From: Micromonospora sp. CPCC 205371
GTDB taxonomy: Bacteria > Actinomycetota > Actinomycetes > Mycobacteriales > Micromonosporaceae
Assembly (NCBI RefSeq): GCF_026130045.1
Contig: NZ_JAIBNX010000068.1
Span: 1 to 38,311 of the forward strand
Direction: 5' to 3'
Length of the DNA: 38,311 nt
Shown here: positions 1-38,311 of the stretch, piece after piece
Layout of the letters: each line of letters starts with the position of its first letter
Numbering within the stretch: position 1 is the stretch's first letter
Position numbers and translations under genes: made by a program
The notes under the pieces: generated by a model
Told to the model about the DNA's origin: nothing
The model's input: the letters and a program-made list of their open reading frames with translations, nothing else
Databases searched by the model: none

Positions 1-719
1 GTGGCCCCCGGCCCCCCGACGTTGCTGCCGGCGTCCACGCCAGCGTCGCGGTGCAGGAAGATGACGTTGCCGCAGCCGACCGCCGTGCCCCGCGCGTGCT
101 CGGCTGGCGCCGCGACGTCGGCGGCGTTGCCGGCCACGACCGGCCGCTCCACACCCAGATCGGTGGCCAGCTCGGCGGAGAGTGGTGCCGCGATCTGCTC
201 GGTCGTGAACGTGAGCCGGGGCAGCCCGTCGTCGCGGCGCATCATCCGGCACACGGAGACGCCGCAGCCTACGTACAGGGCGTCGTCGGGCACCGACTGG
301 TGCAGTTCCTTGACGAATTCGGCTAGCAGCGGCACGGTGTCGGTCGCCGCCAGCCCGGGTGGGCGCTCGTCGGCGCGCAGGTCGAGCACCTGGCCGCCGA
401 GTCCGACGCGGGCGGCGCGGATCTGGTCGACCTCGATGCTGAACGCGTACGCGTAGACGCGGGCGGACTCGGGCCGGACGACCAGTGATGGCCGCCCAGC
501 CCGACCAGACTGCCCGGCCCGTCCGCTTTGTCCTGGTGCCGCTTCGGTAACGAGGCCGGCGCCCGCGAGGTCTGCGGTCAGGGCACCGATGGTGCTGCGG
601 TTCAGCCCGAGCTCCGACGTCAGCTCGGCCCGCGACGTCGGTCCATGGATGTGCACGTACCGGAGCAGAGCGCCGAGGTTCTGCCGGCGAACCTCCTCTT
701 GACTCGGTCCGGTGCGCAT
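1..719 (-). CDS. ROK-family transcriptional regulator (Rok7B7-like), C-terminus beyond window
   Basis: ROK proteins couple an N-terminal winged helix to a sugar-kinase-like domain and usually repress sugar uptake genes. Reading from the ATG at 719 on the minus strand, residues about 8-55 form a winged helix (motif SELGLNRSTIGALTADL), followed by a linker and the beginning of the ROK/actin-like fold. The reading frame is open to base 1, so about 239 residues are visible and the C-terminal half, including any zinc motif, is missing. It begins four bases after the stop of the xylose-type permease, so it is the last visible gene of that operon. A Rok7B7 gene beside xylFGH is known in Streptomyces coelicolor, which makes control of this transporter the natural inference. 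Oddity: the linker carries a tandem six-residue repeat (GQSGRA twice) ahead of the usual GRPS motif. Confidence 0.88.
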   Translation of the reverse strand, partial: MRTGPSQEEVRRQNLGALLRYVHIHGPTSRAELTSELGLNRSTIGALTADLAGAGLVTEAAPGQSGRAGQSGRAGRPSLVVRPESARVYAYAFSIEVDQIRAARVGLGGQVLDLRADERPPGLAATDTVPLLAEFVKELHQSVPDDALYVGCGVSVCRMMRRDDGLPRLTFTTEQIAAPLSAELATDLGVERPVVAGNAADVAAPAEHARGTAVGCGNVIFLHRDAGVDAGSNVGGPGA

Positions 720-722
720 CGG

Positions 723-1979
723 TTATCGCGTACCAGTTGCCGCCGCTCGGCGCCTCGACAGTGCGTCGACGCCCGCCGCCAGCAGCAGCACCACGCCGGT
801 GAACACGAACTTCTGACCCGAGCTGAGGCCCATGAGGCCCATTCCGTTGTCGATGACCGCGATCACGGCGCCGCCAAGCAGTGCGTCGAGTACCCGGCCC
901 TTGCCGCCGAAGAGGCTGGTGCCGCCGATGACCGCCGCACCGACCGCGTACAGGAGCACGTTGCTGCCGCCGGTGTTGGCGTCGACGGAGTTTGCCCGGC
1001 TGGCGGCGACGATGCCCCCGATCGCGGCCATGCCGGAGCAGATCACGAACACCGAGATGCGGATGCGGTCGACGTTGATGCCCGCCCGGCGGGCCGCTTC
1101 GCGGTTGCCGCCGACGGCGTAGACGTGCCGGCCGTAGGCGGTGCGCCGCAGGACGAACGTCCAGATGATCAGCAGCGCTGCGATGATCGGTACGACGATC
1201 GGCACGCCCTTGAGCGAGACCACCACGACGTTGCGGCTGCGTTCCTGATTGAGCACGAAGACGGCGATGCCGAGGATGACGGCCAGCGCCGCGATCCGGC
1301 CGATGGCCACCGCGAACGGCTCGGTCACGAGGCCGCGCGCGACGCGCCGGCGGCGGCTGAGGAGCACCACGACGGCGTACCCGGCGACGCCGATGACGGT
1401 GAGAATCCAGCCCAGCCACGGGACGATGTTCTTGTTGGCGATCGCCAGGATCACGTCGTCGCGGATGGAGACGTTCGTGCCGCCCTTGATCAGCAGCAGC
1501 ACGGTGCCCTGGAAGGCGAGGAATCCGGCCAGCGTCACCACGAACGACGGGATGCCGACCTTGGCGACGAGGAAACCGAGTACCAGCCCGATCACCACGC
1601 CGGTCGCGATCGCGGCGAGCATGGCGACGTACCAAGGAGAGCCCTGCTCGGCCATGAGCTGGGCCAGCACGGCGGCGCACACGCCGCTCGCGAAGCCCGC
1701 CGAGAGGTCGATCTCGCCGAGCAGCAGTACGAAGATCAGGCCCATCGCGATGATCGTGATCGCGGCGCCCTGGGTGAAGAGGTTCGCGAAGTTGCCGGCG
1801 GAGAAGAAGACCGGCCGCATGATCGCGAAGAACACGCAGAGCACGATCAGACCGAGTACTGCCGGGAGAGCGCCGAGGTCGCCGCCGCGTACCCGGCCCA
1901 GGTAGTCGCGGACGTGGCTGCCGACCGTCGGTTTGGGTGCCACGGCGACCGGCTCGATGTGATGCGCGGTGGTGGTCAT
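723..1979 (-). CDS. xylH: Sugar ABC transporter permease, XylH type
   Basis: This is the membrane subunit of a carbohydrate uptake system of the ribose/xylose (CUT2) class. The 418-residue protein is very hydrophobic, with roughly ten membrane segments. It carries the family stretch GEIDLSAG near residue 90 and an AAVIGGTSLFGG block near residue 350, both typical of RbsC/XylH permeases. XylH is usually about 390-430 residues, so it looks full length. Its ATG overlaps the stop of the ATPase gene by four bases (ATGA), indicating translational coupling. The ROK regulator follows four bases downstream. The substrate is inferred as xylose or a related pentose from operon order and the neighbouring ROK gene; other monosaccharides are possible. 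Confidence 0.88.
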   Translation of the reverse strand: MTTTAHHIEPVAVAPKPTVGSHVRDYLGRVRGGDLGALPAVLGLIVLCVFFAIMRPVFFSAGNFANLFTQGAAITIIAMGLIFVLLLGEIDLSAGFASGVCAAVLAQLMAEQGSPWYVAMLAAIATGVVIGLVLGFLVAKVGIPSFVVTLAGFLAFQGTVLLLIKGGTNVSIRDDVILAIANKNIVPWLGWILTVIGVAGYAVVVLLSRRRRVARGLVTEPFAVAIGRIAALAVILGIAVFVLNQERSRNVVVVSLKGVPIVVPIIAALLIIWTFVLRRTAYGRHVYAVGGNREAARRAGINVDRIRISVFVICSGMAAIGGIVAASRANSVDANTGGSNVLLYAVGAAVIGGTSLFGGKGRVLDALLGGAVIAVIDNGMGLMGLSSGQKFVFTGVVLLLAAGVDALSRRRAAATGTR

Positions 1980-2794
1980 TGCTCGGCTCCCGGGGTCGTG
2001 AGGGTGTCGGCGTACTCGACCCCGCTGTCGATCTTCTCAGTCGGCAGGCCAAGGTCGCCGCTGCGGCCCGCCGTGATCAGTTCGACAACCTGCGCATGCG
2101 TCACGTCGGTGGTCTTCACCTGGGCCACCATCTGGCCGAGGTACAGCGCGGCGATGCGGTCGGACACCGCGAAAACGTCGTTCATGTTGTGTGAGATCAG
2201 GACGACGGCGAGGCCCTTGTCGGCCAGCCGCCGGACCAGTTCGAGCACCTGCGCGGTCTGCGCAACGCCAAGCGCGGCCGTCGGCTCGTCGAGGATCACA
2301 AGCTTGCTGTTCCACAGCACGGCCTTGGCGATCGCGACGGTCTGCCGCTGCCCGCCGGAGAGGCTGGCGACGTGCTGGCGCAGCGACTTGACCGTGCGCA
2401 CCGAGAGCCCGGCCAGCGTCTCGGCGGCCATCTGCTCCATGGTCGGCTCGTCGAGCACCAGGCCGGAGCGCTTCTCCCGCCCGAGGAACATGTTCTGGAC
2501 GATGTCGAGGTTGTCGCACAGCGCCAGGTCCTGGTAAACGACCTCGATGCCCAGCCCGGCGGCGTCACGCGGGCCGTGGATGGTCACCGGCTGGCCGTCG
2601 AACTGGAACTCGCCGGCGTCGATCGGGTAGATCCCGCTGATGCACTTGACGAGCGTGGACTTGCCAGCGCCGTTGTCACCGACGAGTGCGGTCACCTCGC
2701 CGGGCGTGACGGCGAAGTCGACATCTTTCAGGACCTGGACGGGACCGAAGCGCTTGTCGATCCCGCGCGCCTCCAGCAATGGGGTGACGGACAC
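1976..2794 (-). CDS. xylG: Sugar ABC transporter ATP-binding protein, XylG type, single ATPase domain
   Basis: This subunit powers sugar import at the inner face of the membrane. Visible motifs are Walker A GDNGAGKST (residues 39-47), a Q-loop at YQD (87-89), signature LSGGQ (145-149), Walker B LVILDEP (165-171) and an H-loop in ISHNMND. At 272 residues it has one ABC domain, whereas E. coli XylG/RbsA has two in about 500 residues; the short form is usual in actinobacteria and presumably acts as a homodimer. The GTG start at 2794 has a good ribosome site (AAGGAGA) about seven bases upstream. It lies between the binding-protein gene, from which a strong stem-loop separates it, and the permease gene, with which it overlaps by four bases. 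Confidence 0.9.
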   Translation of the reverse strand: MSVTPLLEARGIDKRFGPVQVLKDVDFAVTPGEVTALVGDNGAGKSTLVKCISGIYPIDAGEFQFDGQPVTIHGPRDAAGLGIEVVYQDLALCDNLDIVQNMFLGREKRSGLVLDEPTMEQMAAETLAGLSVRTVKSLRQHVASLSGGQRQTVAIAKAVLWNSKLVILDEPTAALGVAQTAQVLELVRRLADKGLAVVLISHNMNDVFAVSDRIAALYLGQMVAQVKTTDVTHAQVVELITAGRSGDLGLPTEKIDSGVEYADTLTTPGAEQ

Positions 2795-2823
2795 GAGTGC
2801 TCTCCTTCGCCATGTGCGCCTGG

Positions 2824-2852
2824 GCGCCGCCCGGCACGAGGCCGGGCGGCGC
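2824..2852 (-). promoter_or_regulatory. Intercistronic stem-loop between xylF and xylG
   Basis: A perfect 12-bp inverted repeat (2824-2835 with 2841-2852) encloses a five-base loop (acgag), just after the binding-protein stop and before the ATPase ribosome site. No U-tract follows in either direction, so it is more likely an mRNA-stabilising or partial-termination element that lets the binding protein be made in excess than a full terminator. The arms are seen directly; the role is inferred. Confidence 0.75.
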
Positions 2853-2866
2853 GCCGTGGCGTCTTT

Positions 2867-3970
2867 CTAGCTGATGCCCGCCTGCGTGCACAGGGTGGCG
2901 AAGTTGCCGGTGCACAGTTGGGCCTTCGTCACGAAGCCGTCGGCGACGACGTCCTTGACGGTGTCCTTGGTGATCGCCTTGGGCGTGAGCAGCACGGAGG
3001 GCACGTCGCGGTTGCCGTCGGGGTCCTTGACGGTCTGCGTGGTGTCCTTCTTCTCGCCCTTGGCCAGCGCGATCGCCAGGTCGGCGGCCGCGTCGGCCTC
3101 CTGCTTGATCGCCTTGTAGACGGTCATGCACTGGTCACCGGCGAGGATGTTCTGCAGGCCCTGGACGGTGGCGTCCTGGCCGGTCACCGGCACCTTGCCG
3201 TTGAGGTTGTTCTTCTTGAGCACGGAGATCACCGCGTTGCCGAGGCCGTCGTTCGCCGCGAGCACACCGTCGATCTTGCCGCCCTTCTCCGTAAGCATCT
3301 GCTCGAAGATGGTGCCAGCCTGTGCGTTGTCCCAGTCGGGCACCCACTGGTCCGGACCCTGCACGTACTCGCCCGAGGTGTACTTGGGCTTGAGCACCGA
3401 GTCGTAGCCCTCCTTGAAGAGGGTGGCGTTGTTGTCGGTCTGCGAGCCGTTGAGTTCGGCGACGACCGGCTTCTGCTTGTTCATGTCGGTGAGGCACTTG
3501 ACCAGGCCCTCACCCTGGAGCTTGCCGACCGCCACGTTGTCGAAGCTGACGTAGTACTGGGCGGAGCCGCCCAGCGTCAGCCGGTCGTAGTCGATCGTGG
3601 CGACGCCCTGCGACTTCGCCTTGTCGAGCACCGCCTTGCCGGTGCCGGAGTCCAGGTTGACGATCATCAGGACATTGACGCCGCTGGTGATCATCTGGTC
3701 GGCGATGGTCTGGAACTGGGTCTTGTCGCCCTGCGCGTTCTGGATGTCGTACTGCACGCCAGCGGCCTTGAACGCCTCTTCCAGGTACTTCCGGTCGGCC
3801 GTCTCCCAACGCGCCGACGAGGCGCTGTCGGGCAGGATGACGCCGATCTTGGCCGTCTTGGTGTCAGTGCCGCTCCCGCTGTCACCGCTTCCCGAGTCGT
3901 CGCCGCAGGCGGCGAGGGTGCCGGTGACCATGAGGCCAGCGGCGGCGATGGAGAGGATCCCTTTGCGCAT
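2867..3970 (-). CDS. xylF: Sugar-binding lipoprotein of the xylose-type ABC transporter
   Basis: This is the extracellular receptor of the importer, a type I periplasmic-binding-protein fold (Peripla_BP_4, XylF/ChvE relatives). The ATG at 3970 is preceded by AAAGGA eight bases upstream; a longer frame reaching back to 4120 exists but lacks a lipoprotein signal at its start. Residues 1-22 form a lipoprotein signal ending in LAAC, so Cys22 would be lipidated. A short Gly/Ser/Asp linker follows, then the binding domain with KIGVILPD-like β1 and a QPGxx-rich second lobe. At 367 residues it is normal for the family. It is the first gene of the operon and its product is probably the most abundant, because a stem-loop follows it. 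Ligand assignment to xylose is inference from the operon. Confidence 0.88.
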   Translation of the reverse strand: MRKGILSIAAAGLMVTGTLAACGDDSGSGDSGSGTDTKTAKIGVILPDSASSARWETADRKYLEEAFKAAGVQYDIQNAQGDKTQFQTIADQMITSGVNVLMIVNLDSGTGKAVLDKAKSQGVATIDYDRLTLGGSAQYYVSFDNVAVGKLQGEGLVKCLTDMNKQKPVVAELNGSQTDNNATLFKEGYDSVLKPKYTSGEYVQGPDQWVPDWDNAQAGTIFEQMLTEKGGKIDGVLAANDGLGNAVISVLKKNNLNGKVPVTGQDATVQGLQNILAGDQCMTVYKAIKQEADAAADLAIALAKGEKKDTTQTVKDPDGNRDVPSVLLTPKAITKDTVKDVVADGFVTKAQLCTGNFATLCTQAGIS

Positions 3971-4032
3971 CGCTCGGGTCCTTTCGATGGTGGGGTCAAA
4001 AGTGGGTGTCAGTTTGTTTTGTTGTGCCCGGC

Positions 4033-4062
4033 AACGTATTGCGGCCGGATGTGTCCGCACAA
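4033..4062 (-). promoter_or_regulatory. Candidate promoter of the xyl operon
   Basis: On the minus strand, TTGTGC (4062-4057) and TACGTT (4038-4033) are separated by 18 bases, and the xylF start lies about 60 bases downstream. The surrounding 3971-4192 gap holds no gene. About 20 bases upstream of the -35 is an imperfect inverted repeat, TTGTT (4082-4086) and AACAA (4096-4100) around nine bases, that could be the ROK operator. Both assignments come from sequence appearance only. Confidence 0.35.
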
Positions 4063-4192
4063 GAGCCGCGAGGCCGCGAGTTTGTTGGCGGCGATAACAA
4101 TTCTGCAACGTGATCGACATCTGACCGTCCGTCGCGGGGACTCCCTCGATCTAGGACATTAATCCCGATCACGGGCGAATGTGTGCGGAAAG

Positions 4193-4669
4193 TTAAAGCG
4201 CGATGGGTGCCACGGTCGCGCCGGTGAGGCGTACCAGGTCGGCGGGCGCCAAGCGCACCTGCAGGCCGCGGCGGCCGGCGGAGACGTACACCGCGTCGAA
4301 TCTCTCCGCCGACGCGTCGATGACGGTGACGAGCCGCTTGCGCTGGCCGAGCGGGCTGATGCCGCCGCGCACGTACCCGGTCGTGCGCTCGGCCACCGCG
4401 CGGTCGGCCATGGTTGCCCGCTTGCCACCGGTGGCAGCCGCGAGCGCCTTCAGGTCGAGGTCGCCGGTGACCGGTACGACGGCGACGGTCAGGACGCCGT
4501 CGACCTCGGTGACAAGGGTCTTGAAGACCTGCTCGGCGGGGACGCCCAGCGCGGCGGCCACCTCGGCGCCGTAGTTGGGAGAGTCGGGAGAGACCGCGTA
4601 CGGGTGGGTCGTGTGCGCCACCCTCTGCTTCGTCAGGAGCGACGTCGCCGGAGTTCCCTGCCCTGCCAT
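4193..4669 (-). CDS. ybaK: Cys-tRNA(Pro)/Cys-tRNA(Cys) deacylase, YbaK/EbsC family
   Basis: YbaK proteins remove cysteine mischarged on tRNA(Pro), a trans-editing step that keeps translation accurate in the cytoplasm. The 158-residue product matches the compact YbaK fold, with an N-terminal HPYAVSPDSPNYGAEVAAALG segment, the KTLVTEVDG strand and the KALAAATGGKRATMAD and GYVRGGISPLGQRKR motifs that shape the active site. Family members are about 155-165 residues, so it is complete. The ATG at 4669 lies inside the last codons of the epimerase gene (37-base overlap), so the two are probably co-transcribed and coupled. The functional link to the epimerase is unclear. Confidence 0.92.
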   Translation of the reverse strand: MAGQGTPATSLLTKQRVAHTTHPYAVSPDSPNYGAEVAAALGVPAEQVFKTLVTEVDGVLTVAVVPVTGDLDLKALAAATGGKRATMADRAVAERTTGYVRGGISPLGQRKRLVTVIDASAERFDAVYVSAGRRGLQVRLAPADLVRLTGATVAPIAL

Positions 4670-5859
4670 GCCCTGACCCTACGGCGCGGGCGGGTACGGG
4701 GGAGCGGCGGAGCAGGGTACCCCGGAAAGGAGCCCACCGGCGGGCCCTCCCCGAACAGGTGCAGCAGCGCGGCGACCGCTCGCTCGGCGGCCCGGCCATC
4801 GCCGTACGGGGACACCGCCCGGGCCATCCGCGCGTACTCGCCGTCGTCGTGCAGCAGTCGCCGGGTCTCGGCCACGATGCGTTCCCGGTCGGTGCCGACC
4901 AGCCGGGCTGTGCCGGCCGCCACGCCCTCGGGTCGCTCGGTGGTGTCGCGCAGGACCAGTACCGGCTTGCCGAGGCTCGGTGCTTCCTCCTGTATGCCGC
5001 CCGAGTCGGTCAGCACCAGGTGGCTCCGGTTCATCAGGCGGCAGAAGTCGGCGTACCTGATCGGGTCGGTGAGCCACACGTTCGGCAGTCCGTCGAGCGC
5101 CGGGAGCAGAGCCGCGCGCACGACCGGGTTGCAGTGCGCGGGCAGTACGAACAGGACGTCCGGCTCGGCGGCGGCGACCTCAGCGAGCGCCGCGGCCACC
5201 TCGCGCATCGGGGCGCCCCACGACTCGCGGCGGTGCGCGGTCACCAGCACCACGCGGCGCGGGTCACGGTCGAGCATCGCGAGCCGCGAGTCTTGGTACC
5301 GGGTCGCGTGCCGCACCGTCCACTGGAGAGCGTCGATCACCGTGTTGCCGGTGACCACGACGCTGTCGCCGCTGGCGCCCTCGCCGAGCAGGTTGCGGGC
5401 GGCGAGCGGCGTTGGTGCCAGGTGCAGCGCCGCGAGCTGGCCGATGACCCGCCGGTTGCCCTCTTCCGGGTACGGCGAGTCGATGGTGGTCGTGCGCAGT
5501 CCCGCCTCCAGGTGCACGACCGGCGTCCGGTTGTAGAAGGCCGCGAGCGCCCCCGCGAAGGCGCTCGTGGCACCGCCCTGTACCAGTACGGCATCCGGCT
5601 GGCGGACGTCTAATATGGACTCCAGCCCCGCCAGCGCCAGGACGGTGATCTCGGTGAGGCTGGCACCGTGCCGCATCACGCCCAGGTCGGCGACCGGGTT
5701 GATGTCGAAGTGATCAAGCACCTGGTCGAGCATGAAACGGTGCTGCGCCGTGCTCACCGGCAGGCAGTGGATACACGGATCACCCGTTAGCCGCTGGATC
5801 AGCGGCGCAACCTTGATCGCCTCGGGTCGCGTGCCGAAGATGACCATTACGGTATGCAT
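4633..5859 (-). CDS. wecB: UDP-N-acetylglucosamine 2-epimerase (non-hydrolysing)
   Basis: This cytoplasmic enzyme interconverts UDP-GlcNAc and UDP-ManNAc, a precursor for cell-envelope glycans such as teichoic or teichuronic acids. Landmarks are the N-terminal GTRPEAIKVAPLI, the HLEAGLRT segment, the HRRESWG motif, and DSGGIQEEAPSLGKPVLVLR with TERPEG near residues 290-320, which bind the nucleotide in this GT-B fold. At 408 residues it is somewhat longer than the usual 370-390; the extra is a basic, proline-rich tail that overlaps ybaK. The start at 5859 gives the expected short lead into the first strand; GGGG nine bases upstream is a weak ribosome site, and an internal ATG four codons later is possible. 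A wall-glycan role fits the LCP ligase elsewhere in the window. Confidence 0.92.
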   Translation of the reverse strand: MHTVMVIFGTRPEAIKVAPLIQRLTGDPCIHCLPVSTAQHRFMLDQVLDHFDINPVADLGVMRHGASLTEITVLALAGLESILDVRQPDAVLVQGGATSAFAGALAAFYNRTPVVHLEAGLRTTTIDSPYPEEGNRRVIGQLAALHLAPTPLAARNLLGEGASGDSVVVTGNTVIDALQWTVRHATRYQDSRLAMLDRDPRRVVLVTAHRRESWGAPMREVAAALAEVAAAEPDVLFVLPAHCNPVVRAALLPALDGLPNVWLTDPIRYADFCRLMNRSHLVLTDSGGIQEEAPSLGKPVLVLRDTTERPEGVAAGTARLVGTDRERIVAETRRLLHDDGEYARMARAVSPYGDGRAAERAVAALLHLFGEGPPVGSFPGYPAPPLPRTRPRRRVRAWQGRELRRRRS

Positions 5860-5925
5860 AGGCTTACCCCATTTCGGGGGATTTGCGTGTTACAACGCAG
5901 AGCTTATGATCCGTGACGCTGCGTG

Positions 5926-7080
5926 TCAGTCGGGCGTACAGACCAGGCTTATCGGGCGCCCGGCCACCCTGGTCAGGACGACCGTCGCCGAATTGGGCCC
6001 GGTCAGCCGCAGGTCGCGGCGAAGCTGGTCCGGGTCGAGGGCCGAGCCGCGTTTGAGGATCTCGAGCCGGCCGACGCCCCGATCGCGCAGCAGGGCGCGC
6101 AGCCGCTTGAGCGAGAACGGCACCTCGTCCTGTACCGCCAGCCGCCGCGCGTATGGGGTGTCGATGGCGGTGTCGGCGTACACGTACGCGATGTCCGGAT
6201 CGGCGAGCGCGCCGTCCACTGTGGAGGCGAACTCGGCCACCAGGTGGGAGCGCACCACCGCCCCGTCCGGGTCGTACAGGTACGGCTGCACCCGCCCGAC
6301 CGGCGCCCGCGCGGCGCCTGTGCCGGTCAGCATGGCGCCGGACGGCAGCAGGGTGGCCCTCCGGGGCACCTCGGCGAGGAGGCCACACCAGAAGGCCGCC
6401 TCGACCACCTCACCCGCCACGCTGACCCATTCCGCCTCGGCGCCCGGCGGCACGAGCGCGTGGTCGATGCCGGGCGCCAGCTTGAGCACCACGTGCGGCA
6501 CGCGGCCGGGGAGGGCGGCCACGAAATCCCAGGGCGGCGAGTAGGCGGCCGGGTCGAACACGCGGCGGCCACCCTTGCGCCGGGCCGGGTCGCAAAACGC
6601 CGCGTCGAAGCCGGTCAGGTCGACGGACGTCGCATCGGCGCAGGTCACCGTCAGGTTCGTGAGGCCAAGGGCGGCGGCGTTGGCGGCGGCCACGCCCGCG
6701 GTGCCGGGGTCGGCCTCCACGGCGTACACCTTGATGCCGGCTCGGGCGGCGGCGATCGCGTCCGCGCCGATGCCGCAACCGAGGTCGGCGAGGGTGCGCA
6801 CCCCGGCGGCGCGCAACCGCGCCGCGCGGCGCTGGGAGACCGCCGCGCGCGTGGCCTGCTCCAGGCCAGCGCGGGTGAAGAACATGCGGGCGGCGTCGGT
6901 GCCGAACTTGCCGGTCGCGCGGCGGCGCAACTCGGCCTGGGTGAGGGCGGCGGACGCCAGGTCAGCGGGCACGCCACGGCCGGGGGGGGTGGCCGCCGCG
7001 GCCTGGGGGAGGGGGCCGGCCAGCTCCGCCGCCGTCGCGAGCGCCCTTTCCCCTTCGGGGGTGCGGAGCGCGTCGATCAC
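5926..7080 (-). CDS. Class I SAM-dependent methyltransferase with THUMP-like C-terminal domain
   Basis: This is a Rossmann-fold methyltransferase of unproven substrate; the C-terminal THUMP-like domain suggests an RNA target. Motif I is LGCGIGAD (residues 100-107), the acidic strand end is VEAD (121-124), and DPARRKGGRR follows from 164, a signature of this family in actinobacteria. The last 60 residues (VGRLEILKRGSALDPDQLRR and on) form the THUMP-like part. The 384-residue length is typical. Translation starts at a GTG directly abutting the stop codon of the DUF1918 gene and has no separate ribosome site, so translation is probably coupled to that gene. It is followed after 66 bases by the epimerase gene. 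Confidence 0.85.
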   Translation of the reverse strand: MIDALRTPEGERALATAAELAGPLPQAAAATPPGRGVPADLASAALTQAELRRRATGKFGTDAARMFFTRAGLEQATRAAVSQRRAARLRAAGVRTLADLGCGIGADAIAAARAGIKVYAVEADPGTAGVAAANAAALGLTNLTVTCADATSVDLTGFDAAFCDPARRKGGRRVFDPAAYSPPWDFVAALPGRVPHVVLKLAPGIDHALVPPGAEAEWVSVAGEVVEAAFWCGLLAEVPRRATLLPSGAMLTGTGAARAPVGRVQPYLYDPDGAVVRSHLVAEFASTVDGALADPDIAYVYADTAIDTPYARRLAVQDEVPFSLKRLRALLRDRGVGRLEILKRGSALDPDQLRRDLRLTGPNSATVVLTRVAGRPISLVCTPD

Positions 7081-7272
7081 CTATTGAGTCTGGCTGCGCT
7101 CGATCACGCTGTCGGGACCGGGGTACACCAGACTCTCGTGTCCGTCCGGGAACCGGACGAGGTAGGGCGGATGCCCCTCGGCGCCGCGCACCTCGACGAT
7201 CTCGGCGACCCGGTCCTTGGCGCCGACCGTGCGGCTGTGCACGTGCAAACGGTCTCCGACAGTGGCCTGCAT
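7081..7272 (-). CDS. DUF1918 family small protein
   Basis: The 63-residue protein matches the actinobacterial DUF1918 family: an SH3-like β-barrel with MQATVGDRLHVHSRTVG at the start and PYLVRFPDGHESLVYPGPDS near the end. The function of the family is not established. It is the first gene of the minus-strand cluster that continues into the methyltransferase, and its stop codon touches the GTG of that gene. It diverges from groES across a gap of about 275 bases (7273-7547) that holds the two CIRCE operators. Confidence 0.88.
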   Translation of the reverse strand: MQATVGDRLHVHSRTVGAKDRVAEIVEVRGAEGHPPYLVRFPDGHESLVYPGPDSVIERSQTQ

Positions 7273-7356
7273 ATCATCGCCTCCGCGGTCGGGCGGGCAG
7301 GTGCTTCCTCTGAGAATGCCGTAAATCGCTCCGCTCCGCCATCGGATCGTGTCGCG

Positions 7357-7383
7357 TTGGCACTCTCCTTGACGGAGTGCTAG
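7357..7383 (+). promoter_or_regulatory. CIRCE operator 1 (HrcA site) upstream of groES
   Basis: TTGGCACTC (7357-7365), a nine-base spacer and GAGTGCTAG (7375-7383) match the CIRCE consensus TTAGCACTC-N9-GAGTGCTAA at 16 of 18 arm positions. HrcA binding here is established knowledge for groE operons of Gram-positive bacteria. The spacer contains the TTGACG that looks like the promoter -35, so bound HrcA would block RNA polymerase. Confidence 0.93.
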
Positions 7384-7398
7384 CGGTCGGCATAACCT
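7369..7398 (+). promoter_or_regulatory. Candidate groES-groEL1 housekeeping promoter
   Basis: TTGACG (7369-7374) and TAACCT (7393-7398) with an 18-base spacer resemble an actinobacterial housekeeping sigma-factor promoter. The -35 lies inside CIRCE 1 and the -10 just before CIRCE 2, so both operators overlap or follow the core promoter. No other elements are obvious in the remaining 140 bases to the groES start. Confidence 0.65.
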
Positions 7399-7402
7399 TC
7401 GG

Positions 7403-7429
7403 TTAGCACTCTCGTGTCGAGGGTGCTAG
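7403..7429 (+). promoter_or_regulatory. CIRCE operator 2 (HrcA site) upstream of groES
   Basis: TTAGCACTC (7403-7411), nine bases and GGGTGCTAG (7421-7429): the left arm is a perfect consensus and the right arm has two mismatches. It is centred 46 bases downstream of CIRCE 1, that is in the early transcribed region. Two CIRCE copies before groES are also known from Streptomyces. Confidence 0.88.
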
Positions 7430-7547
7430 CTTTCGGGCACGCCGGCACCCGCGACGACGGCATCGCCCGGTGGCATGAGGCAGCAGATTGACGCTGGCTG
7501 AAGTGAATATGGCCGGCAACCAACCAGTACCCCAGGAGGGTATGCCC

Positions 7548-7856
7548 GTGACTACCGCGACCAAGGTTGCGATCAAGCCGCTCGAGGACCGCATTCTGGT
7601 CCAGGCGAACGAGGCTGAGACCACCACGGCGTCGGGCATCGTGATTCCCGACACCGCCAAGGAGAAGCCGCAGGAGGGCACCGTCCTCGCTGTCGGCCCG
7701 GGCCGTATCGACGACAAGGGCAACCGCATCCCGGTTGACGTCAAGGTCGGCGACACGGTCATTTACTCGAAGTACGGCGGCACCGAGGTCAAGTACGCCG
7801 GCGAGGAGTACCTGGTGCTCTCCGCCCGCGACGTCCTCGCGGTCATCGAGAAGTGA
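7548..7856 (+). CDS. groS: Co-chaperonin GroES (Cpn10)
   Basis: GroES caps the GroEL ring and encloses substrate proteins during ATP-driven folding in the cytoplasm. The product begins [18 protein letters not shown] and contains the mobile-loop region around [11 protein letters not shown] and the conserved [16 protein letters not shown] and [15 protein letters not shown] blocks. The start is assigned to GTG 7548: AGGAGG at 7534-7539 is eight bases upstream of it but only two bases from the in-frame ATG at 7542, and 102 residues is the normal length. Frames reaching back to 7488 are not supported. It is first in a heat-shock operon with groEL1 and is controlled by HrcA at two CIRCE sites. Confidence 0.97.
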
Positions 7857-7871
7857 CTGACTGATCGCTGA

Positions 7872-9566
<1,695 letters not shown>

Positions 9567-9593
9567 AGCACTGTCTAACCGGTTCCTTACGTA

Positions 9594-9634
9594 GTCTCCC
9601 GCACCATCGGGTTCGCCCCGGCGGTGCGGGAGAC
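9594..9634 (+). terminator. Terminator hairpin after groEL1
   Basis: A perfect 12-bp inverted repeat (9594-9605 with 9623-9634, arm GTCTCCCGCACC) encloses a 17-base loop, 27 bases after the groEL1 stop, followed by TTGCGTT. It ends seven bases before the ATG of the next gene, so that gene must either use a promoter overlapping the hairpin or depend on read-through. Confidence 0.8.
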
Positions 9635-9641
9635 TTGCGTT

Positions 9642-11144
9642 ATGCGGGACGCGGTGCGTGGCGGGCTGGTCGGTGTCGGCGCGGCCGCGGTGGCGCTCGG
9701 GGTCGCCGAGGTCGTGGCCGTGTTCACCGGTGCGCGCAGCGCGCCTCTCGTGGCGGTGGGCGGCGTCGTCGTCGACCACGTGCCCGAGCCGCTCAAGCAA
9801 TTCGCGATCGACGCCTTCGGCGTACACGACAAGACCGCCCTGCTCGTCGGCACCGTCGTGCTACTCGCCGCGTTCGCCGCGGCCATCGGCGTCCTCGCGC
9901 TCCGCAGCTTCTGGTACGGCGTCGCCGGCATCGCCGCGTTCGGGCTGATCGGAGTCGCCGCCGCCCTGACCCGGCCGGACGCCGGCCCGGCAGCGGCGCT
10001 ACCCTCGCTGCTCGGCGCGCTGGTCGCCGGCGGTGTCCTGTGGGCGCTGATCGAGCTGCCCGACATCGGCGAGCATGAGGTCGACCGGCGGCGGCTGCTC
10101 ACCGGCGTCGCACTGGCCGTGGGCGCGGCGGCCGTCAGCGGGTTCGGCGGGCGGTGGCTCGCTACCCGGCGCAGCGTGTCAGAGGCGCGCAACGCCGTCG
10201 TGCTGCCGACGCCGGCCAGCCCCGCCCCCGCCGTGCCCGCCGGGGCCGACCTGTCGCTGACCCAGCTCGCCCCGTACGTCACCTCGAACTCCGCGTTCTA
10301 CCGCATCGACACCGCGCTCGTCGTGCCGCAGGTCGATCCGGTCGACTGGGTGCTGAAGATCCACGGGCGGGTGCGCAGGCCCATGACGCTCACCTTCGAG
10401 CAGCTCCTGGCCCGGCCCATGATCGAGCGGTACGTCACGCTGGCCTGCGTCTCCAACGAGGTGGGCGGCGACCTCATCGGCAACGCGCGCTGGCTGGGCG
10501 TACCGCTGAAGGACCTGCTCGACGAGGTCGAGCCGCAGGCCGGTGCCGACCAGGTCGTGGGCCGGTCCGCGGACGGCTGGACGTGCGGCACGCCCACGGC
10601 CGTACTGCGCGACGGGCGCGACGCGATGCTCGCCGTCGGCATGAACGGCGAGCCGCTGCCGGTGGAGCACGGATTCCCGGTGCGCATGGTCGTGCCGGGC
10701 CTCTACGGGTACGTGTCGGCCTGCAAGTGGGTCACCGAGCTGGAGCTGACCAGCTTCGCCGACTTCGACGCGTACTGGGTACCGCGCGGCTGGGCAGCAC
10801 AGGCGCCCATCAAGACCCAGTCCCGCATCGACACCCCGCGCGGGCGCAACAACCTCGTCGCCGGGCCGGTCACCGTCGCCGGTGTCGCGTGGGCGCAGCA
10901 CCGTGGCATCGCGAAGGTCGAGGTACGGGTCGACGGCGGCCCATGGCAGGAGGCCACGCTCGCGCGCACGGTCTCGATAGACACCTGGGTGCAGTGGTCA
11001 TGGCAGTGGCAGGCGACGCGGGGAGAGCACACGCTCCAGGTACGCGCCACCGACACCGCGCGTGCCGTGCAGCCGGAGGAGCAGCGGCCGCCCGACCCCG
11101 ACGGTGCTACCGGGTGGCACTCGGTCGACGTTGAGGTGGAATAG
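9642..11144 (+). CDS. Membrane-anchored molybdopterin-dependent oxidoreductase (sulfite-oxidase fold)
   Basis: This protein is probably a molybdenum-cofactor enzyme of the sulfite oxidase/YedY superfamily acting outside the membrane. Residues 1-145 contain four hydrophobic segments; then comes a twin-arginine-like stretch DRRRLLTG (148-155) ahead of another hydrophobic segment. The catalytic domain follows, with the molybdenum-ligating cysteine in TLACVSNEVGG (Cys269), the cofactor-binding GFPVRMVVPGLYGY motif and a C-terminal dimerisation immunoglobulin-like domain (GVAWAQHRGIAKVEVRVDGGPW). It is 500 residues from ATG 9642; a GTG at 9624 is possible but falls inside the terminator stem. Its end overlaps the convergent whiD gene by 38 bases. 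The substrate is unknown. Confidence 0.88.
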   Translation: MRDAVRGGLVGVGAAAVALGVAEVVAVFTGARSAPLVAVGGVVVDHVPEPLKQFAIDAFGVHDKTALLVGTVVLLAAFAAAIGVLALRSFWYGVAGIAAFGLIGVAAALTRPDAGPAAALPSLLGALVAGGVLWALIELPDIGEHEVDRRRLLTGVALAVGAAAVSGFGGRWLATRRSVSEARNAVVLPTPASPAPAVPAGADLSLTQLAPYVTSNSAFYRIDTALVVPQVDPVDWVLKIHGRVRRPMTLTFEQLLARPMIERYVTLACVSNEVGGDLIGNARWLGVPLKDLLDEVEPQAGADQVVGRSADGWTCGTPTAVLRDGRDAMLAVGMNGEPLPVEHGFPVRMVVPGLYGYVSACKWVTELELTSFADFDAYWVPRGWAAQAPIKTQSRIDTPRGRNNLVAGPVTVAGVAWAQHRGIAKVEVRVDGGPWQEATLARTVSIDTWVQWSWQWQATRGEHTLQVRATDTARAVQPEEQRPPDPDGATGWHSVDVEVE

Positions 11145-11523
11145 CTCTTTGGGGTGGCAGAGCCGGCACCGACTTGTGCGGCTTACCGAGCCGGGCCTCC
11201 AGGCGCTCGATGTCGACCCGCGTGCGGTACCGGTTGGCCAGGTCTTCCCAGCCCACCGCCAGCAGCCGCAGCCGCTCCGACTCGCTGAAGCCGCCCCACA
11301 CCCCGTATGGCTCCCGTACCGACAAAGCATGCGCCGCGCACTCGGCCCGCACCGGACACGCGCCGCACACCGCCTTCGCCTTCGCCTCGCGCTTGTTGCG
11401 GGTAGATCCCCGCTCGCCATCAGGGTGGAAGAACTGGGCGCTGTCCCGACCTCGACATGCGCCAAGCAGTTGCCAATCCCAGATATCCGCGATGGGCCCA
11501 GGCAGTCTGCTCACGTTGGCCAC
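11107..11523 (-). CDS. whiD: WhiB-family regulator, WhiD/WhiB3 type
   Basis: WhiB-like proteins carry an oxygen- and NO-sensitive [4Fe-4S] cluster and regulate transcription with the principal sigma factor; WhiD is needed for late spore maturation in Streptomyces, and WhiB3 is its mycobacterial counterpart. Cysteines 23, 53, 56 and 62 give the C-x29-C-x2-C-x5-C pattern, and the GVWGG turn is at 74-78. The N-terminus SRLPGPIADIWDWQLL followed by FFHPDGERG is specific to the WhiD/WhiB3 branch. The GTG start at 11523 has GGAGG about seven bases upstream. The 138-residue length includes a Pro/Arg-rich tail after residue 112 that overlaps the convergent oxidoreductase gene. It diverges from bldM, as in Streptomyces. 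Confidence 0.93.
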   Translation of the reverse strand: MANVSRLPGPIADIWDWQLLGACRGRDSAQFFHPDGERGSTRNKREAKAKAVCGACPVRAECAAHALSVREPYGVWGGFSESERLRLLAVGWEDLANRYRTRVDIERLEARLGKPHKSVPALPPQRAIPPQRRPSATR

Positions 11524-11697
11524 TGCGCCCCCTCCTCCCGACTCGAGCCCCTCGTACCCGGTCGGACCGAGGAGGAAACAACGAGCGAAGGCCCCTCCGA
11601 GAACTGTCGGGAAGTTTCAACTTCTTTCGCGCCAAAAGACCGTAATGATCACTTGGTTGCGTGGTCTCCTCCTCAGAGGATTTTGAGGAGGATGACT

Positions 11698-12564
11698 GTG
11701 CGAACCGTCCTCGTGTGCGTCCGGACACCGCTCGCCGCGCAGACCGTGGCGGCAGCCGCGGCTCGGCTCGGCCTGAGCGGCGCTGTCCGTACCGCCGTGA
11801 CCGAGACCGAAGCGCTTCTCCGGCTCGCCGAACGGCCTGCGGATATTGTGCTCGCCGACACCGCGCTGACCCGGCGGGACAGCGTGGGATTCACCCGGCG
11901 GGTACTCGTCAGAGCGCCCAGCGCGATCCTCATCCTGTTCGGCACCGAAGATCCACGGGTGTCCGCAGCGGTGATCGCGGCCGGTGCCCGGGGCGTACTC
12001 CGCGGCGGCGACCACGATCTCGTCAGCGTGGTCGCGAAGGCGCTGCTGCTGTGCCTGCCCGACCGCTCGTCCCCGGGTGGGGTTGGGCGTACCTCGTCCG
12101 CGGCGCCCGCACCCCGGGAGACGCCCGGCGGCCCATCGAACGGCCTGCCCGCCGTCGCCACGACGCCCCGCCCGGCGCCGTCGGCCGGCCCACCCGGACC
12201 TCACGGCCCGCACACTCCGCAGGGCCCCCACGGCCCGTCCGTGGTACCCGCGCAGCGCGATCAACCCGAGCTGAGCCCCAACCGCCCCACGGTCCCCGGC
12301 CCCAACGCCGGTCCCGCCTGGCGCGCCGGCCAACGCAACGGCGACCGCACCGACGCGGTGGCCCGCCGGATGGCGCTGACCGAGCGGGAACTCCAGGTGC
12401 TGCGCGGAATGGCCGACGGCAAGAGCAACGCCGAGATCGGGCGCGAACTGTTCGTCTCAGAGGACACCGTGAAGACGCACGCCCGGCGCCTGTTTCGCAA
12501 GCTGGGCGCGCGCGACCGAGCCCACGCGGTAGCGGCCGGCTTCCGTGCCGGCTTGGTCGCCTAG
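11698..12564 (+). CDS. bldM: BldM-like orphan response regulator with degenerate receiver and Pro-rich linker
   Basis: BldM controls aerial development genes in Streptomyces, alone or with WhiI. The C-terminal LuxR-type helix-turn-helix (about residues 225-288) contains DGKSNAEIGRELF and SEDTVKTHARRLFRKLGA, almost identical to BldM. The N-terminal receiver keeps Asp54, but the acidic pair at 8-9 is Val-Arg and the conserved lysine is absent (GVLRGGDHD). Residues about 122-220 are a Pro/Gly/Ala-rich linker that is much longer than in Streptomyces BldM (about 203 residues in all; here 288). The GTG at 11698 is chosen because GAGGAGG ends six bases upstream, while ATG 11692 directly abuts it, and because it aligns with the BldM start. 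It diverges from whiD, as in Streptomyces; its stop overlaps the DUF5319 stop by four bases. Confidence 0.9.
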   Translation: MRTVLVCVRTPLAAQTVAAAAARLGLSGAVRTAVTETEALLRLAERPADIVLADTALTRRDSVGFTRRVLVRAPSAILILFGTEDPRVSAAVIAAGARGVLRGGDHDLVSVVAKALLLCLPDRSSPGGVGRTSSAAPAPRETPGGPSNGLPAVATTPRPAPSAGPPGPHGPHTPQGPHGPSVVPAQRDQPELSPNRPTVPGPNAGPAWRAGQRNGDRTDAVARRMALTERELQVLRGMADGKSNAEIGRELFVSEDTVKTHARRLFRKLGARDRAHAVAAGFRAGLVA

Positions 12565-12956
12565 GTGTCATCGGACTCGTCGGAGAGGGTGTCGTGTACG
12601 CCGTCGGCGTAGCCGCGGGCGTACTCCCACGTCACGTAGTGGTCCGGGTCTGGGTCGTATGCCGGCTCGTGCACCCGGGGTCGCCCGGAGCTGAGTAGGT
12701 GCCGAAGGTTGCCCCGGAGCAGGTCCCAGTCGAAGTAGTGCGGCTCGTGACAGTCTTCGCACTCGATCACCAGGCCGCGGACCCCGATGGGGCTCAGCAG
12801 CGCCTGGTAGATCTCGAGGTCAGCCAGATCCTCCAGCACGTCCTGCCGCTCGGTGTCGGACAGCGGGTCGAGCTGGCCATCCTCACCGAGGTCGTCCAGT
12901 CCGGCGGACGGGTCAGCGGGGTCTCCGCTGAACGGGTCGATCGGCTCGTCTTGCAC
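12561..12956 (-). CDS. DUF5319 family protein
   Basis: A small acidic protein of unknown function, conserved next to guaB in actinobacteria. The GTG at 12956 follows a GGTGGAGGG ribosome site by a few bases and gives 131 residues; the frame extends to 13055, but the extension is basic, atypical, and would run into the guaB ribosome site. The N-terminal half is rich in Asp and Pro (DEPIDPFSGDPADPSAGLDDL). The core has CEDCHEPHYFDWDLLRGNLRHLL, whose CxxC and His might bind a metal, and the end repeats Asp/Glu. It diverges from guaB and converges on bldM with overlapping stop codons. Confidence 0.87.
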   Translation of the reverse strand: MQDEPIDPFSGDPADPSAGLDDLGEDGQLDPLSDTERQDVLEDLADLEIYQALLSPIGVRGLVIECEDCHEPHYFDWDLLRGNLRHLLSSGRPRVHEPAYDPDPDHYVTWEYARGYADGVHDTLSDESDDT

Positions 12957-13022
12957 CCCTCCACCGTAGTCGTAACCCCGCTCTCCGCGCCGACCTGAAC
13001 CCGACCTGAACTGCCGTCCCGG

Positions 13023-13028
13023 TAGGAT
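13023..13028 (+). promoter_or_regulatory. Candidate -10 element of the guaB promoter
   Basis: TAGGAT at 13023-13028 fits the actinobacterial -10 consensus and lies 29 bases before the guaB start. Immediately upstream is a tandem 10-base repeat CGACCTGAAC (12991-13000 and 13002-13011) that may serve as an operator or contribute a -35; no good TTGAC -35 is visible. Confidence 0.45.
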
Positions 13029-13030
13029 GA

Positions 13031-14551
<1,521 letters not shown>

Positions 14552-14561
14552 GAGAATCCGC

Positions 14562-15683
14562 GTGCGAGACGTGGTCGAGATCGGGTTGGGTAAGACCGCG
14601 CAGCGCGGCTACCACCTTGACGACATAGCAATCGTGCCGAGCCGGCGCACCCGGGATGTAGATGACGTATCGACATCCTGGCAGCTCGACGCGTACCAGT
14701 TTCAGATCCCCTGCGTCGCGCACCCCTCAGACGCGACCATGAGCCCGGCGACGGCCGTGACCCTCGGCCAGTTGGGCGGCCTCGGCGTGCTCAACGTCGA
14801 GGGCCTGTGGACCCGCTACGAAGACCCGGTCAAGGTGCTCGACGAGCTGGCTTCGCTCGACGACGACGCGCCGACGACGCGGCGGCTGCAGGAGGTCTAC
14901 GCCGAGCCGATCCGTCCCGAGCTGATCGCCGAGCGGGTGCGGCACATGCGCGAGGGCGGCATCACCGTCGCAGTGCGGGTGTCGCCGCAGCACACGCTGG
15001 CGCTGGCCCCGGTGATCCTCGACGCCGGCGTCGACATCCTGGTCATCCAGGGCACGCTGGTCTCGGCTGAGCACGTCTCGACAAACGACGAGCCGCTCAA
15101 CCTCAAGGAGTTCATCGCCGACCTCGACCTGCCGGTGATCGCCGGGGGCTGCACCGACTACAAGACGGCGCTGCACCTGATGCGCACGGGCGCTGCCGGT
15201 GTCATCGTCGGCATCGGCGGCGACGAGTGGTCGACCACCGACACGGTGCTGGGCATCCGGGTGCCGATGGCCACCGCGATCGCCGACGCCGCCGCGGCTC
15301 GGCGCGATTATCTCGACGAGACCGGCGGGCGATACGTGCACCTCATCGCCGACGGTGACATCTCGACCTCCGGCGACATCGCCAAGGCTCTTGGCTGCGG
15401 CGCCGACGCGGTGATGCTGGGCGAGCCGCTGTCGCTGGCCGCCGAGGCGCCGGCGCAGGGTGCGTGGTGGCATTCGGCGGCGAGCCACCCGAAGCTGCCG
15501 CGTGGCGGATTCGGCACCGCTGGCGACGACCCGCTGGGATCGATGGAAAGGGTGCTGTACGGCCCGGCCGACGAGCCGCACGGCCAGCTCAACCTGTTCG
15601 GCGGGCTCAAGCGGGCGATGGCCAAGTGCGGATACCGCGATCTGAAGGAGTTTCAGCGAGTCGGGCTCGTGCTCGATCGGTAA
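14562..15683 (+). CDS. guaB3: GuaB3-family IMP dehydrogenase-like protein
   Basis: This is an actinobacterial paralogue of IMPDH without CBS domains (373 residues). It has the barrel start GYHLDDIAIVPSRRTR, a WQLDAYQFQIPCVAHP segment and the phosphate-binding [24 protein letters not shown]. The loop that in IMPDH holds the nucleophilic cysteine reads GGDEWSTTDTVLG here, so the catalytic Cys is absent, as in the mycobacterial GuaB3 sequence I remember. Whether it has enzyme activity or regulates purine synthesis is therefore open. The GTG at 14562 has AGGAGA five bases upstream and the gene sits in an operon ten bases after guaB. Confidence 0.9.
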   Translation: MRDVVEIGLGKTAQRGYHLDDIAIVPSRRTRDVDDVSTSWQLDAYQFQIPCVAHPSDATMSPATAVTLGQLGGLGVLNVEGLWTRYEDPVKVLDELASLDDDAPTTRRLQEVYAEPIRPELIAERVRHMREGGITVAVRVSPQHTLALAPVILDAGVDILVIQGTLVSAEHVSTNDEPLNLKEFIADLDLPVIAGGCTDYKTALHLMRTGAAGVIVGIGGDEWSTTDTVLGIRVPMATAIADAAAARRDYLDETGGRYVHLIADGDISTSGDIAKALGCGADAVMLGEPLSLAAEAPAQGAWWHSAASHPKLPRGGFGTAGDDPLGSMERVLYGPADEPHGQLNLFGGLKRAMAKCGYRDLKEFQRVGLVLDR

Positions 15684-15697
15684 GTACCCTCGATCGG

Positions 15698-17107
15698 GTG
15701 AACCGTAGGCCGATCGCCGCTGCCGTACTCCTCGTCACACTTGCCGGGTGCACCGGGCGCGCCCCGGCACCCGAGGCATCGCCTGCCCGTAACTTCCAGC
15801 CCGGCGCCGACGGCGTCGGCGACACGTACTTCCCGAAGTACGGCAACGGCGGGTACGACGTGAAGTCGTACGCGCTCAAGCTGCGATACGACCCGGCGAA
15901 GGACGAGCTGACCGGCACAGCGACGATCACGGCGACCGCGACGGCCGACCTTTCGCGGTTCAACCTCGACCTGTCGGGGTTGTCGGTGACCGCGCTGTCG
16001 GTCGACGGGAAGCCCGCGCAGGACAGCCGCGACGGCACCGAGCTGGTGATCACGCCGGGCGCGGGCCTCGCGAAGGGCGCCGAGTTCACTGTGGAGATCG
16101 GGTACGGCGGGAAGCCGGAGCCGGTCAAGAGCGCCGACCTGGGCGAGGGCGGCTTCCTCCACACCGACGACGGCGCGATCGCGCTCGGCCAGCCCGAGTC
16201 GGCCAGCACGTGGTTCCCGGTCAACGACCACCCGAGTGACAAGGCCACGTACGACATCGAGGTCACCGTGCCTCAGGGCGTGGAGGCGCTCAGCAACGGC
16301 GTACCGGGCGGGTCCACTGAGGACGGCGGCTGGACCACGTGGAAGTGGTCCGAGAAGGCGCCGATGGCGAGCTACCTGGCGACCCTCGTGATCGGCCAGT
16401 ACCGGGTGGTGAGCAGCACGCACAACGGCAAGCCGATCGTCACGGCGGTGCCCGAGTCGTTGCCCCGAAACGGCCGGGCCGAGGCGGCGATGCTGTTCAC
16501 GGCCGAGATCGCCGACTTCCTGGAGACCCAGTTCGGGCCGTACCCGTTCGACGCGTACGGCGGTGTGGTGGTCGACGACGACCGGATCGGGTACGCGCTG
16601 GAGACGCAGTCCCGGCCCGTGTACGGGAACGTGTGGTTCAGGCAGCGCGTGAACACCGACGTGGTGGCGCACGAACTGGCGCACCAGTGGTTCGGCGACA
16701 GCGTGTCGATCGCGCGCTGGGAAGACATCTGGCTCAACGAGGGCTTCGCCACGTACGCCGAGTGGCTGTGGGCGGAAGAGCAGGGGCGCGAGTCGGTGCA
16801 GGAGAGTTTCCAGGCCGAGTACGACGCGACCGACGACTGGTCGCAGCCGACCCTCGACCCGGGTCGCTCGCAGATCTTCAGCCGGGCGGTCTACAAACGG
16901 GGCGGACTGACCGTGCACGCGCTGCGCCTGGCCGTGGGCGACGACGACTTCTTCAAGATCCTCAAGACGTGGACGGCCGAGAAGCGCAACGGCACCGCGC
17001 AGACGGCCGACTTCATCACCGTCGCCGAGCGGGTGAGTGGCGAATCCCTCCGCCCGTTGTTCGACGAGTGGCTGACGTCGCCGACCCCGCCGAAGATTCC
17101 CGCCTAG
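15698..17107 (+). CDS. M1-family metallopeptidase, lipoprotein
   Basis: This is a zinc aminopeptidase-like enzyme anchored outside the membrane. The GTG at 15698 begins a lipoprotein signal (LLVTLAGC, Cys about residue 18). The M1 signature is complete: HELAH at 325-329 and the third zinc ligand Glu348 in WLNEGFATYAEW. The exopeptidase GxMEN motif is replaced by GYALETQ, so substrate handling may differ from classical aminopeptidase N. It is 469 residues long and lacks the large C-terminal helical domain of 850-residue M1 enzymes, as is usual for these actinobacterial lipoproteins. TACCCT lies seven bases before the GTG, suggesting a leaderless transcript. Its stop overlaps the convergent LCP stop by four bases. 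Confidence 0.9.
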   Translation: MNRRPIAAAVLLVTLAGCTGRAPAPEASPARNFQPGADGVGDTYFPKYGNGGYDVKSYALKLRYDPAKDELTGTATITATATADLSRFNLDLSGLSVTALSVDGKPAQDSRDGTELVITPGAGLAKGAEFTVEIGYGGKPEPVKSADLGEGGFLHTDDGAIALGQPESASTWFPVNDHPSDKATYDIEVTVPQGVEALSNGVPGGSTEDGGWTTWKWSEKAPMASYLATLVIGQYRVVSSTHNGKPIVTAVPESLPRNGRAEAAMLFTAEIADFLETQFGPYPFDAYGGVVVDDDRIGYALETQSRPVYGNVWFRQRVNTDVVAHELAHQWFGDSVSIARWEDIWLNEGFATYAEWLWAEEQGRESVQESFQAEYDATDDWSQPTLDPGRSQIFSRAVYKRGGLTVHALRLAVGDDDFFKILKTWTAEKRNGTAQTADFITVAERVSGESLRPLFDEWLTSPTPPKIPA

Positions 17108-18195
17108 CGCTTGATGAGGAGCTTCGGGTGGGCCGCCAGGTACGTGTCGGCCCGGCCCGCCCGCAGCTCGGAGATGAACTTCCTGCCCTCCGCGGTCAGC
17201 TGCTCGCCCCGGTAGGCGCTGCCCCGGCCGACGCCGCTGCCGGGCAGTCCCACGAGGGTCAGCGACGACGGGCGGAGGCCACTGAGGGCGTACGCGAAGT
17301 CGATGGGCCTCCGCCCGCGCCCGTCGAAGACGAGGGTGTCGCCGAGGGCGCGCAGCACGCGGTCGATCTCGAGTGGGTTCTTCGCCAGGTTGAGCGAGCC
17401 GACCTTCGCGAGCACCGCGCGGATGAGCTGCTGGTGGTGGCGCTGCCGGGTGTAGTCGCCGCCGGGCAGGTACCGCTGGCGCGAGTAGTCCAGCGCCTGC
17501 CAGCCGTTGAGGTGCCGGTTGCCCACCTCGTACACCATCGCCGGGCCACCCCTCGACAGTCCGCGGCCGCTCTTGTCGAGGTGGATCGAGGTGACCTTCT
17601 GGTCGACGTACAGGTCGATGCCGCCCACCGCGTCGACCAGCTTGCGGAATCCGCGGAAGTTGAGCACGACACCCGCGTCGAAACGCTGGATGCCGGTGTA
17701 GCGGCTGACCGTCTGCGCGAGAAGCTGGAACCCTTGTGCGGCGCTCGGCTTGGCCTTGCCCCGCCGGCTGCCGTAGCTCATCGCGTGGGTGAGTTTCGTG
17801 CGGCCGCCGCGGTAGCCCGACTTGGGAAACGCGGGGACGTCGACCACCAGGTCACGGGGGAGGGAGAAGAGGTACCCCTTCGTGAGGCCGCGCGGGATGT
17901 GCAGGATCGTGACCGCGTCCGCCTTGGGCTCCCAGTTGGGCACGCTTTCGCGGGTGTCGACACCGACGATCAGCACGGTGAGCGGGCCGGTGATGTCGGC
18001 TCCCGGCTCGGGTGTGGGGCTCGGCGTCGGGGAAGGGCTGGTGGACGGCGAGGGCGTCGGCGATCCGAAGAGGTCGGCGGTCGGCACCTCGTACCGGTCG
18101 CGGAGCGCGTAGTTGGCGGCGACCGCCCCACCGCCGAGCAGCACCACGGCCGCGAGTACCGCCGCGCCGATAAGGATCAACCGACGTCGAGTCAT
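17104..18195 (-). CDS. LytR-CpsA-Psr (LCP) family cell-wall polymer ligase
   Basis: LCP enzymes transfer lipid-linked glycopolymers (teichoic-acid or arabinogalactan type) to peptidoglycan outside the membrane. The ATG at 18195 gives 363 residues: a basic N-terminus (TRRRLILIG), one membrane segment (about 5-28), a Thr/Pro/Ser linker (PSPSTSPSPTPSPTPEP), then the LCP domain with the ILHIPRGL strand, LPRDLVVDVP, a VDAVGGIDLYVD block and the LDYSRQRYLPGGDYTRQRHHQQL helix, whose arginines bind the pyrophosphate. A frame reaching to 19995 runs antisense through the GMC gene and is not real. It diverges from the GMC gene across about 50 bases. Confidence 0.93.
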   Translation of the reverse strand: MTRRRLILIGAAVLAAVVLLGGGAVAANYALRDRYEVPTADLFGSPTPSPSTSPSPTPSPTPEPGADITGPLTVLIVGVDTRESVPNWEPKADAVTILHIPRGLTKGYLFSLPRDLVVDVPAFPKSGYRGGRTKLTHAMSYGSRRGKAKPSAAQGFQLLAQTVSRYTGIQRFDAGVVLNFRGFRKLVDAVGGIDLYVDQKVTSIHLDKSGRGLSRGGPAMVYEVGNRHLNGWQALDYSRQRYLPGGDYTRQRHHQQLIRAVLAKVGSLNLAKNPLEIDRVLRALGDTLVFDGRGRRPIDFAYALSGLRPSSLTLVGLPGSGVGRGSAYRGEQLTAEGRKFISELRAGRADTYLAAHPKLLIKR

Positions 18196-18246
18196 AGAGT
18201 GGCATCGTGCCTGTTGACGGTCTGGTGTGCTAGCTACTCGTGAGTA

Positions 18247-19941
18247 ATGATGAGCCGTATGCGGTATGACGTGGTCGTCATCGGGTCCGGATTCGGTGGC
18301 AGCGTGGCCGCACTGCGGCTGGCCGAAAAGGGATACTCGGTCGCCGTGCTGGAGGCGGGCCGGCGCTTCGCCGACGACGAGTTTCCCGAGACCTCCTGGC
18401 GCACCAGGCGCTTCCTGTGGGCGCCGAAGCTCGGCTGGTACGGCATCCAGCGGATCACGCTGCTGCGCTCCGCCAAGGGAGAGCCGGGCGCCGGCGTGCT
18501 CGTGCTGTCCGGTGCGGGGGTTGGCGGCGGATCGCTCGTCTACGCCAACACGCTCTACGAGCCGCTGCCGGCGTTCTACGAAGACCCCCAGTGGCGCGGC
18601 ATCACCGACTGGCGCTCCGAGCTCGCCCCGTACTACGACCAGGCGAAACGGATGCTGGGTGTCACGACGTACCCGAACCAGACGGCGGCGGACCGCGCGA
18701 TGCGCGCGGTGGCCGACCGGATGGGGGTCGGGCACACCTTCCACCCGACCCCGGTCGGCGTCCACATCGGGCGTCCCGGTGAGCGGGTCGCCGACCCGTA
18801 CTTCGGTGGCGCTGGGCCTGAGCGCACCGGCTGCCTGCACTGCGGCTCGTGCATGACCGGCTGCCGGCACGGCGCCAAGAACACGCTCGTCAAGAACTAC
18901 CTGTGGCTGGCCGAGCGGATGGGCGTCGAGGTGCACCCGCTCACGACGGCGGTCTCGGTCCGTCCTTCCGGCGGCGGCTACCGGATCGAGACCGTGCGCA
19001 CGGGCGCGTGGCTCAGTAAGAAGAGGCGCACCTTCGAGGCCGATCAGGTGATCTTCGCGGCGGGTGCGCTCGGCACCCAGCGGCTGCTGCACGAGGCGCG
19101 GCAGTCCGGGGCCCTGCCGGACCTGTCCGCGCGGGTCGGCGCGCTGACGCGTACCAATTCGGAGGCCATTCTCGGTGCCGCGCTGCTGCGGCCGGACGCC
19201 AAGCGGCGCGGGGTCGACTTCACCAAGGGCGTGGCGATCACGAGCTCGTTCCACCCCGACGAGCACACTCACATCGAGCCGGTCCGGTACGGGCGGGGCT
19301 CGAACGTGATGGGCTTCCTGCAGTCGGCGCTGGTCGACGGCGGGCCGCGCCGCCCGCTGCGCTGGCTCGCCACCATGGCCGCCCGGCCGCTGACCTACCT
19401 GCGGCTGCTGTCGGTGCGCGACTGGTCCCAGCGCACCGTGATCGCGCTGGTCATGCAGTCGCTCGACAACTCGCTCACCACCCACTACCGGCGCGGCAAG
19501 CTGCGCACGACCCAGGGCCACGGCGCGCCCAACCCGGCCTGGATTCCGGCCGGCAACGAGGCGGTGCGGCTGCTCGCCGACGAGATCGGCGGGGTACCGG
19601 GTGGAGCGGTCACCGAGGCGTTCAACGTGCCGCTTACCGCGCACATCCTCGGCGGCTCGGCGATCGGCGCCACCGCCGCCGAGGGCGTCATCGACCCGTA
19701 CCACCGGGTCTTCGGGTACCCGGGACTGCACGTGGTGGACGGCGCCGCCGTCACCGCGAACCTCGGCGTGAATCCCTCGCTGACGATCACCGCCCAGGCC
19801 GAGCGGGCGATGTCCTTCTGGCCCAACAAGGGCTCGGAAGATCCGCGGCCTCCGCAGGGCGAGCCGTACCACCGGATCGCACCTGTCGCACCCGTCGCAC
19901 CGGCCGTGCCACGCGGCGCTCCCGCCGAACTGCGCCTGTAG
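18247..19941 (+). CDS. GMC-type FAD oxidoreductase (cholesterol-oxidase-like) with a Cys cluster
   Basis: This is an FAD-dependent oxidoreductase related to the annotated mycobacterial choD product. The Rossmann motif VIGSGFGG is at residues 11-18, followed by VLEAGRRF at the end of the second strand. The C-terminal GMC region includes [12 protein letters not shown] and [26 protein letters not shown]. Cys196, Cys199, Cys202 and Cys206 form [11 protein letters not shown], a CX2CX2CX3C pattern that could hold an iron-sulfur cluster. It is 564 residues long and ends in an Ala/Pro/Val repeat. The start is ambiguous between ATG 18247, 18250 and 18259, because none has a ribosome site. True cholesterol oxidase activity is not proven for this branch. 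guaA follows after 11 bases. Confidence 0.87.
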
Positions 19942-19952
19942 GCTCCAGTCGC

Positions 19953-21506
19953 ATGAGCACACCGCGTCCGGTACTGGTTGTGGACTTCGGCGCACAGTAC
20001 GCCCAGCTGATCGCCCGCCGGGTGCGCGAGGCCAAGGTCTACTCCGAGATCGTCCCGCACTCGATGCCGGTGGCCGACATGCTGGCCAAGGACCCGGCCG
20101 CGATCATCCTTTCCGGCGGGCCGGCGAGCGTGTACGCGCCGGGCGCGCCGCAGGTCGACGCCAAGCTCTTCGACGCGGGCGTGCCGGTCTTCGGCATCTG
20201 CTACGGCTTCCAGGCGATGGCGCGGGCGCTCGGGGGCACGGTGGCGCACACCGGCGACCGCGAGTATGGCCGCACGGTCCTGGCGGCCCGGCCCGAGGCC
20301 GGCGTGATGCTGCGCGATCTGCCGAGCGACCTGCCGGTCTGGATGAGCCACGGCGACTGCGTCACCGAGGCGCCGCCCGGGTTCGCGGTGACCGCCGGCA
20401 CGGCTGTCGTGCCCGTCGCCGCGTTCGAAGACGTCGCCGGCCGGCGTGCCGGCGTGCAGTTCCACCCCGAGGTGGCGCACACCGCGCACGGGCAGGAGAT
20501 GCTGACCCGCTTCCTGTACGACATCGCTGGCATCGAGCCGACCTGGACGATGGGCAACATCATCGACGACCAGGTGGCCGCGATCCGCGAGCAGGTGGGC
20601 GACAAGGAGGTCATCTGCGCGCTCTCCGGCGGCGTCGATTCGGCGGTCGCCGCCGCGCTCGTCCACAAGGCCGTCGGCGACCAGCTGACCTGCGTTTTCG
20701 TCGACCACGGCCTGCTGCGCGCGGGCGAGGCCGAGCAGGTCGAGCAGGACTACGTCGCCGCCACGGGCATCAAGCTCAAGGTCGTCGACGCTGCTGACCG
20801 GTTCCTGGGCGCGCTCGCGGGCGTCACCGACCCGGAGGACAAGCGCAAGATCATCGGGCGGGAGTTCATCAGGGTCTTCGAGGCCGCCGCCCGCGAGGTC
20901 GCCGCCACCGGCGACGTCGAGTTTCTGGTACAGGGAACGCTGTACCCGGACGTCGTTGAGTCCGGCGGCGGCACCGGCACTGCCAACATCAAGTCGCACC
21001 ACAACGTGGGCGGCCTGCCGGACGACCTTCGCTTCTCCCTGGTCGAGCCCCTGCGCACCCTCTTCAAAGACGAGGTGCGCCAGCTTGGCCTGACATTGGG
21101 GCTGCCGGAGGCGATGGTGTGGCGGCACCCGTTCCCAGGGCCGGGTCTCGCCATCCGGATCATCGGTGCCGTCTCCAGCGACCGGCTGGAGGTGCTGCGC
21201 GCCGCCGATCTGATCGCCCGCGAGGAGCTGACCGCCTCGGGCCTCGACCGGTCGGTGTGGCAGTTCCCGGTGGTGCTCCTCGCTGACGTGCGGTCGGTGG
21301 GCGTACAGGGCGACGGGCGCACCTACGGCCATCCGATCGTGCTCCGGCCGGTCTCCAGCGAAGACGCCATGACCGCCGACTGGTCGCGCCTGCCGTACGA
21401 CGTCATCGCGCGGATCTCGACCCGCATCACCAACGAGGTGCCCGAGGTCAACCGGGTCGTGCTCGACGTCACCAGTAAGCCGCCGGGCACCATCGAATGG
21501 GAGTGA
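19953..21506 (+). CDS. guaA: GMP synthase (glutamine-hydrolysing)
   Basis: GuaA converts XMP to GMP with ATP and glutamine. The N-terminal class I amidotransferase has Cys83 in FGICYGFQ and HPEV in [11 protein letters not shown]. The ATP-pyrophosphatase domain has the PP-loop SGGVDS (225-230), and the C-terminal dimerisation domain ends in [12 protein letters not shown], the canonical GuaA terminus. At 517 residues it is full length. No ribosome site precedes ATG 19953; TAGGCT eight bases upstream suggests a nearly leaderless transcript independent of the GMC gene. Its stop directly abuts that of the convergent PspC gene. Confidence 0.97.
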
Positions 21507-21746
21507 TCAGCTTTTCGGAGATCCCGGCCAGGCGGGGGCGTCGACGGGCTCTTCCGGCATCAGGAACCACATGATCGGATACGCGATCACGGCCAGGCCA
21601 GCCGTGACGACCGCGGCGAATGCGAAGAGCACGCGGACGAGGACCGGGTCGACGTTGAAGTAACGGCCGAGACCGCTGCACACGCCGGCGATGATCCGGT
21701 CGGTGATCGGGCGTCGGAGTTCCTTGTACGGGGGCGTTGCGTTCAT
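21507..21746 (-). CDS. Small PspC-domain membrane protein
   Basis: PspC domains sense or transmit envelope stress. The 79-residue protein is a PspC domain (ELRRPITDRIIAGVCSGLGRYFNVDPVLVRVLF) with the characteristic amphipathic start and a hydrophobic segment FAAVVTAGLAVIAYPIMWFLMP, then a short polar tail. It is the smallest of three PspC-containing proteins in the window; the others are fused to a LiaF-like domain and to a histidine kinase. The gene lies convergent to guaA without any gap. The 144 bases to the Nudix gene hold no recognisable element apart from a possible promoter. Confidence 0.9.
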   Translation of the reverse strand: MNATPPYKELRRPITDRIIAGVCSGLGRYFNVDPVLVRVLFAFAAVVTAGLAVIAYPIMWFLMPEEPVDAPAWPGSPKS

Positions 21747-21890
21747 GACTCAACGGTCCGCTTTGAGGTCTTGACTGACCTCGGTGAGCGCCCGGATCCT
21801 TACCCTGAGCGTCCCCTGACGGGCGATCATCTGTCAGGAATCTGACGGTGTTCATGGACTTGTCATCTCATTCGGGAAGAATGCCCCCCT

Positions 21891-22835
21891 GTGACCCCCG
21901 CCCTTGAACCACTTCGCCGGATCGCGGCGTACGCAGTAGTCACCAACCCCGAAGGGCAGGTGCTGCTCGTTCGCGCATCGCCCAAATCGGGCACGCCGGG
22001 CGTGTGGTCGCTTCCTGGCGGAGCGGTGGATCACGGCGAAGACCCCAACCACACGGTCGTCCGCGAGACCGCCGCCGAGACCGGGCTCTCCGTGACGGTG
22101 GTGGGGCTGCGCGACGTGCTCGCCGACATGCGGGCGCTGCCGCACCGGGGCATCACGATCCACACCGATCGCCTCATCTACGAGGTTTCGGTGCGCGGCG
22201 GCACACTCTGCGACCGCATCGGGCAGCCGACCGACCTGGCGCGCTGGCACACCATCGAAGCCGCCCAGGGGCTGCCGCTGCGGCCGTTCACCGCGAGCGC
22301 ACTCGGGCTGCCCGCCGGGCCGATCGACCTGCGGCCCGAGGAGGCGCCGGACTTCCCGTCGTTCTATGCGGTGCCGGGGCCTGACGGGCTGCACCGTGCC
22401 CAGCGGTTCGCGGCGTACGCGGTGGCCACCGACCCCGACGGCCGGATGCTGCTGACCCGGATCGCCCCCGGGTACCCGGGCGAGGGCTGCTGGCACCTGC
22501 CGGGCGGCGGCACCGACTACGGCGAGCAGCCCGGCGCCGCCCTGATCCGCGAGCTGCTCGAAGAGACCGGGCAGAGCGGGCGGCTGGTCGAGCTCCTGGG
22601 CGTCGCTAGCCACCGGGACGCGGCGTCGCTCGGTCCCGAGGGGTACCCGATCGACTGGCACGGCGTGCGCGCCTTCTATCGGGTGGCGGTCGACGCGCCG
22701 GTGCCGCCCGCGGTGGGCGATGTGGGCGGTTCGACGTCCGAGGCGCGGTGGTTCAGCAGGGGCGAGCTGACCGTACTGCGGCAGCACGAGTTCACCGAGG
22801 TGACCGCCGAGGCGATGCGGGCGGTCGGTTTCTAG
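21891..22835 (+). CDS. Double-domain Nudix hydrolase
   Basis: Nudix enzymes hydrolyse nucleoside diphosphates linked to another moiety. The 314-residue protein has two Nudix domains. The N-terminal box, starting at GGAVDHGEDPNHTVV and followed by RETAAETGL, has Ala in place of one of the two metal-binding glutamates, so that domain may be weak or inactive. The C-terminal box, GGGTDYGEQPGAALIRELLEETG, is intact. The second domain also carries DWHGVRAFYRVAV, shared with the next gene. It starts at GTG 21891 without a clear ribosome site. The next gene is a paralogue nine bases downstream. The substrate is unknown. Confidence 0.87.
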   Translation: MTPALEPLRRIAAYAVVTNPEGQVLLVRASPKSGTPGVWSLPGGAVDHGEDPNHTVVRETAAETGLSVTVVGLRDVLADMRALPHRGITIHTDRLIYEVSVRGGTLCDRIGQPTDLARWHTIEAAQGLPLRPFTASALGLPAGPIDLRPEEAPDFPSFYAVPGPDGLHRAQRFAAYAVATDPDGRMLLTRIAPGYPGEGCWHLPGGGTDYGEQPGAALIRELLEETGQSGRLVELLGVASHRDAASLGPEGYPIDWHGVRAFYRVAVDAPVPPAVGDVGGSTSEARWFSRGELTVLRQHEFTEVTAEAMRAVGF

Positions 22836-22844
22836 GCTTGGTCG

Positions 22845-23768
22845 GTGAAACAACAACGCAGGATCGCCGCGTACGGGGTCTGCTGCGGCGACGGTGACCG
22901 GTTGCTGTTGGCCCGCAGTTCGGACCAGTCCGCGTTCCCGGGCATCTGGCAGATCCCCGGTGGCGGCATCGACCACGGCGAGCACCCCGCCGACGGCGTG
23001 GTCCGCGAGTTCGCCGAGGAGACGGGCCTGGCCGTCGAGGTGATCGGGCTGCGCGCGGCGGTGTCCGACGTGCTGGCGCTCCCCGGCGTGGAGACGGCCG
23101 AGCACACCGACAGGATCGTGTACGACGTCCGCGTGACCGGTGGCGCACTGCGCGACGAGCCGGACGGCACCACCGACCTGGCCGCCTGGATCACCCCGGA
23201 GGAGTTGCGAGCGCTCCCGCTCATGCCGTTCACCGCCGAGCTGTTCGGGCTGCCGGTCGACCCGCTGCCCGGAGCGACGCACACCACACCGGCACCACCG
23301 GCCTCACGGGTCACCCGTGGCCAGCGGTTCGCCGCGTACGGGCTCGCCACCGATCCGGCCGGCCGGGTGCTGCTGACGCTGATCGCGCCCGGATACCCGG
23401 GAGCCGGCCGGTGGCACCTGCCCGGCGGCGGCACGGACTTCGGCGAGCAGCCCGCGGTGGCCCTGCTGCGCGAGCTGGCGGAGGAGTCCGGACAGGTGGG
23501 GCGGGTCACGGGCCTGCTCGACGTGAGCCACCACCGAAACCCGGCGGCGCGCGGGCCCGAGGGGTACGCCATCGACTGGCACGCCGTGCGAGTCCTGTAC
23601 CGCGTGGCGGTCGACTTGCCCACCGAGCCGGTGGTGACCGAGGCGGCTGGGGGCTCGACGGCCCGGGCGGCCTGGTTCGACCCGGCCGAGGCGGCTCGGC
23701 TCGACCTGACCGACGTGGCGGCAGCGGCGCTCGCGCGGCTCATGAGCGATATTGATGTGGCGGGCTAA
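22845..23768 (+). CDS. Double-domain Nudix hydrolase, tandem paralogue
   Basis: The 307-residue protein has the same two-domain plan as its upstream neighbour, and the two C-terminal domains are clearly homologous (RFAAYxxATDPxGRxLLT, APGYPG, WHLPGGGTD, DWHxVR). Here both Nudix boxes are complete: GGGIDHGEHPADGVVREFAEETGL near residue 33 and GGGTDFGEQPAVALLRELAEESG near residue 205. The GTG at 22845 has no Shine-Dalgarno, but TAGGCT is exactly six bases upstream, as expected for a leaderless transcript. The pair probably arose by tandem duplication. I cannot name the substrate. Confidence 0.88.
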   Translation: MKQQRRIAAYGVCCGDGDRLLLARSSDQSAFPGIWQIPGGGIDHGEHPADGVVREFAEETGLAVEVIGLRAAVSDVLALPGVETAEHTDRIVYDVRVTGGALRDEPDGTTDLAAWITPEELRALPLMPFTAELFGLPVDPLPGATHTTPAPPASRVTRGQRFAAYGLATDPAGRVLLTLIAPGYPGAGRWHLPGGGTDFGEQPAVALLRELAEESGQVGRVTGLLDVSHHRNPAARGPEGYAIDWHAVRVLYRVAVDLPTEPVVTEAAGGSTARAAWFDPAEAARLDLTDVAAAALARLMSDIDVAG

Positions 23769-23791
23769 ACTGGTGGGTCGAGAACGACTTG

Positions 23792-23823
23792 CTAGCTATG
23801 TCCGCTTACTTAGTTATGTCCGC
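23792..23823 (+). repeat. Two 14-base direct repeats upstream of pssA
   Basis: CTAGCTATGTCCGC (23792-23805) and TTAGTTATGTCCGC (23810-23823) match at 12 of 14 positions and are 18 bases apart. They lie in the 156-base gap before pssA, with a possible promoter (TTGCTA at 23789 and AGTTAT near 23812, spacer about 17) overlapping them, so they may be an operator for the gene. Confidence 0.45.
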
Positions 23824-23924
23824 GGCTATCGCCAAGCCGGACCGTGGTGTGCGATGGTGTATGCCGCGTACGACCGGGCGGCCGCCGTGGCGGCGGACAC
23901 ACCGACCCGGTGATGGAGGACTAG

Positions 23925-24875
23925 GTGCCGAGAGCCCCTTGGCGTCGGCGTCGTGCGACGGACAGCCCACGCCCAGCTGGGCGCCGGTGGGCAGGCCGCC
24001 TGCGGCGTAGTGGCACATTCGCCCGGCAGGTCCTGTTTGTCCAGCGAATCCGTCGGCGCCGCCACGAAACCGGCAGCGGCACCACGGTGGTCGTGCCGGC
24101 TCACCCCGCTGAGGTCGCCCCGCTGACCGACGACGAGATCGAGTCGCTCCTGACGCCGGCGCCGGCCGACGAGGCCGCCAGCCTGGCCATCCCGCTGCTC
24201 CCCGGCGAGCACACCGCCGCCCGGCGATTCAAGTTCGCTGTGGTCAACGCGTGCACGCTCGGCAGCCTGGCGCTCGGCGTACTGGCGATCATGCTCGCCA
24301 TGCGCGGTGACGTGCGCGCCGGCGCGATCTGCCTGATCGCGTGCGTGATCTTCGACGGCGCTGACGGCCTGCTCGCTCGCCGGTTCGGCGTCGCCAGCCC
24401 ATTCGGCGCGCAGATGGACTCGCTCGCCGACATGTGCTCCTTCGGCATCGCCGCACCGGTCGTCGTGTACGCCTCACTGGCCGGCACGGTGCCGACCGCG
24501 GCGGCCGCCCTGGCCTGCGTACTGGTGGCCGGCTGCGCCGCCGTCCGGCTGGCCCGGTTCAACGTGTCGCCCAAAGACGGGCGCTTCTTCTGCGGCGTAC
24601 CGACCACGATGGCCGCTGCCGTGCTCGCCGTCGGCGTGCTGATCGAGCTGCCGATGTCGGGCACCGCGCAGCTCGTCGGCGTGGCGCTGCTGGCGTTCGC
24701 GATGGTGTCCAGCTTCCCGTACGCCAAGCTGGCCCGCCTCATCAAGCTGCCGCCGTGGCTGTGGCTGCTGCCGGTGGTGGGCGCGCTGGTCGACCCGCGA
24801 CTGACGTTCGCGGTGGTCGTGGCTGGCTACCTAGTGAGCGGCCCAGTCCTCTGGCTCCGCCACCGCCGCGTCTAA
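23925..24875 (+). CDS. pssA: CDP-diacylglycerol-serine O-phosphatidyltransferase
   Basis: PssA joins CDP-diacylglycerol and serine to phosphatidylserine in the membrane; decarboxylation by Psd, encoded just downstream on the other strand, gives phosphatidylethanolamine. The CDP-alcohol phosphotransferase motif is perfect: Asp147-Gly148-x2-Ala151-Arg152-x8-Gly161-x3-Asp165-x3-Asp169. About six to eight membrane segments surround it, beginning near residue 105. The 316-residue product has an unusually long, Arg-rich and then acidic N-terminal extension of about 100 residues, probably cytosolic. The GTG at 23925 has GGAGGA four bases before it, the best ribosome site in the region, but a shorter start cannot be excluded. 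The convergent gap to psd holds a strong hairpin. Confidence 0.88.
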   Translation: MPRAPWRRRRATDSPRPAGRRWAGRLRRSGTFARQVLFVQRIRRRRHETGSGTTVVVPAHPAEVAPLTDDEIESLLTPAPADEAASLAIPLLPGEHTAARRFKFAVVNACTLGSLALGVLAIMLAMRGDVRAGAICLIACVIFDGADGLLARRFGVASPFGAQMDSLADMCSFGIAAPVVVYASLAGTVPTAAAALACVLVAGCAAVRLARFNVSPKDGRFFCGVPTTMAAAVLAVGVLIELPMSGTAQLVGVALLAFAMVSSFPYAKLARLIKLPPWLWLLPVVGALVDPRLTFAVVVAGYLVSGPVLWLRHRRV

Positions 24876-24885
24876 CCCTCTTTCG

Positions 24886-24937
24886 TGATCAGGGCGTCCT
24901 TCAAGTCGTTCTAATGACTTGAGGGACGCCCTGATCA
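24886..24937. terminator. Bidirectional terminator formed by dispersed palindrome, copy A
   Basis: A 22-bp inverted repeat (24886-24907 with 24916-24937) with a single mismatch that would be a G-U pair in RNA and an eight-base loop. It begins eleven bases after the pssA stop and ends 27 bases before the psd stop, so it could stop transcription from both sides. The first 22 bases (TGATCAGGGCGTCCTTCAAGTC) recur exactly at 30356-30377, which shows that it belongs to a repeat family. Confidence 0.85.
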
Positions 24938-24964
24938 ATGCGTCTCGGCGGCCGATGCCGGCGG

Positions 24965-26197
24965 CTAGCGCCAGCGGGCCACTATCGTTGCCCCGCCCAG
25001 GACGCGGTCGCCGGGGGCTACCAGCGGCTCGGCGGCGTCGACGGGGAGGTAGACGTCGGTGCGGGAGCCGAAGCGGATCAGCCCAAAGCGCTCGCCCTTC
25101 GCAAGGAGCGCACCCACAGGCGCGCGCTGCACGATCCGGCGGGCGATCAGGCCGGTGCGCTGCGCGACCGCGACCCGGCCGTGAGCGGTGTCCAGCACCG
25201 TGTACGCGGCCACGTTGTGCTCCGCGTCTGGCTTCATCGCCGCGGCGAACCCGCCGTCGGTGACGAAGTAGTCGACGACCTTGCCCGCCACGGGCGCCCT
25301 GTTGACGTGTACGTCGAGCACCGACAGGAAGACCGCGATCCGCAGAAACTCGTCGGGGCCCAGCCGTTCGTCGCGCAGCCGCTCGACCGACAGCACCTTG
25401 CCGTCGCTCGCCGCGACCACGGCGGACTCGTCTTCGGGCACGTCGCGCTCGGGATCGCGGAAGAACGCCGCGACCGGGGCGGCCGCGAGCGCCGGCACCA
25501 GCCAGACCCGCGACTTGGGGCGGGCGACGCGGGCGAGAGCGGCGATGCCCAACGCGATGCCGGCCGCCGCGACTCCGTTCGAGTCGATGTGCATGCCCCG
25601 GGTCACCGGCACGCTCGACGGCCGGTACGCGGGAGCGACCTGGGTGGCCTGTGCGGCGTCGGCCGGGGTGAAACGCAGCCGGTGGACTCGCAGCGGCGGG
25701 ACGTTGCGCACCACCACGTCGACGCCCACGCCGAAGAGGGCGCCCTGGCGGTCGAGCTCGGCCGCGGCACCGCCGGTGATGCCGGCCGCCGCACAGAGCA
25801 CTCCGCCCTCGGCGAGGTACTTCGCCAGCCCTTCGATGGTGGCGCGGGCCTCGTCGGCGGTGCCGGTGAGCGGCTCACCGACCACCACGACGTCGGCCGC
25901 GTCGGCCTCGGCGAGGGTCTCGACGACCCGCACTCGATCGGCGACCCACCGGCCCTGCGCCTCGACGTGATCGCGAAGCGCCCGCACGGCGGTGCTCTCC
26001 GCCGGCACGACGGTGAGCGTGTCTCCTGGCAGGAGCGCCTTGCTCACCTGGGCGAGGGTGGCGGAGCCGGCGTCGACCCCGACGAGGAGTCCGGTCTTGG
26101 GACCGTTGTGCCGGGCGAGTTCGGCGATGAGGGTGCGGGCGGCGCGATCGCCGGCGCGCGGGCGCCGAGCGCCGCCAGCAGCGGATACCTGGGTCAC
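24965..26197 (-). CDS. psd: Phosphatidylserine decarboxylase fused to an N-terminal Rossmann-like domain
   Basis: The C-terminal half (from about residue 205) is a short, archaeal-type phosphatidylserine decarboxylase: FFRDPERDVPE, ASDGKVLSVE, FLSVLDVHVNRAPVAG, and the self-cleavage site Gly377-Ser378 in LIRFGSRTDVYLP, where the serine becomes the pyruvoyl cofactor. Hydrophobic helices near 210-245 anchor it. Residues 1-195 form a separate α/β domain with strand-helix repeats (TGLLVGVDAG, DVVVVGEPLTG) that resembles a class I methyltransferase fold without a convincing glycine loop. Stand-alone enzymes are about 200-240 residues; this protein has 410. The GTG at 26197 has TATGCT six bases upstream, suggesting a leaderless transcript. 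It converges on pssA, the preceding pathway step. Confidence 0.88.
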   Translation of the reverse strand: MTQVSAAGGARRPRAGDRAARTLIAELARHNGPKTGLLVGVDAGSATLAQVSKALLPGDTLTVVPAESTAVRALRDHVEAQGRWVADRVRVVETLAEADAADVVVVGEPLTGTADEARATIEGLAKYLAEGGVLCAAAGITGGAAAELDRQGALFGVGVDVVVRNVPPLRVHRLRFTPADAAQATQVAPAYRPSSVPVTRGMHIDSNGVAAAGIALGIAALARVARPKSRVWLVPALAAAPVAAFFRDPERDVPEDESAVVAASDGKVLSVERLRDERLGPDEFLRIAVFLSVLDVHVNRAPVAGKVVDYFVTDGGFAAAMKPDAEHNVAAYTVLDTAHGRVAVAQRTGLIARRIVQRAPVGALLAKGERFGLIRFGSRTDVYLPVDAAEPLVAPGDRVLGGATIVARWR

Positions 26198-26218
26198 AGG
26201 GCAAGCATAGGGTGCGCG

Positions 26219-26647
26219 TCAGTCACGGGGTTCGCCGCGCTCCACGGCAGTGGGCGGCTCCGGATCGACCGAGCCCTTTGCCGCGCCCGTGGGGTCGGAG
26301 TCGCGCGCCGGCTCCGGTGCAGCGGAGGGCTCCGGGGGCAGGTACGGCAGCTGCGGGCCGGTGAGCAGCTCGCGCACGATGTCGGCGTGCAGTTCGGCCG
26401 GCACGCCGCTGACTGGTACCAGCACCGGCTCCTCGGCCGGCGGTGGGGGCGCCGGCTGGTCGCCGCGCCCGGAACGGAGCGCTCCGAGCAGGCCGAGCGC
26501 GCCGATGAGGATCAGCGCCCCGGCCACGAACCAGCCGACGGCCGGCAGCGGGAGCTCGAAGAGCTGCGCGAGCAGCCACCAGACCACGAGCGACATGAAG
26601 ATCAGCGCGAACGTCAGGGAGACGCCGTCGGTGCGGTGCGGTTTCAT
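26219..26647 (-). CDS. Putative two-helix membrane protein
   Basis: I do not recognise a named family. The 142-residue product has two hydrophobic segments (about 11-31 and 36-58, LTFALIFMSLVVWWLLAQLF and VGWFVAGALILIGALGLLGAL), then a Pro/Ala/Glu-rich soluble tail with no clear domain. Its ATG overlaps the stop of the PspC/LiaF-like gene by four bases (ATGA), so it is translationally coupled to it and probably belongs to the same envelope-stress module. The hydrophobic pair recalls LiaI-like or DUF-type small membrane partners of LiaF, but that is only a resemblance of layout. It ends 21 bases before the psd start. Confidence 0.8.
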   Translation of the reverse strand: MKPHRTDGVSLTFALIFMSLVVWWLLAQLFELPLPAVGWFVAGALILIGALGLLGALRSGRGDQPAPPPPAEEPVLVPVSGVPAELHADIVRELLTGPQLPYLPPEPSAAPEPARDSDPTGAAKGSVDPEPPTAVERGEPRD

Positions 26648-28269
26648 CGGTGTACCTCCAGCGACCCGCCGTTGACCTTCAACGTCATGTTGATCTTGCC
26701 GCCACCCGGCCCGTCTGTGCCGTTGTCGACGACCTCGGCCGGCACGACGTGGAAACCGCTCGACGTGTTGCCGAGTACGTCGGCGTCACCGGCGCTCACC
26801 TCGGAGTTGATCGTGACGTCGACGGTCGGCGGCAGGATTACCTCCAGCTCGCCCAGGTTGAGCTCCACGGCGATGATCTGCTCCTGCCCGGTGAAGTCGA
26901 CCTGCGTCAGGTCGAGCGTCGCCGACCCGAGGCTGTGCTCGTACCGTTCGGCGACCGCCTGGATCGTCGTCGGCTGCCAGACCACGTCACTGCCCGAGGT
27001 GCCGCCGTAGTGGTCGACCTGCGACTCGGCGATCGTCGAGATGCCCAGCGCGGCGGCGGCGATCACGCCGAGCGCGATCAGCCAGCGGGCGCGGCCGAAC
27101 CAGGCGCCCACGAGCAGGCCCAGCGCGACCGTGACGAGCGCTGCCGCGAAGTACGCGGACGGAGACACGCTGAATACGTTGGACAGGTCCAGCGCGGCGA
27201 CAATGCCGATCGCCACGAAGATCAGCGAGAACGTGGCCGCGCCGAGTGGTGACCGCTGCTTCGGCGGCTTGGGCGGTTTGGGTTGCTGCGGCGGCGCGTA
27301 CTGCGGTGGGTAGGGGCCGGGCCCGGCGTACGGCCCGTGCGGTGCGAACGGCTGGCGGTAGCCGCCGGGCGGCGGGGGCGGTGGCGCCGGAGTGTACGCC
27401 GGGTGGGCGTAGGGACCGGCGGGAGTGACGGGGCTCGGCGGCATCGGCGCCCCGGGAGGCACCGGCGGGGCCGGCGGCGCCGGCGGCACGGGGAGCACCA
27501 CTGTGGGCGGCTCCGCGCCAGCCGCCGCGAGGGGCGGCTCGCCCATGGCTGGCGGGTCTGGGCCCGGGGGGCCGCCGGAAAGGGGCGGGGCCGTTCCCCC
27601 CGGTGCCGGCCCGCCAGCGTCAGCCAACCCGCTGGCCCCCGCGGGGGCGCTTGGCCAGGCGGGACCGCCGGGCCCGTCAGGTCCACCAGGACCGCCGGGC
27701 CCGCCCGGACCGGCAGCGGTGCCTGGCTTGCGGTTGAGCAGGAGCGCGACCCCGATCAGCGCCGCCGCGCCGAGCACCGCCGCGCGGAAGCCGTCGGTCA
27801 CGATCAGACCGAACATGACCACCGCTAGCACGCCCAGCACGATGACCGTGACCGGCGACATGCTGGACCGGCCCCGGCCGAGCATCGACTCGACAGGTGA
27901 CGCTGTGTCGCCCTCGGCGGGGATGACGAGCCAGGCCGCCAGGTACACGAGGATTCCGATACCTCCGAAGAAGCCGAGCACCGCGAGCAGCACCCGCCAC
28001 AGCACCGGGTCGGTGTTGGTGGCGCGGCCGATGGCGGCGCAGACGCCGGCCACGTAACGGCCCTGGCGCGGGCGCACGAGCCCGTACCGGGTGGTGAACC
28101 CGGCCGACTCGCCGGCGCCCGCCCCGCCAGGCGGAGGCCCTGGCGGAGGCTCGCCGGGTGTGCCAGGCGGAGGCCCCGACGGCGTGCCGGGCGGTGAGCC
28201 GGGCGGCGGCGGCGAGCCGGCCGCGGACGGAGCGGCGGAGAACGGCGCGGACGAAGGCTCGGAGGTCAT
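26644..28269 (-). CDS. PspC-domain membrane protein with LiaF-like C-terminal domain
   Basis: The 541-residue protein has, in order, a Pro/Gly-rich N-terminus (1-55), a PspC domain (about 58-118, RYVAGVCAAIGRATNTDPVLWRVLL with a following helix), two further hydrophobic segments (138-180), a very long Pro/Gly/Ala linker (185-345), three hydrophobic segments (350-415), and a soluble C-terminal domain. That last part (LGSATLDLTQVDF, AVELNLGELEVILPPTVDV, KINMTLKVNGGSLEV) looks like the β-helical LiaF/DUF2154 domain; LiaF inhibits the LiaS kinase of Bacillus. It diverges from a PspC-containing histidine kinase and its regulator, so a role as inhibitor or sensor of that kinase is the natural inference. 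No ribosome site precedes ATG 28269; TATTTA nearby suggests a short or absent leader. Confidence 0.85.
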   Translation of the reverse strand: MTSEPSSAPFSAAPSAAGSPPPPGSPPGTPSGPPPGTPGEPPPGPPPGGAGAGESAGFTTRYGLVRPRQGRYVAGVCAAIGRATNTDPVLWRVLLAVLGFFGGIGILVYLAAWLVIPAEGDTASPVESMLGRGRSSMSPVTVIVLGVLAVVMFGLIVTDGFRAAVLGAAALIGVALLLNRKPGTAAGPGGPGGPGGPDGPGGPAWPSAPAGASGLADAGGPAPGGTAPPLSGGPPGPDPPAMGEPPLAAAGAEPPTVVLPVPPAPPAPPVPPGAPMPPSPVTPAGPYAHPAYTPAPPPPPPGGYRQPFAPHGPYAGPGPYPPQYAPPQQPKPPKPPKQRSPLGAATFSLIFVAIGIVAALDLSNVFSVSPSAYFAAALVTVALGLLVGAWFGRARWLIALGVIAAAALGISTIAESQVDHYGGTSGSDVVWQPTTIQAVAERYEHSLGSATLDLTQVDFTGQEQIIAVELNLGELEVILPPTVDVTINSEVSAGDADVLGNTSSGFHVVPAEVVDNGTDGPGGGKINMTLKVNGGSLEVHR

Positions 28270-28291
28270 GCTGTAAATACTGGTCGCTTCC

Positions 28292-28333
28292 GCGCCTGAA
28301 CAACCTCAGGCGCCAACCCTGACCCCACCCTGA
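28292..28333. promoter_or_regulatory. Candidate operators between the PspC/LiaF-like gene and its kinase
   Basis: GCGCCTGA (28292-28299) and TCAGGCGC (28306-28313) form a perfect 8-bp inverted repeat with a six-base spacer. Next to it ACCCTGA occurs twice (28316-28322 and 28327-28333), 11 bases apart, i.e. one helical turn, the geometry expected for tandem binding of a response-regulator dimer. Both lie in the divergent promoter region. Confidence 0.5.
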
Positions 28334-28387
28334 GATCTTCCAGTGGAATGTCCGGGGCGTCCCCGTGGCCAGGTGAGCGCAAACCGT

Positions 28388-29686
28388 GTGACGATCGAAG
28401 CCAGCCACCGAGACCACGACAGGGAGTACGCCATCACCACCGTCCGGGCGGAACAGCCCCGCCTCCTCCGCGCCCGCGACCAGCGTGTCGTCGCCGGCGT
28501 GGCGTCTGGCATCGCCCGGCATCTGGGAATTCCGGTCATGCGGGTGCGCATCGCGTTCGTGGTGCTGCTGCCGTTCAGCGGCCTGGGGCTGCTGCTCTAC
28601 GCGGCGTTCTGGGCCGTCCTGCCGCTCCAGCCGCGCACGGCCGAGCCGCAGCGCCGCAACCTCATGCACCTGCTGCCGTTCGTGGCGATCGGGATGGGGT
28701 TGATCCTCCTCCAGAGCCTGGTCTTCGGCTCGCTGGGCGTGAGCGGCACCGCCGGCTGGCTGGTCGCGATCATCGCGGTGGGCGCGGGCATCATCTGGCA
28801 CGAGTCCGACCCGGAGCGCCGCCGGCAGTGGAGCGAGACCATGCCGCAGGTGCCCTGGCTGGGCGCCGTGGTGGCCGAGAGCGACCGCCGGGCGTTCCTG
28901 CTCCGGTTCATCGGCGGTGGCGTGCTCGTCTCGGTGGGCATCATCGGCGTCGTCGCCGTGTACTCCCCGGCGGAAAACTTCGGCGCGGTGGTCAACGGCA
29001 TCATGTTCGCGCTCGTCGGGCTGGCCGGCGTGGCCGTCGTCGCCGGCCCGGTGCTGTGGCGCACCTACAACCAGCTCCGGACCGAGCGCGAGGGGCGCAT
29101 CCGTGAGCAGGAGCGTGCCGAGCTGGCGGCGATGGTGCACGACCAGGTGCTCCACACGCTGGCACTCATCCAGCGCAACGCCGCCGACGTCAAGGTGGTG
29201 CAGCGGCTGGCCCGAGGCCAGGAGCGCAGCCTGCGAAGCTGGCTGTACAAGCCGGTGGCGTCGCCGACCGAGCGGTTCGCCGCAGCGCTGGAGCAGGCGG
29301 CGGCCGAGGTCGAAGACACGTACGCGATCACCGTGGAGACGGTCGTGGTGGGCGACCGGGATACCGACGAGAAGGTTGGCGCGCTGGTGGCGGCCGCACG
29401 GGAGGCGCTGGTCAACGCTGCCCGGCACGCCAAGGTGGAGAGCGTGTCGCTCTACGCCGAGGTGGAACCCGATCAGTTGAGCGTGTTCGTGCGCGACCGC
29501 GGCGCCGGGTTCGACCCATCCACCGTGGAGGACCACCGGCACGGTGTCCGTGGTTCCATCATCGGGCGGATGCAGCGCCACGGCGGCCGCGCCACCATCA
29601 TCAGCGAGCCCGGCAGCGGGACGGAGGTGCGGCTGTTCTTGCCGACCGCAAAGGACAGCCTCGCCGTTGGGAAGGATGCGCAATGA
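28388..29686 (+). CDS. Sensor histidine kinase with N-terminal PspC domain (LiaS/MacS-like)
   Basis: A membrane sensor kinase. From GTG 28388 the protein (432 residues) has a PspC domain (about 22-80, RVVAGVASGIARHLGIPVMRVRIAF), about five further membrane segments (95-225), a HisKA_3 dimerisation helix with His251 in MVHDQVLHTL, and an HATPase domain with the N box EALVNAARHA, G1 box DRGAGFDP and a final GSGTEVRLFLP. A kinase with a PspC sensor resembles MacS of Streptomyces and, in partner layout, LiaS. The start is uncertain: AGGTGAG lies 11 bases upstream of GTG 28388, and another GTG at 28343 would add 15 residues. It overlaps the response regulator gene by four bases. Confidence 0.9.
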   Translation: MTIEASHRDHDREYAITTVRAEQPRLLRARDQRVVAGVASGIARHLGIPVMRVRIAFVVLLPFSGLGLLLYAAFWAVLPLQPRTAEPQRRNLMHLLPFVAIGMGLILLQSLVFGSLGVSGTAGWLVAIIAVGAGIIWHESDPERRRQWSETMPQVPWLGAVVAESDRRAFLLRFIGGGVLVSVGIIGVVAVYSPAENFGAVVNGIMFALVGLAGVAVVAGPVLWRTYNQLRTEREGRIREQERAELAAMVHDQVLHTLALIQRNAADVKVVQRLARGQERSLRSWLYKPVASPTERFAAALEQAAAEVEDTYAITVETVVVGDRDTDEKVGALVAAAREALVNAARHAKVESVSLYAEVEPDQLSVFVRDRGAGFDPSTVEDHRHGVRGSIIGRMQRHGGRATIISEPGSGTEVRLFLPTAKDSLAVGKDAQ

Positions 29687-30342
29687 CGGACACCGAGGCA
29701 CGGGGACGCCTGCGCGTGTTCCTCGTCGACGACCACGCGATGTTCCGGGCCGGCGTCCGGGCCGAGTTGGGGCTGCACGTCGACGTCGTGGGTGAGGCGA
29801 GCACGGTGAGCGAGGCCGTGACCAGGATCGGCACGCTCCAGCCCGACGTGGTGCTCCTCGACGTGCACATGCCCGATGGGGGCGGCCGCGCGGTGCTCGA
29901 CTCGGTGCGGCGCACCCATCCGCAGGTGCGCTTCCTGGCGCTCTCGGTCTCCGACGCGGCCGAAGACGTGATCGGCCTGATCCGGGCTGGCGCCCGCGGC
30001 TACGTCACCAAGACGATCTCCCCGGACGAGCTGGCCAACGCGGTGCGGCGGGTGGCCGACGGCGACGCGGTGTTCAGCCCTCGGCTGGCCGGGTTCGTGC
30101 TCGACGCGTTCGCCGCGCGGCCGGACGCGCCGGTGGCCGATCCGGAGCTCGACCAGCTCACCAACCGCGAGCGCGAGGTGCTGCGGCTGCTCGCGCGCGG
30201 TTACGCGTACAAGGAGATCGCCAAGGAGCTTTTCATCTCCATCAAGACGGTGGAGACGCACGTGTCCAACGTGCTGCGCAAGCTCCAGATGTCCAATAGA
30301 TACGAGCTGTCCCGCTGGGCCGCGGATCGGCGCCTGGTCTGA
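29683..30342 (+). CDS. NarL/LuxR-family response regulator (partner of the PspC kinase)
   Basis: This is the DNA-binding output of the preceding kinase. The receiver is complete: acidic pair Asp16-Asp17, phosphoacceptor Asp60 in VVLLDVHMP, Ser88, and Lys110 in YVTK. The C-terminal LuxR-type helix-turn-helix (about 155-219) has LTNREREVLRLLARG, YKEIAKELFIS and KTVETHVSNVLRKLQMSNR. The length, 219 residues, is normal. Its ATG overlaps the kinase stop (ATGA), so the two are coupled. Likely targets are the repeats at 28292-28333, which would control both the kinase operon and the PspC/LiaF-like gene. A palindromic repeat follows the stop. Confidence 0.95.
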   Translation: MTDTEARGRLRVFLVDDHAMFRAGVRAELGLHVDVVGEASTVSEAVTRIGTLQPDVVLLDVHMPDGGGRAVLDSVRRTHPQVRFLALSVSDAAEDVIGLIRAGARGYVTKTISPDELANAVRRVADGDAVFSPRLAGFVLDAFAARPDAPVADPELDQLTNREREVLRLLARGYAYKEIAKELFISIKTVETHVSNVLRKLQMSNRYELSRWAADRRLV

Positions 30343-30353
30343 CATCCATTTCC

Positions 30354-30475
30354 CATGATCAGGGCGTCCTTCAAGTCATAGAGCCGCCTTCGGCTCCAGC
30401 GAGGAGCCGTGGCGACCAACGACGGTGAATGACCCGAATTCCGGTTTGGGTTACTCGAAGGACGCCCTGATCATG
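30354..30475. repeat. Dispersed palindrome, copy B, with nested hairpins; probable bidirectional terminator
   Basis: Perfect 19-bp outer arms (30354-30372 with 30457-30475) bracket an 84-base interior with a smaller hairpin GAGCCG-cctt-CGGCTC (30381-30396). The left arm and the following bases repeat copy A exactly over 22 bases (30356-30377). It fills the convergent gap between the response regulator and the PIG-L gene. The PIG-L stop codon (30471-30473) lies inside the right arm. Confidence 0.85.
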
Positions 30476-31205
30476 AAGTTGACAAAACGGTGTAGGCCTC
30501 CGCCAGGCGGCCGGGCGGCAGGCCGCCGGCTTCGGCGGTGGCGGCCATCCGGGCGCGCAGAACGCCGTCGAGGTCGAGGTGCGCGGTCTGGGAGACATGT
30601 TCGCGGAGGGCGGCCAGCTTCTTCGGGTACTCCTCCGTGACGTCGACCATGTGGTCCGGGTTCGGCCCTCCGGAGTACCAGATCTCCCGGACCACCCACG
30701 GCTCCAGGCCCTCGCGTAGCAGCTCGGGATGTGCGAAAGGGTTGCGCGCGTCCGGGTATATGGCGCAGGTGGTCGCCTCGCCGACGGCGAGGTGGTCGGG
30801 GTGGCTCGGCCCGGCGATGCGCTCCCAACGGCGCAGCGGCGAGCTGGTCAACACGCGATCCGGCCGCCACCGGCGGATCGCGGCCGTGATGTCGCGGCGC
30901 AAGGCCAGCGACGGCGTGACCGTGCCGTCGGCGTACCCGTCGAGGAACTCCACGTGCTGGACCCCGACCGCGGCCGCCGCCGCGCGCTGCTCCTTTTCCC
31001 TGAGGAGCGGCATCTGGTCGCGCGGCGTGTCGTCGAAGCCGCCGGCATCGCCGCGGGTCGCTATGACGTACGTGACCTCGATGCCCGCCTTGATCCAGGC
31101 GGCCACCGTGCCCGCCGAACCAAAGTCCACATCGTCGGGATGGGCAAATACGGCAAGTACCTGGCGGACGTCGGAGAGTGCCGGCGCGGAGGGGGGAAAC
31201 GTCAC
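30471..31205 (-). CDS. PIG-L/LmbE-family N-acetylglucosaminyl deacetylase
   Basis: Enzymes of this family remove acetyl or acyl groups from GlcNAc-type substrates with a zinc ion; members include MshB and Mca of mycothiol metabolism. The zinc motif AHPDD (about 21-25, followed by VDFGSAGT) and the second ligand motif SHPDH (near 135) are present, and RGDAGG follows the first strands as usual. At 244 residues it is shorter than MshB or Mca (about 290-300) and belongs to a generic branch, so the substrate is unknown. The GTG at 31205 has no ribosome site; TACCAT lies eight bases upstream with TTGACC 15 bases further up, compatible with a nearly leaderless transcript. Confidence 0.88.
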   Translation of the reverse strand: MTFPPSAPALSDVRQVLAVFAHPDDVDFGSAGTVAAWIKAGIEVTYVIATRGDAGGFDDTPRDQMPLLREKEQRAAAAAVGVQHVEFLDGYADGTVTPSLALRRDITAAIRRWRPDRVLTSSPLRRWERIAGPSHPDHLAVGEATTCAIYPDARNPFAHPELLREGLEPWVVREIWYSGGPNPDHMVDVTEEYPKKLAALREHVSQTAHLDLDGVLRARMAATAEAGGLPPGRLAEAYTVLSTS

Positions 31206-31213
31206 GAGAACCG

Positions 31214-31240
31214 ATGGTACGTCGCATCGGGGCTGGTCAA
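31214..31240 (-). promoter_or_regulatory. Candidate promoter of the PIG-L gene
   Basis: On the minus strand TTGACC (31240-31235) and TACCAT (31219-31214) are separated by 15 bases, which is shorter than ideal. The predicted start of transcription would fall within a few bases of the GTG at 31205. The rest of 31206-31653 on this side holds nothing recognisable. Confidence 0.35.
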
Positions 31241-31418
31241 GTATGTGGCAAAACCGCAGGTCAGGAGCTTTTGATCATCTTGAAACGTGATCTTTACTCA
31301 GTATCAGGCGCGTCCCGGGCGAATATCGGGTTGATAACGCTCCTTCACGATGCTGGCCAGGTGGTGTCACAGTGTCAGCACCTCACCCGCCCCGCACCAG
31401 CGCCCAGGAGGCATGGTC

Positions 31419-31493
31419 ATGCTCGCGTACGCCGCACTCAAGGCTGTCCGTGACACAGGAGCTCCCTGGCGTTCCGCGCGTCGGCGGTGGTGA
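31419..31493 (+). CDS. Possible leader peptide upstream of the peptide ABC operon
   Basis: In the 448-base gap between the PIG-L gene and the peptide-binding protein, AGGAGG (31406-31411) stands seven bases before an ATG that opens a 24-residue frame (MLAYAALKAVRDTGAPWRSARRRW). The ribosome site is better than that of most genes here, yet the peptide resembles nothing I know. It could be a regulatory leader or chance. The rest of the gap, apart from a possible promoter near 31271-31307, shows no gene and no clear riboswitch. Confidence 0.35.
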   Translation: MLAYAALKAVRDTGAPWRSARRRW

Positions 31494-31653
31494 CGGCCCG
31501 TTTGAGCGGATCATCGACCTGCCAGGACCTGGCCAGTTGCGCGGTTGTAGCGTCCCTGACTGGATGGCGGGTCGCGGCTGCTGGCCGGCACCGAACCGTA
31601 GCTGTGCGATTCACGAGGAATACCCAGCAAGAAACAAGGGAGGCCCTGAACAA

Positions 31654-33297
31654 ATGAGAGGCTCGAAGCGTGCGAGCGTCGTCGCGCTAACCGCGGCTGT
31701 CGCGCTCGTCGTGGCAGGCTGCGGCGGCGGAGACGACGAGGACACCGGCGGCGACGACAAGACCGCGACCGGCGCCATCACGATCGACGGCACACAGCCC
31801 GAGGTCGGCCTCGTCCCGGCGAACACCACCGAGACCGGCGGCGGCGACATTCTCGACTTCCTCTGGACCGGGCTGGTCATGTACCCGGCTGGCGGCGGCG
31901 ACCCCAAGAACGCTCTCGCTGAGTCGATCGAGACGACCGACTCGCAGAACTACACGATCAAGATCAAGAAGGGTACGAAGTTCCACGACGGCACCGAGGT
32001 GAAGTCCAAGAACTTCGTCGACGCCTGGAACTTCGCGGCGTACTCGCCCAACGGCGTGCAGAACGGCAGCTTCTTCAGCGACATCGAGGGCTTTGCCGAC
32101 GTGCACACCGAGGACCCGGACGGCGAGGGCGCGCAGAAGGCGCCGCAGCCCAAGACCGACAAGATGTCGGGCCTCGCGATCGTCGACGACTACACCTTCA
32201 CGGTGAAGCTGGCCGCGCCGTTCTCGATCTTCCCGACCAAGCTCGGTTACAGCGCCTACTACCCGATGCCCGACGTGTTCTTCACGCAGGGCATGGAGGC
32301 CTTTGGCAAGAACCCGATCGGCAACGGCCCGGTCAAGTTCGTGTCGTGGACCGACAACGTCGAGATCAAGCTGACCCGCTTCGACGACTACACGCTCGAA
32401 GACAAGGTCAAGATCAAGGACGTGACCGTCAAGCTCTACCAGGAGGACACGGCGGCCTACGCCGACCTGCTGGCGGGCAACCTTGACTACATGCAGCAGA
32501 TCCCGGTCTCGGCTCTCGCCGGTGACAAGTGGAAGTCCGACCTTGGCGACCGTGCCATCGAGGTCGACATCCCGGTAATGCAGCTCATCGCGTTCCCGAT
32601 CTACGACCCGAAGTTCAAGAACGCCAACCTGCGCAAGGCGATCTCGCTCGCGATCAACCGGCAGGAGATTGCGGAGAAGATCTTCTTCAACACCCGCAAG
32701 CCGGCGACCAGCTGGGCGCGTCCGGGTGCACCGGGCGGCGAGGGCTTCACCTGCACCGTATGTGAGTACAAGCCGGATGAGGCGAAGCAGCTCCTCCAGC
32801 AGGCCGGCGGTTTCACCGGTGAGCTGGTGCTGTACTACAACGCCGACGCCAGCCACAAGGAGTGGATGGAGGCGGCCGCCAACAGCATCAAGAGCACGCT
32901 GAACATCAATGTCCGCGCCGAGGGTGTCCCCACCTTCGCCGTCTTCCGCCAGAACATCAACGCGCGCAAGATGACCGGCCCGTACCGTGCCGGCTGGCAG
33001 GAAGACTTCCCGAGCGCGGAGAACTGGTTCGGCCCGCTGTACGTCACCGGTGGCTCGTCGAACGATGGTCTGTACAGCAACGCGGAGGTCGACCGGCTCT
33101 ACAAGGAGGGCGCGTCGGCGGCGACCGAGGAGGCGGCGTACGCCAAGTTCGCCGAGGCGATGAAGATCGTCGACCAAGAGGTGCCGTCGATCCCGATCGT
33201 GTCGGTGGTCCAGCAGTCCGGTACCTCGAACAAGGTGACCGGCGTCAAGGCGAACAACGTCGGGTCGATCGACCTGTCGACCGTCTCGCTGGCCTAG
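31654..33297 (+). CDS. Peptide ABC transporter substrate-binding lipoprotein (family 5, OppA/DppA type)
   Basis: This is the extracellular receptor that captures oligopeptides or similar solutes for import. The ATG at 31654 follows GGGAGG (31638-31643) by ten bases; the upstream extension of the frame is not used. Residues 1-23 form a lipoprotein signal (VALVVAGC, Cys23). The SBP_bac_5 fold is clear, with the KIKKGTKFHDGTEVKSKNFVDAW block near residue 105, FRxAIS-like LRKAISLAINRQEIAEKIF near 330, and a final VQQSG segment. It has 547 residues, normal for the family. It is first of five genes. A 17-bp stem-loop after its stop probably raises its level over the permeases. The ligand is unknown. 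Confidence 0.93.
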   Translation: MRGSKRASVVALTAAVALVVAGCGGGDDEDTGGDDKTATGAITIDGTQPEVGLVPANTTETGGGDILDFLWTGLVMYPAGGGDPKNALAESIETTDSQNYTIKIKKGTKFHDGTEVKSKNFVDAWNFAAYSPNGVQNGSFFSDIEGFADVHTEDPDGEGAQKAPQPKTDKMSGLAIVDDYTFTVKLAAPFSIFPTKLGYSAYYPMPDVFFTQGMEAFGKNPIGNGPVKFVSWTDNVEIKLTRFDDYTLEDKVKIKDVTVKLYQEDTAAYADLLAGNLDYMQQIPVSALAGDKWKSDLGDRAIEVDIPVMQLIAFPIYDPKFKNANLRKAISLAINRQEIAEKIFFNTRKPATSWARPGAPGGEGFTCTVCEYKPDEAKQLLQQAGGFTGELVLYYNADASHKEWMEAAANSIKSTLNINVRAEGVPTFAVFRQNINARKMTGPYRAGWQEDFPSAENWFGPLYVTGGSSNDGLYSNAEVDRLYKEGASAATEEAAYAKFAEAMKIVDQEVPSIPIVSVVQQSGTSNKVTGVKANNVGSIDLSTVSLA

Positions 33298-33312
33298 TCA
33301 TACAGGTTCCAT

Positions 33313-33350
33313 CCCGGGTCCGGCTTACCATCAGGTAGGCCGGACCCGGG
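33313..33350 (+). terminator. Stem-loop after the peptide-binding protein gene
   Basis: A 17-bp inverted repeat (33313-33329 with 33334-33350) with one G-U-type mismatch encloses the tetraloop ATCA, 16 bases after the stop codon. No long U-tract follows, so partial termination or mRNA protection at the end of the binding-protein gene is more likely than complete termination. Confidence 0.8.
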
Positions 33351-33441
33351 CCCGTACGTTAGCGGCCTACCGCACCCCCGATAGCCGCCGCGCTCCCCGT
33401 GTTCGGGCGTCAACCCACGACGCCGCTGTCTGGAGGACCCC

Positions 33442-34368
33442 ATGGGCCGTTATGTGCTGAGACGGCTACTCCAACTGATCCCGGTCTTCTTCGGGACCAC
33501 GATCCTTATTTACTGGTTGGTCTGGTCGGTCCCAGGCGACCCGTTCGCCGGGAAGTGCGGGGAACGTGCCTGCCCGGACTCATACGTCCAGTTCATGACT
33601 GACAAGTACCACTTGGACGACCCGCTCCCGGTGCAGTACTTCCACTACATGGCGAACCTGCTCACCGGCGACTTCGGCCAGACCTTCGGCGGCCGCGACA
33701 TCGGCGAGATCATCGCCGCGGCGTACCCGAACACCCTCAAGCTCGCGCTCGTGGCTCTCACGATCGAGGCCGTGATCGGCCTCACCGCCGGTGTGCTTTC
33801 CGGCCTGCGCCGCAACGGGTTCCTCGACAACCTGGTGCTGGTCTCCACGCTCTTCCTGGTGGCCATCCCGACCTTCGTCACCGGATTCGTGCTCCAGTTC
33901 CTGCTGGGCGTCCAGTGGAAGATCATCAACCCGACGGTGTCCAGCGACGCGCCGATCAGTGAGTTGATCGTGCCGGGGTTCGTTCTCGGCAGCATCTCGA
34001 TGGCGTACGTCGCCCGCCTCACCCGCACCAGCATCGCGGAGAACTCGCGCGCCGACTACGTGCGCACGGCGGTGGCCAAGGGCCTGCCGCGCCGCCGCGT
34101 GGTGGGCGTGCACCTGCTGCGCAACTCGCTGATCCCGGTGATCACCTTCCTGGGCACCGACCTCGGCTCCCTCATGGGCGGCGCGATCGTGACGGAGGGG
34201 ATCTTCGGCATCAATGGGATCGGCCGTGAGGTCTACAGGGCTATCGTTACCAAAGAAGGCGCGACCGTGGTCGGCATCGTGGTCGTCCTGGTGATGGTCT
34301 ACCTGCTGATGAACCTTCTGGTCGACCTGCTCTACGCCGCTCTCGACCCGAGGATTCGCTATGAGTGA
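33442..34368 (+). CDS. Peptide ABC transporter permease, DppB/OppB family
   Basis: First membrane subunit of the peptide importer, with six membrane segments in 308 residues. The N-terminus (GRYVLRRLLQLIPVFFGTTILIYWLV) is the typical OppB/DppB start, followed by DPLPVQYFHYMANLLTGDFGQTF. The EAA loop that contacts the ATPases is near residue 212 (AKGLPRRRVVGVHLLRNSLIPVI). The ATG at 33442 has GGAGG five bases upstream. It overlaps the second permease by eight bases. Confidence 0.95.
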   Translation: MGRYVLRRLLQLIPVFFGTTILIYWLVWSVPGDPFAGKCGERACPDSYVQFMTDKYHLDDPLPVQYFHYMANLLTGDFGQTFGGRDIGEIIAAAYPNTLKLALVALTIEAVIGLTAGVLSGLRRNGFLDNLVLVSTLFLVAIPTFVTGFVLQFLLGVQWKIINPTVSSDAPISELIVPGFVLGSISMAYVARLTRTSIAENSRADYVRTAVAKGLPRRRVVGVHLLRNSLIPVITFLGTDLGSLMGGAIVTEGIFGINGIGREVYRAIVTKEGATVVGIVVVLVMVYLLMNLLVDLLYAALDPRIRYE

Positions 34369-35338
34369 CCCGACATCCGGCTCCATGGTCACGACCTCAC
34401 CCGGCGAGCAGCCCGGCCTGGTCGCCGAGGCGGCACCCGCCCCCGGCGCGCCGGCACCGCAGCGCGACAAGCCGCGTGGCCTCCTCGGCGACGCGTGGTA
34501 CGACCTGCGCCGCAAGCCGATCTTCTGGATCGCCGCGAGCTTCATCGTGCTTTTCCTGACGATGGCGATCGTCCCGCAGCTCTTCACGTCGATGAGCCCG
34601 ACCGACAGCGACCTGGGGCGCAGCCTGGAAGGGCCGGGCTCGACCGGCTGGTTCGGGTTCGACATCCAGGGCCAGGACATCTATTCGCGAACCATCTACG
34701 GCGCTAGGGCATCGATCGTAGTGGCCGTTACCGCCACGATCGGCACGGTGCTCCTCGGCAGCACGGTCGGTGTGATCGCCGGCTTCTGGGGCGGGTGGGT
34801 CGACGCGCTCCTGTCGCGGCTCGCCGACGTGTTCTTCGGTATCCCGTTCTTTCTCGGCGCGATCGTCATCCTGTTCACCTTCAACACTCAGGGCTCCGGG
34901 CGCAGCAGCGTCAGGATCGCGTCACTTGTGATCATCGCCCTGATCACGCTGACCTGGCCGGTGTCCATGCGGATCATGAGATCGTCCGTCCTGGCCACGA
35001 AGCAAGCGGATTACATCGTGGCCGCGAGGGCGCTCGGCGCGAGCAACACCCGGATCATCTTCAAGCACCTGATCCCGAACTGCCTCGCGCCTGTGCTCGT
35101 CTACGCCACGATCCTGGTCGGCGCGTTCATCGGCGCGGAGGCGACACTCTCATTCCTGGGTGTCGGCCTCCAGTCCCCGGTGGTCTCCTGGGGCGTCATC
35201 ATCAACGAGTCCCAGAACTACCTCCGGGTCGCGCCGTACTGGCTGCTGTTCCCGGCCGCGTTCCTCGTCGCCGCAGTGCTGAGCTTCGTCATGCTCGGCG
35301 AGGCGGTACGCGAGGCCCTCGACCCGAAGCTCCGGTAG
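34361..35338 (+). CDS. Peptide ABC transporter permease, DppC/OppC family
   Basis: Second membrane subunit, 325 residues. A soluble, Pro/Ala-rich N-terminus of about 45 residues precedes six membrane segments. The EAA loop reads ARALGASNTRIIFKHLIPNCLAPVL near residue 225, and the C-terminal part contains the family block ATLSFLGVGLQSPVVSWG. The start overlaps the previous gene by eight bases, which implies coupled synthesis of the heterodimeric channel. The extended N-terminal region before DAWYDLRRKPIFW is common for this subunit. Confidence 0.95.
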   Translation: MSDPTSGSMVTTSPGEQPGLVAEAAPAPGAPAPQRDKPRGLLGDAWYDLRRKPIFWIAASFIVLFLTMAIVPQLFTSMSPTDSDLGRSLEGPGSTGWFGFDIQGQDIYSRTIYGARASIVVAVTATIGTVLLGSTVGVIAGFWGGWVDALLSRLADVFFGIPFFLGAIVILFTFNTQGSGRSSVRIASLVIIALITLTWPVSMRIMRSSVLATKQADYIVAARALGASNTRIIFKHLIPNCLAPVLVYATILVGAFIGAEATLSFLGVGLQSPVVSWGVIINESQNYLRVAPYWLLFPAAFLVAAVLSFVMLGEAVREALDPKLR

Positions 35339-35348
35339 GAGACCTGAG

Positions 35349-36386
35349 TTGTCCAACGTGTTCGTATCCGAACAGTCCGAAGCGGCCGCCGCCGGGCACC
35401 CCAGCGGCCGGCTCCTCGAGGTCGAAGAGCTACGCGTGGAGTTCCGCACCCGGGACGGCGTGGCCAAGGTCATCAACGGCGTCACGTACCACGTGGACGC
35501 CGGCGAGACGCTGGCCGTTCTGGGTGAGTCCGGCTCCGGCAAGAGCGTGACCGCCCAGACCATCATGGGCATCCTGGACACCCCGCCCGGCTTCGTCACC
35601 GGCGGTCAGATCCGCTTCCATGGCCGCGACATGCTCAAGATGTCGGCCGAGGAGCGGCGTCGCATCCGCGGCGAGGGCATCGCGATGGTGTTCCAGGACG
35701 CCCTGTCGGCGCTCAACCCGGTCTTCACCGTCGGGTTCCAGATCGCCGAGCAGTTCCGCGTCCGGCGGGGCATGAGCCGCGGCGACGCCAAGAAGCGCGC
35801 CGCCGAGATGCTCGACCAGGTCAAGATCCCCAACGCGAAACAGCGGATCAACGAGTATCCGCATCAGTTCTCGGGTGGCATGCGGCAGCGCGTCATGATC
35901 GCGATGTCGCTCGCGCTGGACCCCGAGGTACTGATCGCCGACGAGCCGACCACCGCGCTCGACGTGACGGTGCAGGCGCAGATCATGGACCTGCTCGCCG
36001 AACTCCAGCAGGAACGTCAGATGGGGCTCATCCTCATCACGCATGACCTGGGAGTCGTGGCCGACGTCGCCGACCGCATCGCGGTCATGTACGCCGGCCG
36101 GATCGTCGAGGAGGCGGACGTCCACGAGCTGTACGCCAAGCCCGCGCATCCGTACACGCTCGGTCTACTCGAATCGATCCCGCGCATCGACGAAAAGGGT
36201 CAGCAGCTCCGGACGATCAGGGGGCTTCCGCCCAGCCTGCTGCGTATCCCGTCCGGCTGCCCGTTCCACCCTCGGTGCCCCATGGCGCAGCCCGTCTGCG
36301 CGGAAAAGGTGCCGCCGCTGTTGCAGCTCGGCCCCACCAGGGCCAGTGCCTGCCACTTCGCTCAGGATCTGGTGAGCCGTGACTGA
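35349..36386 (+). CDS. Peptide ABC transporter ATP-binding protein, DppD/OppD family
   Basis: First ATPase of the importer. Walker A is GESGSGKS near residue 59, the signature is FSGGMRQR near 177, Walker B is [12 protein letters not shown], and the H-loop is ITHDLG. The C-terminal oligopeptide-transporter extension with cysteines ([10 protein letters not shown]) may bind an iron-sulfur cluster in related proteins. It has 345 residues. The start is a TTG at 35349, six bases after AGGAGA (35337-35342); no ATG or GTG is available nearby in frame at suitable spacing. It overlaps the next ATPase by eight bases. Confidence 0.95.
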
Positions 36387-37425
36387 AAACATTCTTGAGG
36401 TCAACGACCTGGTCAAGTACTACCCGGTCACCCGCGGCATCGTGTTCAAGAAGACCATCGGGCACGTCCAGGCTGTCGACGGGGTCTCGTTCAACCTGCG
36501 CAAGGGCGAGACCCTCGGCATAGTGGGCGAATCCGGCTGCGGCAAGTCGACGCTCGCCCGGGTGCTCATGAGCCTGGAGAAGCCCACCCGCGGCAGCGTG
36601 AAGTACAACGGCCAGGAAATCTACGGGATGGGCGCTTCCGGGATGCGGCGACTTCGGCGCAACATCCAGCTCGTCATGCAGGACCCGTACACCTCGTTGA
36701 ACCCGCGCATGACGGTCGGTGACCTGATCGGCGAGCCCTTCGAGATCCACCCCGACGTGGCGCCCAAGAGCAGCCGGCGGCAGAAGGTCCAGGACCTGCT
36801 CGAGGTCGTCGGGCTCAACCCGGAGCACATCAACCGGTACCCGCACCAGTTCTCCGGCGGCCAGCGGCAGCGCATCGGCATCGCCCGTGCCCTGGCACTG
36901 CGCCCGGAGATCATCGTCTGCGACGAGCCGGTCAGCGCGCTCGACGTGTCGATCCAGGCCCAGGTCATGAACCTGCTGGAGAAGCTCCAGGACGAGTTCG
37001 GCCTGTCGTACATCTTCATCGCACACGACCTGTCCGTGGTGCGCCATCTCTCCGACCGGGTCGCCGTGATGTACCTGGGCAAGATCGTAGAGATCGGCAC
37101 GGAAGACGAGATCTACGAGCGGCCGACTCACCCGTACACCCAGGCGCTGCTGTCGGCCGTGCCGGTGCCCGACCCGAGCAGCCGCGAGACCAAGGCGATC
37201 ATCCGGCTGACCGGTGACGTGCCGAGCCCAGCCAACCCGCCGTCGGGCTGCCGGTTCCGCACACGCTGCTGGAAGGCTCAGGAGATCTGCGCCACGGAGG
37301 TGCCGGAGCTAACGGTGCGCAGCGGCTCCGACCACCCGAGCGCCTGCCACTTCGCGGAGAAGCGCGAGATCGTAGCCACCCACGAGGCCGGCGAGCTGAC
37401 CGACCTCCCAACCCGCACGCTGTAG
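36379..37425 (+). CDS. Peptide ABC transporter ATP-binding protein, DppF/OppF family
   Basis: Second ATPase, pairing with the DppD-like protein. Walker A is GESGCGKST near residue 50, the signature FSGGQRQR near 157, Walker [13 protein letters not shown], and the H-loop IAHDLS. The C-terminal extension again has a Cys cluster ([16 protein letters not shown]). With 348 residues it is a little longer than usual owing to a polar tail. The GTG at 36379 lies within the end of the previous gene. It is the last gene of the operon; a weak GC hairpin and a palindromic repeat follow. Confidence 0.95.
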
Positions 37426-37436
37426 CAGCCCCGCCG

Positions 37437-37457
37437 CCGCACGCTCGCGCCGTGCGG
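37437..37457 (+). terminator. Weak hairpin after the peptide ABC operon
   Basis: CCGCACG (37437-37443) and CGTGCGG (37451-37457) form a 7-bp stem with a seven-base loop, 12 bases after the last stop. There is no U-tract. The larger palindrome at 37484 may be the more effective stop for this operon. The remaining bases to 37647 show no gene. Confidence 0.4.
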
Positions 37458-37483
37458 GCGCTGCGCGCCCTGTCCCTGTCCGT

Positions 37484-37562
37484 CGATCAAGGGCTAATGC
37501 ACGTGGTTTGATCTCATTTCCGCGTGCGTTTGCCCTTGATCGTGGGGAATGCCCTTGATCGG
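37484..37562 (+). repeat. Palindromic repeat element, copy 1
   Basis: The core 37485-37541 (57 bases) has 19-base arms (37485-37503 and 37523-37541) matching at 17 of 19 positions around a 19-base centre. A further half-arm GCCCTTGATC (37551-37560) lies ten bases beyond. The reverse complement of the whole unit recurs at 38234-38311, with only four differences in the 57-base core. It sits in the convergent gap between the peptide ABC operon and the chorismate mutase gene. Confidence 0.88.
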
Positions 37563-37647
37563 CGAGCGCCGTCCGCAGCGTGTGGCCGTCATCGTCCGGC
37601 CCCTTGCGCTGCGCGCGACCCGGGCCCTGTGCTGCGTTGGGGCGGGC

Positions 37648-37965
37648 TTAGAGGGGGCCGCGGCCTGCGCGGAGGATGAGCAGCGCGAGCTGGGTGCCGT
37701 CCGCTCCGAGGGCGGCGCGGAAGCGGTCCAGGATCTCTCGCTCCCGGGAGAGCACCAGCCTGGTACCCCCGGAGGCCAGCCGGGTGGCGCCGACCTGCTG
37801 GGAGAGCGCGGCACGCTCCTGCCAGAGCTGGATGAGCGCGTTATCGATCTCGTCGATGCGCTGCCGCATCGCGGTGATGCGGTCGGACGCGTCCTGGGCG
37901 TCGGTGCCGGTCTCGGCGCTGGCCGCCGTGCCGCCCGGTTGCTGCTCTGCCACGTCGGTGGCCAT
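37648..37965 (-). CDS. Chorismate mutase, AroQ type
   Basis: Converts chorismate to prephenate at the branch to phenylalanine and tyrosine. The 105-residue protein has a disordered Ala/Thr/Gln-rich N-terminus (1-28) and then the AroQ helical fold: MRQRIDEIDNALIQLWQERAALSQQVG, a short loop, and REREILDRFRAALG. Arg in the first helix and the RERE stretch are the usual active-site positions. The ATG at 37965 has AGGGAG six bases upstream. It is preceded by a leader with a Phe/Tyr-rich peptide and terminator, consistent with end-product control. No aromatic pathway gene is adjacent within the window, and inverted repeats lie on both sides. Confidence 0.92.
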   Translation of the reverse strand: MATDVAEQQPGGTAASAETGTDAQDASDRITAMRQRIDEIDNALIQLWQERAALSQQVGATRLASGGTRLVLSREREILDRFRAALGADGTQLALLILRAGRGPL

Positions 37966-38013
37966 CGGTGCTCCCTGGGTCTCGGTCCCGGTGTCCTGGC
38001 GTCCGGAAGCGCG

Positions 38014-38044
38014 AAAGCCCCGGACTCCAGGAGCCCGGGGCTTT
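38014..38044 (-). terminator. Attenuator terminator before chorismate mutase
   Basis: On the minus strand the segment 38044-38030 (AAAGCCCCGGGCTCC) pairs with 38028-38014 (GGAGTCCGGGGCTTT), giving a stem of up to 15 bp including one G-U pair, ending in CUUU. It lies 49 bases before the chorismate mutase start and 16 bases after the leader-peptide stop. Its downstream arm contains GGAGTCCGG, which also occurs inside the leader peptide gene (38088-38080), so the upstream arm has two possible partners. Confidence 0.75.
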
Positions 38045-38059
38045 GGTAGGTCTTTGTGA

Positions 38060-38125
38060 TCAGGCGCGACCTACGGCTGCCGGACTCCCGGAGCCGTAAA
38101 AGTAGAACCGTGCGTGGTGGATCAC
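38060..38125 (-). CDS. Phe/Tyr leader peptide of the chorismate mutase attenuator
   Basis: The GTG at 38125 opens a 21-residue frame, MIHHARFYFYGSGSPAAVGRA, with four consecutive aromatic codons TTC TAC TTT TAC (residues 7-10). It has no ribosome site, but a -10 hexamer ends exactly six bases upstream, so the transcript would begin at the GTG itself, which is a leaderless start. From the fourth aromatic codon on, the RNA can form TACGGCT/AGCCGTA (38098-38092 with 38078-38072). A terminator and then the chorismate mutase gene follow. A longer frame to 38272 exists but is not supported. The design is that of classical amino-acid attenuators; the function is inferred. Confidence 0.75.
   Translation of the reverse strand: MIHHARFYFYGSGSPAAVGRA
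38072..38098 (-). promoter_or_regulatory. Leader hairpin with antiterminator segment
   Basis: TACGGCT and AGCCGTA are perfect 7-base arms that sequester GGAGTCCGG (38088-38080). Released, that segment can pair with CCGGGCTCC (38038-38030), the upstream arm of the terminator. Since the first arm begins at the last aromatic codon, a ribosome stalled there would open this hairpin. A second alternative pairing, GTAGGTC (38074-38068) with GACCTAC (38052-38046), encloses the stop codon. Confidence 0.6.
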
Positions 38126-38131
38126 GGCGCA

Positions 38132-38161
38132 AGTATGCCGGCGCGTCACGTCGAGCCGCAA
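38132..38161 (-). promoter_or_regulatory. Promoter of the chorismate mutase leader transcript
   Basis: On the minus strand TTGCGG (38161-38156) and CATACT (38137-38132) have an 18-base spacer. Counting seven bases on gives a transcription start at 38125, the first base of the leader GTG. Confidence 0.6.
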
Positions 38162-38233
38162 CCCCATCCCACGATCAGGACAAATCACCGCACGGGCCGT
38201 GCGGCGCGGTACCACCCATCCGGCCTGAGCTCG

Positions 38234-38311
38234 CCGATCAAGGCCCTTTTCGTCGATCAAGGGCAAATGCACGCGGAAAAGAGATCATACCACGTGCATT
38301 TGCCCTTGATC
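38234..38311 (-). repeat. Palindromic repeat element, copy 2 (inverted relative to copy 1), cut by window end
   Basis: The core 38255-38311 has perfect 19-base arms (38255-38273 with 38293-38311) around a 19-base centre that matches the reverse complement of copy 1 at 17 of 19 positions. A half-arm GATCAAGG (38236-38243) lies ten bases before it, in the mirror position of copy 1. It may extend past the last base. Confidence 0.88.

Follow-up and report, generated by a model that had tools for sequence, protein, structure and literature searches.

Chorismate mutase (CM) commits chorismate to phenylalanine and tyrosine, a branch on which many actinomycete natural products draw. In Escherichia coli the activity is part of PheA, a bifunctional CM-prephenate dehydratase, and the leader peptide gene pheL, which has a Shine-Dalgarno start, uses control codons for Phe and none for Tyr. 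The pheL-pheA system is an established case of attenuation through a Phe leader, and in Corynebacterium glutamicum the leader aroR, with the run Phe-Tyr-Phe, stands before the operon of the DAHP synthase gene aroF (PMC11802643). Leaderless attenuator peptides (trpL1, ilvL, leuL and others) lie ahead of hairpins in Streptomyces lividans (PMC8079986), and comparison of genomes has revealed Trp, Leu/Ilv and Cys attenuators in Actinobacteria (PMC1262725). Here and below, these three papers are cited for excerpts of their texts.

The window, by which we mean the whole 38,311-nucleotide stretch from Micromonospora sp. CPCC 205371 that was analyzed, encodes on its minus strand a CM of 105 amino acids that scored above cut-off with NF005894 and TIGR01808 and whose nearest PDB sequences are of the Rv0948c type (2qbv). 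In front of it the preliminary description, made from the letters alone, had reported a GTG-started frame of 21 codons with TTC TAC TTT TAC behind promoter-like boxes, a hairpin starting at the last aromatic codon, and a segment of nine bases common to this hairpin and to a terminator arm. All of these are present in the sequence (Table 1): the hairpin, P1, pairs UACGGCU (38098-38092) with AGCCGUA (38078-38072), and the segment, GGAGTCCGG, occurs at 38088-38080 and again at 38028-38020. As argued below from conservation, covariation and modelling, the element is very probably a ribosome-mediated Phe/Tyr transcription attenuator of the trp/phe type that controls CM.

Table 1. Features of the leader region and of the gene behind it, in window coordinates
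Feature	Position	Strand	Basis or remark
-35-like box TTGCGG	38156-38161	minus	sequence; 18 nt to -10 box
-10 box CATACT (GGCATACT)	38132-38137	minus	sequence and conservation
Leader ORF MIHHARFYFYGSGSPAAVGRA, 21 codons plus TGA	38060-38125	minus	GTG 6 nt after -10 box
GTG start; TGA stop	38125-38123; 38062-38060	minus	leader ORF
Control codons TTC TAC TTT TAC (Phe Tyr Phe Tyr), codons 7-10	38096-38107	minus	
P1 (1:2) hairpin UACGGCU...AGCCGUA, inner CCGG:CCGG	38072-38098	minus	pairing and both-side changes
Putative antiterminator 5' arm GGAGUCCGG	38080-38088	minus	covariation with terminator 5' arm; swap test
Putative antiterminator 3' arm CCGGGCUCC, also terminator 5' arm	38030-38038	minus	covariation; swap test
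P2 helix GUAGGUC (38074-38068):GACCUAC (38052-38046)	38046-38074	minus	leader stop codon in P2 loop
Terminator-like hairpin AAAGCCCCGGGCUCC-U-GGAGUCCGGGGCUUU	38014-38044	minus	pairing, both-side changes, RNAalifold
Shine-Dalgarno-like AGGGAG of CM gene	37971-37976	minus	sequence
Monofunctional CM, 105 aa	37648-37965	minus	PF01817; regulated gene

A CM protein is found in 148 of 150 genomes of the family. We took in 149 CM loci from 144 genomes, leaving out the CM-bearing G002 (contig edge), G108, G134 and G144 as well as some second copies. The preliminary description had looked to relatives for conservation of the aromatic codons, and indeed the leader with its aromatic run is present at 143 of the 149 loci, a count that is anchored on tail motifs gathered after the leaders had been viewed. 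The unbiased count is that of a generic test for a short ORF with at least three Phe or Tyr in five codons, which recognized 140 of the 149 upstream regions, compared with a mean of 0.55 (maximum 3) in 20 dinucleotide shuffles and with none of the 149 when the reverse strand was read. Counted by genome, the leader is present in 143 of 144, because the six loci that lack it (L128, L134, L136, L139, L140 and L144) are second CM copies in G044, G058, G082 and G146 or, in the one exception, both copies in G030. The leader is thus not a product of chance. A model search of the window's own genome for a second copy gave a next best match of E = 0.011.

The -10 box is conserved along with the leader. 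One locus was dropped from the set used for the -10 spacing and one from that used for the T runs discussed below, leaving 142 in each. The A, T, A and final T of the -10 box are kept at 141-142 of 142 loci, and 22-24 nt ahead of the box, counted from its first base, there is a weaker T/G peak. Leaders start with GTG at 135 loci and with ATG at 7. At 140 of the 142 loci with a recognized -10 box, 6-7 nt separate its end from the start codon, which is what one would expect of a transcript that begins with its start codon. Because the predicted box ends so close to the start, the leader transcript is probably leaderless.

For all covariation counts the 143 loci were thinned to 73 sequences, from which RNAalifold recovers P1 and the terminator unaided. 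Paired cells make up 94.4% of P1 and 94.6% of the terminator, each having 5 pairs with changes on both sides; jointly (94.5% paired) they have 10 such pairs against 3.7 ± 1.1 in shuffled alignments (0/500). The halves of P2, a helix unnamed in the preliminary description, have 88.0 and 93.5% of cells paired and 3 cells changed on both sides. P2 is enclosed by the candidate antiterminator GGAGUCCGG:CCGGGCUCC; taken together, antiterminator and P2 have 90.0% of cells paired and 33 both-side cells against 10.6 ± 2.7 shuffled (0/500), and two of five measures for the same pair are not clearly above shuffles (48/500 and 95/500). The antiterminator covariation rests on column pairs 45-110 (variants GC, AU, GU, UA, CG and UG) and 46-109 (AU, GU, CG, UA and GC), each with 15 both-side cells; read across the two, some lineages have replaced GC/AU by UA/CG and others by AU/UA. 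Of the 73 rows, 12 leave pair 44-111 unpaired, 16 leave 47-108 and 18 leave 45-110. Sliding the antiterminator by one column gives 5 and 6 both-side pairs against the 5 observed, with far fewer cells paired (50.7 and 44.3%). In the swap test, duplexes of a leader with its own terminator arm had a mean energy of -17.37 against -15.59 ± 0.21 for permuted arms (0/2000); an average of 32% of the foreign arms paired at least as strongly as the leader's own, as is expected of arms that are rich in GC and have CCGGG in common. Terminator and antiterminator are mutually exclusive, since one arm is shared, and both covary, the antiterminator mainly at its two column pairs. Thus both alternative stems are kept in relatives, and the conserved codons and covarying alternative structures support the interpretation of the element as an attenuator.

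A possible additional stem, GCGCGA:UCGCGC (38113-38108 with 38069-38064), would close P1 round the control codons. It lies in columns 16-21 and 66-71, where 86.3% of cells are paired, is poor in the window (GCACGG), and covaries weakly, with 4 pairs changed on both sides, a number reached by 36 of 500 shuffles. In Rfam 15 the region 37400-38311 has sub-threshold matches only and none at gathering score to a T-box, a riboswitch or any other family.

The region 37995-38125 folds with z = -3.2. The arms of the predicted terminator (38044-38030 and 38028-38014) form a 15+1+15 inverted repeat, so that the arms of the 15-bp terminator proposed earlier are there; a stem of that length would have a loop of a single base, however, and we therefore estimate that about 12-14 pairs are realistic. 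The U tract behind it (GGGGCUUUCGCG) is also short, and across the family, runs of T behind the 3' arm reach 4 or more at 69 of 142 loci and do not exceed 3 at the other 73. A CGGG-like motif, TCCGGA in the window (38007-38002), follows the 3' arm by 7-12 nt at 114 of 142 loci, as counted with a broad pattern and without a background control, and the minimum-energy fold has the window copy paired to the leader. The short U tract and this motif would suit an element that acts on translation of CM, or by way of Rho, instead of through an intrinsic terminator. We nonetheless consider such a mode of action very unlikely, given that the conserved hairpin is a strong, GC-rich, terminator-like stem and that in the window 37 nt separate its end from the Shine-Dalgarno-like site of CM downstream.

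How far does the element extend? An exact pattern of its 39-nt core, run against 84,980 species, was found in 96 stretches. Among the 80 matches listed, which we take to be from Micromonosporaceae genera or MAGs, 79 have CM downstream; the remaining one is cut off after 34 nt of downstream sequence. A search of the order with model R1 at E ≤ 0.1 gave matches in 119 of 150 genomes (100 genomes of other families), a count that may be too high because four second-best matches, L202-L205 (E 2e-5 to 7e-5), proved to be bare terminators that no CM follows; we do not regard these as members. The best R1 matches of 16 genomes from 10 other families (E 2e-16 to 2e-5) all stand before CM; RFFYGYRSPVAV is an example of their leaders. 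In the class, R1 at E ≤ 1e-4 matched 35 of 246 genomes, three of them from the window's family; 27 loci outside the family were inspected, and 21 precede CM, 5 DAHP synthase and 1 neither. Thirty genomes, mostly missed by R1, were also searched: 17 have CM at E ≤ 1e-6, of which 11 have an aromatic leader by pattern (3 of them in genomes that R1 had already matched) and 6 do not. The genus with leaders of the form MxxQTTFLFTYG is presumably Streptomyces.

The elements at DAHP synthase (L215, L226, L230, L228 and L231; R1, E 1e-8 to 8e-6) have leaders such as MQRNFWRFYGYRP..., with Trp, Phe and Tyr, in one family (f31) and RFFSYGDAPEAA... in another (f43). One of the five enzymes is of the Bacillus subtilis type by NCBIfam, and the other four are identified by their similarity to that one. 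Inside the window's family, the 520 nt upstream of the main class II DAHP synthase match in 10 genomes held no shared aromatic leader, which speaks against a pathway-wide version there; 5 of these 10 upstream regions have an unrelated short aromatic stretch, as judged by eye.

These searches bear on whether the hairpin might simply be an unregulated 5' terminator accompanied by a chance or unrelated small ORF. The upstream regions are GC-rich and hence easily folded, and R1, as noted, also matches bare terminators elsewhere (L202-L205). Against this, the ORF taken alone far exceeds its shuffled controls (140 of 149 against 0.55), the antiterminator covaries, and the distance from the -10 box to the start is fixed, so that we give this explanation very little credence.

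Trp accounts for 1 of 605 aromatic codons in the leaders of the family. Among the Phe codons 211 of 265 are TTT, compared with 4 of 81 in six genes of the window, a preference that may serve to adjust sensitivity or to prevent structure from forming in the region. In four genera (g5, g12, g14 and g15) the reading frame past the aromatic codons is altered, giving tails such as GTDRPSRRSSR, GTGCPGRRSR and similar ones, and the stop codon shifts by 1-3 nt only; these genera keep the terminator and the P1 arm, together with GACCUAC and either GUAGGUC or a near match to it. Because these lineages shifted frame after the control codons yet kept the RNA, we conclude that selection acts on the RNA rather than on the peptide. 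That the ORF instead serves to make a small functional peptide or an arrest peptide, active through its own sequence, for which the C-terminal GSGSPAAVGRA, found with close variants across much of the family, would have been kept, is most improbable in view of the same RNA motif read in another frame in those four genera, with the stop moved by so little, and of tails such as YGYRSPVPV in other families.

The attenuator would work as follows. Transcription would start at or next to the GTG at 38125, and a ribosome could load there, at the 5' end. With ample Phe- and Tyr-tRNA the ribosome would clear the control codons, reach the stop codon and leave, whereupon P1 (UACGGC:GCCGUA) would form or re-form and sequester GGAGUCCGG, and the hairpin at 38044-38014 would end transcription. 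With scarce Phe- or Tyr-tRNA the ribosome would stall at codons 7-10 and mask the 5' arm of P1, so that P2 and GGAGUCCGG:CCGGGCUCC could join as one long antiterminator; this would consume the 5' arm of the terminator before its 3' arm is made, and the polymerase would enter the CM gene.

Modelling of the RNA before the 3' arm is made is in part consistent with this scheme, from which we infer the response to amino acids. With the ribosome's P site at the first aromatic codon, the terminator 5' arm is predicted to pair with the leader (>0.5) at 140 of 142 loci, compared with 30 of 142 without a ribosome. In a scan of the P site over 134 of the 143 loci, a model with an assumed ribosome footprint, the antiterminator peaks at 0.71-0.81 at offsets -12 to -3, where a Phe, Tyr or Trp codon is in the A site at 84-100% of loci (the 100% at offset -3 is a consequence of the anchor), and falls to 0.35 at offset 0 and to at most 0.15 from +3 to +9; the peak has a broad 5' side, where offsets -30 to -15 already reach 0.52-0.69. 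One locus was dropped from the stall model and nine from the scan, their arm or anchor being unrecognized. The control codons thus seem to be placed so that a stalled ribosome would open P1.

Some of the modelled states, however, do not fit a simple attenuation scheme. With a ribosome on the stop codon and the upstream RNA free to pair, the antiterminator is still predicted (>0.5) at 122 of 142 loci; its suppression there in the scan is due solely to the ban on pairing by upstream RNA, which gives 0 antiterminator by construction. As long as the 3' arm has not been made, the window's own ribosome-free RNA favors the antiterminator (0.86), and the full-length RNA at equilibrium favors the terminator in every state (0.95-0.97). 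Because of this last result the switch would have to be kinetic, and the three mismatches together imply a need for both kinetic control and ribosome release. The trp attenuator likewise uses both.

It is possible, though we put it forward tentatively and with some doubt, that a single ancient leaderless aromatic attenuator serves the class, standing before CM with Phe/Tyr codons or before DAHP synthase, there with Trp in addition in one lineage. The codons would then be tuned to the products of the step controlled, as their distribution between CM and DAHP synthase would imply, with the rare TTT making a sensitized sensor.

We also note that the gene is flanked by an inverted pair of a palindromic repeat of about 80 bp, GATCAAGGGCAAATGCACG...CGTGCATTTGCCCTTGATC, at 38232-38311 (plus strand) and 37485-37567 (minus strand). 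This repeat, which is REP- or MITE-like, occurs at about 50 distinct places among 93 matches in its own genome; several copies form inverted pairs with a few hundred bp between them or lie at the ends of contigs. Among six Phytohabitans genomes it has many copies in two, one weak match in two and none in two.

If confirmed, the element would place the Phe/Tyr branch point under transcriptional control at the level of codons throughout one family and in members of others, and would offer a simple target for studies of attenuation where the transcript is leaderless. As an RNA element it has no Rfam 15 match at the threshold used above. The preliminary description knew of no attenuator reported for a stand-alone CM with Phe/Tyr codons and a leaderless start. 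In part this holds: a literature search, by titles and the beginnings of abstracts of the papers listed and covering few subscription journals, found neither this target nor the occurrence in other families, and a word search of PMC2965389 and PMC4833913 did not find "chorismate". Leaderless peptides and a Phe-Tyr-Phe leader, on the other hand, were already known (PMC8079986, PMC11802643).

Finally, how does the locus compare with these systems? Like the element of the window, pheL-pheA of E. coli attenuates the CM step through a leader peptide with Phe (PMC11802643); unlike it, the CM of the window is monofunctional, and its leader has both Phe and Tyr codons and a start that looks leaderless. 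With aroR the element shares an actinobacterial setting, the run Phe-Tyr-Phe and ribosome-mediated attenuation, but aroR is described as responsive to Phe and not to Tyr, and its target is the DAHP synthase gene aroF rather than CM (PMC11802643). The table of eight leaders for S. lividans includes none for CM or for Phe/Tyr (PMC8079986), and the authors of the genome comparison, in the text excerpted, report that they saw no conserved structures for other amino acid pathways (PMC1262725). The element is new and widespread, and the kind of regulator to which it belongs is already known from pheL and aroR.
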